DNA of 52,066 nucleotides from Pseudomonadales bacterium (GTDB lineage Bacteria; Pseudomonadota; Gammaproteobacteria; Pseudomonadales; Azotimanducaceae), in the NCBI GenBank assembly GCA_022827905.1, contig JAJEIQ010000022.1:1-52066 (forward strand), read 5' to 3'. The notes under the pieces were generated by a model. It saw nothing but the letters and a program-made list of their open reading frames with translations. It did no database searches and was not told the DNA's origin. Positions 1 to 52,066 of the stretch are shown one piece after another. Each line of letters starts with the position of its first letter. Positions within the stretch are counted from its first letter, which is position 1. A program made the translations under genes and the position numbers.

Positions 1-52
1 CGTCCTCGAACACCGCCATCCTCCTGTCCTGGTTGACCTGAACAATGCCCAT
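1..52 (-). CDS. 5' end of an unidentified gene running off the left edge, possibly a transposase
   Basis: An open frame starts at an ATG (positions 52-50, minus strand) behind a good Shine-Dalgarno (GGGAGC about 5 bases upstream). About 17 codons are visible before the edge. The residues (MGIVQVNQDRRMAVFED) are too few to assign a family. The tandem direct repeats just upstream look like a terminal region of an insertion sequence, so a transposase is the best guess. This is inference. Confidence 0.35.
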   Translation of the reverse strand, partial: MGIVQVNQDRRMAVFED

Positions 53-90
53 CGCCGCTCCCAAACCGATGAAGTTCGGGGCAGTCTGCA

Positions 91-140
91 ACCGGACAGT
101 TCATGTGTTACAAGACCGGACAATTTATTTGTTCTCAACA
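91..140. repeat. Tandem direct repeat, candidate insertion sequence end
   Basis: Two imperfect copies of about 20 bases (ACCGGACA followed by an AT-rich TT(C/T)AT(G/T)TGTT) begin at 91 and 115, 24 bases apart. They are followed by TGTT-C-TCAACA at about 130-140, next to the SDR gene. The AT content and spacing are unlike the GC-rich flanks. Repeated blocks of this kind often form transposase-binding ends of IS elements. The other end would lie outside the window. Confidence 0.4.
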
Positions 141-171
141 GGCGGAACGCCCTGAGGCCGCAATTCTCGTT

Positions 172-966
172 TCAATTCATCTCGTACCCGCCAGCCACGC
201 TCAGCGACACGCCGGTGACGTTCACAGCGTTGGCTAGATAGAGTGCCGCTTGGCCCATGTCCTCCACCGTCTGCGACCTGCCGAGGGGAATCATCGAAGC
301 CATCGCATCTTCGAACTGCTGCTTTTGCTCCGCCGCATCGGTGGTGTTGGCGGGCATGAGATGCTCCAGCCACATGGCCGTGCCCACCATGCCGGGACAC
401 AGCGCGTTCACCCGAATCCCATCCGGCGCGAGCTCCGTCGCCAGCGCTTGGGTGATGCCGACCACGGCGAACTTGGAGCCGCAATAGGCCACTAGATTGC
501 GAAACCCCTGCTTGCCGGCAATGGACGCCGTGTTGACGATGGCGGCATCGGAGGATGCCTTCAGCGCCGGCAGCGCCGCTTGCGTCATCAGGAACACGCC
601 CTTGGCGTTGACCGCGAACACCCGCTCCCAATCCCGTTCGGAGAAATCCCCAACCGGCCCGGATTGCAGGACGCCCGCGTTGTTCACCAACACATCGAGC
701 CCCCCGAAACGGGACAGGGTTTCCTGCACCGCGGCCTCGCAGCTTGCCTTGTCGGTGACATCGAGATCGGTGGCGGCAACTTCGCCGAGGACTTTGGCCT
801 CAGCCAGGGTTTGCTTGCGCTCCTCCGCGCTGGCCAAGTCGTAGTTCCACTCGCCGCCGTCGGGCAGGTCGGCGATCATCACCCGGTCGCCGTTGGCAAG
901 AAAGGCGTGGGCGATGCCCCGACCGATGCCGCGCGCACCGCCGGTGACTAGGATGGTTCTAGGCAT
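172..966 (-). CDS. SDR family NAD(P)-dependent oxidoreductase
   Basis: This 264-residue protein is a classical short-chain dehydrogenase/reductase, reducing or oxidising a carbonyl/alcohol with NAD(P). It has the TGGARGIG nucleotide-binding loop near residues 8-15, the NNAG motif near 95-98 and the catalytic YxxxK (Tyr161, Lys165). Length is normal for the family. The start is an ATG. It is followed on the same strand, upstream of it, by a SnoaL-like gene about 32 bases away, so the two may be cotranscribed. The substrate cannot be read from sequence. Its 3' end lies next to a possible insertion sequence end at the window edge. Confidence 0.88.
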   Translation of the reverse strand: MPRTILVTGGARGIGRGIAHAFLANGDRVMIADLPDGGEWNYDLASAEERKQTLAEAKVLGEVAATDLDVTDKASCEAAVQETLSRFGGLDVLVNNAGVLQSGPVGDFSERDWERVFAVNAKGVFLMTQAALPALKASSDAAIVNTASIAGKQGFRNLVAYCGSKFAVVGITQALATELAPDGIRVNALCPGMVGTAMWLEHLMPANTTDAAEQKQQFEDAMASMIPLGRSQTVEDMGQAALYLANAVNVTGVSLSVAGGYEMN

Positions 967-998
967 GGGATTGGTTCCACTACGGTTGTTTCCCGCTA

Positions 999-1388
999 TT
1001 AGAACATCGTATTGCCGTTGCGCGACGACGCCGGAATTGTCTGCAGCACATCCCAGTGCTCGACGATCTTCCCGTCCTCATCGAAGCGGAAGATGTCGAT
1101 GCCGGCGTATTCGTGGTCGCCTGGCCACCGCTGACGGCAGTGGAGCACCACGAGGTCGCCTTCCGCGACTGACCGCATGAACTGGACGCTCTTGCCCGGA
1201 TACTCGGCGGTCATGCGCTCGAAGTACTCGATGAATCCCGCCTTGCCATCTTCGACTTCGGGATTGTGCTGGATGTAGTCGGCACCCACATAGGCGTCAA
1301 TCGCTTCGCGTGGCCGGCACTGATTGAACATGAGGTCGTAGAACGCCATGGCGTTGCGCCTGTTCCGGTCGGTGTTGGCAGGCATCAT
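999..1388 (-). CDS. NTF2/SnoaL-like domain protein
   Basis: This small 129-residue protein has the SnoaL/NTF2 cone-fold pattern: an N-terminal helix with FYDLMFNQCRPREAIDAYVGADYIQHNP, then strands ending in DIFRFDEDGKIVEHWDVLQ. Proteins with this exact pattern are often annotated as nuclear transport factor 2 family or predicted ester cyclase. Many are enzymes of unknown substrate; others only bind ligands. Two successive ATGs (1388 and 1385) could each serve as start. It sits between a cytochrome c gene and an SDR gene on the same strand, but no functional link to either is evident. Confidence 0.75.
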   Translation of the reverse strand: MMPANTDRNRRNAMAFYDLMFNQCRPREAIDAYVGADYIQHNPEVEDGKAGFIEYFERMTAEYPGKSVQFMRSVAEGDLVVLHCRQRWPGDHEYAGIDIFRFDEDGKIVEHWDVLQTIPASSRNGNTMF

Positions 1389-1418
1389 TGTTCTCGCTTG
1401 CTTCGCTTCATCCCAATG

Positions 1419-2075
1419 TTAGTTGCCATGGACCGGGCGGCAGTCGCTCATGCAGCGCTCGGCCTGAACGTCGGGAATGCCGCCATTGCCGATGCCGTCA
1501 TCGCCGGGCCACAGCCCGTGGTCGGTTGTCATGCCATGGCGATTTGGCAGCCGGTTCTGCACGTCCGCCACGTTGCTGTGCGAGAGTACAAAGGTCTCCG
1601 GCACGATCCCGGCAAGGTGAAGCAGATAGGCGCTTAGGGCATACACATCGTCCGGCGGCAGGGATTTCGGCGTCTCCCAAGGCATGGCGCGCTGGATGTA
1701 GTCGAACAGGGTGGACAGCGTGGGAAGCCGCATGAAGGTCGTGCGTTTCGCAATGTCCGCGTCGGCCAGCGCCCGAGCATGGCCGATGCGGATGTCGTCC
1801 GCGGTCGTGCCCCCGACGAGCGGAGTGAAGAAGGCGTTCGACTCCCCCGCACCGCCGTGGCAAGCGACGCACTGAGCCAAATAGAGTTCCTTGCCGCGGG
1901 CAACGCTGCCCTCGCCCTCCGGCAATCCGAGGAAATCGGCCCGCACGTCAATGTCCCAAGCGCGCACCTCCTCAGCCGTCGCGGCTCGACCGATGCCGGG
2001 GTAGCGCTCGCCGGCCCATGCCGACGCCGCAGCGCAGACTAGTGCCAAGGCGGCCCACTCAAACCACTTGGACAT
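1419..2075 (-). CDS. Monoheme cytochrome c, SoxD-like subunit of sulfite dehydrogenase
   Basis: I place the start at the ATG at 2075, because the next residues (MSKWFEWAALALVCAAASAWAG) form a clear Sec signal peptide; the frame stays open upstream but that part reads as a shadow of soxC. The mature part of the 218-residue protein has one heme-binding CVACH site (residues 69-73) and a likely axial Met in RAMPW. It overlaps the upstream molybdenum oxidoreductase gene by 17 bases, which argues for a translationally coupled two-subunit enzyme. In SoxCD/SorAB enzymes the cytochrome takes electrons from the molybdenum centre in the periplasm. Paracoccus SoxD has two hemes; only one is visible here. 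Confidence 0.82.
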   Translation of the reverse strand: MSKWFEWAALALVCAAASAWAGERYPGIGRAATAEEVRAWDIDVRADFLGLPEGEGSVARGKELYLAQCVACHGGAGESNAFFTPLVGGTTADDIRIGHARALADADIAKRTTFMRLPTLSTLFDYIQRAMPWETPKSLPPDDVYALSAYLLHLAGIVPETFVLSHSNVADVQNRLPNRHGMTTDHGLWPGDDGIGNGGIPDVQAERCMSDCRPVHGN

Positions 2076-3405
2076 TGACGACCTCGCCGTTGGGGCGAAT
2101 TTGCCAAGACTGGATGGCATGGTTGTGGTAAATCGACCCGGTGCCCCGCGCTGCCCGCAACTCGCCATGGGTGGGTTGCACGTAGCCCGTCTCATCGATT
2201 GCGCGCGACTGCAGCACCGCCGCTTGGCCATCCCAAACCCAATCGAAGTTGAACCGGGTGAGTGCCTTGGCAAGCACCGGCCCTTCGAGGCGGGCGCTGC
2301 GCCAGATGCGGCCGCCGTCCACCGAAACATCCACCCCCTTGACCCGGCCCCGGCCCGACCATGCCAGCCCGGATATGTTATGGAACCCTCGGCTCAGCAG
2401 CGTCTGGCCACCCGACGGCGTCGTGATGACCGACTTGCACTCCTGGATGGAAGTGTATTGGCGATGTTGACCATCGGGCATGAGATCGATGTAGTGCAAT
2501 GACTCCTCGCGGGTAGCATAGGGCGCGTCCCCCACCTCGATGCGGCGCAACCACTTCACCCAGGAGACGCCCTGCAGGCCGGGCACCACCAGCCGCAGCG
2601 GGAAGCCGTTCTCTGGACGCAACGACTCGCCGTTCTGGCCGTAGGCCACGAGCACCTCGCCGGATTCGATCAACGCCATGGGAATGGTGCGGGTGAGCGA
2701 GGCGCCATCCGCGCCTTCCGCCAAGACAAAGCGCGCACGGCGGAAATCCACTCCGCACTCCTCCAGCAACAGGCGCAACGGAACGCCGGTGAACTCCGAA
2801 CAGGACAGCAGGCCGTGGGTGTACTGCACCGTGGGCATCCTCGCACGAGCCCGCTCGGTGCCCGTGTTGCCGCTGCACTCGATGAAGTGAATCCGGGACA
2901 CCGGCGGCAGCCGCATCAGGTCATCCACCGTGTAGATGCGGGGTTCGGCGATCAGCCCGGGATGGGCCGCGTTGATCATCAACCGATGCCGCCGAGGGTC
3001 GATGTCGTGCCAGCCGTGATGATGACGCTCGTAGTGCAGGCCCGACGGCGTGACGATCCCGAACAGCCCTTGGAGCGGGCAGTACGAAGCCGAGTTGGCG
3101 CTCACCGGCGAAATGCCCGGCAGTTCACGACGCTGCAGGACGCTGCGATGCGCCGACGGCGAGCCGTAGGGTCGTGCGGCGACCGGATTGCCCGGGCTGG
3201 TGGTCCAAGGCGGCAAGTTGACGATGGCCGGATCGGGCTCGCGTGGTTGCGCCATCAGCGGTGTGCTGGCCGCCGCGCCTGCCGCGAACAGGCTGGTGCG
3301 CAGAAAGCTGCGCCGTCCCTCACGCGCGGCCTTCAATTCGGCTGGGCTTAGAAAGTTCTCCGGGGCCGGCCGCAAGCGTCCCAAGCGTCTCGTCAGTTCA
3401 GCCAT
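2059..3405 (-). CDS. SoxC/SorA-like molybdopterin sulfite dehydrogenase subunit, Tat-exported
   Basis: This 448-residue protein belongs to the sulfite oxidase family. It begins with a long twin-arginine leader (GRRSFLRTSLFAAGAAASTPLMA, RR at residues 31-32), so it should be exported folded to the periplasm. The molybdenum-ligating cysteine lies in HFIECSGNTG (Cys177). The C-terminal half resembles the Mo-co dimerisation domain (SGRGRVKGVDVSVDGG). It pairs with the overlapping downstream cytochrome c. The likely role is oxidation of sulfite or of a protein-bound sulfane intermediate, passing electrons to cytochrome c. No soxXYZAB genes are in the window, so the distinction between SoxCD and SorAB type remains open. 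Confidence 0.86.
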   Translation of the reverse strand: MAELTRRLGRLRPAPENFLSPAELKAAREGRRSFLRTSLFAAGAAASTPLMAQPREPDPAIVNLPPWTTSPGNPVAARPYGSPSAHRSVLQRRELPGISPVSANSASYCPLQGLFGIVTPSGLHYERHHHGWHDIDPRRHRLMINAAHPGLIAEPRIYTVDDLMRLPPVSRIHFIECSGNTGTERARARMPTVQYTHGLLSCSEFTGVPLRLLLEECGVDFRRARFVLAEGADGASLTRTIPMALIESGEVLVAYGQNGESLRPENGFPLRLVVPGLQGVSWVKWLRRIEVGDAPYATREESLHYIDLMPDGQHRQYTSIQECKSVITTPSGGQTLLSRGFHNISGLAWSGRGRVKGVDVSVDGGRIWRSARLEGPVLAKALTRFNFDWVWDGQAAVLQSRAIDETGYVQPTHGELRAARGTGSIYHNHAIQSWQIRPNGEVVNVQVV

Positions 3406-3531
3406 CCTGGGAAAGTTCAGGCCCGCGGTTGGTGATGAAGTTCCATGCTAACACGGCCACTTTGTTGCGCCTGCTACCATTTCCCTTCAAGTCCAGCCAA
3501 GATTGGCTCCCACCAGCCCAAGGTCTCCAAC

Positions 3532-3834
3532 GTGACCCAATTCGCCCCCGGCCAGATCGTCAAGCACCGCAAGTTCGGCTATCGGGGCGTCATATTCCAA
3601 GCCGATACGGAGTTTGAGCTGAGCGAGGAGTGGTACGAGGCGGTCGCCCGCAGCCGGCCGCCCAAGGATGCGCCTTGGTACCACGTGCTCGTCGATGGGG
3701 GAACCCACAGCACCTATGTCGCGGAGCGCCACCTCGCGCTAAGCAGTGATCGTTCGCAGGTCGAGCACCCCATGCTCGGCCACTACTTTGAAAGCTACAA
3801 CGGCCGCAACTACCAGCCGCACACCATTCACTGA
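3532..3834 (+). CDS. hspQ: Heat shock protein HspQ (YccV-like, hemimethylated-DNA-binding family)
   Basis: The protein matches the HspQ family: FAPGQIVKHRKFGYRGVIFQAD at the N-terminus, the APWYHVLVDGG block and STYVAERHL. In Escherichia coli HspQ is a small heat-induced protein that acts as a specificity factor for Lon and binds hemimethylated DNA near the origin. I prefer the GTG at 3532, preceded by AAGG, which gives about 100 residues and begins where known HspQ proteins begin. An in-frame ATG at 3445 would add 29 unconserved residues. It is divergent from the soxCD-like genes and convergent with the amidohydrolase gene. Confidence 0.85.
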   Translation: MTQFAPGQIVKHRKFGYRGVIFQADTEFELSEEWYEAVARSRPPKDAPWYHVLVDGGTHSTYVAERHLALSSDRSQVEHPMLGHYFESYNGRNYQPHTIH

Positions 3835-3839
3835 GCCAT

Positions 3840-5531
3840 TTACGCCCGCAGCAGCCGCCCGGGCGTCGCGCCGGTGTGTTCGTTGTCCGTGAGCAGCACT
3901 TCGCCGTTCACCATCGTGTGCTTGATGCCGTCCGCGGTCTGCTTGAGCCGCTTGGCGCCAGCGGGCAGGTCGTGGTCCACTTCCGGCAGCCGCGGGCCGA
4001 TGGAGTCCGGGTCGAAGACCACGAGATCGGCGGCCATGCCGGTGCGGATCAAGCCCCGGTCGTGCAGGCCCCAGAGGGTGGCCGTGTTGTAGGTGATCTG
4101 TCGCACCGCCTCCTCCAGGGTGAAGGCTTGGCGGTCGCGCACCCAGTGGCTCAGCAGGTGGGTTTGCAGAGAGCTGTCCATGATTTGCGCCACGTGGGCG
4201 CCGGAGTCGGAGAAGGTGATGGCGGAACGGGGGTGCTTCATCATCTCCAGCACATGTTCCTGATCTTCATTGGCAATGGGTTGGCGGAAGTAGATGTCAA
4301 AGTCGTGCTCGAGGGATAGGTCGATCATCAGTTCCACCGGATGCACGCCCTTGCGAGCCGCCAATTCGGCCATGCTGGGGTGATCCTGGGCCATGTCCGC
4401 CATGGGATAGACCCAATCCCACTTCGGCGGCCGCGCTTCGGCGCCCACTACCCGCGGGCCCTTGTACTCGGCGCTGGCCGAGGCGATCAATTGCGCCTTG
4501 AGCGCCGGATCCTTAAGCCTCGCCTTCTGTTCTTCAAGGGGCAGGCTGCGCAAGTCCTTCCACACATCCCACTTGTCAAAGGGGGTGTAGGTCTTGAAGG
4601 AAAGCAGCACGTTGAGCGCCCGGCTGTGGACTTGGGCGAACATGCGCCCGCCGGACACCGCGGTCTCGTTGAGCAGGTCGAAGTACGGGCGCCAGAGGTC
4701 CGGGGCCACGCGCACGCTGAACATGCCCCAAGTTTGGGTGACACCGGACTCAACCGCCAGGTCGCGCAGCCGCTCGTGGTACTCCCGGTTGCGTTCGGGG
4801 TCCCGGCCCGGCGCCTCGCCGGCAATTTCAAACAGGCCCTTGCCGACGGCGCCCATGGCGTTGACGATGCCGCGCACCTCATCCCATTGGGCCAGGCGGC
4901 TAGCCACGGGGCGGTCATCGGCGGTGGTGTGGTTGAAGGTTCGGGAGGTGGAAAAGCCGATGGCCCCGGCTTGGACGGCCTCCTGAACCAGCCGCTCCAT
5001 GGCCTTCTGGTCGTCTTCGGTCGCGGCCTCCGAGAAGGCCCGCTCACCCATGACGTAGGTGCGCAAGGCGGAGTGACCGATGTAGCCCGCGTAGTTAATG
5101 CCCTTGGGCAGCGCCTCCACCGCGTCAAGGAACTCCGGGAAGGATTCCCAACGCCAATCGATGCCCGCCAGCATGGCCTCACGGGAGATGTCCTCGGCCC
5201 GCTCCAAGTTGCGGAACACGAAGTCCGCCTCCGACTGCCTGCAGGGCGCCAAGGTGAAGCCGCAGTTGCCCATCACCACGCTGGTGATGCCGTGGTAGCA
5301 GGAGGATGCGCCAATCGGATCCCAGAACACTTGGGCATCCATGTGCGTGTGCCCATCGACGAACCCCGGCGTGACGACTTGCCCTTCGGCGTCCAGGGTT
5401 CGCTTGGCGCGCTCATTGATCCGGCCAATCGCAGCGATGCGACCCTCGCGCACCCCGACGTCCGCCCGGTAGCGAGCCCCTCCGGAGCCATCCACCACCA
5501 TGCCGTTCTTGATGAGCAAGTCGTAGGCCAT
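3840..5531 (-). CDS. N-acyl-D-amino-acid deacylase-family amidohydrolase
   Basis: This 563-residue protein is a metal-dependent amidohydrolase of the D-aminoacylase group. It opens with the typical small beta-sandwich segment (MAYDLLIKNGMVVDGSGG). The metal-binding HxH follows in VDGHTHMDAQ, a catalytic SDSGAH motif lies near residue 440, and the C-terminal composite domain includes GMAADLVVFDPDSI. Members remove N-acyl groups from D-amino acids or hydrolyse related cyclic amides. The ATG at 5531 is chosen because GGGGAG lies at a good distance upstream; an in-frame ATG at 5546 exists. It ends six bases from the 3' end of hspQ. Confidence 0.85.
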   Translation of the reverse strand: MAYDLLIKNGMVVDGSGGARYRADVGVREGRIAAIGRINERAKRTLDAEGQVVTPGFVDGHTHMDAQVFWDPIGASSCYHGITSVVMGNCGFTLAPCRQSEADFVFRNLERAEDISREAMLAGIDWRWESFPEFLDAVEALPKGINYAGYIGHSALRTYVMGERAFSEAATEDDQKAMERLVQEAVQAGAIGFSTSRTFNHTTADDRPVASRLAQWDEVRGIVNAMGAVGKGLFEIAGEAPGRDPERNREYHERLRDLAVESGVTQTWGMFSVRVAPDLWRPYFDLLNETAVSGGRMFAQVHSRALNVLLSFKTYTPFDKWDVWKDLRSLPLEEQKARLKDPALKAQLIASASAEYKGPRVVGAEARPPKWDWVYPMADMAQDHPSMAELAARKGVHPVELMIDLSLEHDFDIYFRQPIANEDQEHVLEMMKHPRSAITFSDSGAHVAQIMDSSLQTHLLSHWVRDRQAFTLEEAVRQITYNTATLWGLHDRGLIRTGMAADLVVFDPDSIGPRLPEVDHDLPAGAKRLKQTADGIKHTMVNGEVLLTDNEHTGATPGRLLRA

Positions 5532-5672
5532 GCGCCGTCTCCCCATTGAATCTGGCTATCTTACCCGGCTTTTCCCGTCGGTTCGCCAGCCGACGGCCCA
5601 ATCGGGTAGCCTACCCTCTCCCAGCGCAAACGCGAAGGCACGATTCTTGGCGCTCATTCGTAAAACAAGCCG

Positions 5673-6461
5673 ATGACCGTGATGCCCCATTGGCAGGTCC
5701 ATCCGGGCACCGGTCCCTACCTCCTGCTGGTGCATGGATTTCTGATGGGGCCCAATCAGTGGCACCCGAATCTTGGCGCCTTGAGCGCAGTCTGCCGACC
5801 GGTGGTTGTTGACTTGCTGGGCCATGGCCGCTCGCCAGCGCCCTCAAAGGTCGAATGCTACTTACCCGACGCCTACATCGAAGCCTTCGAAACCATCCGC
5901 CAAGCCTTGCAGGCCGAGCGGTGGCTCCTCTGCGGCTACTCCCTCGGTGCCGGCTTGACCCTGCGCTACGCCCTGTCGCACTCCGAGCGCGTCATTGGCC
6001 ACGCCTTCACCAACTCCACTTCGGCCTTGGCGGACGCCGAGCAGGTGGCCCTTTGGCGAGCGGAGGGCGAGGTGTCCGCAGCCCGCATCCTGACCGGCGG
6101 ACGCAGGGCCATCGAACGTATCCCCGTGCATCCGCGCTTCGCGAAGCGCATCGACGCCGCCAGTCGGGCCTTGGTGCTGGCCGATGCGGCGCGGCTCAGA
6201 CCCCAAGGCGTCGCCAACGCCATCCGCTGCACGACGCCAGAAGCATCCGTGCGCAGCGAACTCGGCGACAACCAACGCCCTGCCCTGCTGCTCAACGGCG
6301 CCCGGGAACGGCGCTTTCAGCCACACCGGCAATTCATCGCCCGGCACATGCGCCAGGTGCGGATCGCCGATCTCGATGCCGGCCACGCCGTCAACTTGGA
6401 AGCCGCTGCCGCCTTCAACCAGGCGCTGGCTGAGTTCATCGAGCAATGCCCCATATCGTAG
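5673..6461 (+). CDS. Alpha/beta hydrolase
   Basis: This 262-residue protein has the alpha/beta-hydrolase fold. The oxyanion strand is LLLVHGFLMG, the DLLGHGRS loop follows, the nucleophile elbow is GYSLGAG (Ser90) and a late DAGH gives the catalytic His. The layout resembles MenH-type esterases/lyases, but the substrate is unknown. Its last 16 bases overlap the start of the acyltransferase gene downstream. The overlap suggests translational coupling and possibly a shared lipid or acyl-ester substrate. Confidence 0.82.
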   Translation: MTVMPHWQVHPGTGPYLLLVHGFLMGPNQWHPNLGALSAVCRPVVVDLLGHGRSPAPSKVECYLPDAYIEAFETIRQALQAERWLLCGYSLGAGLTLRYALSHSERVIGHAFTNSTSALADAEQVALWRAEGEVSAARILTGGRRAIERIPVHPRFAKRIDAASRALVLADAARLRPQGVANAIRCTTPEASVRSELGDNQRPALLLNGARERRFQPHRQFIARHMRQVRIADLDAGHAVNLEAAAAFNQALAEFIEQCPIS

Positions 6462-7285
6462 ATGTGCTCATCGAGGAACGGGCTGAAAAGCTCCGGCAGC
6501 GGCCCATTGTCTGGCGCTTGGTGCGCACCTTTCTCTACCCGTTGATCGCCTATCCCCGAGCCGTGGCCCTGATCGACCGGGTGCAGCCGATGTCCGGGCA
6601 GCAGATCTTCGAGCACCTAAGCGAGATGCTGCGCCTGCGGGTGGAGATGCACGGCTTGGAATGCCTGCCCGCAACCGGATGCGCCCTGGTCACGCCCAAC
6701 CACCCCGCAGGCATCGCCGACGGCGTCGCCCTGTACGACGCCATCAAGCGCGTGCGCCGGGATGTGGTCTTCTTCGCCAATCGAGACGCCGTGCGGGCGG
6801 CGCCCAACCTGGCCGAGTTGGTGATTCCGGTAGAGTGGGTCGAGGAGCGCCGGGACCACGCCCGCAACAAGGAAACCGTGCGCCACATGGTGCGGGCCTT
6901 TCGCGAGGAGCGGCTGGTGGTGATCTTCCCGTCAGGGCGCTTGGCCCGGCCGAGCCTCAAGGGATTGGTCGAACGGGAGTGGACCACCACGGCGGTTAGC
7001 CTCGCCCGCAAGTACGCCTGCCCCATTGTGCCGACCCACATCAAGGCCCGCAGTTCGTGGCTGTACTATCTGCTGTATGCGCTCAACACCGAGCTCAAGG
7101 ACATGACCCTGTTCCGGGAGCTTATCAACAAGAAGCGATGGAAGTACCGAATTCGCTTCGGACCGGGGATTGACGCCGGCGGCAGTTCAGACGCGGCCCA
7201 ACTCGCCGCCGAAATGCGTTCGTTCGTCACCGGGCCGTTGGCGCGGGGGCCGGCCCGCTTCGACCCTCAATCCACCAAGCGGTAG
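6446..7285 (+). CDS. Lysophospholipid acyltransferase-family protein (PlsC-like)
   Basis: The 279-residue protein has the acyltransferase block I in the form NHPAGIAD (His and Asp, about residues 90-96) as in the PlsB/PlsC superfamily. It also has a block resembling motif III (IFPSGRLARP). These enzymes move an acyl chain to a glycerolipid or similar acceptor at the inner membrane. It overlaps the upstream hydrolase gene by 16 bases. At its 3' end it overlaps the convergent sucrase/ferredoxin-like gene by 19 bases, which leaves no room for a conventional terminator between them. Confidence 0.82.
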   Translation: MPHIVDVLIEERAEKLRQRPIVWRLVRTFLYPLIAYPRAVALIDRVQPMSGQQIFEHLSEMLRLRVEMHGLECLPATGCALVTPNHPAGIADGVALYDAIKRVRRDVVFFANRDAVRAAPNLAELVIPVEWVEERRDHARNKETVRHMVRAFREERLVVIFPSGRLARPSLKGLVEREWTTTAVSLARKYACPIVPTHIKARSSWLYYLLYALNTELKDMTLFRELINKKRWKYRIRFGPGIDAGGSSDAAQLAAEMRSFVTGPLARGPARFDPQSTKR

Positions 7286-8151
7286 GGCCGTTCGGATTTC
7301 AACTGCTGATCCCCGCAACTCGCCAGCACCGGCACCGGCTCCTCCGTTGGCGCCACATTGACGAGAAGCGGTTTTCCGCAGTGGTTGAAGGTCACCTTGG
7401 CTTGGCCGTCGCCTTCCTCCAACGCGACCCATTCCAAGTCATCGCAGCCTGCAAATCCCTCCGCCGCCTGCACCGGCTTGGGATAGCATGAGCGGCCCCG
7501 GAGATGGCGCCGCGGCACAGCGCCCGCCTCCACCTCGGCGGCAAACTGCTCGACGGATTCATCCCCCGCATCGCCGCTTGCCGTGCCCACCCGTCCGTAG
7601 AGCACGCCCTGGGGCAGCACCAGCACATTGGGGGCGAAGCGATGCCCGCCCAAATGGGACACTTGCCAAACGCGCTCCCCAAAGCGCTCGCGCAGTTGAT
7701 TGTAGAGGGGCAGCCCAAAGCGGGCGCAGCATAGATCGCGCTGGCCATTGGTGCAAGCGAAGTAGCGAGGCGCTTCAAGGCGCTCGCCGGACTCGCCTTG
7801 GAACAGGGACTCGATCGGCGTGTGGACCAAGCCATCGTATCCTGGGCCGCCGGACCCAAAGGCGCGCAGCACCCCATCGTGATGGACCAGCAGGCGCGTA
7901 TCCGACCGGTCGATCTCCGGCTGGCGGATGAACTGTGGGCGCACCCTGTAGCCTTGGCCCTCCAGGGCTTCGATGCCGCGCGCCAACCAGCCTCGAACGC
8001 CCTTCCCCAAGGCGTTGTCCGTCATCGCCTTCGGCCGCCAAGCGGGGCGGTACTCAAGCAGCAGCCAAACGTCCACCACGGCGGCCGTGCCCAGCATGGG
8101 CTGGCCGGCGCTCGCCTCGCAACAGTAGATTCGCTCGCTCATCGGCAGCAT
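7267..8151 (-). CDS. Sucrase/ferredoxin-like family protein
   Basis: The protein fits the Suc_Fer-like (thioredoxin-like ferredoxin) family. It has an N-terminal CCEAS, the cysteine-rich CTNGQRDLCCARFG, the diagnostic VWQVSHLGGHRFAPNVLVLPQG stretch and LYGRV. Such proteins probably bind a [2Fe-2S] cluster in a thioredoxin-like fold; their physiological role is poorly known and the name sucrase is misleading. The 294 residues include a long middle segment typical of the longer members. The ATG at 8151 has AGGAT just upstream. Its end overlaps the 3' end of the convergent acyltransferase gene. Confidence 0.82.
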   Translation of the reverse strand: MLPMSERIYCCEASAGQPMLGTAAVVDVWLLLEYRPAWRPKAMTDNALGKGVRGWLARGIEALEGQGYRVRPQFIRQPEIDRSDTRLLVHHDGVLRAFGSGGPGYDGLVHTPIESLFQGESGERLEAPRYFACTNGQRDLCCARFGLPLYNQLRERFGERVWQVSHLGGHRFAPNVLVLPQGVLYGRVGTASGDAGDESVEQFAAEVEAGAVPRRHLRGRSCYPKPVQAAEGFAGCDDLEWVALEEGDGQAKVTFNHCGKPLLVNVAPTEEPVPVLASCGDQQLKSERPYRLVD

Positions 8152-8242
8152 TTCATCCTAGGCCAGCCGCCCAAATCAAGCTTCGCTTGCGTCGATGGCC
8201 TTGCTCCGCTAGGTTTAGCCGCTTCAATTGAGGATGGATCCC

Positions 8243-9586
8243 ATGCAGGCTACACGGCAATTGGCTCAGCGTGTCGTTGACACCCGCACCGAATGCATTC
8301 CCGAGGCGGCGCGGACGGTCGCGCGCCAAGCGTTGATGGACTTCATCGGCGTCGCAATTGCCGGTGCGCGTGAGCCGCTTGCCGATATTCTGGCGGCGGA
8401 AATCGACGCCGAAGGCGGTCATCCCCAGGCCCAGCTCCTAGGTCGTTCGGGCCGCGCTTCGGTGCGCCAGGCGGCGCTGTTCAACGGCTCCGCCGGCCAT
8501 GCCCACGACTACGACGACGTTCATACCGCCATGACCGGCCATCCCACAGTGCCTGTGGCGCCAGCAGTTCTGGCCTTGGCCGAGCATCTCGGCCGAAGCG
8601 GCGCGGAGGTCATTGCCTCCTTTTGCGCCGGCGTGGATGCCGAGTGCATTCTCGGCCGCTTCGCCGGTGCCAACCACTACGCTCGCGGTTGGCATGCCAC
8701 CGGCACGCTGGGGGCCTTCGGCGCGGCCGCCGCAGCGGCCCGATTGCGCCAGCTCGATGCGCGGGAGACCGCCGCTGCGCTCGGCATCGCCGGCACCCAG
8801 GCCGCAGGCCTCAAGTCGCAGTTCGGCACCATGTGCAAGCCGCTGCATGCGGGCCACGCCGCCGCCACCGGCGTTGATGCCGCCAATCTGGCCGCCCGGG
8901 GCTTCACCAGCCGCTTGGACATTCTCGAGGCCGACCAGGGCTTTCTCGCCACCCAAAGCGAGTGCGGCAGCGCCGAGCAATGGCAAAACGCGCTGGCGGT
9001 GCCCGCCTACACCCAGGACATCTGCTTCAAGTACCACGCTGCCTGCTACCTGACCCACTCCTCCATCGAAGCGATCCGGACCCTAAGCGAACGCCACGGC
9101 CTCAAGCCCAAGGACATCGCCGAGGTGGACATTCGGGTGGACAAGGGCCATCTCAAGGTCTGCAACATCCCCAAGCCCAACACCGGGCTTGAAGCCAAGT
9201 TCAGCCTGCGCCTCACCGCCGCAATGGCACTCTCCGGGGTGAATACGGCCAGCATCGACGTCTTCACCGACGAGTTGGCCAAGGACGCTGAGCTCAGGGC
9301 GCTGCGCGACCGGGTCAGCGTCGCCGCCCACGCCGAGCGCAACCCGGACAGCATTGTCGACATCCGCACCCGGGATGGCCACAACCACACCGAAGCCTGC
9401 AACGTCGCCATCCCCATGACCGATCTGGACGCCCAATGGCGCAAGCTCGAAACCAAGTTCCGCGCCCTGGTCGCCCCGCGCTTGGGCGATGCAGCCGCCG
9501 ACGCCATCATCGACGCCTGCCACGAGCTGGAGCAAGCCGACAGCGTCGCTCCCCTGATGCAGTTGGTAAGGAGCGCTGATGACTAG
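8243..9586 (+). CDS. MmgE/PrpD family protein
   Basis: This protein of about 447 residues is an MmgE/PrpD-family member (2-methylcitrate dehydratase, cis-aconitate decarboxylase and relatives). It has the motif LMDFIGVAIAGA, the NGSAGHAHDYDDVH block and GTMCKPLHAGHAAATGV with conserved Lys and His residues. The ATG at 8243 has GAGGAT seven bases upstream; an ATG at 8234 and a TTG at 8228 are alternatives. It is the first gene of a tight plus-strand operon with MaoC, CitE and acyl-CoA dehydrogenase genes. A PrpD homologue also occurs in the Pseudomonas aeruginosa itaconate locus, which suggests a role with C5-dicarboxylic acids. Confidence 0.85.
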   Translation: MQATRQLAQRVVDTRTECIPEAARTVARQALMDFIGVAIAGAREPLADILAAEIDAEGGHPQAQLLGRSGRASVRQAALFNGSAGHAHDYDDVHTAMTGHPTVPVAPAVLALAEHLGRSGAEVIASFCAGVDAECILGRFAGANHYARGWHATGTLGAFGAAAAAARLRQLDARETAAALGIAGTQAAGLKSQFGTMCKPLHAGHAAATGVDAANLAARGFTSRLDILEADQGFLATQSECGSAEQWQNALAVPAYTQDICFKYHAACYLTHSSIEAIRTLSERHGLKPKDIAEVDIRVDKGHLKVCNIPKPNTGLEAKFSLRLTAAMALSGVNTASIDVFTDELAKDAELRALRDRVSVAAHAERNPDSIVDIRTRDGHNHTEACNVAIPMTDLDAQWRKLETKFRALVAPRLGDAAADAIIDACHELEQADSVAPLMQLVRSADD

Positions 9587-10067
9587 CGAAGACTTTCGCG
9601 CCCGGGCGGTGCACATGCCCAAGGGCAACCGCTTTGAGGACATGACGCCGGGCCGGGTGTTCGAACATCATTGGGGCCGCACCTTGACCGACGGGGACAA
9701 CGCCGCCTTCACCACCCAGACGCTGTCCTTCTGCCCGCTCTACTTCAACGCACCCTATGCCGAGTCCATGGGCCATCCCGACGTGCAGGTCAATCCGCTG
9801 CTGGTGTTCAACACCGTTTTCGGGTTGAGCGTGGAGGACTTGAGCGAAGGCGGCGGCCCGTTCTTGGGCGTGGACGAATGTCAATTCATCCAGCCCGTCT
9901 ATCCCGGCGATACCCTGACCGCCCGAAGCACCGTGGAGAACGCCAAGACCTCCAACAGCCAGCCGAAGTTCGGCATCGTGACATGGCATACGCAAGGCTT
10001 CAACCAACGCGGTGAAGCCGTGATCGAGTTTCGTCGCACCAATCTCGTTCGCAAGCGGAGTCGCTGA
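9579..10067 (+). CDS. MaoC-family hydratase, first of two (mesaconyl/itaconyl-CoA hydratase-like)
   Basis: The 162-residue protein is a single-hotdog MaoC-type enoyl-CoA hydratase/dehydratase. FEDMTPGRVFEHHWGRTLTDGDN, NPLLVFNTVFGL, FIQPVYPGDTL and GFNQRGEAVIEFRRTNLVRKR strongly recall the N-terminal half of beta-methylmalyl-CoA dehydratase (mesaconyl-CoA hydratase). It overlaps the PrpD-like gene by 8 bases and shares one base with the next MaoC gene. The two small MaoC proteins may together equal the usual double-hotdog enzyme of about 345 residues. Itaconyl-CoA hydratase is the alternative. Confidence 0.83.
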   Translation: MTSEDFRARAVHMPKGNRFEDMTPGRVFEHHWGRTLTDGDNAAFTTQTLSFCPLYFNAPYAESMGHPDVQVNPLLVFNTVFGLSVEDLSEGGGPFLGVDECQFIQPVYPGDTLTARSTVENAKTSNSQPKFGIVTWHTQGFNQRGEAVIEFRRTNLVRKRSR

Positions 10068-10555
10068 TGGCACTGACCGGTGACGGCAACTACTTCGAGG
10101 ACTTCGAGCAGGGCGCGGTCATGCGCCACGCCCGGGGCAAGACCATGTGCGAACAGGACAACGTGGGCATCACCCTGCAAGTGCTGAACACCGCCGAGGG
10201 CCACTTCAACGAAGACCTGATGCAAAGGAACGCCATGGGCCGCGAGGGCTGGAATTCCCGGCTGCAGTTCGGCGGCGTCACCATCGCCATGGTGATTGGC
10301 ATGGCCATGCAGGATACCGGCGAGAACGCCGTCGCCGAGCTTGGCCTCGACAAGATTCGCCTCAAGGCGCCGGTGTTCCACGGCGACACGCTCTACGCCT
10401 ACAGCGAAGTGCTGGAAAAGCGTCAAAGCGACCAACCCAACGCCGGCGTCGTCGTTTTCAAGCACTACGGCGTCAACCAGAAGGACCAGGTCGTGTTCGA
10501 AGGCGAACGCACCCTGTTAGTCAAGAAAAAACCAACCGAAACGAGGAACCGATGA
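10067..10555 (+). CDS. MaoC-family hydratase, second of two
   Basis: This is a second 162-residue MaoC-type hotdog protein, with FEDFEQGAVMRHARGKTMCEQDN, LQFGGVTIAMVIGMAM, APVFHGDTLYAYSEVLEK and GVNQKDQVVFEGERTLLVKKK. Its start overlaps the stop of the first MaoC gene (TGATG), and its stop overlaps the ATG of the CoA-lyase gene in an ATGA. It is related to the first copy but clearly divergent, so an obligate heterodimer is a reasonable reading. Its partner and position next to the lyase point to hydration of a branched unsaturated dicarboxyl-CoA. Confidence 0.83.
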   Translation: MALTGDGNYFEDFEQGAVMRHARGKTMCEQDNVGITLQVLNTAEGHFNEDLMQRNAMGREGWNSRLQFGGVTIAMVIGMAMQDTGENAVAELGLDKIRLKAPVFHGDTLYAYSEVLEKRQSDQPNAGVVVFKHYGVNQKDQVVFEGERTLLVKKKPTETRNR

Positions 10556-11463
10556 GTTCACAACCCCGACGCCCCCGCCGCTGCCAGCTTTCCGTGCCCG
10601 GCAGTTCCGAAAAAATGATGGCCAAGGCCGCCGGCCTCGACCTTGACCACGTGTTTCTCGATTTGGAGGATGCCGTGGCTCCCAACGCCAAGGCAGATGC
10701 CCGGGGGCTGGTGGTCGAGGCCATCAACGGCTTGGAATGGCAGCCGCGCACCGTCTGCGTGCGCATCAACGACGTGGAGACCGAATGGTGCCACGACGAC
10801 ATCATCGAGGTGGTGACCGGCGCCGGCGTCAAGCTCGACACCATCATGCTCACCAAGGCCAAGCGGGCGGCGGACGTGATCTTCGTGCACCTGATGCTCG
10901 ACCAGCTTGAGATGAAGCTCGGCCTCACCCGGCGCATCGGCATCGAGTGCCTGATCGAGGAGGTCGAGGGCATGATGAACGTCAATGAGATCGCCGCCTG
11001 CTCCGACCGCTTGGAGTGCCTCGTGTTCGGCATGGGCGACTATTCCGCCAGCCAGCAGATTCAGATCGCCACCATCGGCGGCGCAGGCGGCTATCCGCCG
11101 GACCTCTGGCACTATCCCCGCTACCAAATGACCATCGCCTGCCGGGCCAACGGCATCGATCCCGTGGACGGCCCCTACGCCAACTTCCGCAATCCCGAGG
11201 GCTACCGCAAGGAGGCCGAACGGGCCCATGCACTGGGCATGGCCGGCAAGTGGGCGATCCATCCGAGCCAAATTGAGATGGCCAACGAAGTTTTCACGCC
11301 CTCCGCGGCTGATGTCGCCTCGGCCCGGGCGCAGAAGGCCGCCTACGATGAGGCGCTGGCCCAAGGCATCGGCTCCATCAACGTCGATGGGGTGATGGTC
11401 GATGCGGCAAGCATCCGCCTCGTGCAGAACACCATCGACCGCGCCGACCTGATCGGCATCTGA
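10552..11463 (+). CDS. HpcH/HpaI/CitE-type CoA lyase (malyl-CoA / beta-methylmalyl-CoA or citramalyl-CoA lyase)
   Basis: The start is the ATG at 10552, in an ATGA overlap with the preceding gene; the frame is open further upstream but only as a shadow. The 303-residue protein is a CitE-family TIM-barrel lyase with the metal site region VFLDLEDAVAPNAK, VCVRINDVET, the IECLIEEVEGMMN block and KWAIHPSQIEMANEVFTP. By eye it is close to the Mcl1 group, which splits malyl-CoA or beta-methylmalyl-CoA to glyoxylate plus an acyl-CoA. (S)-citramalyl-CoA lyase, yielding pyruvate plus acetyl-CoA, is the competing assignment. Confidence 0.85.
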   Translation: MSSQPRRPRRCQLSVPGSSEKMMAKAAGLDLDHVFLDLEDAVAPNAKADARGLVVEAINGLEWQPRTVCVRINDVETEWCHDDIIEVVTGAGVKLDTIMLTKAKRAADVIFVHLMLDQLEMKLGLTRRIGIECLIEEVEGMMNVNEIAACSDRLECLVFGMGDYSASQQIQIATIGGAGGYPPDLWHYPRYQMTIACRANGIDPVDGPYANFRNPEGYRKEAERAHALGMAGKWAIHPSQIEMANEVFTPSAADVASARAQKAAYDEALAQGIGSINVDGVMVDAASIRLVQNTIDRADLIGI

Positions 11464-12642
11464 ATGACCGAGCACTACCTCACCGAAGAGCGCCGCATGA
11501 TTCAGGATGTGGCCCGGGAGTTCACCAAGAACGAAGTGCTGCCGGCGGCCAACGCGCTGGATCCCGTTCAAGGCGAAATCCCCATGGCGCTGCGCGACAA
11601 GATGGGCGAACTGGGCTACTTCGGCATCCAGATGTCCGAAGAGCATGGCGGCATGGGCCTTGGCGTCTTTGAATACTGCCTAGTGGCCGAGGAGTTGGCC
11701 CGGGGCTGGATGAGCGTCGCCAGCATCATCGCCCGGGCGGCCTCCCTGATGAGCGTCGGCGGCTGGCCGGAGGACAAGCGCCGCGAATTGACCGCCAAGG
11801 CCGCCCAAGGCAAGTACCTGGCAGCCGTCTCCCTTTCCGAGCCCAACGTCGGTTCCGATCTCGCCTCGGTCAGTTGCCGGGCGGTGCTCGACGGCGACGA
11901 GTGGGTGATCACCGGCAACAAGTACTGGTGCACCTTCGCCGATGGCGCCGACTACATTCAATTGCTGGCCCGTGCCGAGGGCAGCGACGACCCAGCGCTC
12001 AAGGGCCTGAAGAACTTCATCATCGAAAAGGAGCGCGGCAGCCTGCCGGAAGGCTGCTCCGGATCGCCCATCCCCAAGATCGGCTATTTCGGCTGGAACA
12101 CCTTTGAACTGGCCTTCGACGGCTGCCGCATTCCCAAGGAGAACGTCATCACCGGCGGCACCGGCGACGGCTTCAAGAACACCGTCAACTGGCTGAACGT
12201 GGCCCGGGCGCATACCGCGGCCCGCTCCATCGGCTTGGCGCGGGGGGCGCTGGAGGACGCCATGGACTACGCCCAGGAGCGGGTCCAGTTCGGCGTCCCC
12301 ATCGCCGACTTCCAGGAAACCCGCTTCAAGATCGCCCGCATGGCCAGCGACGTGGAGGCCGCTCGACAACTCATGTACCACGTCGCCACGCTCATGGACA
12401 ACGGCGAGAAGGCGGACCGGGAAGCCGCCATGGTGAAGTGGTACGCCAGCGAGATGGCCGAGCGGGTCACCTCCGACGCTCTGCAAATTCTGGGCGGCGC
12501 CGGCTACACCAAGCTGCACGCCGTCGAACGCCACTGGCGCGACGCCCGCCTGACCAAAATCTTCGAGGGCACCAGCGAGATTCAACTGCGCATCATTTCC
12601 GACCGGCTGCTGGGCAGGCCGTCGAGCCGCAATCTGGCCTAG
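11464..12642 (+). CDS. Acyl-CoA dehydrogenase
   Basis: This 392-residue flavoenzyme has the standard acyl-CoA dehydrogenase architecture. Its signatures are LSEPNVGSDLASV, ITGNKYWCTFADGADY, ERVQFGVPIADFQETRFKIA, DALQILGGAGYTKLHAVERHWRDARLTKIFEGTSEIQ and the Glu of the EGT motif. It follows the lyase stop directly, so it belongs to the same operon. A dehydrogenase also sits in the P. aeruginosa itaconate locus; there its role is unclear. Substrate is likely a short-chain or branched acyl-CoA, which the sequence alone cannot settle. Confidence 0.88.
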   Translation: MTEHYLTEERRMIQDVAREFTKNEVLPAANALDPVQGEIPMALRDKMGELGYFGIQMSEEHGGMGLGVFEYCLVAEELARGWMSVASIIARAASLMSVGGWPEDKRRELTAKAAQGKYLAAVSLSEPNVGSDLASVSCRAVLDGDEWVITGNKYWCTFADGADYIQLLARAEGSDDPALKGLKNFIIEKERGSLPEGCSGSPIPKIGYFGWNTFELAFDGCRIPKENVITGGTGDGFKNTVNWLNVARAHTAARSIGLARGALEDAMDYAQERVQFGVPIADFQETRFKIARMASDVEAARQLMYHVATLMDNGEKADREAAMVKWYASEMAERVTSDALQILGGAGYTKLHAVERHWRDARLTKIFEGTSEIQLRIISDRLLGRPSSRNLA

Positions 12643-12660
12643 CGAAAGATACGCCAACCG

Positions 12661-13743
12661 ATGAGTGCCGCTAGGAAACTCGTTGTCGACGGGCCCTTCC
12701 CCATGCGCCGGGGCGTCTTGGAAAGCCCCACCATCGCCTTCGAAACCTTGGGCGCGCTCAATCCCCAAGCGGACAACGCGGTGCTGGTCTTCACGGGCCT
12801 CTCGCCATCCGCCCATATCGCCTCTTCGCCCGAAGACCCCTCGGCGGGTTGGTGGGAGGACATGGTCGGCCCGGACAAGCCCATCGACACGAGCCGCTAC
12901 TTCGTGGTCTGCATCAACTCCCTGGGCAGTTGCTTCGGCTCCACCGGGCCCGCTTCGATCAACCCGGCCACCAACACCCACTACCGGCTCGATTTCCCGG
13001 TGCTTTGCCTAGAGGACGTCGCCTCGGCAGGCGCCCAGGTGCTCGACCACCTGCGCATCGACCGGGCCCACACCGTGGTCGGTGCTTCGATGGGTGGCAT
13101 GACGGCGCTGGCCTTCACCTTGCTGCATCCCGGCCGCAGCCGCAGACTGGTGTCGATTTCCGCCGCCGCCCGCAGCCTGCCCTTCTCCATCGCGCTGCGC
13201 TCCCTGCAGCGGGAGATCATTCGCCGCGACCCCGAATGGCGCCAAGGACTCTACGACTTCGAAAGAGGCCCCATCACCGGGATGCGGCTGGCGCGCAAGC
13301 TCGGCATGATCACTTACCGGTCAGCGGCCGAGTGGGCGCAGCGTTTCGGGCGCGAGCGGGCCACGGCGGAGCCGCCCCACGAGCATCCGTTCGGCATCGA
13401 CTTCGAGGTCGAATCCTACTTGGAGGCCCACGCCAATCGATTCATCGGCGCGTTCGACGCCAATTGCTACCTCTACCTGTCGCGGGCCATGGACCTGTTC
13501 GACGCCGCCGACCACGGCGGCACCCTGGACCGGGCCGTAAGGCAAGTCGAGTTGGAGCAAGCGCTGATCATCGGCGTGGGGTCGGACTTCCTCTTCCCCG
13601 CCCACCAACAGGCCGAACTGGCTGCCACCTTGAAGCCGCACATCACGGACGTGGAATTCAAACGCCTCGACTCCATTCAAGGCCACGACTCATTCCTAGT
13701 CGATATGGATCGTTTCCGGCCCGCCGTTGCCGGTTTTTTCTAG
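12661..13743 (+). CDS. MetX-like alpha/beta-hydrolase (homoserine/serine O-acyltransferase family)
   Basis: The 360-residue protein belongs to the MetX family, which moves an acetyl or succinyl group from CoA to the hydroxyl of homoserine or serine. It shows INSLGSCFGSTGPASINP, the nucleophile elbow GASMGGM (Ser143), an Asp in GVGSDFLFP and the catalytic His in IQGHDSFLVD. It begins 18 bases after the acyl-CoA dehydrogenase, as the last gene of the operon. Its link to the C5-dicarboxyl-CoA genes is unexplained. True MetX, serine O-succinyltransferase or an acyl-CoA hydrolase-like role are all possible. Confidence 0.8.
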   Translation: MSAARKLVVDGPFPMRRGVLESPTIAFETLGALNPQADNAVLVFTGLSPSAHIASSPEDPSAGWWEDMVGPDKPIDTSRYFVVCINSLGSCFGSTGPASINPATNTHYRLDFPVLCLEDVASAGAQVLDHLRIDRAHTVVGASMGGMTALAFTLLHPGRSRRLVSISAAARSLPFSIALRSLQREIIRRDPEWRQGLYDFERGPITGMRLARKLGMITYRSAAEWAQRFGRERATAEPPHEHPFGIDFEVESYLEAHANRFIGAFDANCYLYLSRAMDLFDAADHGGTLDRAVRQVELEQALIIGVGSDFLFPAHQQAELAATLKPHITDVEFKRLDSIQGHDSFLVDMDRFRPAVAGFF

Positions 13744-13776
13744 GGGCCACGGGTTGGCTGCGCTAAGGGGAGCGCA

Positions 13777-14424
13777 CTACCCTTTGCCGGAAGACCCAAG
13801 CGACTGCTCGGCGAAGCCAAGCAACGCCTCGGCATCCAGATAGCCGCCTGCCAAGAGCCGCCGTTCGCCGCCCGCCTCGCAAAGCACCGACGGCAGCGCG
13901 TTGGTGCCGAAGTCCCGGGAGGTGTTGATCTGAAAGCGCACTTCGGCACGCACCTTCTCAGACCCGGCCGCTTGGAGGAACGCATCGCGCCCCACGCCCA
14001 AACCCATCGCCGTTTCCGCCAAGGTTTCAAGATCGTTGATGTCCACGCCATCGACGAAAAAGCGCTGCTGCAACGCGTGCAGGTAGTCGAATGGCGGTTC
14101 GCCAAGCAACTCCCGAACGGCCTGCACGGCAACGCAGGGCAAGGTGCTGTTGTAGATCAACGGCGTCGGCAGCTTGAAGCCGAATGCCTGGCCGGTGGTG
14201 GCTTGGACCTCGCGCCAAATGCCCATCAAGTGATCGCGCCCAAACTCGCCGATCGGCTGGGTGCCGTGCACGTTGATGCCGCCGAGCAGCACATCGAACG
14301 CCTCCGGCATCGCCGCCCGTGCCCGATCCACCTCCGGCGTCATGCCCCAGCACCAGGAGCACATCGGATCGGTGACGATCAGGATTTTTGCACCGCCGGT
14401 CTCGATTGACGCCGCGTCCTTCAC
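13777..14424 (-). CDS. DsbA/FrnE-family thiol oxidoreductase
   Basis: This 215-residue protein has a thioredoxin fold with an active-site CSWC (Cys22-Cys25) in VTDPMCSWCWG and the cis-Pro region TNALPSVLCEAGG, as in the DsbA/2-hydroxychromene isomerase/FrnE group. No signal peptide is seen, so it is probably cytoplasmic. The start is a GTG that overlaps the stop of the selD fusion gene as GTGA. It is the last gene in a run of seven minus-strand genes. A neighbouring SelD, rhodanese and MauD-like protein suggest a shared thiol or selenium redox theme, but this is inference. Confidence 0.82.
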   Translation of the reverse strand: MKDAASIETGGAKILIVTDPMCSWCWGMTPEVDRARAAMPEAFDVLLGGINVHGTQPIGEFGRDHLMGIWREVQATTGQAFGFKLPTPLIYNSTLPCVAVQAVRELLGEPPFDYLHALQQRFFVDGVDINDLETLAETAMGLGVGRDAFLQAAGSEKVRAEVRFQINTSRDFGTNALPSVLCEAGGERRLLAGGYLDAEALLGFAEQSLGSSGKG

Positions 14425-16589
14425 CGGTCGTCAGCGGCCTCGGGTGTGGAGCGGACGACGACACGCGCGCCCTCTGTCATGACGCCAACGCTGGCGCAGT
14501 GGGCGTATCCGGCATCCCGCAAGGCGCGCAGGCAAGCCGCGGCCTCGGATTCGGGGACCGAAGCCAGCAGGCCGCCAGCGGTCTGCGGGTCGGCCAGCAG
14601 TCGTACCGTGGGATCCGCTGGCAGGCAGCCGCGCAGCTCGAAGGACTCCAGCCGACTTTCGTTCTCGGCTTGCAACACGCTGGCCGCGCCCCGTTCGAAC
14701 GCCGCCATCGCGCCATCCAAGGCAGGCAGGCTGTCCAACCAAATCTCAGCGCCCAATCCACTGGCCTCCAGCATTTCCGCCAAGTGTCCGATCAGGCCGA
14801 AGCCGGTGACGTCGGTGGCGGCACGAACGCCGTGCCGGCGCAGCACCGCCAGCGCTGCGGCGTTGGAATGGTCAAGGCGGCGCAGCGCGTCCTGAACCTG
14901 GGCGGTGGGCGCCAGATCGCGCATGTGGGCTGCAAGCAGCACGCCGATCCCCGAGGGCTTGGTGAGGATCAACCGGTCCCCTGGTCGGGCGCCGCCCTTG
15001 GCAAGGGGAGGCTCCACAGCCGCACCGCTGACCGCCAAGCCCAATGACAATTCGGCGCCTTCAGCGGAGTGGCCGCCCACCAGCGGCACGCCGTCGGCGT
15101 TCAACACTTCCACCGCGCCAAGCAGCATTTGGTAGAGCTCATCCTCCATCAGCGCCTCGGACATGAGGGGCACCGTGGCCAAGGCCATGGCGCTGGTCGG
15201 CATGGCACCCATGGCGTAGATGTCGTTCAGGCAGTGGTGGGCGGTGAGACGCCCGAACCGATAAGGGTCGTCCACTAAGCTGCGGAAGCCGTCGATGGTC
15301 AACGCCAAGGGTGCCGGATTGGGGGCCAGCAACGCCGCATCGTCACCGATGCCCTGCAGCAGATGAGCGCCCGATTGAGCTGGCAGCCGCGCCAGCGCCC
15401 GGTTGAGCACGCCGGCCCCGATCTTGGCACCGCAGCCGCCGCAGCGCATGGCCTCCAGCCCGTCGCCGCCTTCCAGTTCCCCATCGTCCATGGCCGGCAG
15501 GTCCTGGTAGCGCCGCATGAAGCGCCGATCAATCCACAGCTTCCAATGCCAAGCCCAGCGCCCGGAAATGGCCAAGGGGCCTCTGGAAGCCACCGCTCGG
15601 CCGTCACCGGTGCCGATCAGGCTGAGGGCGCGGCGCTGGGGCCGAAAGCGGCGCGCCGAACGACCTTCAAGGACGAGGCGCAGATTGCCAGCCAGCGGGG
15701 GACCAGCGCGCACCGCGTAAACACCGGACTTGGGACGGGCGCCGTCGTCGAAATGGGCGATGTCCCCGGCGGCGTAAACCCGTTCATGGGACACCGACCG
15801 CAGGGTGGCGTCCACGCGGATGAAGCCCTTGCCATCGGTGGCCAGCCCGCTGTCGCGCACCCAGGGCGGCGCTTGAACGCCCGTCACCCAGAAGAGGTGG
15901 TCGAAGGCCACTTCCTCCCCATCCTCAAGGCGGAGCGCTTCGGGCGATCCTGATGCCACCAGGCCGCGTACCAAGGCGATGTCCGCCTTGGCCAACTCGC
16001 CGAGGAGCAACCGTCTCGCCATGCGGCCATGGCCGGGCAGAATGTCGGCAGCCACCACCCTGATGTCAGTGGAGTCCGGCAGCACCCGGCGCGCGGCCAA
16101 GGCCAATTCAAGCCCCCCCGCCCCGCCGCCGACCAGCACCAGCTTGGCGTTGGGGCCGATGCGGTCGCGCAACTTGTCCCATTCGGGCAGAAAGCGGCCG
16201 ATGGGCTTGACGCAAACACCGAGATCCACGGGAGCCTCAGGTGCCGCTCCGCAGTTGATGGACAGCAGGTCAAAGCGAACGGGCGGGCGGTGAAGGCAGT
16301 GGACCAAGCCGGCGTCCAAATCCAACGCGGCGACCTCATCGTCGATGAGACGGGCGCCCGCGAAGCGGCACAGCGGGCCGAGATCGATGTGAATGTCGTC
16401 CCAGTCGTGAAACCCGGCGACGTAGCCGGGCAGCATGCCCGAATAGGGCGTGTGGACCTCCCGGGCGATGACCGTGGCTCGAACGCCCTCCAAGTTCGCC
16501 ATGCCAAAGGACTTGAGCGCCTGAACATGGCTGTGTCCGCCGCCGATCAACAAGAGGTCGCGGCGGGGCGGCTTGGACGACGCCTTCAT
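14421..16589 (-). CDS. selD: Selenide, water dikinase fused to an FAD-dependent pyridine nucleotide oxidoreductase
   Basis: This is a 722-residue two-domain protein. Residues 1 to about 370 form an NDH-2-like flavoprotein (DLLLIGGGHSHVQAL for FAD, LVLVGGGAGGLELALAA for NAD(P), VYAAGDIAHF near the FAD). Residues from about 380 form SelD, with RCGGCGAKIG (active Cys386 and Lys389), GIGDDAALL and DVTGFGLIGHL. SelD makes selenophosphate from selenide and ATP. The catalytic residue is Cys, not Sec. Such fusions are known in cyanobacteria and other bacteria, and the flavin domain may supply selenide. ATGA and GTGA overlaps join it to both neighbours. No selA, selB or selU gene is nearby. Confidence 0.92.
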   Translation of the reverse strand: MKASSKPPRRDLLLIGGGHSHVQALKSFGMANLEGVRATVIAREVHTPYSGMLPGYVAGFHDWDDIHIDLGPLCRFAGARLIDDEVAALDLDAGLVHCLHRPPVRFDLLSINCGAAPEAPVDLGVCVKPIGRFLPEWDKLRDRIGPNAKLVLVGGGAGGLELALAARRVLPDSTDIRVVAADILPGHGRMARRLLLGELAKADIALVRGLVASGSPEALRLEDGEEVAFDHLFWVTGVQAPPWVRDSGLATDGKGFIRVDATLRSVSHERVYAAGDIAHFDDGARPKSGVYAVRAGPPLAGNLRLVLEGRSARRFRPQRRALSLIGTGDGRAVASRGPLAISGRWAWHWKLWIDRRFMRRYQDLPAMDDGELEGGDGLEAMRCGGCGAKIGAGVLNRALARLPAQSGAHLLQGIGDDAALLAPNPAPLALTIDGFRSLVDDPYRFGRLTAHHCLNDIYAMGAMPTSAMALATVPLMSEALMEDELYQMLLGAVEVLNADGVPLVGGHSAEGAELSLGLAVSGAAVEPPLAKGGARPGDRLILTKPSGIGVLLAAHMRDLAPTAQVQDALRRLDHSNAAALAVLRRHGVRAATDVTGFGLIGHLAEMLEASGLGAEIWLDSLPALDGAMAAFERGAASVLQAENESRLESFELRGCLPADPTVRLLADPQTAGGLLASVPESEAAACLRALRDAGYAHCASVGVMTEGARVVVRSTPEAADDR

Positions 16590-17656
16590 GGGAGGGTTGC
16601 GCCGGAAGCCTCAACAGCAACCTCCGGGCACTCATCGAAGTAGGCCGCGTTGAACAGGGTTTTGAAGTCGAGGCGGTCCTGGTCCGGGCTGAAGCCACGT
16701 CCGGTCGGGGGCGCAAGCGGCCGCCAGGCCGCATCGAAGCGGGCGCCGATGGAGAAGAAGCTCTCGCCAGGGTCCAGGGTGGCGCCGTAGCGAAGATCGC
16801 TCAAGGTCACCTGAAAGCCGTCGGCCACCCGCTGCACTACGGGAAAGCTCCAGCCCATGGCGAACCAATCGAAAGTGCGGCCTTCGTCCGTAGCCGCCAA
16901 TACCGAAGCAGCCGCTCCACCCGCCCGCGGCGCCCGCCCCCATTCAATGGTGCACGGGGACCAAGTGGAGAAGTAGCCAACCCGCACCTCGTCCGGGGTG
17001 CGGACAACGACGCGCCGGTAGTGCACCTGCAGAATCGTGGGAAAGGCGCTTAACTCGTAGTCCGCCAACCCCTCGGCCTCCAATTGGGCAGCGGCGAACT
17101 GCGCCGTTTCCCGATTCTGCTCCCACCCATAGGCGAGATAGGCGCAGCTCAGCGCCAAGGCGACGAGGGCCGAAGCCTTGCGGCGGCGCGGCGATTTGAG
17201 CCAGGCCCCGGCACCCAGCCCGCCCAGCAGAATCAAGGTGTACACGGGATCGATGATTGGCATGGCGTCGACCGCAAACCGTCGATCGGAAAACGGCGCC
17301 AACCATTGGGTGCCATAGGTGGTCAATCCGTCCAGAAGCGGATGGGACTGCAGCGCCGCGGTGGCGATGGCCAGCCACCACAGGTGTTGACGGCGCCAGC
17401 GCAGGCCGTCGCCGAAGCGCCGCCACAGCCAATGGCCCGCCAGCGGACCCACCGCCAGCAGCACGATGAGCGAGTGGGTGACGCCCCGATGGTGCTTTAG
17501 GGTGTCAAAGAAATCTCCGCCAATCGAGAAGACCACGTCGATGTCCGGCGCGGCCCCGAGGGCGACGCCGGCGATGACGACCCCCTTGACCATGTCGGCA
17601 GGCGCCACGCTGCGGGCGGTGATCGCGCCCAAGGCCGCTTGGGAGACCGGATCCAA
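16586..17656 (-). CDS. Membrane-bound metal-dependent hydrolase (DUF457/YdjM family)
   Basis: The 356-residue protein begins MDPVSQAALGA, the usual start of YdjM-type inner-membrane proteins. It continues with the predicted metal site residues in LGAAPDIDVVF, KHHRGVTHSL and SHPLLDGLTTYG. Several hydrophobic segments occupy the first half, and the C-terminal 160 residues look soluble. The start codon is TTG, chosen because it gives the conserved MDP start and abuts the CoA-transferase stop. Its end overlaps the selD start as ATGA. The biochemical role of this family is not established. Confidence 0.8.
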   Translation of the reverse strand: MDPVSQAALGAITARSVAPADMVKGVVIAGVALGAAPDIDVVFSIGGDFFDTLKHHRGVTHSLIVLLAVGPLAGHWLWRRFGDGLRWRRQHLWWLAIATAALQSHPLLDGLTTYGTQWLAPFSDRRFAVDAMPIIDPVYTLILLGGLGAGAWLKSPRRRKASALVALALSCAYLAYGWEQNRETAQFAAAQLEAEGLADYELSAFPTILQVHYRRVVVRTPDEVRVGYFSTWSPCTIEWGRAPRAGGAAASVLAATDEGRTFDWFAMGWSFPVVQRVADGFQVTLSDLRYGATLDPGESFFSIGARFDAAWRPLAPPTGRGFSPDQDRLDFKTLFNAAYFDECPEVAVEASGATLP

Positions 17657-18853
17657 TCAGATCACGCCTTGCGCCGCCAAGCGGGCGATGTCCGCTTCGC
17701 CGTATCCCAGTTCGGCGAGCACCTCGGCGCTGTGTTCGCCCAGTTCCGGGGCATTGCCAATCGGCGCCGGGTCAAGCCCGTCGACGTTGATCGGCGGACG
17801 AATGAAGCGGGCTCCGCCGGCGGCGTCGCTGGGCGGGGAAAGCAGGCCACCGGCCGCGACCTGGGGATCGTCGGCCAAGTCATCGACTTGGCCCACCAAG
17901 GCCACTGGCGCGCCGGTCTCGGCGAAGCGCGCCATCCAATAGTCGCTCGGCTGGGCCGCGATGCGGGCGCGCAGGCGTTCGATAAGCGCCTCGCCATGGG
18001 TGATGCGGGCCTCGCTGGTTGCAAAGCGCGCGTCATCGCTCCAGTCCTCCGTCTCGAGGCCCCGCAGCACCTGATTGAACTCATCGTTGGTGCGCACCAT
18101 GGTGAACTGCAGCCAGCGGTCATCCGCAGCGCGGTACAGGGGGCGGTTCCAGAATCGCTGGTGGACGGCCTGGTATCCGGCAGTCTCGGTGCCGAAAAAG
18201 CGCGCCTGGGCGATGCAGGAGGCAGACCAAGCACCGTTGGCCAACAGCGAAGTGTGCACCTTGCGACCCTCCCCGGTGCGCTCCCGGTCCAGCAGCGCGG
18301 TGACGATGCCCGCATAGAGCGCCACCGCCGTGGGATGGTCGCCCATGCCCGGCAGGCACTGGGCCGGATCCGCACCCGGCGCGCGCACCAGGTCCATCAG
18401 GCCGCTACGCGACCAGTAAGCGACCAGGTCGAAGGCTTCCCGGTCGCGTTCGGGCCCGGATTCGCCATAGCCGGTGACCGAGGCGTAGATCAGCCGTGGA
18501 TTGCAGGCTTTCAAATCGTCGTAGGCCAGGCGCAGCTCTTGACGCAGGGCGGGTGGCTGGTTGGTGATGTACACATCGGCGTCCGCCGCCAGTTCAAGCA
18601 GGATGCGACGTCCCTCCTGCGTCTTCAGGTTCAAGCTGAGGGAGCGCTTGTTGTGCGCGTCCAGCAGCCACGTGTAGTTGGCCTCCGCGTCCGGGGTGAT
18701 GGCGAAGGAGGCGAAGCGCCGGTAGTCATCGCCGCGTTCCGGCCGTTCCACCTTGATGACCTCGGCGCCGTAATCGGCCAGCATGGTGGCGGCCACCGGC
18801 GCCGCGATCCACGTGCCGACGTCGAGCACCTTCAGCCCTTGAAAGACCGTCAT
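17657..18853 (-). CDS. CaiB/BaiF-type class III CoA-transferase
   Basis: The start is the ATG at 18853, in an ATGA overlap with the preceding MauD-like gene. The 398-residue protein has the class III CoA-transferase signatures: GLKVLDVGTWIAAPVAATMLADYGAEVIKVERP at the start, the RSLSLNLKT segment and a predicted catalytic Asp in GMGDHPTAVALYAG. These enzymes move CoA between carboxylic acids. No CoA-transferase lies inside the C5-dicarboxyl-CoA operon at 8243-13743, so this gene is a candidate to feed it, although it is on the other strand and about 4 kb away. Confidence 0.87.
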   Translation of the reverse strand: MTVFQGLKVLDVGTWIAAPVAATMLADYGAEVIKVERPERGDDYRRFASFAITPDAEANYTWLLDAHNKRSLSLNLKTQEGRRILLELAADADVYITNQPPALRQELRLAYDDLKACNPRLIYASVTGYGESGPERDREAFDLVAYWSRSGLMDLVRAPGADPAQCLPGMGDHPTAVALYAGIVTALLDRERTGEGRKVHTSLLANGAWSASCIAQARFFGTETAGYQAVHQRFWNRPLYRAADDRWLQFTMVRTNDEFNQVLRGLETEDWSDDARFATSEARITHGEALIERLRARIAAQPSDYWMARFAETGAPVALVGQVDDLADDPQVAAGGLLSPPSDAAGGARFIRPPINVDGLDPAPIGNAPELGEHSAEVLAELGYGEADIARLAAQGVI

Positions 18854-19416
18854 GCGGCCTCCGCCAATCGGGCCGCCGCCTTGGCCAAGTGGGCGGGACC
18901 CCGCAGGCGCACCCGGTGGAGCAGCCGACCCTCTGCATCCAGCAGCGCCAACGTGGGCGTTTGCATCACCTGCAGGGCAACGGCGAGTTCGGAACTGGCC
19001 AGGACCCGCGCGGGAGCCAAGCCATGCAAAGCCGCGAAGCCAGCCGGATCGGTCCCGGCGGCGCCGCCCACCAGGACCAGTGGCAACGCTTGGTAGCGGC
19101 GCAGCGCCGCCGCATAGCCCGGCAGCAGGGATTTGCAGACCGCGCACTCATCGTTGACAAACAATAGGGCGATGGCTTGGCCCTTGGAAAGCTGCCGCAA
19201 TGAGCCGATAAAGCCCGTCGCCGTGGCCACTCGTACGGCATCCAGATCGATTCGATCCACCTTGCCAGCCTCCCGTCGCGCCTTCTGCAGCAACCCGCCC
19301 ACGGGCGCGGTGCGCTCATGGAGCACGCCAATCTGACGGGCTAGGGACAGCACCACGACGACCAGGGCCAGCAGGCCCAACAACAGGCCAACTTGGGAGG
19401 CGATGACGAGAGTCAC
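18850..19416 (-). CDS. MauD-like membrane-anchored thioredoxin-fold protein
   Basis: The 188-residue protein has one N-terminal membrane segment (residues about 5-26), then ARQIGVLHERTAPVGGL, which is the hallmark following the anchor in MauD proteins. A thioredoxin-like domain follows, with CAVC in FVNDECAVCKSLLPGY. MauD is needed for disulfide formation in methylamine dehydrogenase; no mau structural genes are in the window, so a general redox role is likely. The start is GTG. It lies 9 bases after the rhodanese gene and overlaps the CoA-transferase start. Confidence 0.75.
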   Translation of the reverse strand: MTLVIASQVGLLLGLLALVVVVLSLARQIGVLHERTAPVGGLLQKARREAGKVDRIDLDAVRVATATGFIGSLRQLSKGQAIALLFVNDECAVCKSLLPGYAAALRRYQALPLVLVGGAAGTDPAGFAALHGLAPARVLASSELAVALQVMQTPTLALLDAEGRLLHRVRLRGPAHLAKAAARLAEAA

Positions 19417-19425
19417 AGGTTAGGC

Positions 19426-19851
19426 TCAGCCCTTCGGCTTGCGCATCCAGCGGCTCGCGGTGGCGGTTTCCTGCACCGCCTCGCCGGCCTTGGCCCAACC
19501 GTTGAAGCCGGGCTCCAAGTGGGCCACGTCCGGATAGCCCATGTCGAGCAGCGCCTTGGCGGCCAAGGCGGAGCGTCCGCCCGCCGCACAATAGACGACG
19601 ATGCGGGCCTCTGGCGTGAAGTAGTCTCGATAGTAGGGGCTCTCGGGGTCGGCCCAGAACTCCAACATGCCCCGGGGGGCGTGGCGGGCGCCGGGAATTG
19701 CGCCCAAGTCCACGTATTCCTGGATTTCCCGCACGTCAACGAGCAGCAAGTCGTCCCGCTCCGCAAGCTCCTGCTTCAGCGCCTCGATGGAGAGGTTCTC
19801 AATGCCTTGCTTGATCTCCCCAACGGTTGCAAAAATGGACTTAATGCCCAC
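19426..19851 (-). CDS. Rhodanese-like sulfurtransferase
   Basis: This is a 141-residue single-domain rhodanese with LLLVDVREIQEYVDLGAIPGARHAPRGMLEF and the active-site loop VYCAAGGRSALAAKAL (catalytic Cys). Single-domain rhodaneses carry persulfide, and some carry selenium, to acceptors. The start codon is GTG. It is the first gene of the minus-strand run that includes selD, so a role in sulfur or selenium delivery is possible but unproven. It is divergent from the Tat aldo/keto reductase gene, with a 111-base intergenic region between them. Confidence 0.87.
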   Translation of the reverse strand: MGIKSIFATVGEIKQGIENLSIEALKQELAERDDLLLVDVREIQEYVDLGAIPGARHAPRGMLEFWADPESPYYRDYFTPEARIVVYCAAGGRSALAAKALLDMGYPDVAHLEPGFNGWAKAGEAVQETATASRWMRKPKG

Positions 19852-19962
19852 ACCTCGGCTCCTTCGCCAAAAGCGGCATTCTTGCAGATTTCCCGGCGCA
19901 ATGCTGCTGCGGGGCGTTAAGGGTTATGATGGGCGGACTAGGCATCGGCGGGAGCAACCAAC

Positions 19963-21180
19963 GTGACATCGCGCAGGCAGTTTCTTAAGGCGAGCGCAGT
20001 AGGCACCGGCGCCGCAGCCATGACGCCGGTGCTGCCGCAGGCGGCGGTTCGAGAGGCGGATGCCGCCAATCGAGTGCGGCGATACGTGACCCTGGGCCGC
20101 ACCGGGCTCGACATGTCCGACATCTCGTTCGGCTCAAGCCGGCTGCGCACGGGCGAGGAAGACTTGGTCCACCACGCCCTGGACAAGGGCGTCAACTACT
20201 TCGACACCGCCGAGAGCTACACCGGCGGCGAATCGGAACAGGTGCTCGGCAAGGCGCTCAAGGGTAAGCGGGAACGCGTCATCATCGCCTCCAAGACCGC
20301 CGCCTCGGCCTCCGCGTCCAAGGAACGGATCATGGCCGAGCTGGAGGGCAGCCTCAGGCGCCTGCAAACCGACCACGTGGACATCTATTTCAACCACGCC
20401 GTCAACGACATCGCCCGGCTCGACAACCCGGAGTGGTTCGAATTCTGCGAGCGCGCCCGCGAGCAGGGCAAGATCCGCTTCACCGGGATGTCCGGGCATG
20501 CGGGACGCTTGGTGGCCTGCCTCGACCACGCCTTCGACAAGGACATGGTGGACGTGGTGCTGGTTTCCCTCAACTTCGGCCAGGATCCCGAGTTCCACGA
20601 ACGCTTCACCCGGGGCTTCGATATCGTCGCCCGCCATCCGCAACTGCTGCGCGCCTTGAAACGCGCCAAGGAACTGGGGGTCGGCGTCGTCGCCATGAAG
20701 TGCCTGATGGGTGCCCGCCTGAACGACATGCGGCCGTATGAGCGAGACGGCGCCTCGTTCGCCCAGGCAGCGTTCCGCTGGACGCTCTCCCAACCCGATG
20801 TGGACGCCTTGGTCATCTCCATGACCTCAACGGCCAAGATCGACGAATTCCTGGGCGCATCGGCTTGGCAGTCCTTGGCCGCCGGCGACAAGACGCTGCT
20901 GCGCCGCTACGCCGCCTTGAACGGCGCAAGCTACTGCCAGCAAGGCTGCAACGACTGTGCCGGAGCTTGCCCGTTCGAGGTGCCCATCTCCGACGTGCTG
21001 CGCACCCGCATGTACGCCACGGACTACCAGGACTTGGACTTCGCCCGCCGGGAGTACGCCCAACTCGAGGTCAACGCCAGCGCATGCCTCGGCTGCAATG
21101 GGGCGCCCTGCCAGGACGCCTGCAGCCACGGGCTGCCCATCGCCGAACTCTGCGCGCCCACCCATCGGATGCTGGCTTGA
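19963..21180 (+). CDS. Tat-exported aldo/keto reductase with C-terminal iron-sulfur motifs
   Basis: The 405-residue protein starts at a GTG preceded by GGGAGC. The N-terminus TSRRQFLKASAVGTGAAA is a twin-arginine signal. The aldo/keto reductase barrel follows (LGRTGLDMSDISFGSSRL, YFDTAESYTGGESEQVLG, KTAAS). The C-terminus carries two cysteine groups, CxxxCxxCxxxCP and CxxCxxxxCxxxC, which would suit two [4Fe-4S] clusters. The combination suggests an exported redox protein rather than a soluble NADPH enzyme. It stops 4 bases before larB, so it is probably cotranscribed with the larB-larE pair. Confidence 0.85.
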   Translation: MTSRRQFLKASAVGTGAAAMTPVLPQAAVREADAANRVRRYVTLGRTGLDMSDISFGSSRLRTGEEDLVHHALDKGVNYFDTAESYTGGESEQVLGKALKGKRERVIIASKTAASASASKERIMAELEGSLRRLQTDHVDIYFNHAVNDIARLDNPEWFEFCERAREQGKIRFTGMSGHAGRLVACLDHAFDKDMVDVVLVSLNFGQDPEFHERFTRGFDIVARHPQLLRALKRAKELGVGVVAMKCLMGARLNDMRPYERDGASFAQAAFRWTLSQPDVDALVISMTSTAKIDEFLGASAWQSLAAGDKTLLRRYAALNGASYCQQGCNDCAGACPFEVPISDVLRTRMYATDYQDLDFARREYAQLEVNASACLGCNGAPCQDACSHGLPIAELCAPTHRMLA

Positions 21181-21184
21181 CCGC

Positions 21185-21937
21185 ATGGCGCTCGACGACA
21201 TTCTGGCTGCGTTCAAGGACGGCGCGATCCAGGCCGAGGAGGCGAGCCGTCGAATCCGCGCCGCCTTCTACCAGAGCGTCGGCCAACCGAGCGCGGGCCA
21301 TTCCACCCTCGACAGCGACCGCTTGGCGCGCACCGGCGCCTCGGAAGTGATCTACGGGGCGGGCAAGCGGGCAGAAGAGATCTCTGATTTGGTCGAAGCC
21401 CTGATCGGGGCGGGACAAAACGCCCTAGTCACCCGAACCAGCCAAGAGGCCTTCGAGCAAGTGGTCGAGCGCACCCCCGCCGCCCGCTACCACGAAGCGG
21501 CATCGGCCATCACCGCCACCGTTCAGGAGCCGCCCCAGGCCGACACCCTGATTGCGGTCATCACCGCTGGCACGTCGGATGCGCCGGTGGCGGAGGAAGC
21601 GGCGGTCACTGCCGCCTTTTACGGCAATCCGGTGCTGCGCATTCGCGATGTGGGGGTCTCCGGCCTGCACCGATTGCTGGCGCGGCTCGACGAGATCCGT
21701 CAAGCAAGGGTGGTGATCGTCGTGGCCGGCATGGAGGGCGCCCTGCCCAGCGTGGTCGGCGGATTGGTGGAGGCGCCGGTCATCAGCGTGCCCACCAGCG
21801 TCGGCTACGGGGCCGCCTTCGGAGGCGTCACGGCACTGCTGGGCATGCTGTCGAGCTGCGCCGCCGGCCTCGCCGTGGTCAACATCGACAACGGCTTTGG
21901 CGCTGGCTACCTCGCCCACAAGATCAACAGGCTTTGA
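21185..21937 (+). CDS. larB: Nickel-pincer cofactor biosynthesis protein LarB
   Basis: LarB carboxylates and hydrolyses nicotinic acid adenine dinucleotide to the pyridinium-3,5-biscarboxylic acid mononucleotide that becomes the nickel-pincer cofactor. The 250-residue protein shows the family pattern: an N-terminal helical segment, EVIYGAGKRAEEI, AVITAGTSDAPVAEEA, VVAGMEGALPSVVGGL and GMLSSCAAGLAVVNIDNGFGA with the expected cysteine (Cys225). The ATG at 21185 sits 4 bases after the aldo/keto reductase stop. The downstream larE begins at or just after the larB stop. No larC (nickel insertion) or larA (racemase) is in the window. Confidence 0.92.
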   Translation: MALDDILAAFKDGAIQAEEASRRIRAAFYQSVGQPSAGHSTLDSDRLARTGASEVIYGAGKRAEEISDLVEALIGAGQNALVTRTSQEAFEQVVERTPAARYHEAASAITATVQEPPQADTLIAVITAGTSDAPVAEEAAVTAAFYGNPVLRIRDVGVSGLHRLLARLDEIRQARVVIVVAGMEGALPSVVGGLVEAPVISVPTSVGYGAAFGGVTALLGMLSSCAAGLAVVNIDNGFGAGYLAHKINRL

Positions 21938-21939
21938 CC

Positions 21940-22779
21940 GTGGCACCGCAACCGCTGTCCACTGAACTCACCGCCAAGCTGGATGCCATAAAGGCCAGCC
22001 TGGGGGCCATGGACAGCGCCTTGGTCGCCTACTCGGGCGGCGTGGACAGTTCCTTGGTCGCCTTTCTGGCCGCCGAGGTGCTGGGCGCCAAGGCCTTGGC
22101 GGTCACTTCCGGCAGCGCCAGCCTCAAGCGCTCCGACCTGGCCTTGGCAAAACGACTGGCGGATGAATGGGGCATGCGCCATCGGGTCATCGTCACCGAC
22201 GAACTCAGCAAGCCCGACTACCGGGCCAATCCGGTCAACCGCTGCTTCCACTGCAAGACCTCCCTGTACACCGCGCTGGCGGACATCGGCCGGCAGGAGG
22301 GATTCGCCGAAATTCTCAATGGGACCAACACCGACGATCTGGGCGATCATCGGCCGGGGCTCATCGCCGCCCAGGACTTCGCCGTCCGCTCGCCACTGGT
22401 CGAGACCGGTGTGGACAAGGCCGGGGTTCGCGCCCTGGCGGCTCACCTGGGCCTCGACAATGCGGCCAAGCCGCAGTCCGCCTGCCTGTCGAGCCGCTTT
22501 CCCTATGGCGCGTCGATCAACGCCGAACGGCTTGCCCAAGTGGAGCAGGCCGAGGAGCGCCTGGCCCGGCTCGGCTTCGTCGAGTTTCGCGTCCGCCATC
22601 ACGAGGACGTGGCCCGCCTGGAGATCGGTGCCAAGGAGCTTGAGCGCGCACTGGAACTGCGCGACAGGCTGCAAGCCGAGATTCAGGCCTGCGGCTACCG
22701 CTTCGTGGCCTTGGACTTGGGCGCCTTCCGCTCCGGATCATTGAACGAAGGCATCATCAACACCGTCAACATCGAGTAA
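21940..22779 (+). CDS. larE: Sulfur transferase LarE (three-cysteine type)
   Basis: LarE is an ATP-dependent PP-loop protein that converts the LarB product to the bisthiocarboxylic acid. The SGGVDSS PP-loop is at about residues 32-38. Two cysteines sit in NRCFHC (about 102 and 105) and a third in SACLSSRFPYG (about 182). Lactobacillus LarE has one sacrificial cysteine; three-cysteine LarEs are reported to hold an iron-sulfur cluster. I prefer the GTG at 21940, 9 bases after AGG; a TTG at 21934 overlapping the larB stop is possible. The next gene is an aldo/keto reductase 13 bases downstream. Confidence 0.92.
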   Translation: MAPQPLSTELTAKLDAIKASLGAMDSALVAYSGGVDSSLVAFLAAEVLGAKALAVTSGSASLKRSDLALAKRLADEWGMRHRVIVTDELSKPDYRANPVNRCFHCKTSLYTALADIGRQEGFAEILNGTNTDDLGDHRPGLIAAQDFAVRSPLVETGVDKAGVRALAAHLGLDNAAKPQSACLSSRFPYGASINAERLAQVEQAEERLARLGFVEFRVRHHEDVARLEIGAKELERALELRDRLQAEIQACGYRFVALDLGAFRSGSLNEGIINTVNIE

Positions 22780-22792
22780 GCGAACCGCACCC

Positions 22793-23692
22793 ATGATTGA
22801 ACGCATCCCTTTCGGCGGCACCGGCCATTCGAGCAGCCGCATCATCTTTGGCGCGGCGGCGCTCGGCGCGATGCGCCAGGACCGCGCCGACAAAACCTTG
22901 GACGTCCTGTTGGAGTTCGGCGTCAACCACATCGACACCGCGGCCAGCTACGGTGACTCGGAACTGCGGCTCGCCCCCTTTCTGCGCCAGCATCGCCCAG
23001 ACTTCTTCCTCGCCACCAAGACCCATGAACGCGGTGCCGACGGTGCTCGAACGCAGTTGCACCGGTCCCTAGAGCGGCTCGGCGTTACGCAGGTTGACTT
23101 GGTGCAGATGCACAACTTGGTGGACAAGGACGAGTGGCAAACCGCCCTCGGCCCCGGCGGTGCACTGGAGGCACTGATCCAAGCCAAGGAAGAAGGCTTG
23201 GTTCGCTTCATTGGCGTCACCGGCCACGGCACCTGGGTGGCGGAGCGGCATCTGCAGAGCCTTGAGCGCTTTCCCTTCGACTCGGTCCTGCTGCCCTACA
23301 ACCACACCATGATGAGCCAGCCGGCCTATGCGGCGGACTTCAGGCGCCTGCAGGCGCTTTGCCGGGAGCGCAACGTGGCCATGCAGACCATCAAGTCAGT
23401 GGCCCGGCGGCGCTGGCAGGACGCCGACTCGGACCCCCACTTCTCTTGGTACATGCCGATCAAGGAGCCTGCCGCGCTGCGCCGCGCCGTGCATTTCGTG
23501 CTCGCTGAGCCGGGGCTATTTCTCAACAGTTCCAGCGACGCCACCCTGCTGCGGCCGATTCTCGAGGCCGCCAGTGCACCGATCGAACCGCCGACCGCGG
23601 AGGCGATGGACCGGGATGTGGCGGAGCACGGCATGACGCCCCTGTTCGTGCGCGGCGAATCCGACGAGGTGGTTTTGGCCCCAGCGGGATAA
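22793..23692 (+). CDS. Aldo/keto reductase (cytoplasmic)
   Basis: This 299-residue protein is an aldo/keto reductase barrel without a signal peptide: RIPFGGTGHSSSRIIFGAAAL, FGVNHIDTAASYGDSELRLAPFL (Asp and Tyr of the tetrad), LATKTHER (Lys) and QVDLVQMHN (His). It is about 13 bases after larE and has no C-terminal cysteine clusters, unlike the exported homologue upstream of larB. The substrate is unknown. The gene order AKR-larB-larE-AKR suggests a shared function or at least shared transcription. Confidence 0.85.
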   Translation: MIERIPFGGTGHSSSRIIFGAAALGAMRQDRADKTLDVLLEFGVNHIDTAASYGDSELRLAPFLRQHRPDFFLATKTHERGADGARTQLHRSLERLGVTQVDLVQMHNLVDKDEWQTALGPGGALEALIQAKEEGLVRFIGVTGHGTWVAERHLQSLERFPFDSVLLPYNHTMMSQPAYAADFRRLQALCRERNVAMQTIKSVARRRWQDADSDPHFSWYMPIKEPAALRRAVHFVLAEPGLFLNSSSDATLLRPILEAASAPIEPPTAEAMDRDVAEHGMTPLFVRGESDEVVLAPAG

Positions 23693-23701
23693 GTCCCCTC
23701 A

Positions 23702-24811
23702 ATGGAGACGCCCAAGCCCCATCGCGCCCTATCCGTCGTGGTGCCGACCTTCCGCGAGGCGGCGAACATTCCAGCCTTGGCTGAACGCCTGAACGAGGCG
23801 CTTGGGGAGAGCGGCATCGAGTGGGAGTTGCTGCTGGTCGATGACGACTCCAACGACGGCAGTGAAGCCATCGTCCAGGCGTTGGCCGAGCGGCTGCCGG
23901 TGCGCATGACCGTGCGCAGGGAGTCCCGCCGGGACCTCTCCCTGTCGGTGCTGGAGGGCATTCGGCTGGCCCGATTCGACCGCCTGGTGGTCATGGATGC
24001 CGACCTCTCCCATCCCCCGGAGCGCATCATCGACCTGCTGCGGGCGCTTGACGACGGCTGCGATCTGGCGCTTGGCAGCCGCTACGCCGCTGGTGGCACC
24101 CTGGACCGCGCCTGGAGCCTCTGGCGCTTCCTGACCTCCCGTTTGGCCACCGTGCTGGCGCAGCCGCTCACCCATTGCTCCGACCCCATGAGCGGTTTCT
24201 TCGCCACCGATCGCCGACGGCTGCCGGACGCCCGGCAATTGCGGCCCATCGGCTACAAGATCGCCTTGGAACTCATGGTGCGCGGGCGCCTGCGGGTCCA
24301 GGAAGTGCCGATCGGCTTCTCGGATCGCGCCGCGGGCGCCAGCAAGATGAACACCCGGCAGTGGATCAACACCGCCAGGCACCTGCACCGCCTCTACCGG
24401 CACCGATTCGGCGGCTGGGCACGGGCGCTCTGGTTCGGGGCGGTTGGGGCCAGCGGCTTCCTGGTTGACGTGGCGTTCTACTTGGGCCTGCAATGGGCCG
24501 GCATCAACCACCAACTGGCCCGGGCGCTGTCCTTCTGGCCGGCCGCTAGCTGGAACTGGGCGCTGCATCGCCGCATCACCTTCAGGGAACGCCCGCGCCG
24601 TCCCCGCACCCAGCAGTGGGCTGAGTTTCTCGCCGCCAGCCTAGCCGGTCTCGGCGTCAACCTCGGCACCTACTTCGCCCTCACCGGCTGGATCGAGTTC
24701 TTCGACCGCCATCGATTGCTGGCGCTGACCTGCGGCGTGGCCCTTGGCGGCGCGGTCAACTTCCTGACCTCCGCCCTGTACGTCTATCGGCGCAGCGCCA
24801 CTTCCAATTGA
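23702..24811 (+). CDS. GT2 polyprenyl-phosphate glycosyltransferase fused to a GtrA-like membrane domain
   Basis: The 369-residue protein joins an N-terminal dolichol-phosphate mannosyltransferase-like GT2 domain to a C-terminal GtrA-like domain. The first part has LSVVVPTFREAANI, the DDDSNDGS nucleotide site, VVMDADLSHPP (DxD metal motif) and GSRYAAGG. The second starts near residue 240 and has four hydrophobic segments (GAVGASGFLVDVAFYLGL to the end). It should transfer a sugar to a polyprenyl phosphate for use outside the inner membrane. It starts 9 bases after the reductase, and its 3' end is 7 bases from the convergent ProA-like gene. Confidence 0.85.
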   Translation: METPKPHRALSVVVPTFREAANIPALAERLNEALGESGIEWELLLVDDDSNDGSEAIVQALAERLPVRMTVRRESRRDLSLSVLEGIRLARFDRLVVMDADLSHPPERIIDLLRALDDGCDLALGSRYAAGGTLDRAWSLWRFLTSRLATVLAQPLTHCSDPMSGFFATDRRRLPDARQLRPIGYKIALELMVRGRLRVQEVPIGFSDRAAGASKMNTRQWINTARHLHRLYRHRFGGWARALWFGAVGASGFLVDVAFYLGLQWAGINHQLARALSFWPAASWNWALHRRITFRERPRRPRTQQWAEFLAASLAGLGVNLGTYFALTGWIEFFDRHRLLALTCGVALGGAVNFLTSALYVYRRSATSN

Positions 24812-24818
24812 CAGTGCG

Positions 24819-26294
24819 CTACGACTGAACGCCCAAGTAGCGGGTGCGGACCGTGTAAACGCCGTCTCCGGTGAGGACGCCGCCGCGGGCGAACAGGCGT
24901 CCGTGCTCCCAGGTGGAGAGGCCCAGTTCCGGCTTGCCGAGGGCGTACTGGCCGTCCACCCAGCGGGTATGGCCGTCGCCGACAAAGGGGGCATCCAATG
25001 CGGCGAAGAAGCGTTCGTGCTCAGCGGGATCGCTCGATACCAGGGTGCCAACCAGCTTGGGACTCAACTCGTTGAACAAGGCGACCGCCTGATCGATGGA
25101 GTCAACGGCCACCAACGTGATTTCGGGCGTCTCCTCCCACTCCCACTCGATGCCGAGATCGCCCCTGTCGATGACCACCGCCTGCGGCTCGGTCCTCGGT
25201 CCCTCGGCCCGAACCACCTGCACGTTGGTCTCAAACAGCTCCGGCGGCGCCAGATGCTCGCTGCCGGCGGCGACGTGCAGCTTGAACGCCTGCCCGCGCG
25301 CTTCCCCCGCCCGCTTGAGCGCGTCGATCACCCGTTCCGCGCGGCCGGCAACACCCGGGCCGTCCACGAGACAGCAGGTGTTGAGGGTGTTGCAGACCTT
25401 GCGGTCCAGCGAGCCGACCACGGCATCTGCCACTTGCGCATCGCCAGCGTTGTCGGACACCACCATCCAAGCGCCCCCGGTACCGTGCAGGCTGACGGGT
25501 GTGCCCACTCCCCGCGCAAGGGCACCCAGGGTATCCACCGCTGCCCCGGAGCCTCGAGCCACCGCCAGTGAGAGCCGCGCATCCAGGAACAGCGCCCAGC
25601 CGGCGGCGTGGGCAGCGCTGTCCACCAAGGAAACGGCACCCGCCGGGAGCCCGGCTGCGACCAGCGCCGGTTCGATCACCAGCCGCATGATGGCCTGCGC
25701 CGTGGCCAGCGCGTCCCTGCCGATACGGAACACGACGGCGTTGCCGCCGCGCAGCACCCCGCAGGCATCTGCCAGCACGTTGGGGCGGCCTTCAAAGACG
25801 AAAGCGACGATGCCGAGCGCCGCGCCGACCATCTCGACCCGGAATTCCTGATGCTGCACGGTTTCGAGGACCGTTCCCCGCTGGGACGGCGCATTCGCCC
25901 AGCCGCGCAAGCCGTCGATCATCCCGGTCCGCATGGCGTCGGAAACGGCCAGCCGGGTGGTGGACCGCCCCCGAAGACGGGCTTTGAGCACATCTTCGGC
26001 ATTGGTCTCGGAAATCTCCCCCCAAACCGCATCGTCTTCAAGCAGCTCGGCCGCCAAGGCGTAAAAGGCGACGATGGCCTCGTCGGCAACGCCATGCATG
26101 GCCGCAAAGGCGTCGTCCGCCCGATCGACGGCCCGCTCGGCGCAGTCCGCCTCCGCCGCTGGAATGTGCAGCAGGCCGGTGGGCCCAGCGGCCAGCCGGT
26201 CACCGGCGCTGAACGCCGCCGCCAGCGCTTCGTCAACTACAAACGGATGGCCGTCCCCGGAAAGGACTGTGGTGCCTGCGGTGAGTTCGTTCAT
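24819..26294 (-). CDS. ProA-like (glutamate-5-semialdehyde dehydrogenase family) aldehyde dehydrogenase
   Basis: The true start is the ATG at 26294, in an ATGA overlap with the TauD-like gene; upstream codons in this frame are shadow. The 491-residue protein resembles gamma-glutamyl phosphate reductase: FVFEGRPNVLADACGV, GRDALATAQA, GTGGAWMVVSD, a catalytic Cys in LDRKVCNTLNTCC, and a C-terminal WVDGQYALGKPELGLSTWEHGRLFARG. It is longer than usual ProA (about 417). No proB partner is present. The overlap with a 2-oxoglutarate dioxygenase suggests it acts on a different, possibly hydroxylated, substrate, so I do not use the symbol proA. Confidence 0.75.
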   Translation of the reverse strand: MNELTAGTTVLSGDGHPFVVDEALAAAFSAGDRLAAGPTGLLHIPAAEADCAERAVDRADDAFAAMHGVADEAIVAFYALAAELLEDDAVWGEISETNAEDVLKARLRGRSTTRLAVSDAMRTGMIDGLRGWANAPSQRGTVLETVQHQEFRVEMVGAALGIVAFVFEGRPNVLADACGVLRGGNAVVFRIGRDALATAQAIMRLVIEPALVAAGLPAGAVSLVDSAAHAAGWALFLDARLSLAVARGSGAAVDTLGALARGVGTPVSLHGTGGAWMVVSDNAGDAQVADAVVGSLDRKVCNTLNTCCLVDGPGVAGRAERVIDALKRAGEARGQAFKLHVAAGSEHLAPPELFETNVQVVRAEGPRTEPQAVVIDRGDLGIEWEWEETPEITLVAVDSIDQAVALFNELSPKLVGTLVSSDPAEHERFFAALDAPFVGDGHTRWVDGQYALGKPELGLSTWEHGRLFARGGVLTGDGVYTVRTRYLGVQS

Positions 26295-27187
26295 TGCGAA
26301 GTGGAGCCTTTGCGGCGCAGGTAGCTGAACAGTTGCCGGTCGTGGCGGCTGGCGGCGGACAGCCGTTCCGGGCGCGGCCAAGGCGACCAGCGCGGCGGCT
26401 CGCCCTGGGGCTGGTCGCCGATCACCGTGACCCGTTGGATGATGCGCTCGCTGTCGAAGTCGTTGAGCACGAAGTGCTGGGTGCAGCGGTTGTCCCAGAT
26501 GGCGACGGTGCCTTCGGACCAGCGGTAGCGCACCGTGAAGCGCGGGTTTTTCACCCAATTGGTGAGATAGCGCAGCAGCGCATCGCTTTCGCCGGCATTC
26601 ATCTCGACGATGCGCCGGGTGAAGTGCTCGTTGACGTAGAGCGCCTTGCGTCCGGTTTCCGGGTGTTCGCGCACCACAGGATGCACCATCATGCTGTCGG
26701 GCCGGTTGTGGGGTGCCGCGTCGTGCAGGGCGGTCAGGCCAAGACACAGATCCTGCATGGGCGGAGAAAGCTCCTCGAAGGCCGCGTAGAGGCTCGCCCA
26801 CAGGGTGTCGCCGCCGGTCTCGGGGCACTTCACCATGTGCAGAATCGACATCACCGCAGGCCTTTCCTGGAAGGTGAGGTCGGTATGCCATTCGTCGGCG
26901 ATGCCGCCGTGACTGGCGGCGAGTTCAAAGAGCTCGTCCCGATCCGTGAACGGATTCTTCAAGTTGGGGTGCGATTCCAAGGTGCCGAAGTGACGTCCGA
27001 AGGCGATGTGCTCATCGACGCTGATGCGCTGGCCGGGCAGGAAGAGCACGAGGTGCTCAAGCAGCAGGGACCGAATCGCTTGAGCCTCCTCCGGGCCCGC
27101 CTCGGCCAAGTCAAAGCCGCGCACTTCGGCGCCAAGGGCACCGGCCAGCCGAGTGACTGCCACGTTTGAATCCACCGTCTGCGCCAT
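26291..27187 (-). CDS. TauD/TfdA-family Fe(II)/2-oxoglutarate dioxygenase
   Basis: The 298-residue protein matches the taurine dioxygenase family. It has the metal-binding HxD in EWHTDLTFQERP (His101, Asp103), a distal His in NRCTQHFVLND and a conserved Arg in RIIQRVTVIG. These enzymes use oxygen and 2-oxoglutarate to hydroxylate taurine, other sulfonates, amino acids or small acids. The overlap with the ProA-like dehydrogenase implies a two-step pathway. Upstream, a 93-base gap with a palindromic site separates it from the divergent lipid-tailoring operon. The substrate is not readable from sequence. Confidence 0.86.
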   Translation of the reverse strand: MAQTVDSNVAVTRLAGALGAEVRGFDLAEAGPEEAQAIRSLLLEHLVLFLPGQRISVDEHIAFGRHFGTLESHPNLKNPFTDRDELFELAASHGGIADEWHTDLTFQERPAVMSILHMVKCPETGGDTLWASLYAAFEELSPPMQDLCLGLTALHDAAPHNRPDSMMVHPVVREHPETGRKALYVNEHFTRRIVEMNAGESDALLRYLTNWVKNPRFTVRYRWSEGTVAIWDNRCTQHFVLNDFDSERIIQRVTVIGDQPQGEPPRWSPWPRPERLSAASRHDRQLFSYLRRKGSTSQ

Positions 27188-27220
27188 TCGTTGCGCCCTT
27201 GGACCGCCTGAAGGGGCTCG

Positions 27221-27250
27221 ATTCTACTTGCATGAGAAGGCGAGTAGAAT
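27221..27250. promoter_or_regulatory. Dyad-symmetric site in a divergent intergenic region
   Basis: Eleven-base arms (27221-27231 and 27240-27250) form an inverted repeat with one mismatch and an 8-base spacer. Each arm contains TAGAAT on the strand facing its own gene, which is a fair -10 hexamer. It lies between the TauD-like gene (minus) and the N-acyltransferase gene (plus). It could be an operator or two overlapping divergent promoters. No good -35 elements were found. Confidence 0.4.
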
Positions 27251-27280
27251 GCCCCGCGCCCGTCAAGCTGCGGAAGAACC

Positions 27281-28414
27281 TTGACCCTCGACATCATCCC
27301 GGTGACCAACAAGCGGCTGCTCAAGGCCTTCATCAAGGTGCCTTGGCCCATCTACCGGGACGATGACGCTTGGCGGCCACCCTTGGTGATGGAGCGCCTG
27401 ATGGCCTTCTCCCCCAAGCAGCCGGTGTTCGAGCATTTGGATTGGCAGGCCTGGATCGCCCAACGCGACGGCCGACCCATCGGCCGAATCACCGCCCAAA
27501 TCGACGCCTTGCACCAAGCCCAGCATGGCCAGGGGACCGGCTTTTTTGGGCTGATCGAGGGCGAGGACGACCCAGGCGTCTTCGCCAAGCTGTTCGAGAC
27601 CGCGGAGGATTGGCTGCGCCAACGGGGGATGAATCGGATCATTGGCCCGATCAATTTGAACATCAACCAGGAGATCGGGCTGCTCACCGAAGGCTACGAC
27701 ACCCCGCCCTACTTCATGATGGGCCACGCCCGGCCCTACTACAGCCACCGCATCGAAGGCCTGGGCTACCGGCCCTGCCAGCAGATGCTTGCCTACGAAG
27801 CGGTGACCGCCTACGAGGAGCCCCGGGCCATCGCCGTGCAGCGCAAGCGGCTGGCGCGGCGCATCAACTTGCGCACCTTCGACCGCTCCCACAAGGCAGC
27901 GGACCTGGAACGGCTGCGCAGCATCTTCAACGACGCCTGGCAGGACAACTGGGGCTTTGTGCCCTTCACCGAGCGGGAGTTTCAAGCCTTGGGCCAAATG
28001 CTGCTGATGGTGGTGCCCGACGACCTGATCTGGCTCGCCGAAATCGACGGTGAAGCGGTTGGCTTCATCGTCATGCTGCCCAACATCAACGAGGCGGTCG
28101 CCGACTTGAACGGCCGCCTGCTGCCCTGGGGATGGGCCAAACTGCTGTGGCGGCTGAAGGTCCGGCTGCCAGCCAGCGGCCGGGTGCCGTTGATGGGCGT
28201 GCGCCGCCACTTGCATGACGGCCCGCTTGGCGGCGGCGTGGCCATGAGCCTGATCCATCGGACCCGCGAAGCCGGCCTCGGGCACGGCATCCTCACCACC
28301 GAGACTTCGTGGATACTGGAGGACAACAAGGGCATGCGGGCCATCATGGAGCGCATTGGCGGCGTGATCAGCAAGCGCTACACCGTGTACGAAAAGTCCT
28401 TGGTGTCGGCATGA
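27281..28414 (+). CDS. GNAT-like N-acyltransferase family protein, possible ceramide synthase-type enzyme
   Basis: This 377-residue protein begins at a TTG with GGAAG upstream. It carries the family pattern VTNKRLLKAFIKVPWPIYRDDDAWRPPL, FFGLIEGEDDP, GPINLNINQEIGLLTEGYDTPPYFMMGHARPYY, and a second acyltransferase-like half ending TTETSWILEDNKGMRAIMERIGG. I recognise the family as GNAT-like proteins with two related halves, often annotated only as hypothetical N-acetyltransferases. My recollection, not checked, is that the bacterial ceramide synthase of Caulobacter belongs to this type. It heads an operon of lipid-type genes with an ATGA overlap to the next one. Confidence 0.7.
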   Translation: MTLDIIPVTNKRLLKAFIKVPWPIYRDDDAWRPPLVMERLMAFSPKQPVFEHLDWQAWIAQRDGRPIGRITAQIDALHQAQHGQGTGFFGLIEGEDDPGVFAKLFETAEDWLRQRGMNRIIGPINLNINQEIGLLTEGYDTPPYFMMGHARPYYSHRIEGLGYRPCQQMLAYEAVTAYEEPRAIAVQRKRLARRINLRTFDRSHKAADLERLRSIFNDAWQDNWGFVPFTEREFQALGQMLLMVVPDDLIWLAEIDGEAVGFIVMLPNINEAVADLNGRLLPWGWAKLLWRLKVRLPASGRVPLMGVRRHLHDGPLGGGVAMSLIHRTREAGLGHGILTTETSWILEDNKGMRAIMERIGGVISKRYTVYEKSLVSA

Positions 28415-29196
28415 AAGCCATCTTGTTAGCGGGAAGCCGAGCCGGGGAGCCGTCTGATGGTGGGCGCGGCGACCGGCGGCCCACGCCCCTGACGCCGGTG
28501 GCGGGCGTGCCTTCGCTGGTCCGAGCATTGCGCGCCCTGCGCTGCGCTGAGGCCATTGACGGCGGCCTGCTGGTCGGCCCGGAGCAGCGGCATGGCCAGC
28601 ATGACGGCACCGTCGCCGACCTGCTCGCGGCCGGGGACTTTGAGTGGATCGCACCAGCGGCGGGGCCGGCCGAGAGCGCGCTCAAGGCCATTGAGCGGCT
28701 CGATGCTTGGCCGGTTCTGCTCACCACGGGCGACCACGCCCTGCTGACGGCCCGAACCATCGATGGCTTCTGCGCTGCGGCAGACGCTCAGGATGCCGAT
28801 TTGACGGTGGGCCTTGCGCCCCATCGCCTGGTCGCCGAGCGCTTTCCGGGCCTCAAGCGCACCCGGCTGCGCTTCGCTGATGGGGCCTACTGCGGCACCA
28901 ATCTCTTCTACCTCCACAACCCCAAGGCCGCCCGCGCCATTGCTTTTTGGGTGGCTGTGCAGGCGGACCGCAAGCGGCCCTGGCGGATCGTGCGGCGCTT
29001 GGGCTGGCGCACCTTGGCCATCTACACCTGCGGCCGCTTAAGCGTCGATGCCGCCCTTGCGGAGCTGTCCCGGTTGACGGACTGCGCCTCCGGCTGGGTG
29101 GGTGTTGCGGATCCCCACGCGGCCATCGACGTGGACTCCGCCGCCGACCTTGAAATGGCCGAACAGATACTGCGATGTCGGTCCCAATCCTGTTGA
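28411..29196 (+). CDS. MobA-like NTP transferase domain protein
   Basis: The protein (261 residues) starts at the ATG at 28411, overlapping the preceding stop as ATGA. It has a nucleotidyltransferase-like fold: KAILLAGSRAGEP at the N-terminus, LTPVAGVPSLVRALRAL, VLLTTGDHALLTARTI (acidic metal site) and late IDVDSAADLEMAEQIL. These features resemble the nucleotide-activating domains of MobA/IspD-like enzymes, but the GGxSxRMG loop is changed. It overlaps the lipid kinase gene by 22 bases. A role in making a CDP- or NDP-activated head group is inferred from the neighbours. Confidence 0.7.
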   Translation: MKAILLAGSRAGEPSDGGRGDRRPTPLTPVAGVPSLVRALRALRCAEAIDGGLLVGPEQRHGQHDGTVADLLAAGDFEWIAPAAGPAESALKAIERLDAWPVLLTTGDHALLTARTIDGFCAAADAQDADLTVGLAPHRLVAERFPGLKRTRLRFADGAYCGTNLFYLHNPKAARAIAFWVAVQADRKRPWRIVRRLGWRTLAIYTCGRLSVDAALAELSRLTDCASGWVGVADPHAAIDVDSAADLEMAEQILRCRSQSC

Positions 29197-30020
29197 CCAA
29201 CCCCCGGGCGGGGGTGGGCGAGCACCAGCTCGCGTTTCGCGGCGAGCGCTTCGTGCTGGGTTCCGAGCCGCTTCCCGACCTGTCCCGCTTCAGCCTGTTG
29301 GTCCTCGCCGGCGGCGACGGCACCCTGCAGCGCACCCTGACCGAAGCGCTTGAGCAAACGCCAGCCAGCGCCCTGCCGCCCATCGCCGTGCTGCCGGCCG
29401 GGCGCACCAACATGACGGCGGCGGACCTCAATCGCCATTGGCGCTTCGGGCATTGCGCCAAGGCGCTTGAAGCGATGCTGGATGGCGCGCTGCCACCCGC
29501 CACCGCTCGGCCGCTCGTTCGAGTGGACCAGTCCGACGACCGCCAATACGGCTGGTTCTTCGGGCTGGGCGCGGTGTGTTCCGGAATCGCCCACTGGGGC
29601 GGTTACCGCCCCGGCAGCCAGTTGGGCACCACCCTGCGCACCGCGTGGTCCTCCGCAAGGGGATACCTGACTCCGAGCGAGCATCAGACGGTTCGTTGGA
29701 ATGGCGAAACCCGGCAGGTGTTCGCCATGATCGCCACCACCCTCGACCGGTTGCTGTTCGGCTGCCGCCCCTATTGGGGGGACGGCGAGGGAATGCACAA
29801 CACTTGGGTGTTTGCCGAGGCTCAAGGCCGGGTGCGGCGCAGCTTGCGGCTGCTTAGGGGCGATGCATCCTTGGGCCGGCTGCCGGGCTACGTCAGCGGC
29901 AACCGGGCCAAGCTTGAACTCGAACTCGACGGCCCCTACGTCATCGACGGTGAGCTGTTCGACAACCGGGGCCCCCTGCGGCTTTCCCTGAGCGAACCCT
30001 TGCAATGGCTGGCGTTGTGA
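29175..30020 (+). CDS. Diacylglycerol/sphingosine kinase-like lipid kinase
   Basis: The 281-residue protein has the DAG-kinase catalytic signature LLVLAGGDGTLQRTL and the following AVLPAGRTNMTAADL. Here GGDGT binds nucleotide and the second motif replaces the usual PxGTxND. The C-terminal beta-rich half ends with DGPYVIDGELFDN, equivalent to the DGE motif of this family. Such kinases phosphorylate diacylglycerol, ceramide or sphingoid bases. It overlaps the upstream nucleotidyltransferase by 22 bases and the downstream hydroxylase by 16. The altered substrate loop suggests an unusual lipid. Confidence 0.78.
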   Translation: MSVPILLTNPRAGVGEHQLAFRGERFVLGSEPLPDLSRFSLLVLAGGDGTLQRTLTEALEQTPASALPPIAVLPAGRTNMTAADLNRHWRFGHCAKALEAMLDGALPPATARPLVRVDQSDDRQYGWFFGLGAVCSGIAHWGGYRPGSQLGTTLRTAWSSARGYLTPSEHQTVRWNGETRQVFAMIATTLDRLLFGCRPYWGDGEGMHNTWVFAEAQGRVRRSLRLLRGDASLGRLPGYVSGNRAKLELELDGPYVIDGELFDNRGPLRLSLSEPLQWLAL

Positions 30021-30754
30021 AGGACGACACGCCCAAACCGCGGCTCGGCATCCGCGCGGGCAAGGTGGTCATGCGCACCTTGGACGCCTTTCTGGCCCGC
30101 CATTCACGCATCGCCACCACGCCCTTCATTGACCGCGGCGCCTTTGCCTGGGTGCCGGGGCTGGAAGCCGAAGCCGACGCCATCCGTGCTGAACTCAACG
30201 GCATCCTGCGCCACCCAGAGGACATTCCCACCTTCCACGAGATGTCCCCCGACCAGGTCCGCATCTCCAAGGGGGACAATTGGAAGACGTTCGTCATGCG
30301 CGTGTTCGGCCACCGGATCGACGACAACTGCGCCGCTTGCCCGAACACCGCTGCCCTCATCGACACCCTGCCGGGCGTGCAGAACGCCTGGTTCTCGATC
30401 TTGGCGCCGGGCTACCACATCCCGCCCCACCGAGGGCCGACCAAGGCCTTGGTGCGCTGCCACCTCGGCCTGCGGATTCCCACTGAGGCGGCGGACTGCT
30501 GGATTCGGGTGGGCGATCAAGTCCGGCACTGGGAGGATGGCCGCTGCTTGCTGTTCGACGACACCTTTGAGCACGAGGTGCGCAACGACACCGCCGAATC
30601 CCGGGTGGTGCTGTTCCTGGACGTGGACCGCCCCTTGGACCGCGCCGGGGAATCCTGCCGACGGCTGGTGCTGGCCCTGTTTCGAGCGACCGCCTACGTC
30701 AAGCGCCCGCTGGCCAACATCAAGCGCTGGAATCAAGGACTTAAGCGGCCGTAA
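30005..30754 (+). CDS. Aspartyl/asparaginyl beta-hydroxylase-family (LpxO-like) dioxygenase
   Basis: The 249-residue protein fits the aspartyl/asparaginyl beta-hydroxylase family, which includes LpxO lipid A hydroxylase. Signs are NAWFSILAPGYHIPPHRGPTKALVRCHLGL (His of the metal site, Arg) and GRCLLFDDTFEHEVRNDTAESRVVLFLDV (second His). It would use Fe(II) and 2-oxoglutarate to hydroxylate an acyl chain or head group. There is no N-terminal membrane anchor of the classical LpxO type. The gene overlaps the lipid kinase by 16 bases and precedes the GMC oxidoreductase by 4 bases, so the set is one operon. Confidence 0.82.
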   Translation: MAGVVKDDTPKPRLGIRAGKVVMRTLDAFLARHSRIATTPFIDRGAFAWVPGLEAEADAIRAELNGILRHPEDIPTFHEMSPDQVRISKGDNWKTFVMRVFGHRIDDNCAACPNTAALIDTLPGVQNAWFSILAPGYHIPPHRGPTKALVRCHLGLRIPTEAADCWIRVGDQVRHWEDGRCLLFDDTFEHEVRNDTAESRVVLFLDVDRPLDRAGESCRRLVLALFRATAYVKRPLANIKRWNQGLKRP

Positions 30755-30758
30755 GCAC

Positions 30759-32363
30759 GTGCTCAACGACTTCAACCACGCCAAGGCACCGCATACGGCC
30801 CAAGCCGATGTCTGCATCATTGGCGCCGGCGCCGCCGGCATCACGCTTGCCAGGGGGCTGACCGGCCAGGGCCTGCGCATCCTGCTGCTGGAGAGCGGTG
30901 GCCTGGATTACGGTCCCGAAAGCGCCGCCCTCGGCGCCGGCGAGAACATCGGCTCGACTTACTACCCGCTGGAGGACAGCCGCCTGCGGTTCTTCGGCGG
31001 CACCACCAACATCTGGGGCGGACGCTGCGTCCCCTTGGACGACATCGACTTTCAAGTCCGGGACTGGGTTGCGCACAGCGGCTGGCCCATCGAGGCGGGT
31101 GCATTGGCAGAGGGCTACCGCGCAGCGCATCGGGACTTGGGCGTCGGCACGCCGGACAGCGGTGCCGGTGAGGAAGGCCAATGGGGGGCCGCTGCGCTAT
31201 CCATGGACGCCGACCGCTTCATGAGCCGTTACTGGCGCTTCGACCGGCAGCGTGAGCGCTTCCATGCCAAGCGCACCCAGGACGTGCTCAGGGCGCCGGA
31301 CATCGAGGTGCTCATCCATGCCACCGCGGTGCGTATCCAAGCCCATGCAGACCGGCCGGGCCTCGACCACCTGCTGGTGCGCAACGCCAGCGGACGGACC
31401 GCAAGGGTCCAGGCGAACACCTACGTCCTGGCCTGCGGCGGCATCGAAAACGCCCGCCTGCTGCTGGCTTCGAATGATGTCGAGCCGCTCGGCATCGGCA
31501 ACCGGCACGACCAAGTGGGGCGCTTTTTCATGGAGCACCCCCACGGCCGCCTCGGGCGCATCCGCACGCGCAATCCCTATCGACTCTGGAACGCCTTCCG
31601 CATGCGCTTTCCGCGGGCCAGCGTTCCGGTGGCGCCTGTCCTGCTGCCGACGTCCGCCCTGCAGCGGGAACGGGGCATCCTAAACACCGCGCTGACCTTC
31701 AAGTGGCAACGCAATCCCGCGGCGGGCGTGCCCCGCGCTCGACGCATCTACCAGGAGTTGAAGACCCAGCTCGCGCCCGGACGCGGCAACCGGCGGCTTT
31801 GGCACGCCTACCGGGGGCTGCGGTTCGCCTACGCCCGGTCCCTGCGCCCCCTCCTCACCCGGGGCCTCATGCGTCTTCAGGACTTCCAGTTGAGCGTCAT
31901 GATCCGCGCCGAGCAGGCACCCAACCCAGCCAGCCGCGTCGTGCTGTCCACGGCCAAGGATGAACTCGGCTGCGCCAAGGCGAATCTCGATTGGCGGCTG
32001 GGCGAACAGGATAAGCACACCCTGCGCGAATTGGCCCGCGCCCTGAACGATGAGCTGGTGCGCCTCGATCTAGGCGTTTTGGAGCCATCGCCTTGGCTGG
32101 ACGCACCCGGCCTCGACTGGCCGGTGGACGGCACGGTGGGCAACCATCCCATCGGCGGCTACCACCACGCGGGCACCACCCGGATGAGCGCCGATCCGGT
32201 CGATGGGGTGGTGGATCCGAACTGCGCGGTCCACGGCTACCCCGACCTCTACGTTCTCGGCAGTTCCGTGTTTCCCACCGCCGGTTGGGCCAACCCAACC
32301 CTGACGATCCTTGCCTTGGCCCATCGATTGAAGGCGCATCTGCTGTCGAAGCCCATCGCCTGA
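30759..32363 (+). CDS. GMC-family FAD oxidoreductase
   Basis: I take the GTG at 30759, 4 bases after the hydroxylase stop, as start; the frame is open earlier but only as shadow of the hydroxylase gene. The 534-residue protein has VCIIGAGAAGITLARGL (FAD), LRFFGGTTNIWGGRCVPLDDIDF and the GMC C-terminal block HHAGTTRMSADPVDGVVDPNCAVHG ending LYVLGSSVFPTAGWANPTLTILALAHRLKAHL. It should oxidise an alcohol to an aldehyde or ketone. Within this lipid cluster it could oxidise a long-chain or sphingoid-type alcohol; this is inference. Confidence 0.85.
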   Translation: MLNDFNHAKAPHTAQADVCIIGAGAAGITLARGLTGQGLRILLLESGGLDYGPESAALGAGENIGSTYYPLEDSRLRFFGGTTNIWGGRCVPLDDIDFQVRDWVAHSGWPIEAGALAEGYRAAHRDLGVGTPDSGAGEEGQWGAAALSMDADRFMSRYWRFDRQRERFHAKRTQDVLRAPDIEVLIHATAVRIQAHADRPGLDHLLVRNASGRTARVQANTYVLACGGIENARLLLASNDVEPLGIGNRHDQVGRFFMEHPHGRLGRIRTRNPYRLWNAFRMRFPRASVPVAPVLLPTSALQRERGILNTALTFKWQRNPAAGVPRARRIYQELKTQLAPGRGNRRLWHAYRGLRFAYARSLRPLLTRGLMRLQDFQLSVMIRAEQAPNPASRVVLSTAKDELGCAKANLDWRLGEQDKHTLRELARALNDELVRLDLGVLEPSPWLDAPGLDWPVDGTVGNHPIGGYHHAGTTRMSADPVDGVVDPNCAVHGYPDLYVLGSSVFPTAGWANPTLTILALAHRLKAHLLSKPIA

Positions 32364-32380
32364 TTCGAAGCGACTTCGTT

Positions 32381-32414
32381 CGAGGGCGCGAACCTTCGGT
32401 TCGTTATGCCCTCG
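32381..32414. terminator. Stem-loop after the lipid operon
   Basis: An outer stem CGAGGGC / GCCCTCG (32381-32387, 32408-32414) encloses an inner stem CGAACC-TTC-GGTTCG. It lies 18 bases after the GMC oxidoreductase stop. There is no T-run, so it is not a classic intrinsic terminator. The outer stem matches the palindromic repeat family seen elsewhere in the window. It could work as a repeat-derived terminator or mRNA-stabilising hairpin before the LicC-like gene. Confidence 0.45.
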
Positions 32415-32475
32415 CTCCGTCACAATGAGAATTGCGCCTGAACTGTAAAGGCACAAAATCGGGTAAACTGTTCCA

Positions 32476-33246
32476 ATGAAGGTGATTGTTCTATCCGCTG
32501 GCCAAGGCAAGCGGCTGCTGCCGCTGACCGAGGACCGGCCCAAGTGCGCCCTGATGCTCGGCGAACGGACCGTGCTCGGCTGGCAACTGGAGGCGTTTGC
32601 TGCCGCTGGCGCCACCGAGGTGGTGGTGGCCACCGGCTTTCGCGCCGGGCTCATCGGCCAGCTCATCGACGGCTACGGGAAGCTTACAGTGCGCACCGCG
32701 CACAACCCCTTCTACGCCCACTGCGACAACTTGGGCACCTGCTGGGTGGTGCGCCACGAAATGACCGACCCCTTCGTCATCGTCAACGGCGACACCCTGT
32801 TCGAGCCGGAAATCTTCGCCCGGCTGATCGCGAGCCCAGACGAGCACCCCATCACCTTGGTCACCAACGTCAAGGACAGCTACGACGATGACGACATGAA
32901 GGTGATCGTCGCCGGCAACGAACTCAAGCAGGTGGACAAGAAGCTGCCTGCCGGCGAGGTGCACGGCGAGTCCATCGGCATGATTCGCTTCCAAGGCGAC
33001 GGACCCCGGCTGTTCCGGGAGCGCCTCGAATCCATGATGGCCGTGGAATCCACGCTCGGGCGCTGGTATCTGTCCGCTGTCGATGCCCTGGCCGCCCAAG
33101 GCTACGTCGGCGTCGTTACCACCGGCAGCCACGATTGGTGCGAAATCGACGACCGTAGGGACTTGGAGCACGCCCGCACCACCGTGCCCCTTTGGTTCAA
33201 GCGGCGGCTCTCGGCCAAGGAAAAGCTGGCGGGCGCCATTCGCTGA
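32476..33246 (+). CDS. LicC-like phosphocholine/sugar-phosphate nucleotidyltransferase
   Basis: The 256-residue protein is a nucleotidyltransferase of the NTP_transferase family: MKVIVLSAGQGKRLLPLTEDRPKCAL (NTP loop and Lys), VVVATGFRAGLIGQ, HCDNLGTCWVVRHEM, FVIVNGDTLFEPE (metal Asp) and ITLVTNVKDSYDDDDMKV. This profile recalls LicC-type CTP:phosphocholine cytidylyltransferases and related sugar-phosphate enzymes. A hairpin and a 112-base gap separate it from the GMC gene, so it may have its own promoter. With the second nucleotidyltransferase upstream it suggests activation of a polar lipid head group. Confidence 0.82.
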   Translation: MKVIVLSAGQGKRLLPLTEDRPKCALMLGERTVLGWQLEAFAAAGATEVVVATGFRAGLIGQLIDGYGKLTVRTAHNPFYAHCDNLGTCWVVRHEMTDPFVIVNGDTLFEPEIFARLIASPDEHPITLVTNVKDSYDDDDMKVIVAGNELKQVDKKLPAGEVHGESIGMIRFQGDGPRLFRERLESMMAVESTLGRWYLSAVDALAAQGYVGVVTTGSHDWCEIDDRRDLEHARTTVPLWFKRRLSAKEKLAGAIR

Positions 33247-33270
33247 CCCGGCCGGGCCTGACGGCTACAT

Positions 33271-35514
33271 CTAGACCAGCGTGTAGCCCGCTTCACTCAA
33301 GGGCATGGACCGCACACGCTCACCGGTCGCCGCAAAGATGGCGTTGGCGACGGCTGGCGCAAGCGGCGGCAGGGCCGGCTCGCCGAGCCCAGTGGATGGG
33401 TTGTCGCTTTCGATGAAGTGCACGTCGATCTCAGGCGTCGGGGCGATGCGCATGACCGGATACTGATCAAAGTTATCCTGCTGAATGACGCCTTGCGTCA
33501 TGGTGATCTGCTGCAGCGCCATGGTGCTCAGGCCATCAACGACCGAACCCTGCACTTGGCTCAATGCCCCGCTCATGTTGATGATCGGACCGACGTCAAC
33601 CGCCACCCACACCTTTTCGACGCTGATCCTCCGGTCTGCCGTGACCGTCACTTCGGCGACCTCCGCCACGTGGGCAGCGTGGCAAAAGTAGAAGGACAGG
33701 CCTAGGCCGCTGCCCTTCGGCATGGCCCTGCCCCACTCCGCCTTCTCCGCAGCGAGCTTGATGACGTCGATGGCGCGTCCGGTGTTCAGCGCGCCGATGT
33801 CGCCTTCCTTGATCCAGCGCCGCTCACCCATGAGTTCGAGCAGAAACTCGAGATGGTCCCGGCCCGCCAGCACCGCCAGCTCATGAATGAAGCACTGCTC
33901 CACAAAGGCGTTGGTGTTTGATCCGGGCGCCCGCCAAGGACCGCAGGGGGTGGCGATCTCCTGCATGCTGAGCTTGATGCGGGCGTTGGGAAAGGCCACC
34001 GCCGGCAACTCGTTGCCGCGCAGGCCAGACCCCATGACCGGCCGGCCGCCGTTGCTGAACCCGATGTAGTGCTGCTCCCAAGCCGCGAGCCGGCCGTCCG
34101 GACCCACGGCGCCCTTCATGTTCTCGAATCCACCGACGCGGAAGTGGTCGTTGTGAATGTCATCCGTGCGCGTCCAAGTCAGCTTCACGGGAACGCCCGC
34201 ACGGTGCGAGATGGCCATGGCCTCCGTGGCGAAATCGTGCAGCGCCCGCCGGCCGAACCCTCCGCCCATGCGCAACGGATGCACCTGCACCTGTTCGGGC
34301 TGCATGCCAAACAGGCGGCCGGCGATCTCGGTGGCCCGAGCCGGAAACTGGCTGCCGAGCCAGACCTCGAGGGAATCCGGCTCGCCATTGGTGCCCCGGC
34401 GGTAGTCGGCGGTGCAGTTCATCGGCTCCATGCACACATGGGCCACGTAGGGAAACTGGTAGAAGGCCTCGGCCGTCCGGTTGCGCTCATCGGCAAGGGC
34501 CGCATCGACGCCCCCGTTGCCAGCAATGACCCGGCCGCCGCCTTCCCGGGCCGTGCGCTCGGCCCAGGCCACCATGGCCGACCAATCATCAGTCGATGCG
34601 GAGGATTCATCCCACTCGACCTTGAGCTTGCTTCGGGCATCGAACACCGACCAGGTATCGTCGCCGACGATGGCAACGCCGCCGCGCAAGGCGGACACAC
34701 CGTTCAAGAACCACACCTCGGACTCGCCCACAGCGTCATTGGGCTCAAGGATGAAGGCATCCGTGACGCCGGGCAGGCCCTTGATTTCCCTTTCGTTAAA
34801 CCGGACCGCGGTGCCCCCAATGCGCGGGCAACGCACATAGGTGGCGTACTTCATGCCCGGCACATCGACATCGATGCCGAACTCGGTCAGGCCCGTGGCA
34901 ATGACAAAGTTGTCCACGCCGCTGACCGACGTGCCGATGATTCGGTATTCGCTCGGGTCCATGTAGGTCAGGGTTTCCGGGTTGGGCACGGGCTGTTGCG
35001 CCGCCAAGCTCGCGAGCTGACCGAAGGAGCGGTGCTGGCCGGAGATGTGCACGACTTGGCTGTCCCGCGCCTGCAAGCCCTCCCGGTCCACTTCCATCAG
35101 CAGCGCAGCGGCCCCGATGAGCATCTCCCGCGCCGATGCGCCCACTCGCCGCATGGTGCCGATGTTGCGGGGCACCGAGGTGGAGCCCCCCGCTCCCTGG
35201 CGTCCGAATTTGTCCTCATCAAGCGGCGCGTCGATGACCTGCACGTCCTCCCAACGCGCGCCCATCTCCTCCGCGATGATCATCGGCAAGGTGGTCTTGA
35301 TCCCCTGCCCCATCTCCGGGATGCTCGAGTAGATGGTGATCTGACCGTCGCGGTCAATCTGCACGTAAACGTTGAGCTCCTGGGAGCCCACCAGCACGTC
35401 GTCCGGAGGCGACGCGGCAGCCATCGGCAGCGTCGCTTGCAGCAGCACGCCGCCCCCGGCGACCGCCGTGACCTTCAGCATTTCGCGCCGCGTGAGCCCC
35501 GATGTGGTGGACAT
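33271..35514 (-). CDS. Molybdenum hydroxylase large subunit (isoquinoline 1-oxidoreductase beta-like), Tat-exported
   Basis: I use the ATG at 35514; the frame continues upstream as shadow. The 747-residue protein begins with a twin-arginine signal (LTRREMLKVTAVAGGGVLL). It has the aldehyde oxidase/xanthine dehydrogenase molybdopterin-binding body, including SIPEMGQGIKTTLPMIIAEE, MGGGFGRRALHDFATEA, ATPCGPWRAPGSNTNAF and the C-terminal glutamate in STGLGEPALPPLAPA. It pairs with the adjacent 2Fe-2S subunit, with no FAD subunit, as in isoquinoline 1-oxidoreductase-type enzymes. These hydroxylate aromatic or aldehyde substrates in the periplasm. Substrate unknown. Confidence 0.86.
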   Translation of the reverse strand: MSTTSGLTRREMLKVTAVAGGGVLLQATLPMAAASPPDDVLVGSQELNVYVQIDRDGQITIYSSIPEMGQGIKTTLPMIIAEEMGARWEDVQVIDAPLDEDKFGRQGAGGSTSVPRNIGTMRRVGASAREMLIGAAALLMEVDREGLQARDSQVVHISGQHRSFGQLASLAAQQPVPNPETLTYMDPSEYRIIGTSVSGVDNFVIATGLTEFGIDVDVPGMKYATYVRCPRIGGTAVRFNEREIKGLPGVTDAFILEPNDAVGESEVWFLNGVSALRGGVAIVGDDTWSVFDARSKLKVEWDESSASTDDWSAMVAWAERTAREGGGRVIAGNGGVDAALADERNRTAEAFYQFPYVAHVCMEPMNCTADYRRGTNGEPDSLEVWLGSQFPARATEIAGRLFGMQPEQVQVHPLRMGGGFGRRALHDFATEAMAISHRAGVPVKLTWTRTDDIHNDHFRVGGFENMKGAVGPDGRLAAWEQHYIGFSNGGRPVMGSGLRGNELPAVAFPNARIKLSMQEIATPCGPWRAPGSNTNAFVEQCFIHELAVLAGRDHLEFLLELMGERRWIKEGDIGALNTGRAIDVIKLAAEKAEWGRAMPKGSGLGLSFYFCHAAHVAEVAEVTVTADRRISVEKVWVAVDVGPIINMSGALSQVQGSVVDGLSTMALQQITMTQGVIQQDNFDQYPVMRIAPTPEIDVHFIESDNPSTGLGEPALPPLAPAVANAIFAATGERVRSMPLSEAGYTLV

Positions 35515-35516
35515 GC

Positions 35517-35996
35517 TCAAGCTCCCTTGGCTGCGTTGCGGGCTTGGGCGGCGCTGTGCACCGCCTTGCGAATGCGAACGTAGGTTCCGCAGCGGCAGTA
35601 GTTGCCGGCCAGCGCTTGGTCGATGTCCGCATCGGTTGGCTTGGGGTTGCTTTCCAGCAAGGCTGCAGCGCTCATGAGCTGCCCGGATTGGCAATACCCG
35701 CACTGCGGCACGTCATGTTCAATCCAAGCCGCTTGCAAGGGATGGGGGTCGCCGTTCTTCGCAGCCAGCCCTTCGATGGTAGTCACCGCACCGGCGACCG
35801 CCTGCACCGGCAGGACGCAGGATCGTGTCGGCACACCGTCAATCCGCACCGTGCAGGCGCCGCACTGGGCGATGCCGCAACCGTACTTGGTTCCGGTGAG
35901 CTTCAGCTTGTCACGCAGGACCCACAAAAGCGGCATGTCGGGCCGGACCTCCACTTCCCGATCCCTGCCGTTGACACGCAATTTGAATTTGGCCAT
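35517..35996 (-). CDS. (2Fe-2S) small subunit of the molybdenum hydroxylase (iorA-like)
   Basis: The 159-residue protein has two cysteine groups typical of these subunits: [15 protein letters not shown] with CVLP for the plant-type cluster, then CGYCQSGQ and CRCGTYVRI for the second cluster. It begins [11 protein letters not shown] and carries no signal, so it is probably exported with the Tat-tagged large subunit. The stop is 2 bases before the large-subunit start. It relays electrons from the molybdenum centre to an acceptor, which in related enzymes is often a cytochrome rather than NAD. Confidence 0.9.
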
Positions 35997-36005
35997 TCGA
36001 TTCTC

Positions 36006-36866
36006 TCACTGACTTCGCGCTGCTGCCGGAGCCTGAACATCCCGCAGCGCGTTAACCTCCTGCCACAGCGCCAGCGCCGCGTCGCGGGATGCTTCTTCGA
36101 ACGGAGCGCTGTCGTCGTCAGTGCCGGCGTAGAGCACCGAGCGCGAGGCGTTGATGATAAGCCCCTGGCCGTCGCCGTCTAGGCCGGCTTGGAGCACTTG
36201 CGCCAAGTCGCCCCCCTGGGCGCCGATGCCGGGCACCAGCAGCGGCATGCCGCCAACGGCCTGCCGAATCTGGGCGAGTTCCTCGGGATAGGTTGCACCG
36301 GCCACCAGCATTAGGTTGCCGTCGCGATTCCACTCCCTTGCGGCCGCCGCCACGCGCAGGTACAGGGGCGCTTCGGGGGGATGCTGCTGCAGCCAGCCGC
36401 TGCCCGCGTTGCTGGTGCGGCACAGCAGCGCCACGCCCCGTCCGGGGTAGCTCAGGAACGGGCGAACGCTCTCCTCGCCAAGATACGGATTGATGGTTAC
36501 CGCATCCGCGTTGTAGCGCTCGAAAACCTCCTTGGCGTACAACTCAGCCGTGGCCCCGATGTCGCTACGCTTGGCATCGAGGATGACCGGAATCTCCGGC
36601 CAGCGCTGGTGAATGAAGGCGATGACGCTGGCCAGTTGGTCCTCCGCCCCTTCGGCGGCGAAGTAAGCCGCTTGGGGCTTGAAGGCGCACACCAGATCGG
36701 CGGTGGCCTCGGCGATGGCACAGCAAAAGTCACGCAAGCCGGAGGGGGATTGGCGGAAGGCCGCTGGCAGGCGGTTGCGGTCCGGATCAAGGCCAACGCA
36801 GATGAGCGAACCGCTGTGCGACCAAGATTCTTTGAGGCGGTCATGGAATGTGAAGGCGACGCTCAC
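36006..36866 (-). CDS. pyrF: Orotidine 5'-phosphate decarboxylase, type 2
   Basis: This 286-residue enzyme makes UMP from OMP in pyrimidine biosynthesis. It matches the longer type 2 (subfamily 2) PyrF: LICVGLDPDRNRLP at the start, FKPQAAYFAAEGAED, the catalytic VILDAKRSDIGATAELYAKEVF, DAVTINPYLGEESVRPFL and the phosphate loop VPGIGAQGGDL. The start lies beside an intergenic region with a large inverted repeat shared with ribE. It is 9 bases upstream of the hydroxylase small-subunit gene on the same strand, so read-through is possible. Confidence 0.93.
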   Translation of the reverse strand: MSVAFTFHDRLKESWSHSGSLICVGLDPDRNRLPAAFRQSPSGLRDFCCAIAEATADLVCAFKPQAAYFAAEGAEDQLASVIAFIHQRWPEIPVILDAKRSDIGATAELYAKEVFERYNADAVTINPYLGEESVRPFLSYPGRGVALLCRTSNAGSGWLQQHPPEAPLYLRVAAAAREWNRDGNLMLVAGATYPEELAQIRQAVGGMPLLVPGIGAQGGDLAQVLQAGLDGDGQGLIINASRSVLYAGTDDDSAPFEEASRDAALALWQEVNALRDVQAPAAARSQ

Positions 36867-36943
36867 GCTGCGAATTATAGTTGGGCGTTAGGGCCATGGA
36901 TAGTTGCGCCTAACCTGTGTTCGAGATCAGGAAACGCACGGAG

Positions 36944-37058
36944 CGGTTGGGTGCGCGGCGCGGGCATCCGGCACGCCAGGCGGGGGCGTTGTGCTGGGGT
37001 TCGAGGGTGTCGAGGGGAGCCTTAACTGTGCCGGATGCCCGCACCGCGCACCCAACCG
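36944..37058. repeat. 31-base imperfect inverted repeat between pyrF and ribE
   Basis: Arms 36944-36974 and 37028-37058 are reverse complements with one mismatch, separated by 53 bases. The structure occupies most of the 202-base gap downstream of ribE and upstream of pyrF (both minus strand). It could be a stem-loop in the ribE-pyrF transcript, a processed small RNA, or a relic of a small mobile element. The loop carries TCGAGGGTGTCGAGG, reminiscent of the window's palindromic repeat family. Confidence 0.75.
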
Positions 37059-37068
37059 AGCCGCCCAG

Positions 37069-37731
37069 TTAGATCGGTGCACTGGGCGTCCGGATCGAGG
37101 GCATCTTGCCCTCGCTCCGGGCTTCGCGCTCGGCGAGGATCCGTTCTACGGTTTCGACAATGGCACGGGTTTGGGGGTCGATTTCTAGGTTCACTTGGTC
37201 CCCTTGGACAACTGAGCCTAGTGTGGTGCGGGCGATGGTCTCCGGGATGAGGCTCACCTTGATGCGCTGGGTCGATGCGTCCACCGCGGCGATGGTGAGG
37301 CTTGCGCCGTCTAGGGCGGCGAAGCCCTTGTGGTGCAGAAAACGCAGCCAGTCGGCCTCGACTCGGAACCACAGGTTGCGTTCGTTCTCCCCTTCCTCAA
37401 CGGCGTCAACGGCAACGGTGCCGACAACGTGACCGGAGAGGATGTGGCCGCCAATCTCGTCGCCAACACGGAAGGAGCGTTCCACGTTGACGCGGCTGCC
37501 TTGCGCTAGGGCACCGAGATTGGTGTGGTTGAGGGTTTCGCGAACAACGTCAAAGCAGGCGCTGCCGGCCTTAACTTCAGTAGCCGTCAGGCAAACGCCG
37601 TTGATGGCCACGGACGCACCCAACTCCAACCCCGCGGACAGATCGCCGATTTGGACGCGAATGCGCCGTAGGCCCGGCTCGTTCGCCACTGAGGCCACGT
37701 CGCAAAGCCCTTGGACGATTCCAGTGTACAT
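37069..37731 (-). CDS. ribE: Riboflavin synthase alpha subunit
   Basis: The 220-residue protein is a two-barrel riboflavin synthase, which converts 6,7-dimethyl-8-ribityllumazine to riboflavin. It starts MYTGIVQGL and shows SVAINGVCLTATEV in the first barrel, with HILSGHVVGTV and DGASLTIAAVD in the second. The last 15 or so residues (SEGKMPSIRTPSAPI) are unlike the family and are coded by a palindromic repeat of the same type as at 47568. The start is the usual MYTG ATG at 37731. No other riboflavin genes are adjacent, and no FMN riboswitch was seen in the 45 bases upstream. Confidence 0.92.
   Translation of the reverse strand: MYTGIVQGLCDVASVANEPGLRRIRVQIGDLSAGLELGASVAINGVCLTATEVKAGSACFDVVRETLNHTNLGALAQGSRVNVERSFRVGDEIGGHILSGHVVGTVAVDAVEEGENERNLWFRVEADWLRFLHHKGFAALDGASLTIAAVDASTQRIKVSLIPETIARTTLGSVVQGDQVNLEIDPQTRAIVETVERILAEREARSEGKMPSIRTPSAPI
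37096..37114. repeat. Copy of the GAGGGCA palindromic repeat inside the 3' end of ribE
   Basis: An 8-base perfect stem with loop TCT; it is the exact reverse complement of the copy at 47568-47586. It adds codons for SEGKMPS to the riboflavin synthase C-terminus. Confidence 0.75.
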
Positions 37732-37776
37732 GGGATCAACCGGACGACAGCGCCCGGTACCGGGAAGGCAAGCCGC

Positions 37777-39156
37777 CTAGAGGGCCGATGCGAGTTGCTC
37801 GCGGCGTCTCACTTCATTGGCGATGAAGCTGATCCACTGCTGGCAGATGCGCTGATTGGATTGGTCGCGCACGCGCCGCGCCTCGTTGCGGCAGGCGACA
37901 AAGGAGGTGCGCGCCGACGTCAGGCGGTCGCGGTTGTACTCGCACATGCCACGCACGATCTGGACGCTCTGCACCTTGCGCAGCCCGCCCTTGTCCAAGG
38001 CGTTGGAAGCCGCCGATACGCACTGGCTGAACTTGTCGGCCTCCAAGTAGAGCTGCGCCAAGCTCTCGTAGATCTTGCCGTCATCGGCCAGCTTGGCGGC
38101 CTCCTCGAAGATCGGGATGGCCTTGTCCACTTCCTGGGAGAGCTGGTATGCCTGCCCAAAGGAGCGCAGATTCTTGTCGGTGCGCTCGATGAGTTCCGCG
38201 TCAAACCCCTTCTCCATGACCGATGCCGCGCGAATGGGCACCTCTTCCTGCATCAGCAAGCCCGCCAACGTGGTCAGGTCCGACTGGCGGGTCAGGAACC
38301 CGGCCTCGTAGGCGGCCATCATGGTGTACACCTGCTGCTTGTCCATGCCTTCCTGGCCCTGGATGCCGGCAAGACGTATCCAGTAGTCGCGCTTGGGGAA
38401 ATCCCGGACCAAAATTTCGAGTATTTCCAATACCTTGGGCCAGTTTTCCAATTCAAAGTAGAGGAAGTTGAGCAGCGCCCACCAGTTTTCCTTGACGGCG
38501 GTGTTGCGTGCCTTGGCCACGGCGATGCCCCGCTCGATCTGGCCCACCGCACTCGGGTAGTCCTCCATCTGGTAGTAAACCTGGCCCATGAAGATGTGCG
38601 GCTCCGGCCCCGGGTTGTTGGCCTTGGAAATCCAGATCTCCATGTAGTGCAGGGCGTCGTTGTACCTTTCATCCACGAAGCAGAGCTGCGCCAAGGTGTA
38701 GAGCGTGGTGGTCTCCAAGCCCTCCGGGATGTCCTCGCCCTGCTTGATGACTTCCTGATAATGGAAAATGGCCCTGCCGTAGTCCTCCTTGGAGAACTGG
38801 AGGAAGCCGAGCATGTTGTGAATCTGGCCGATTTCGTTGCCGTTGTAGCGGCAGTTGCGGCCGCCTCGGCAACGGTCGAGCATGCCCTGCAGCACCGCTT
38901 GCGCCCCATTGAGGTCCTTGGCGTCGATGAACTCCTGGGCCTCGGCCAGCTTCTTGAAGGTGGCCTCGCTCATGGACGGCACCCGACGGGTCTTCTGCCG
39001 GGGCTGCTCGTCCTCTTGGCCAAACGCCGCTGCGGCGCCGCCGACCGTGAAACCGGGCGCTACCTGAACGCCGAAGAGCAGAACCAGCGTCGCGGCCACG
39101 GCAACGGCAAGGCCGCCCAAGCGCTTGGCCAATCCAAAGGGAGACGTCCTTTTCAT
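37777..39156 (-). CDS. Tetratricopeptide repeat protein of the TonB operon
   Basis: The 459-residue protein has an N-terminal signal-like hydrophobic segment (residues about 12-36). It then has several TPR-like helical pairs such as IHNMLGFLQFSKEDYGRAIFHYQEVIKQ, LYTLAQLCFVDERYNDALHYMEIWI and FMGQVYYQMEDYPSAVGQIERGI. It follows tonB by 9 bases and matches the TPR gene at the end of tonB2-type operons in gammaproteobacteria. It probably acts in the periplasm as an adaptor of the TonB complex. Its exact job is not known. Confidence 0.82.
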   Translation of the reverse strand: MKRTSPFGLAKRLGGLAVAVAATLVLLFGVQVAPGFTVGGAAAAFGQEDEQPRQKTRRVPSMSEATFKKLAEAQEFIDAKDLNGAQAVLQGMLDRCRGGRNCRYNGNEIGQIHNMLGFLQFSKEDYGRAIFHYQEVIKQGEDIPEGLETTTLYTLAQLCFVDERYNDALHYMEIWISKANNPGPEPHIFMGQVYYQMEDYPSAVGQIERGIAVAKARNTAVKENWWALLNFLYFELENWPKVLEILEILVRDFPKRDYWIRLAGIQGQEGMDKQQVYTMMAAYEAGFLTRQSDLTTLAGLLMQEEVPIRAASVMEKGFDAELIERTDKNLRSFGQAYQLSQEVDKAIPIFEEAAKLADDGKIYESLAQLYLEADKFSQCVSAASNALDKGGLRKVQSVQIVRGMCEYNRDRLTSARTSFVACRNEARRVRDQSNQRICQQWISFIANEVRRREQLASAL

Positions 39157-39165
39157 GGTTCGCTC

Positions 39166-39771
39166 CTAGCCATCCTGCAGTTCAAAGGTGATTCGGTTGC
39201 GCACCCCGGCCACGTCGATCGGTTCGCCGTTCACCACCTTGGGCTTGTACTTGAACTTGAGCGCGGCGTTGACCGCGGCGCGGTCAAAAATGCCCGGCGG
39301 CTTGGACTCGATTATCCGCGGGTCGCGCACCGCGCCCGTGCGGGTGACGACGAATTCCAGCAGGACGTAGCCTTCGATGCCCCGGGTTTGCGCCCGACGC
39401 GGATACACCGGCGCCACCTTGACGATGGGCAGGTACTCGCCGTCGGAACTGAACCCTCCCGTGCCGCCGACATTGACGTCCACCTGAATGTCCACGGCGC
39501 CGATATCGACGCCTTGGGAGACGTCAGAGGAATCGAAATCCGGCTTGGGCATGTCCGGCGGCGGTTCGTCCGGCGGCGGCGGCGGCTTCGGCTTGCGCTG
39601 CTTGGTCTCGATGTTGATGTCGTCCTCGACGCGGACGAAGTCAACGATTTTTCCCGAAATGCTGTCGTCAAAGGGACTCTTGTCGCTCTTGATGAGCGCC
39701 TGCATGAGCAGGAACAGGGCAAAGGTGGCGATGGCTCCAAAAGCGAGCGCAAACCCGAATCGCATCAACAT
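39166..39771 (-). CDS. TonB-like energy transducer
   Basis: This is a short (201-residue) TonB of the TonB2 type. It has a single N-terminal membrane helix (residues about 5-26), a proline-rich periplasmic stretch (KPKPPPPPDEPPPDMPKP) and a C-terminal TonB box-binding domain (YPRRAQTRGIEGYVLLEFVVTRTGAV and AALKFKYKPKVVNGEP). It couples the proton-motive force gathered by ExbBD to outer-membrane receptors. It sits between exbD and the TPR gene. The short linker is normal for TonB2-type proteins. Confidence 0.88.
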   Translation of the reverse strand: MLMRFGFALAFGAIATFALFLLMQALIKSDKSPFDDSISGKIVDFVRVEDDINIETKQRKPKPPPPPDEPPPDMPKPDFDSSDVSQGVDIGAVDIQVDVNVGGTGGFSSDGEYLPIVKVAPVYPRRAQTRGIEGYVLLEFVVTRTGAVRDPRIIESKPPGIFDRAAVNAALKFKYKPKVVNGEPIDVAGVRNRITFELQDG

Positions 39772-39772
39772 G

Positions 39773-40180
39773 CTAAGCCTCCGTGGAAATGGCGACCTCG
39801 GTCAGGCCCGCCGCGCGGGCTGCCGAAAGGACCGCCTTCAACTGTCCGTACTTGGCCTCGCGGTCGGACTGGATCACCAAGCCGCCCTTCGGGTTCTCCG
39901 AATGCAGCCGTTCGATGTGGGCCCGGACAGCCGCCGAGTCCACCTTTTTCTTGTCAATCCAGATGTCGCCGTTGGGGCCGATGGCGACCAGCACGCTCAC
40001 CGTGGGCTTCTGCTCCGCGGTATCGGCGTCGGGCCGCAAGACGTCAATGCCAGCCTGCTTGATGAAGGTGGCGGTGACGATGAAGAAGATCAACATGATG
40101 AACACCACGTCGAGCATGGGGGTCAAGTTGATGTCCGACTCCTCATCGGAGCGGGAAAATCGGTTTGCCTGACGCGCCAT
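39773..40180 (-). CDS. ExbD-type biopolymer transporter
   Basis: The 135-residue protein has one membrane helix carrying the essential aspartate in NLTPMLDVVFIMLIFFIVTA (about residue 24) and a small periplasmic domain. It starts MARQANRFSRSDEESDINL. Only one base separates it from tonB downstream, and 55 bases separate it from the small exbB. With ExbB it forms the proton channel that energises TonB. Confidence 0.9.
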   Translation of the reverse strand: MARQANRFSRSDEESDINLTPMLDVVFIMLIFFIVTATFIKQAGIDVLRPDADTAEQKPTVSVLVAIGPNGDIWIDKKKVDSAAVRAHIERLHSENPKGGLVIQSDREAKYGQLKAVLSAARAAGLTEVAISTEA

Positions 40181-40235
40181 ATCGTTTTGCTCCTGTTGAC
40201 TTGTGCTGCTGCGCCTAGTGTGCCTGCTTAAACGC

Positions 40236-40754
40236 TCAGTGGTCCATGGTCAAGTGGTCCTCAAACAGTTCGACCTCGAAATCCACCTTCCGTTTCACGA
40301 AGGTGCTGCCGAGCAGGCCGGACAGCGAGGCGATCATGCCGCACATGGTGGGGATGGTGGCCATCGAAACGCCGGCGGCCATGGAGCGGGCGTTGCCGCC
40401 CTGGGTGGCCATGGCGTCGAACACCGAGATCATGCCGGTGACCGTGCCGAGCAGGCCGAGCAGCGGGCACAGGGTCACGCAGGTCTGGATGAGCGGCAGG
40501 TTGCCGGTGATGCGCTCCGAGGCTTCGGAAATAATCCGGTCCCGAACCTGGTGGGCGCTCCACGAGCGCCGCTCCGGACGGCTTTCCCAGAAGTCGGTGG
40601 ATTCCTGAACCAGCAACTTGTGCTGCGAAAAGAAGTACCAGATGCGCTCGAAGATCAGCGTCCACATCAGGAAGGTCAGGGCGGCAATGAGATAGAGCAC
40701 ATTGCCGCCCTGTTCCATGAACTGGACGATGGCCAGATAGGCGTCGCCTAGCAT
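40236..40754 (-). CDS. MotA/TolQ/ExbB-family proton channel protein (small ExbB)
   Basis: The 172-residue protein has three hydrophobic segments, including LYLIAALTFLMWTLIFERIWYF and the conserved C-terminal LIQTCVTLCPLLGLLGTVTGMISVFDAMATQ plus MCGMIASLSGLLGSTFVKRK. It is a short ExbB. A larger ExbB homologue with a periplasmic domain is encoded 9 bases upstream. Having both is typical of the TonB2/TtpC type system. Confidence 0.88.
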   Translation of the reverse strand: MLGDAYLAIVQFMEQGGNVLYLIAALTFLMWTLIFERIWYFFSQHKLLVQESTDFWESRPERRSWSAHQVRDRIISEASERITGNLPLIQTCVTLCPLLGLLGTVTGMISVFDAMATQGGNARSMAAGVSMATIPTMCGMIASLSGLLGSTFVKRKVDFEVELFEDHLTMDH

Positions 40755-40763
40755 CGTGACGCC

Positions 40764-42242
40764 CTACTCCAGCGCTTGGCCTGATTTTTCGGCGTGCTCG
40801 GCAATGAAGCCTTGGGTCTGCTCCTCAAGCACATGAATGACCGAGCGGCTGCGCTGGGCGACGATGGCGTGCAGCAAGGTGGTGGGAATGGCCACGCACA
40901 AGCCGAGCACCGTCGTCATCAACGCCGTGGAAATGCCGCCGGCCATGGTCTTCGGATCGCCGGTGCCAAACAGGGTGATGGCCTGGAAGGTCAGGATCAT
41001 GCCGATGACCGTACCGAGCAGGCCGAGCAGCGGGGCGACCACGGAAATCACCTGAATGAGGGTGATGTTCCTTGTTATCTTGGGTGTTTCACCCAATATC
41101 GCCTCGCCGAGCTTCAACTCCAGCGTCTCCACGTCCACGTTGGTGTTTTGGTGGTAAACGTTGAGCACCCGGCCGAGGGGGTTGCCTTCGTCGGGCTGAT
41201 CGGACCGCTTCTGGGCGTTGACCCGGGCGCCGGTGATCGACAGGGTGATCAGGCGCTCGATGGCCAGCAGCACGCCGATGATGCCGCCGAGGATGATGAC
41301 CGAGCCCACGTAGCCGCCCTGGCCGTCGCAGAACGGCAGGTAGCACTCGCCCTTGGCGATGCCGCCAAACAGCGAGCCGACCCGCTCGCCCACGGTCGCC
41401 GCCTGAATGAGCAGGGACAGCAGGGAGCCGCGGGTCGGGTCCACGGCGAAGGCGACGACCTCGTTGGCTTGGGCCTCGCCGAGGTCCTCCACCGTGTTGG
41501 TGAAGCGAGCGGCTGGCTGGCGGGCCAATTCGACGATGGCGCCGTCGTCCGGATCGTAGTTGAGGTACTCGCCATCGCCGATCAAGGCGAAGGCGCCGAC
41601 CCGCACCACGTCGGTGTCCTTCTGCTCACCGCTCAGCAGGGTGACGGTGGCCGGAAAGCGGGCGATGCGCCCGGATTCCGTCATCTCGCGCTGCAGTTCG
41701 AACCACAGGTCCTCCATCTCCTCGATGGTGGCCAGTTGGCTGGCGGTGCCCATCTTGGCCGCCAACTCGCCGAGCCAGTCGCCGCGGTTGGGGAACTCGG
41801 CGGAGATCAGCGAGCCTTCAAAGAGCCCGCGAGTGTCGCCGGCCACCTGCTGCAGAACGCCGAACAGCTCACGCAGGGAGCCTAAGCGCCGATCAAGCTG
41901 CTCCTGCAGGTCGCCGATGCGGATTTCGTTCTCGTTGAACTGGGTTTCGAGCCGGTCCGAGCGCCGTTCCTCACGGCGCCGTTCCGCCTTGGCGTCGTCC
42001 AGCATTTGCGCTTGGCGGGCCCTGTCGTTCTGGAAGCGCTGCTCACGCTGGCGGTGCTCGGCGGACTCCACCACCCGGCGCTGCTCCACGTTGCGCAGCA
42101 ACTCGTCCAGGGTGTTCGCCTGATTCACCTGCAAGGTGCTGGCCGAGCCGCCTTCCTCCTGGGCCTGGGCGCCGAAGGCGGCGAACAACAGCATCCCCGC
42201 CGCTGCGGAGCAAGCCAAGATAATTCGATTGGCTGATTTCAT
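40764..42242 (-). CDS. Large MotA/TolQ/ExbB-family protein with N-terminal periplasmic domain (TtpC-like)
   Basis: The 492-residue protein has a signal-like N-terminus (ILACSAAAGMLLFAAFGAQA). A coiled-coil segment rich in Arg, Glu and Gln follows (about residues 45-130), then a periplasmic region. From about residue 310 there is a TolQ/ExbB channel (VGSVIILGGIIGVLLAIERLI and ISVVAPLLGLLGTVIGMILTFQAITLFG). This is the TtpC layout, needed for TonB2 function in Vibrio. It lies 3 bases from the DUF3450 gene and 9 from the small exbB, so all six genes form one operon. Confidence 0.87.
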   Translation of the reverse strand: MKSANRIILACSAAAGMLLFAAFGAQAQEEGGSASTLQVNQANTLDELLRNVEQRRVVESAEHRQREQRFQNDRARQAQMLDDAKAERRREERRSDRLETQFNENEIRIGDLQEQLDRRLGSLRELFGVLQQVAGDTRGLFEGSLISAEFPNRGDWLGELAAKMGTASQLATIEEMEDLWFELQREMTESGRIARFPATVTLLSGEQKDTDVVRVGAFALIGDGEYLNYDPDDGAIVELARQPAARFTNTVEDLGEAQANEVVAFAVDPTRGSLLSLLIQAATVGERVGSLFGGIAKGECYLPFCDGQGGYVGSVIILGGIIGVLLAIERLITLSITGARVNAQKRSDQPDEGNPLGRVLNVYHQNTNVDVETLELKLGEAILGETPKITRNITLIQVISVVAPLLGLLGTVIGMILTFQAITLFGTGDPKTMAGGISTALMTTVLGLCVAIPTTLLHAIVAQRSRSVIHVLEEQTQGFIAEHAEKSGQALE

Positions 42243-42245
42243 CGG

Positions 42246-43016
42246 TTAGGCCTCCGGTCCGGTGATGGGGAGAGTGAGCATGTCCACGGACAATTGCTTG
42301 CGCGCCATGCGGATGCCGTTGCGAACCGGCGTGGTGAACTCGTCGCCGATCACCTCCCACCGATCGTCGGCCTTGTTCCACATGCCGGTCTCCTCGCCGT
42401 CCGGGGTTTGGAAGACCAGGGCGACCCGGCCCACCTTGAGGACATCGACCTTGCGGTCCACGCCATCGACGTTGATGGTGTCGCCGTAGGCCTCCATGGT
42501 GCGGCCGTACTCGTTCTCGATCTGGAAGGCGCGCAGTACTTGCGAGAACTTCTCCGACACCGCGACGTCGGCCCGATCCATCATCTCCCGCAGCCGCGCC
42601 ACCCGGTCATGGCGCTCATCGAGCAGGAACGGCAGATCCAAGTCCACGAACTGCTCAAGGCCGTCGATCATGCGCAGCATGAGCGGGGTGATCTGACGCT
42701 CGATGACCGTCACCCGGTCTATCGAGTCGGTCAACTGCGTCATCTCCCGCTCCTGGTTGGCGATTTGCTTCTCAAATTGCCGGTTGTAAACGCGCAGCCC
42801 CTCAATCTCCTTGAGCACCGTCTTGTACTCGTTGAGGAGCTTGTGGGTCTCCTCGGTGAGCGCGTCGATCCTGGCCTGGGAGGTCTTGGCTTGCTGGTTG
42901 ATGCGCTCCGCGACCTGATAGATGTCCGCCAAGGTGGCCCCTGCGGCGGGACCGGCCAGGCCCACGGCCATCATAAGCGTCAACGTGGAAAGCCAACCGT
43001 AGCGTCTGTTTCTCAT
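42246..43016 (-). CDS. DUF3450 family protein
   Basis: This 256-residue protein has a signal peptide (SKIPPED charge, then LTLMMAVGLAGPAAGA near residues 10-27). A long coiled-coil follows (AERINQQAKTSQARIDALTEETHKLLNEYKTVLKEIEG), then DUF3450-type repeats such as DLDLPFLLDERHDRVARL and the C-terminal GEETGMWNKADDRWEVI. DUF3450 proteins lead TonB2-type operons in many gammaproteobacteria; function unknown, periplasmic. It is the first gene, with AGGA upstream of its ATG. Confidence 0.85.
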   Translation of the reverse strand: MRNRRYGWLSTLTLMMAVGLAGPAAGATLADIYQVAERINQQAKTSQARIDALTEETHKLLNEYKTVLKEIEGLRVYNRQFEKQIANQEREMTQLTDSIDRVTVIERQITPLMLRMIDGLEQFVDLDLPFLLDERHDRVARLREMMDRADVAVSEKFSQVLRAFQIENEYGRTMEAYGDTINVDGVDRKVDVLKVGRVALVFQTPDGEETGMWNKADDRWEVIGDEFTTPVRNGIRMARKQLSVDMLTLPITGPEA

Positions 43017-43148
43017 ACGTCTTCCTAGGAAATTGAATTAAATCGGCAGTTGACGCGCCCTTGTTCCAGAGCCGCCCGGCTTGATGTCCATGCCAGATGC
43101 GTCCGCCCCCTTCCAATGTCGGCAAAGCATCAACAAACGGTTTTGCCT

Positions 43149-43154
43149 TGTCAA
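43149..43154 (-). promoter_or_regulatory. Possible -35 element (TTGACA) upstream of the TonB operon
   Basis: A perfect TTGACA on the minus strand lies 133 bases before the DUF3450 start codon. The sequence 17-18 bases downstream is GATGCT or ATGCTT, a poor -10. It is the best promoter-like signal in the 151-base gap upstream of the operon, but it is weak evidence. Confidence 0.2.
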
Positions 43155-43167
43155 GGCAGTTTTCGGA

Positions 43168-43839
43168 TTAGCCCAAGTGTTCCGCGAAAAACGCCAAGGT
43201 CCGCTGGCGGGCCAAGTCGGCGCTCGGCGCGTCGTAGCTGCCCCGATGGTCGCAGTTGAACCCGTGGTCCGCCGCATAGACGTACACCGGAACATCCGGC
43301 TGGGCGGCCTTGACCTTGTCCACGTCGGATAGCGGAATGTGGGCGTCGAGCTCCCCGAAGTGCATGATGACCGGACAGTTCGGCGACCGCTCAGCCTCGC
43401 CGGCCACCCCGCCCCCGTAGTAGGAGGATGCCGCAGCCACCCCGCTCAGTTCGCAAGCCGCCAGCCAAGTCAGCAAGCCGCCGAAACAGTAGCCGACCAC
43501 CCCGACCTTGCCATGGGCCGAAGCGTGGTCGATGGCGGCCTGAATATCGGCCAGGGTGTTGGGCATCTGCAGCTTCTGGAACGCGAGTTCGATGCCCTGC
43601 CCCATGTCCGCCTCCTCGTAGCCGAGCTCGATGTTCGGCTCCACGCGGTCGAATATCTGCGGCGCGACGGCGGCGTAGCCCGCCTCCGCATAGCCGTCAA
43701 CCACATCGCGAATGTGGCTGTTGACGCCAAAAATCTCCTGGATGACCACCACGCTGCCTTTCGGCGCGCCGGCCGGCGTCGATTCCCAAGCGCCCAGCTC
43801 GAACCCGTCGGCGGCGCGCAACTCAATTCTGTGTCCCAT
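43168..43839 (-). CDS. Dienelactone hydrolase family protein
   Basis: I choose the ATG at 43839, which gives MGHRIELRAADGFELGAWES, preceded by AAGG; an ATG at 43881 would add 14 unlike residues. The 223-residue protein has the alpha/beta-hydrolase Cys-triad pattern of dienelactone hydrolase: VVIQEIFGVNSHIRDV, YAAVAPQIFDR, nucleophile VGYCFGG (Cys118), Asp in HFGELDAHIP and His in YAADHGFNCD. It could act on dienelactones or other lactones or esters. It is divergent from the phoB gene. Confidence 0.87.
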   Translation of the reverse strand: MGHRIELRAADGFELGAWESTPAGAPKGSVVVIQEIFGVNSHIRDVVDGYAEAGYAAVAPQIFDRVEPNIELGYEEADMGQGIELAFQKLQMPNTLADIQAAIDHASAHGKVGVVGYCFGGLLTWLAACELSGVAAASSYYGGGVAGEAERSPNCPVIMHFGELDAHIPLSDVDKVKAAQPDVPVYVYAADHGFNCDHRGSYDAPSADLARQRTLAFFAEHLG

Positions 43840-43929
43840 GGCCTTTTTCTCCCTTCCTTGCGAGGCGCGGTGTTGTACCATAGTTCGATGGCGAAATCAT
43901 GGGGAATTCGCACATTCAGGCGGCCAGTT

Positions 43930-43948
43930 CGAGGGCGGGACGCCCTCG
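43930..43948. repeat. Copy of the GAGGGCG palindromic repeat upstream of phoB
   Basis: An 8-base perfect stem with loop GGA in the gap between the dienelactone hydrolase gene and phoB. It is the same core as other repeats of the window. Confidence 0.65.
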
Positions 43949-43977
43949 CCCCGATGGACCTTCTGGGAGTCGGTTTG

Positions 43978-44011
43978 CTGTCATGGATTCGTCATAATTC
44001 TGCCTTGTAAT
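43978..44011 (+). promoter_or_regulatory. Candidate Pho box with -10 element upstream of phoB
   Basis: CTGTCAT (43978-43984), TCGTCAT (43989-43995) and a weaker CTGCCTT (44000-44006) recur at an 11-base period. This matches the direct-repeat layout of a PhoB box. Ten bases after the second repeat is TGTAAT (44006-44011), a good -10 hexamer. PhoB sites typically replace the -35 at this distance. The start codon is 31 bases further on, consistent with autoregulation of phoB. Confidence 0.7.
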
Positions 44012-44042
44012 TCCGATTGACCACCATCCGACAGGCGCAGGC

Positions 44043-44726
44043 ATGGACAACAAGGTTTTGGTCATTGAAGACGAGCATGAAATTCGCGAAATGCTCAACT
44101 TCACGCTGACGCGGGCTGGGTTCAGCGTCTGCGAAGCGGACAGCGCCGAAGCGGCCTTGGGCCAGCTCGACGGCCCGCTGCCCGACCTGCTCATCATTGA
44201 TTGGATGCTGCCGGGCATGAGCGGCGTGGAACTGGCCCGCCGGCTGCGGCAGGACGAGCACACCGCCAACCTGCCCATGATCATGCTTACCGCGCGCGGG
44301 GAGGAGACCGACAAGCTCAAGAGCTTCGACTCCGGCATGGACGACTACCTCACCAAACCCTTCTCACCCAAAGAGCTCATCGCCCGCATACGGGCGTTGC
44401 TGCGGCGCACCGGCACGCCGGAAAACGGCGTCATCGCCTGCGGCCCCGTGCGCTTGGACCTAAACGCGCACAAGCTCTCCGTCGATGGGCAGGCAGTGAA
44501 GGTCGGCCCCACCGAGTTCCGCCTGCTGGAGCTGTTCATGCGCAATCCGGACCGCGCCTTTGGCCGGGCCCAACTGCTCGACCGCGTATGGGGCCGCAGC
44601 ATCTACGTGGAGGAGCGCACGGTGGATGTGCATGTGCTGCGCCTGCGCAAAACGCTCAAGCCCCACGGCGTGGACCAGTTGATTCAAACCGTACGCGGCG
44701 TGGGCTATCGATTCAGCCCCGCCTGA
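44043..44726 (+). CDS. phoB: Phosphate regulon response regulator PhoB
   Basis: The 227-residue protein is an OmpR/PhoB-family regulator. The receiver has the acidic pocket (Glu9, Asp10) and phospho-acceptor Asp53 in LIIDWMLPGMSG, then TARGEETDKLKSFDSGMDDYLTKPFSPKELIARIRALLRR. The C-terminal winged helix has GPTEFRLLELFMRNPDRAFGRAQLLDRVWG and RTVDVHVLRLRKTLKPHG, which are highly PhoB-like. It is followed by the histidine kinase in an overlap of one base. A candidate Pho box lies upstream. Confidence 0.93.
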   Translation: MDNKVLVIEDEHEIREMLNFTLTRAGFSVCEADSAEAALGQLDGPLPDLLIIDWMLPGMSGVELARRLRQDEHTANLPMIMLTARGEETDKLKSFDSGMDDYLTKPFSPKELIARIRALLRRTGTPENGVIACGPVRLDLNAHKLSVDGQAVKVGPTEFRLLELFMRNPDRAFGRAQLLDRVWGRSIYVEERTVDVHVLRLRKTLKPHGVDQLIQTVRGVGYRFSPA

Positions 44727-46027
44727 TGGACCTCTACAGCCGCAAGGAGCTGCTTGGCGCCGGGGCCTTGGTGCTGGCCGCCCTTGCCATCGGTCTCGCC
44801 TTCGGGGGCTTGGGCTGGGCGCTGTTCGCCGCCGCCGCCGCCGGGCTCGTTTACCAGCATCGGGACCTGCGCCGATTCGTGCGCTGGGCCAAGAAACCGC
44901 TGCGGCGCCCCAAGTTCGCCAACGCGGGCCTGGAGCAGGCCAGCCGCTCGTTGCGCCGCTCCCTCAAGCAGGCGCGGCGGCGGACTCACGAAGCCCTGCA
45001 ACAGACGTCCCACTTCCGGGGCGTGACGGCGGCGCTGCCGGATGCCGCCATCCTGGTGGATGGGGAGGGCAACATCGAGAGCTTCAACGGCGCCTCCGTG
45101 GCCTTGTTGCACTTGAAGCGCAAGGACACCGGCAAGCACCTCGGCACCCTGCTGCGCCATCCGGATGCCATCCGGCTGTTGAATCAGGAGACGCCGGACC
45201 CCACCGCCGAATTCAGCTCCCCCTTTATAGAGGGCCAGCGCTTGGAGCTGCGCCGCGTGCCCGTGGCCAAGGACCAGGACCTCATCCTAGCCCGGGACGT
45301 AACCCATCTCAACCGGTTGTTGAGCATGCGCCAGGACTTCGTGGCCAATGTCTCCCATGAGCTGCGCACCCCGTTGACCATCATCGTCGGCTACCTGGAG
45401 GCGATTGACGACGATGAGCTGGATGCCGACACCCGGCGCCGGCTGGTGGGCAAGCTCGCCTCGCCGACCCATCGCATGCAGGCCCTGGTCGATGACCTGC
45501 TGATGCTCACCCGGCTGGAGTCGAGCCCCGCGCCGGAACCCGGCGACCTCACCGCGGTCGATGTCAGGCTGTTGGTCGGCAGCGTGGTGGATGACTTGGC
45601 GGGCATGGCCGGCAAGGGCCATCAAATCGAACAGCGCATCCCCTGTGGTTTGCGGGTGCTGGGCATCGAAAAGGAGTTGCACAGCGCCTGCACCAACCTC
45701 GTCACCAACGCCATCAAGTACAGCCCCCAAGGCGGACGGATAAACATCAGTTGGACTGGCGGGGACAACGGCGCCATGCTGGAGGTGAGCGACGAGGGCG
45801 TGGGCATCGCCCCCGAACACCTCTCAAGGCTGACCGAGCGCTTCTACCGGGTCGATTTCGCCAGCGCCCGAGTGCGCGGCGGCACAGGCTTGGGGTTGGC
45901 CATCGTCAAGCACGTTCTCAAGCGGCACAACAGCCAACTGCAAATCGAAAGCGAGGTGGGCAAGGGCAGCCGCTTCTACTGCCGCTTCCAAGCCGACCAA
46001 CTCCAAGCCCCGCCCTCAGCCGCTTAG
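44726..46027 (+). CDS. phoR: Phosphate regulon sensor histidine kinase PhoR
   Basis: The start is the ATG at 44726 that shares the A of the phoB stop codon; upstream codons are shadow. The 433-residue protein has two N-terminal hydrophobic segments (about residues 10-43). A PAS-like domain follows (LPDAAILVDGEGNIESFNGAS), then the phosphorylated His in RQDFVANVSHELRTPLTIIVGYLE (His211), NLVTNAIKYSPQGG (N-box) and the GxG boxes DEGVGIAPEHL and RGGTGLGLAIVKHVLKRH. It senses phosphate status together with Pst/PhoU and phosphorylates PhoB. Confidence 0.92.
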   Translation: MDLYSRKELLGAGALVLAALAIGLAFGGLGWALFAAAAAGLVYQHRDLRRFVRWAKKPLRRPKFANAGLEQASRSLRRSLKQARRRTHEALQQTSHFRGVTAALPDAAILVDGEGNIESFNGASVALLHLKRKDTGKHLGTLLRHPDAIRLLNQETPDPTAEFSSPFIEGQRLELRRVPVAKDQDLILARDVTHLNRLLSMRQDFVANVSHELRTPLTIIVGYLEAIDDDELDADTRRRLVGKLASPTHRMQALVDDLLMLTRLESSPAPEPGDLTAVDVRLLVGSVVDDLAGMAGKGHQIEQRIPCGLRVLGIEKELHSACTNLVTNAIKYSPQGGRINISWTGGDNGAMLEVSDEGVGIAPEHLSRLTERFYRVDFASARVRGGTGLGLAIVKHVLKRHNSQLQIESEVGKGSRFYCRFQADQLQAPPSAA

Positions 46028-46039
46028 AGCGAGGGGACC

Positions 46040-46828
46040 TTAGCGCCGCGCCATCGGCATCTGCATCAGGTGGTGGCCACCGTCGAGGATCAGGGTCTCG
46101 CCGGTCACCACACTGGCGCCAGTGAGGAACAGCAGGACGCCCTCGGCGACTGTGTCGGGCGTGGTGGTCAGGCGCAGCGGCGTGTTCTCCTCCAGATAGG
46201 CCTTGGCCCGGTCATAGGTCTCCTGGCCCATGCCTTCGGCCAACCAATCCCCTTGGATGAAGCCGGGGCAGACCGTGTTGACACGGATTTCCGGGCCGAG
46301 CGCCCGCGCCAGCGAGAGCCCCAAGGTAATGAGGGCGCCCTTGGAGGCGGCGTAGGCGATGGAACTGCCCACCCCCATGATCCCGGCGATGGAGGCTACG
46401 TTGACGATGCTGCCCTGGCCGCCGCGCCGCATCAGGGGGGCCGCGGCACGGGTCATCTGGTAGGGGCCCACCGTGTTGACGCCGTAGATGTGCAGGAAGT
46501 CCTGCTTGTCCAAGCCCTCCAGGTCGTCGTGGGCGCAGAACTTGGTGGTGCCGGCGTTGTTGACCAAGCCATCGAGCCGCCCCCACCGTGATTCCGCCGC
46601 AGCGACCAGCTTGCGGCAGTCCGCATCATCGCTCACGTCGGCCTGCACCACCTCGGTTTCAACGCCGAAGGAATGGCATTCTTCTTCCGTGCGCCGCGCC
46701 CCGGCCTCGCTGTGGGCGTAGTTGATGACCACATGGCAACCGAGCTCCGCCAACTGCCGGGCGCAAGCCGCGCCGACGCCGCTTGATGAGCCGGTGACAA
46801 TGACCACGCCCTCCTGCAGGTCCATCAT
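46040..46828 (-). CDS. SDR family oxidoreductase
   Basis: The 262-residue protein has VIVTGSSSGVGAA, NNAG near residues 90-93 and the catalytic YxxxK in SSIAYAASKGAL (Tyr159, Lys163). The TGSSSGVG loop and overall length fit 3-oxoacyl-ACP reductase-like SDRs, but the substrate cannot be told. Two ATGs start it (46828 and 46825). It is convergent with phoR, 12 bases from its stop, and divergent from the HAD gene. Confidence 0.86.
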   Translation of the reverse strand: MMDLQEGVVIVTGSSSGVGAACARQLAELGCHVVINYAHSEAGARRTEEECHSFGVETEVVQADVSDDADCRKLVAAAESRWGRLDGLVNNAGTTKFCAHDDLEGLDKQDFLHIYGVNTVGPYQMTRAAAPLMRRGGQGSIVNVASIAGIMGVGSSIAYAASKGALITLGLSLARALGPEIRVNTVCPGFIQGDWLAEGMGQETYDRAKAYLEENTPLRLTTTPDTVAEGVLLFLTGASVVTGETLILDGGHHLMQMPMARR

Positions 46829-46901
46829 GGGGCTGTTTCCTTTTATGATCGGCTTGAATCAAGGGTAGTATTCGCACTTTTTGCCGGGGGGTCAAAGCCG
46901 C

Positions 46902-47549
46902 ATGGGAACCATCGAGGCCGTCATCTGGGATTTTGGCGGCGTGCTGACCACATCGCCGTTCGAAGCCTTCAACCGCTACGAGCAGGCCCACGGGCTGCCC
47001 ATCGACTTCATTCGCGGCATCAACGCCACCAACCCGGAAAGCAATGCTTGGGCGCAGTTCGAATCCGCCCAGATCAGCTTGGAGGAATTCGATGCGGCGT
47101 TCGCCGCGGAGGCGGCGGCGAAGGGGTACGAGGTGCCGGGGCGGGACGTGATCGGGCTGCTGAGCGGCGACCTGCGGCCGCGCATGGTGGAGGTGCTCAA
47201 ACGCTGCAAGGAACACTTCAAGGTGGCCTGCATCACCAACAACGTCAAGTCCGGCACTGGTCCGGCGATGGCCACCAGCGACGCCAAGCGCGAGCAGACC
47301 GGCGCCGTCATGGAGCTGTTCGACCTCGTGGTGGAATCGAGCATTGAGGGCATCCGCAAGCCCAACCCGAAGATCTATCGCCTGACCTGCGACAGGCTCG
47401 GTGTCGCCCCGGACGCCTGCGCCTTCCTGGACGACCTCGGCATTAACCTAAAGCCCGCCCGTCAGCTTGGCATGCAAACCATCAAGGTGGTGGAAGAGGA
47501 CCAAGCGATCCGCGAATTGGAGCAAATCACGGGCATCGAGATGCCCTAG
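46902..47549 (+). CDS. HAD-superfamily hydrolase
   Basis: The 215-residue protein starts at the ATG at 46902; a TTG at 46881 is in frame but gives less conserved residues. It has the HAD core: VIWDFGGVLTTSPF (nucleophile Asp10), VACITNNVKSG (motif II Thr), SIEGIRKPNPKIYRLTCDRL (motif III Lys) and FLDDLGINLKPARQLGM (motif IV Asp). The layout is that of haloacid dehalogenase-like phosphatases (subfamily IA). The phosphorylated substrate is unknown. The 3' end runs directly into the repeat array. Confidence 0.87.
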   Translation: MGTIEAVIWDFGGVLTTSPFEAFNRYEQAHGLPIDFIRGINATNPESNAWAQFESAQISLEEFDAAFAAEAAAKGYEVPGRDVIGLLSGDLRPRMVEVLKRCKEHFKVACITNNVKSGTGPAMATSDAKREQTGAVMELFDLVVESSIEGIRKPNPKIYRLTCDRLGVAPDACAFLDDLGINLKPARQLGMQTIKVVEEDQAIRELEQITGIEMP

Positions 47550-47560
47550 CAGTACCGTGA

Positions 47561-47752
47561 TTCGAGTCGAGGGCAAGATGCCCTCGCTCCGGGGCTCCGT
47601 TGGAGCGAGGGCGTCCCGCCCTCGCAACGGCCCTCGCTCCGGGGCTCCGTCGGAGCGAGGGTGTCCCGCTCTCGACGGCATCCCGTGGTTCGGTTTCGAG
47701 GGCAAGATGCCCGGGGCTCCGTTGGAGCGAGGGCGTCCCGCCCTCGCAACGG
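47561..47752. repeat. Array of palindromic GC-rich repeats (about three copies)
   Basis: Roughly 60-base units, each with a stem CGAGGGCA-AGA-TGCCCTCG or its GCGTCCCGCC variant, an arm around CTCCGTTGGAGCGAG and a CGCAACGG end, recur three times. The first is near 47568-47632, the second near 47631-47680 and the third near 47696-47752. The array sits between the HAD gene and the MoaD-like gene. Similar units are at 51820-51955 and single cores at 37096, 43930 and 32381. No ORF in the array looks real. Confidence 0.8.
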
Positions 47753-47791
47753 CGCTCGTCAGAGCGCCGATCCCTGTGCAGCGGCAGCCGT

Positions 47792-48034
47792 TCAGCCGCC
47801 TTCGATGCGCGACATGAAGAACACTTCGCTGTCCGCGCCGATCGGCTCCAGGAAGGCGTCTTGGTAGATCTGCCCGTCGATGGCCACGGCGGCCTTGTTC
47901 AGCGGCTCGCGCACACCCGGCCAGCGCGCTTCCAAGGCGACCAGCAAGTCCCGGTAGTTGGCGACAGCGACCTCGATCTCCCGCTCACCCCCGGTGTGGG
48001 TGAGCAGGTGATCGGGGAAGACGACCTTGGCCAT
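47792..48034 (-). CDS. MoaD/ThiS-like sulfur carrier protein
   Basis: This 80-residue protein ends in a Gly-Gly (RIEGG), the mark of MoaD/ThiS proteins whose C-terminus becomes a thiocarboxylate. It begins MAKVVFPDHLLTHTGGEREIEVAV, continues ANYRDLLVALEARWPGVREPL and IDGQIYQDAFLEPI, and shows the compact beta-grasp spacing. The preceding gene in the same direction is a molybdenum hydroxylase large subunit ending 34 bases upstream. A role in making or sulfurating the molybdenum cofactor for that enzyme is plausible. It was found only by rejecting a longer reading that starts at 48238. Confidence 0.8.
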   Translation of the reverse strand: MAKVVFPDHLLTHTGGEREIEVAVANYRDLLVALEARWPGVREPLNKAAVAIDGQIYQDAFLEPIGADSEVFFMSRIEGG

Positions 48035-48068
48035 CCAACTTGGCGGCTGAAGCGCCCCGCTGGCAGGC

Positions 48069-50327
48069 TCAGTCGTCGCCGAGCGCCGCCAGAATGCGCG
48101 GCGGCGACAACGGCAGGTCGTTGATGCGAGTGCCGGTCGCGTCACGCACCGCGTTGGCGGCAACCGCCAACGGCGCGACGATGGGCGTCTCGCCCACACC
48201 GCGCACCCCGTACGGGTGGCTCGGATTGGGCACTTCAACGATTTCCGTGTCGATCATCGGCAAGTCCGAGGCCACGGGCACCCGGTAGTCCAGGAAGCCC
48301 GCGTTCTCCATCACGCCGTTGGCGTCATAGATGTACTCCTCGTTCAACGCCCAACCGAGGCCCTGGGCGGCGCCGCCCTGCATCTGGCCCTCCACGTAGG
48401 CCGGGTGGATGGCCTTGCCGGCATCCTGGATGCCGGTGAAGGACAGCACCTCCACGGCGCCGGTTTCCGGGTCCACCTTCAGGTCGGCGAAGTTGACGGA
48501 GAAGCTGGCGCCCGCGCCCTGGGCGTTCAACGACGCCCGGCCGAGAATCGGACCGCCGGTCTTGGGCGCGCTGGCGGCGATGTCCGCCAAGCTCAGGGGC
48601 TTGACGTCCGCGTTCACGCCGGGTGCCGGAACCGCTTGGCCGTCCTCCCACTCCACCTGGTCCTCATCCATGCTCCAAGTGGCGGCCGCTCGCGACTTGC
48701 ACTGGGCGATGATGTCCTCGCAGGCCTGCACCACCGCCAGGCCGGTGGCGAAGGTAGTGCGGCTGCCGCCCGTGACATTGCAGAAGCCGGTGCTCTCGGT
48801 GTCGCCCACGTAGGTCTTGATCTGCTCGTACGGCACGCCCAGGGTCTCCGCCGCCATCAGGCCCATGGAGGCCCGGGAGCCGCCGATGTCGGGGCTGCCT
48901 TCCATGACGATCACGGTGCCGTCCTCGTTGATGCGCACCTCGGCGCTCGACTGCATGCCGATGTTGAACCAGAAACCCGCAGCCACCCCGCGCCCGGCGC
49001 CTTCCGGCACCGGCTTGGTGTAGTTGGGGTGCTTCTTGGCCGCTTCGAGGCAGGCCTTGAAGCCGATGGCCGGGAACTTCGGCCCGTAGGGGGCTTGGGT
49101 GCCCTCATCCGCGGCATTGGCCATGCGCAGGTCCAAGGGGTCCATGCCGATCTGGCGGGCGATGTCGTCCAAGGCCACCTCGAAGGCGTGCATGGCCTGG
49201 GGCGCGCCCGGCGCCCGGTAAGCGGCCACCTTGGGCTTGTTCACCAGCACGTCATGCCCTTCGACCAGGAAGTTCTCGATCTCATAGGGTGCGAAGATCG
49301 ACATGGCGCCGGGCATGACCGGCGCGCCGGCGAAAGCCCCGGCCTCGTAGGCCAGCCACGCCTTGGCGGCGGTGATCTTGCCGTCTTTTTGCGCGCCCAC
49401 CTTCACCCGGCAGACGCTGCCGGAGGTGGGGCCCGTGGCGCGGAACACTTCCTCCCGCGACATGACCATCTTCACCGGCCGACCCGCGTGCTTGGACAGC
49501 ATCACCGCCACCGGCTCCAGGTAAACCACCGTCTTGCCGCCGAAGCCGCCGCCGATTTCCGAGGCGACGAACTTCAAATCGCCGATCTTCCAGTTGAGGA
49601 TCTTCGAGGTCATGGCGCGGAACTCGAAGTGGCCCTGGGTGCAGCACCAAACCGTGGCCTTGCCCTCCTCGTTGACCGTCGCCGTGCAAGCATGGGGCTC
49701 GATGTAGCCTTGGTGGGCCATGGGAATGCGGTACTCGCCCTCCACCACCACGTCGGCCTGCTCGAAGCCGGCCTCCAAGTCGCCCCGGGCCAGGACCATC
49801 ACCGAGGCGATGTTGCTCGGCTTGTCCGGCTTTTCGGGCAGGTTCTTGGTGAAGCAGTTTTCATCGAGCAGGGTGGCGTCCGGGGCCATGGCCTCCAGCA
49901 CGTCGAGCACCGGCGGCAGCGCCTCGTACTCCACCTCGATGGCCTCCAAGGCCCGCTCGGCAATCTCCACGCTGGTGGCCGCCACTGCCGCGACGGCGTG
50001 GCCGTGGTAGAGGGCCTTGTCCCGGGCCATGATGTTGCAGGCGATGTCGGCCACGTCGCCGCCACCTTCGCCGCCGATCTCGCCGCTGGCCACCGCCGGG
50101 AAGTCGGCGCCGGACACCGCGGCGTGGATGCCGTCCATGGCCAGGGCCTTGGATACGTCCACCTTCTTGATGCGGGCATGGGCGTGGGGACTGCGCAGAA
50201 CCCTGCCGTGCAGCATGTTGGGCAGGTTCTGGTCGGCGCCGAACTGCGCCCTGCCGGTGACCTTGTCCACCCCGTCCGGGCGCACCGGGCGGGTTCCCAC
50301 ATATCGATAATCTACGGCCTCAGCCAT
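48069..50327 (-). CDS. Molybdenum hydroxylase large subunit (xanthine dehydrogenase / CO dehydrogenase-like)
   Basis: The 752-residue protein has the family features RPDGVDKVTGRAQFGADQNLPNMLHGRVLRSPHAHARI, SEIGGGFGGKTVVYLEPVA, AYRAPGAPQAMHAFEVALDDIA, GTVIVMEGSPDIGGSRASM and the catalytic Glu in YGVRGVGETPIVAPLA. The active-site loop reads AYRAPGAPQ, not the AYxCSFR of true CO dehydrogenase, so it is a form II-like or other hydroxylase. It has no Tat signal and is cytoplasmic. With the FeS and FAD subunits it forms a complete heterotrimer. Confidence 0.87.
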   Translation of the reverse strand: MAEAVDYRYVGTRPVRPDGVDKVTGRAQFGADQNLPNMLHGRVLRSPHAHARIKKVDVSKALAMDGIHAAVSGADFPAVASGEIGGEGGGDVADIACNIMARDKALYHGHAVAAVAATSVEIAERALEAIEVEYEALPPVLDVLEAMAPDATLLDENCFTKNLPEKPDKPSNIASVMVLARGDLEAGFEQADVVVEGEYRIPMAHQGYIEPHACTATVNEEGKATVWCCTQGHFEFRAMTSKILNWKIGDLKFVASEIGGGFGGKTVVYLEPVAVMLSKHAGRPVKMVMSREEVFRATGPTSGSVCRVKVGAQKDGKITAAKAWLAYEAGAFAGAPVMPGAMSIFAPYEIENFLVEGHDVLVNKPKVAAYRAPGAPQAMHAFEVALDDIARQIGMDPLDLRMANAADEGTQAPYGPKFPAIGFKACLEAAKKHPNYTKPVPEGAGRGVAAGFWFNIGMQSSAEVRINEDGTVIVMEGSPDIGGSRASMGLMAAETLGVPYEQIKTYVGDTESTGFCNVTGGSRTTFATGLAVVQACEDIIAQCKSRAAATWSMDEDQVEWEDGQAVPAPGVNADVKPLSLADIAASAPKTGGPILGRASLNAQGAGASFSVNFADLKVDPETGAVEVLSFTGIQDAGKAIHPAYVEGQMQGGAAQGLGWALNEEYIYDANGVMENAGFLDYRVPVASDLPMIDTEIVEVPNPSHPYGVRGVGETPIVAPLAVAANAVRDATGTRINDLPLSPPRILAALGDD

Positions 50328-50363
50328 TGGCGACCTCCTGTTGGACGCAAAATTTCAGTTCAA

Positions 50364-50843
50364 TCACGCCTCGTGGGCGAGTTCCTGGGCGGCGTCCTGC
50401 ACCGCCCGGATGATCTTGTCGTATCCCGTGCACCGACAGAGGTTGCCGGCCAACCAGTAGCGGATGGTGCGCTCGTCGGGATCCGGGTTGCGGTCGAGCA
50501 GCGCCTTGGCGGCAACGATGAAGCCGGGGGTGCAGACCCCGCACTGCAGCGCCGCGTGCTCAAGGAACTTTTCCTGGATGGGATGCAGGCCGTCGCCGTC
50601 GGCGATGCCTTCAATGGTAGTGATCTCCGCCCCTTCGGCCTCTGCGGCCAGCATTAGGCAGGAGCAGACCAAGCGGCCATCGACGATCACCGAGCAGGCA
50701 CCGCAGTCGCCGGTGCCGCAGCCTTCCTTGGTGCCGAGCTTGCCCACCTCGTCGCGCAGCGCATCGAGCAGGGACTGTTGCGGCGAGCCGAGAAAATCGA
50801 CCTCGTCGCCGTTGATGGTGGTGTGGATGTGCATTTTGCTCAT
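50364..50843 (-). CDS. (2Fe-2S) small subunit of molybdenum hydroxylase
   Basis: The 159-residue protein has the usual two clusters: CGTGDCGACSVIVDG with CSC for the plant-type site, then CGVCTPGFI and CRCTGYDKI for the second. It starts MSKMHIHTTINGDEVDFLGSPQQSLLDALRDE. It lies 12 bases after the FAD subunit and 36 before the large subunit. It carries electrons from the molybdenum centre to FAD. Confidence 0.9.
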   Translation of the reverse strand: MSKMHIHTTINGDEVDFLGSPQQSLLDALRDEVGKLGTKEGCGTGDCGACSVIVDGRLVCSCLMLAAEAEGAEITTIEGIADGDGLHPIQEKFLEHAALQCGVCTPGFIVAAKALLDRNPDPDERTIRYWLAGNLCRCTGYDKIIRAVQDAAQELAHEA

Positions 50844-50855
50844 GGGGTAACTCTC

Positions 50856-51734
50856 CTAAGCGGCCAAGGCGCGGTCGCGGGCGATGGCTCCGGCGCGCCG
50901 GCACAGGACGGCGACAACCTTGCGCCGGTACTCAATGGTGCCGCGCTTGTCGTTGATGGGCGACGCGGCGGCCGCGCAAGCGGCACCAGCAGCGGCCAAC
51001 GCCTCGTCATCCACGGCGGTGCCGACCAGCGCCGCGGCGGCATCGGCCACCAGCAGCGGGGTCGGAGCCACGGCGCCGATACCCACCCGGGCTGCCGTGC
51101 AGGTGCCGCTGCCGTCCAGCGTGACGCTGACGCCGGCGCCAGCCACGGCGATGTCCATTTCGGTGCGGGGGATGAAGCGCAGGTAGGCGTCCCCGCTGTT
51201 GGCCGGCGGGCGCGGGAACTTCAGGCCAAGCAGGAACTCATCGCCAGTCATGACGTTGGTGCCCACTCCGGTGCAGAAGTCCTCCACCGGCACTTCCCGC
51301 TCGCCGGCCGCTCCGGCGATGACGCAGATGCCGCGGTCGGCGATCATGGCGGGGATGGTGTCGGCGGCGGGCGATGAGTTGCACAGGTTGCCGCCCAAGG
51401 AGGCGCGGCCCTGGATCTGGGTGGAGCCGATGAGGTCCGCCGACTCGATCAAGCCCGGCAGGAGGGACTTCAGCTCCTCATTCTCGTTCAGGATGGCGCT
51501 GGGAATGGCCGCGCCGATGTAGATTTCATCGCCGCCGATGTCCAGGCGGTTGGTTTCTTCGATCTTCTTGACGTCAACGATGGTGCGCGGCGCCCTGTCC
51601 AAGCCGCGCAACTGCACCAGCAGATCGGTGCCGCCCGCCAGAACCTGGGCGCGCCGCCCGTTGTTCGCGTGGTCCTGCAGAATGCCGACGGCGTCGGCAA
51701 CACTGCGCGGGGCCTCGTAGGCAAATTCGCCCAT
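50856..51734 (-). CDS. FAD-binding medium subunit of molybdenum hydroxylase
   Basis: The 292-residue protein has the FAD-binding motifs QVLAGGTDLLVQLR, GRASLGGNLCNSSPAADTIPAMIA and RFIPRTEMDIAVAGAGV typical of CoxM/HbaD-type subunits. It is the first gene of the FAD-FeS-Mo order, and a MoaD-like gene follows as the fourth. The start ATG at 51734 follows AGGGAGGATTC. Upstream is a 332-base stretch with repeats and a palindrome but no gene. Confidence 0.9.
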   Translation of the reverse strand: MGEFAYEAPRSVADAVGILQDHANNGRRAQVLAGGTDLLVQLRGLDRAPRTIVDVKKIEETNRLDIGGDEIYIGAAIPSAILNENEELKSLLPGLIESADLIGSTQIQGRASLGGNLCNSSPAADTIPAMIADRGICVIAGAAGEREVPVEDFCTGVGTNVMTGDEFLLGLKFPRPPANSGDAYLRFIPRTEMDIAVAGAGVSVTLDGSGTCTAARVGIGAVAPTPLLVADAAAALVGTAVDDEALAAAGAACAAAASPINDKRGTIEYRRKVVAVLCRRAGAIARDRALAA

Positions 51735-51819
51735 GAATCCTCCCTGTCCAATTTCGGATTTACTTCCAGCGCGGCTTGAAGCGCCGCCGCTCTTGGGTTG
51801 CGCAATGTATCACAGAATC

Positions 51820-51955
51820 CACGAGGGCAAAGCAATCCGGGGGCCTCCGTTGGAGCGAGGGTGTCCCACCCTCGACGGAACGCCGGGGCGAGGGCGTCCC
51901 GCCCTCGATGGAATGTCCGGGTTCGAATCGAGGGCAAGATGCCCTTGTCTGTTAG
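51820..51955. repeat. Second array of the palindromic GAGGGC repeat
   Basis: Two to three degenerate units of the same repeat as at 47561-47752. They include CTCCGTTGGAGCGAGGG (near 51846), GGCGAGGGCGTCCCGCCCTCG (near 51887) and TCGAGGGCAAGATGCCC (near 51928). The array is upstream of the FAD-subunit gene. Confidence 0.7.
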
Positions 51956-51986
51956 ATTTCCCCCCTGCGGACCCGGAAACGGGATT

Positions 51987-52018
51987 GCCTCCCCGGCGCC
52001 CTAGGGCGCCGGGGAGGC
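51987..52018. repeat. 32-base perfect palindrome
   Basis: Positions 51987-52018 equal their own reverse complement with centre CCTAGG and no spacer. Flanking GACCCGG (51970-51976) and CCGGGTC (52026-52032) extend the pairing. There is no T-tract on either side, so an intrinsic terminator is not supported. Confidence 0.8.
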
Positions 52019-52066
52019 GCGGCGGCCGGGTCGTGATGCCCTGGGTCATAGAGGACCGTGAGCGAG

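Follow-up and report, generated by a model that had tools for sequence, protein, structure and literature searches.

In the 52,066-nucleotide stretch of contig JAJEIQ010000022.1 analyzed here (hereafter, the window), six genes, all on the + strand, span positions 27281-33246, as confirmed in the sequence:

27281..28414, + strand, gene 1: ceramide synthase (bCerS/CerS) ortholog with a GNAT fold, 377 aa, TTG start
28411..29196, + strand, gene 2: CC_1153 ortholog, MobA-like NTP transferase, 261 aa
29175..30020, + strand, gene 3: ceramide kinase CpgB-like DAGK_cat protein, 281 aa
30005..30754, + strand, gene 4: AspH/OlsC/LpxO-type 2-oxoglutarate Fe(II) hydroxylase, 249 aa
30759..32363, + strand, gene 5: GMC-family FAD oxidoreductase, 534 aa, GTG start
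32476..33246, + strand, gene 6: CpgD ortholog, CTP:phosphoglycerate cytidylyltransferase, 256 aa

Genes 1 and 2 overlap by 4 bases (ATGA), genes 2 and 3 by 22 and genes 3 and 4 by 16, as described in the original prediction, made from the sequence alone, of an operon coupled by ATGA or short overlaps; the description does not hold for gene 5, which starts at GTG 30759, 4 bases past gene 4 and with no overlap, and is separated from gene 6 by 112 bases. The start listed for the open reading frame of gene 5 (TTG 30129) was rejected as merely the first start codon of a frame that extends back into gene 4, and the mechanical call for gene 2 (GTG 28309) was replaced by ATG 28411. A promoter and terminator scan of the operon yielded no signal exceeding that of shuffled sequences. 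Chance clustering is excluded by the gene order, which is kept in genomes of the same family, and by the low dN/dS of genes 3-6 (0.05-0.25, gene 3 in part) against four same-genus genomes, out of the seven with a cpg-linked GMC gene.

The enzyme families originally named for these genes were borne out by Pfam matches for all six, and four of the genes have counterparts in the sphingolipid locus of Caulobacter vibrioides DSM 9893, our reference, which was located via an exact cpgD primer match. Gene 1 (Acetyltransf_1, 1.1e-6) gave a full-length match to the Caulobacter ceramide synthase CC_1154 (46.7% identity over 375 aa, 8e-115), a comparison that the original prediction had suggested. Gene 2 (NTP_transf_3, 9e-8) is 37% identical to CC_1153 (1.5e-37), and its ortholog adjoins CerS in Caulobacter and in six genomes of the same order with CerS proteins of 43-51% identity. 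Gene 6 (NTP_transf_3, 9.9e-12) is 47.3% identical to CpgD (3.5e-67) and retains 12 of the 13 published active-site positions, which comprise catalytic residues and CTP and glycerate contacts (PMC13228409, PMC12275187); the sole difference is Cys83 in place of CpgD Thr88, which contacts CTP via its backbone. Gene 3 (DAGK_cat, 1.1e-8) is more diverged (30.9% identity to CpgB over 269 aa, 2e-21). It combines a DAGK domain containing the GGDG motif (invariant in five aligned sequences) with a position in the cpg locus, and of the candidates scored in its own genome (five of 29), no other matches the CpgB alignment at 1e-15. Only 31% identical to the assayed CpgB, gene 3 is an ortholog by sequence and a predicted ceramide kinase.

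The window contains no serine palmitoyltransferase, and the substrate had been proposed to come from elsewhere. A search of the same genome for serine palmitoyltransferase and ceramide reductase homologs indeed detected both in an aasR-cerR-acpR-spt run on another contig, C12. The C12 Spt is 54% identical to Caulobacter Spt, and the identities of AasR, CerR and AcpR to their Caulobacter counterparts are 43%, 33% and 31%, respectively. We inspected 16 of the 18 aminotransferase matches in the genome, L007 among them in an incorrect frame, and compared the C12 protein alone with solved structures, for which the serine palmitoyltransferase 2x8u (2.9e-121) scored far ahead of the best 2-amino-3-ketobutyrate ligase (5.5e-65). 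A third contig, C65, encodes a CpgA ortholog (46% identity, 2.1e-89) and, adjoining it, a CpgC ortholog (34% identity, 5e-29), together with flippase-like and LptF/LptG-like genes and an ortholog of the CC_1158 phosphoesterase. Thus, the genome holds the ceramide core set (spt, acpR, aasR, cerR and cerS) along with orthologs of cpgA, cpgB, cpgC, cpgD and CC_1153. A PPDK-like gene overlapping spt on C12 was considered and rejected as a general component: it lies beside spt in three (G000, G872 and G873) of the seven Spt-bearing genomes of the window's genus, one further locus (G876) ending just past spt, and in none of the loci examined from other genera.

In Caulobacter crescentus, cerS, cpgA-D, spt, aasR, cerR, acpR and lptF2/G2 are clustered in the CPG2 locus, CC_1168-CC_1152. 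The window shares with that locus the CerS, CC_1153, CpgB and CpgD orthologs; C12 shares Spt, AasR, CerR and AcpR; and C65 shares CpgA, CpgC, the CC_1158 phosphoesterase, the flippase and the LptF/LptG-like proteins. Unlike in Caulobacter, the pathway genes here fall on three different contigs and cpgB is not beside cpgC. In another genome of the family (G133), 16 such pathway genes lie within ~18 kb, with the GMC gene between cpgB and cpgD. Taken together, the orthologs in the window, the genes on C12 and C65 and this clustered genome assign the operon, by homology, to an already known pathway, that of ceramide (di)phosphoglycerate (CPG/CPG2). The original proposal of a (phospho)ceramide-like lipid is therefore upheld, long-chain-base genes being present and gene 1 matching CerS, and with gene 6 orthologous to CpgD, and CpgA and CpgC encoded in the genome, the lipid can be specified as a ceramide phosphoglycerate.

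By analogy with Caulobacter, AasR, AcpR and Spt would make 3-oxo-sphinganine, which CerS (gene 1) would N-acylate before reduction of the product by CerR. The ceramide would be phosphorylated by gene 3, with CpgC leading to CPG; gene 6 would make CDP-glycerate, which CpgA is thought to use in forming CPG2, and the gene 2 product is predicted to be needed for CPG2 as well. The flippase-like and LptF/LptG-like proteins of C65 may export the lipid. An alternative is that the operon phosphorylates or decorates diacylglycerol or ornithine lipids rather than ceramide, given that Caulobacter CpgB phosphorylates diacylglycerol in vitro (PMC10331486) and that gene 4 resembles OlsC, but the CerS, CC_1153 and CpgD orthologs in the same operon and the complete spt run, CpgA and CpgC in the genome make this highly improbable.

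A further difference from Caulobacter is that cpgB and cpgD are separated by genes for a hydroxylase and a GMC enzyme, and this pair is the new part of the operon. Gene 4 (Asp_Arg_Hydrox, 1.8e-51) shares its family and an AspH-like fold with OlsC and LpxO. It differs from both in its location in a sphingolipid operon and in scoring below the curated cut-offs of the NCBIfam equivalogs (OlsC, 201.8 bits against 450; LpxO, 118.7 against 500), and the Caulobacter genome gave no match to it at 1e-6. Its dN/dS of 0.14-0.17 indicates purifying selection. H142, H190 and R200, which align with positions of human AspH, are invariant in 14 sequences; we take them to be the two conserved histidines and the 2-oxoglutarate-binding arginine of AspH-type oxygenases, presumably catalytic.

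By analogy with OlsC and LpxO, which act on other lipids, gene 4 would add a hydroxyl to an acyl chain of the lipid. A CC_0202-type hydroxylase may also be encoded: FA_desaturase proteins number four in the genome and two in Caulobacter (L147 and L153), either of which could, as far as sequence tells, correspond to CC_0202. In an all-frame comparison, L147 is 37% identical to a protein on contig C46 of the same genome (L148, 7e-43) and 42% identical to a G133 protein; L153 has no real match. Should L147 be CC_0202, L148 would be a second candidate hydroxylase. Gene 4 may therefore work beside such an enzyme instead of replacing it, and because the genome encodes an L147 relative, we have lowered our confidence in acyl-chain hydroxylation by gene 4, a case that we regard as evenly balanced, and slightly lowered that in the fuller lipid structure proposed below.

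Gene 5 matches GMC_oxred_C above the cut-off (1.5e-21) and GMC_oxred_N below it (16 of 23 bits), and its sequence shows no signal peptide. Its dN/dS (0.13-0.16) again indicates purifying selection, and G22, G24, G27, E45, H470 and N512 are invariant in 17 sequences (G913 left out; stops in G961 and G1016 masked as X); the first four presumably form the FAD-binding motif, and H470 and N512 are presumed to be the C-terminal catalytic His/Asn pair. The alignment of cpg-type GMC proteins (A4) comprises 14 of 18, including G956 and excluding G872, G913, G961 and G1016. The structure model is of moderate quality (pLDDT 75), and its closest solved folds within the GMC superfamily are FAD sugar dehydrogenases and pyranose oxidases (19-20% identity, TM-scores near 0.6), the closest structures being fructose dehydrogenase, Burkholderia FAD glucose dehydrogenase and C-glycoside oxidase. 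Unlike several paralogs elsewhere, gene 5 has no small-subunit-like neighbor, as read by eye. The cpg-type GMC proteins share a basic helix at 342-370 (8 K/R, no acidic residue; G961 and G1016 dropped from the comparison), a region in which five of eight paralogs have a gap of ~8 residues.

Among the 206 genomes searched in the window's family, cpgD adjoins 17 of the 24 GMC loci examined, in seven genera, and 14 of these 17 also carry the hydroxylase, the remaining three being G941, G901 and G133 (the last with a copy elsewhere in its genome). All 17 GMC proteins of ~52% identity or more are encoded beside cpgD, and none of six paralogs of 34-41% identity is; a 49% GMC in the Spt-bearing G956 is not beside cpg genes. 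Spt is found in 16 of the 17 genomes with a cpgD-adjacent GMC; the draft genome G874 has the layout, with Spt not found there, and G877 lacks cpgB at that locus. Three genomes with GMC paralogs only (G875, G936 and G982) are without Spt and a fourth (G937) has it. G878 and G879 are each a single contig, on which the GMC gene lies 1.6 and 0.9 Mb, respectively, from spt. These tallies are lower bounds, part of the first candidates having been scored (up to seven per genome for the family GMC and five for cpgB), and the loci are not independent because all come from one family.

In wider samples, the pair is as unusual as originally supposed: of the other cpgB loci found among 398 genomes of the phylum, 27 in all, none has a hydroxylase or a GMC gene within ~1.5 kb, and of the GMC loci found in a 369-genome sample of the class, all but that of the window are without cpg genes at this distance. 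The GMC protein was rejected as a general CPG component, with no close full-length ortholog detected in five cpg genomes of other families or in Caulobacter, where the GMC paralogs are 30-34% identical. Among the matches listed in the open-licence literature, none described a sphingolipid locus of bacteria that encodes a GMC enzyme or a dioxygenase.

Following hydroxylation by gene 4, gene 5 would oxidize one alcohol of the lipid. We tentatively place its most likely target in the head group (the glycerate hydroxyl); a chain or sphingoid hydroxyl comes next, as a somewhat doubtful candidate. A more specific possibility is that gene 5 oxidizes the very hydroxyl introduced by gene 4, converting a hydroxyacyl to an oxoacyl chain and leaving the head group intact. 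The 4-base spacing of the two genes and the occurrence of close orthologs of both only in G000 and G133, among eight genomes searched for both, are consistent with such coupling, but the three loci that keep the GMC gene beside cpgD without the hydroxylase, together with the sugar and polyol substrates of the structural relatives of gene 5, lead us to consider it unlikely. It is also conceivable that the core genes make CPG/CPG2 and that genes 4 and 5 are merely co-transcribed, acting on ornithine lipids, lipid A, a soluble sugar or the like. The nearest curated families (OlsC and LpxO) and solved structures (sugar dehydrogenases and pyranose oxidases) would fit such substrates, as would the weaker, partial or absent matches to genes 4 and 5 in the five cpg genomes of other families and in Caulobacter; the linkage to cpgD, across seven genera, of all 17 GMC proteins of ~52% identity or more, and not of the 34-41% paralogs, and the lack of Spt in three of the four family genomes with paralogs only render this quite improbable.

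We are thus fairly confident that the operon comprises the second half of the CPG/CPG2 outer-membrane lipid pathway and a two-enzyme oxidative tailoring module; all of the reactions assigned here, and most of all the two of genes 4 and 5, are predictions from homology. The lipid of the locus is probably a new, more oxidized CPG2, predicted to have a hydroxyl on its chain and a further oxidized alcohol. A fuller specification, which we put forward with considerable reserve, is a so far undescribed class of anionic sphingolipid: a ceramide di-phosphoglycerate in which the AspH-type enzyme hydroxylates the acyl chain and a dedicated GMC enzyme turns the glycerate head (or the chain) into an oxo or carboxyl derivative. 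Such a lipid would bring additional charge or reactivity to the cell surface.

Caulobacter cells without lipopolysaccharide are supported in their survival by CPG2 (PMC12275187), which is also the proposed target of polymyxin (PMC11324152). From a variant of this pathway that adds two oxidative steps and is conserved across seven genera of a single family, a new surface lipid is predicted; gene 4 is a candidate dioxygenase for sphingolipid hydroxylation, unrelated to the DesA-type CC_0202, and the operon offers a compact gene set for probing CPG2 head-group chemistry.

Six + strand genes at 27281-33246 of the window encode proteins of the GNAT, NTP transferase, DAG-kinase, Asp/Asn-hydroxylase, GMC and, once more, NTP transferase families of Pfam:

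27281-28414, + strand: gene 1, ceramide synthase (CerS) orthologue
28411-29196, + strand: gene 2, CC_1153 orthologue
29175-30020, + strand: gene 3, CpgB-like
30005-30754, + strand: gene 4, AspH/OlsC/LpxO-like hydroxylase
30759-32363, + strand: gene 5, GMC flavoenzyme
32476-33246, + strand: gene 6, CpgD orthologue

The original prediction described five coupled lipid genes and a second nucleotidyltransferase; the genes and families stand, but genes 4 and 5 do not overlap. Successive genes 1 to 4 overlap by 4, 22 and 16 bases, whereas gene 5 starts 4 bases past the end of gene 4; gene 6 starts 112 bases past gene 5. A TauD/TfdA-type dioxygenase gene (26291-27187) is divergent from the operon, 93 bases away, and molybdenum oxidoreductase genes (molybdopterin-binding and 2Fe-2S subunits, 33271-35996) are convergent with it.

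For comparison, the Caulobacter vibrioides DSM 9893 locus was located by exact match of a 20-base cpgD primer from PMC12275187, and its genes were assigned after the accessible part of PMC11324152 on the basis of gene order and, for those tested, domain content:

CC_1168: LptC2
CC_1165-1162: AasR-CerR-AcpR-Spt
CC_1161: CpgC
CC_1160: CpgB
CC_1159: CpgA
CC_1158: metallophosphoesterase
CC_1156/1155: LptF2/LptG2
CC_1154: CerS
CC_1153: between CerS and CpgD
CC_1152: CpgD

This pathway to the ceramide phosphoglycerate lipids CPG and CPG2 is already known: in the same part of that source, CC_1160 and CC_1161 are needed for CPG, and CC_1159, CC_1153 and CC_1152 for CPG2, and in the accessible part of PMC11087976, Spt and CerS are cytoplasmic and CerR periplasmic. 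The CpgC family is uncharacterised; Caulobacter CpgC (L043 12923-13804) has no Pfam matches at 0.01, and cpgC adjoins cpgB in 25 of 27 loci of a 398-genome phylum sample (window excluded).

In BLASTP comparisons with this locus, gene 1, for which the original prediction had proposed an HMM search against the Caulobacter ceramide synthase, matched CerS (46.7%, 8e-115), gene 2 CC_1153 (37%, 1.5e-37), gene 3 CpgB (30.9%, 2e-21) and gene 6 CpgD (47.3%, 3.5e-67); genes 4 and 5 had no matches at 1e-3 among the locus proteins. Among the CpgD residues listed as catalytic or as touching CTP, the Mg-bound water or glycerate in the accessible parts of PMC13228409 and PMC12275187, 12 of 13 checked positions are identical in gene 6, including the glycerate-surrounding Asn90, Asn110, Met147, Lys161 and Ser170; Thr88, which contacts CTP via its backbone, is replaced by Cys. 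Gene 3 retains the GGDG motif, and of the candidates scored in its genome it alone reaches 1e-15 against a CpgB alignment; its solved relatives are weak matches from mixed kinds of lipid kinase. Because CpgB also accepts DAG in vitro (accessible part of PMC10331486), the probable preference of gene 3 for ceramide is suggested by context.

Long-chain-base genes, sought outside the window, were found by searching the genome (4.44 Mb, 81 contigs, 96.8% complete), of which the window is contig C64. Among 16 inspected of 18 aminotransferase class I/II matches, one, on contig C12, encodes a serine palmitoyltransferase: its top hit among solved structures is the SPT 2x8u (2.9e-121), versus 5.5e-65 for the best 2-amino-3-ketobutyrate ligase. 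It lies in a run of acyl-ACP synthetase, epimerase-type reductase, acyl carrier protein and Spt genes in the Caulobacter order (AasR 43%, CerR 33%, AcpR 31%, Spt 54%, BLASTP). CpgA (46%, 2.1e-89) and CpgC (34%, 5e-29) are adjacent on contig C65, beside a flippase-like gene, a CC_1158-like phosphoesterase and LptF/LptG-like genes. That this dispersal is a contamination artefact is disfavoured because GC content matches (0.65 in the fetched C12 and C65 stretches, 0.66 in the window) and because the same-family genome G133 carries 16 such genes on one contig (about 13.3 to 31.2 kb), in the order cerS, CC_1153, cpgB, GMC, cpgD, CC_1157, LptF, LptG, CC_1158, cpgA, cpgC, flippase, spt, acpR, cerR, aasR.

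On C12, a gene for an 880-aa PPDK_N and PEP-utilizers protein overlaps spt by 4 bases (L038 10516-14068); a gene of the 3-hydroxyisobutyrate dehydrogenase family comes next. Similar PPDK-like genes occur near cpgB/cpgC in G008 (L069) and, in G028 (L029) and G071 (L028), next to distant CerS-like GNATs. One may speculate that the C12 protein is a dedicated phosphoglycerate supply for CpgD.

The combination of a GMC enzyme with an LpxO-like hydroxylase is indeed unusual. At least 28 genomes of the phylum sample have a CpgB match, and neither gene 4 nor gene 5 has a counterpart within about 1.5 kb of any of the 27 non-window CpgB loci, profile searches included. In a 369-genome class sample, a GMC match at 1e-40 turned up in at least 23 genomes, and among these loci the window's alone has cpg genes within about 1.5 kb. 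In the window's own family, at least 22 of 206 genomes pass a stricter GMC threshold of 1e-60, and cpgD adjoins the GMC gene in 17 of 24 loci examined, spanning 7 genera. These 17 GMCs share about 52% or more identity with gene 5; the hydroxylase is present in 14 of the loci, and cpgB lies on the opposite side in 16. The other seven loci comprise a 49% relative in G956 and six paralogues of 34-41%. Spt was found in 18 of the 22 genomes, namely 16 of the 17 with the cpgD-GMC arrangement (it was not detected in the draft genome G874), G956 and one of four with paralogues only. The Spt-GMC distance is 4.5-33 kb on the same contig in 9 of the 17, and 1.6 and 0.9 Mb in the single-contig genomes G878 and G879. 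In G877 (L164), the layout is kept except that no cpgB separates the CC_1153 orthologue from the hydroxylase gene.

In four loci of other genomes (L085, L087, L090, L091), GMC paralogues (39-45% identity) adjoin a gene for a small protein of 144-189 aa whose start looks twin-arginine-like by eye, an arrangement like that of two-subunit dehydrogenases; gene 5, unlike these paralogues, has no such partner.

Gene 4 is hit by both the OlsC and the LpxO model but scores under their cut-offs. Its predicted structure (pLDDT 84.6) folds like human AspH (TM 0.81, normalised to the target's length), and the two histidines and one arginine that pair with AspH residues in the alignment do not vary across 14 sequences. 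In gene 5, the FAD-motif residues and the His470/Asn512 pair, presumed to be catalytic, are invariant. Compared with four genomes of the same genus, gene 4 has a dN/dS of 0.14-0.17, gene 5 of 0.13-0.16, part of gene 3 of 0.20-0.25 and gene 6 of 0.05-0.10.

A conserved hydroxylase-GMC module in a sphingolipid pathway was not found among the papers listed in searches of open-licence literature, and the module is absent from the 11-gene scheme in the accessible part of PMC11324152. A report cited there has CC_0202, of the DesA family, hydroxylating the amide-linked acyl chain. By analogy, gene 4 would also hydroxylate, through chemistry unrelated to CC_0202. A simple replacement of CC_0202 is made less likely by a protein of this genome that shares 37% identity with one of the two desaturase-family proteins of Caulobacter; whether that Caulobacter protein is CC_0202 is uncertain. 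Gene 5 would then oxidise an alcohol. The 4-base spacing from the hydroxylase gene points to the chain as its target, while two observations, neither they nor the spacing being decisive, point to the head group: the position of such GMC genes beside cpgD in the 17 family loci, and the action on sugars of gene 5's structural relatives, the nearest solved structures being sugar dehydrogenases and pyranose oxidases (TM near 0.6, moderate-quality model).
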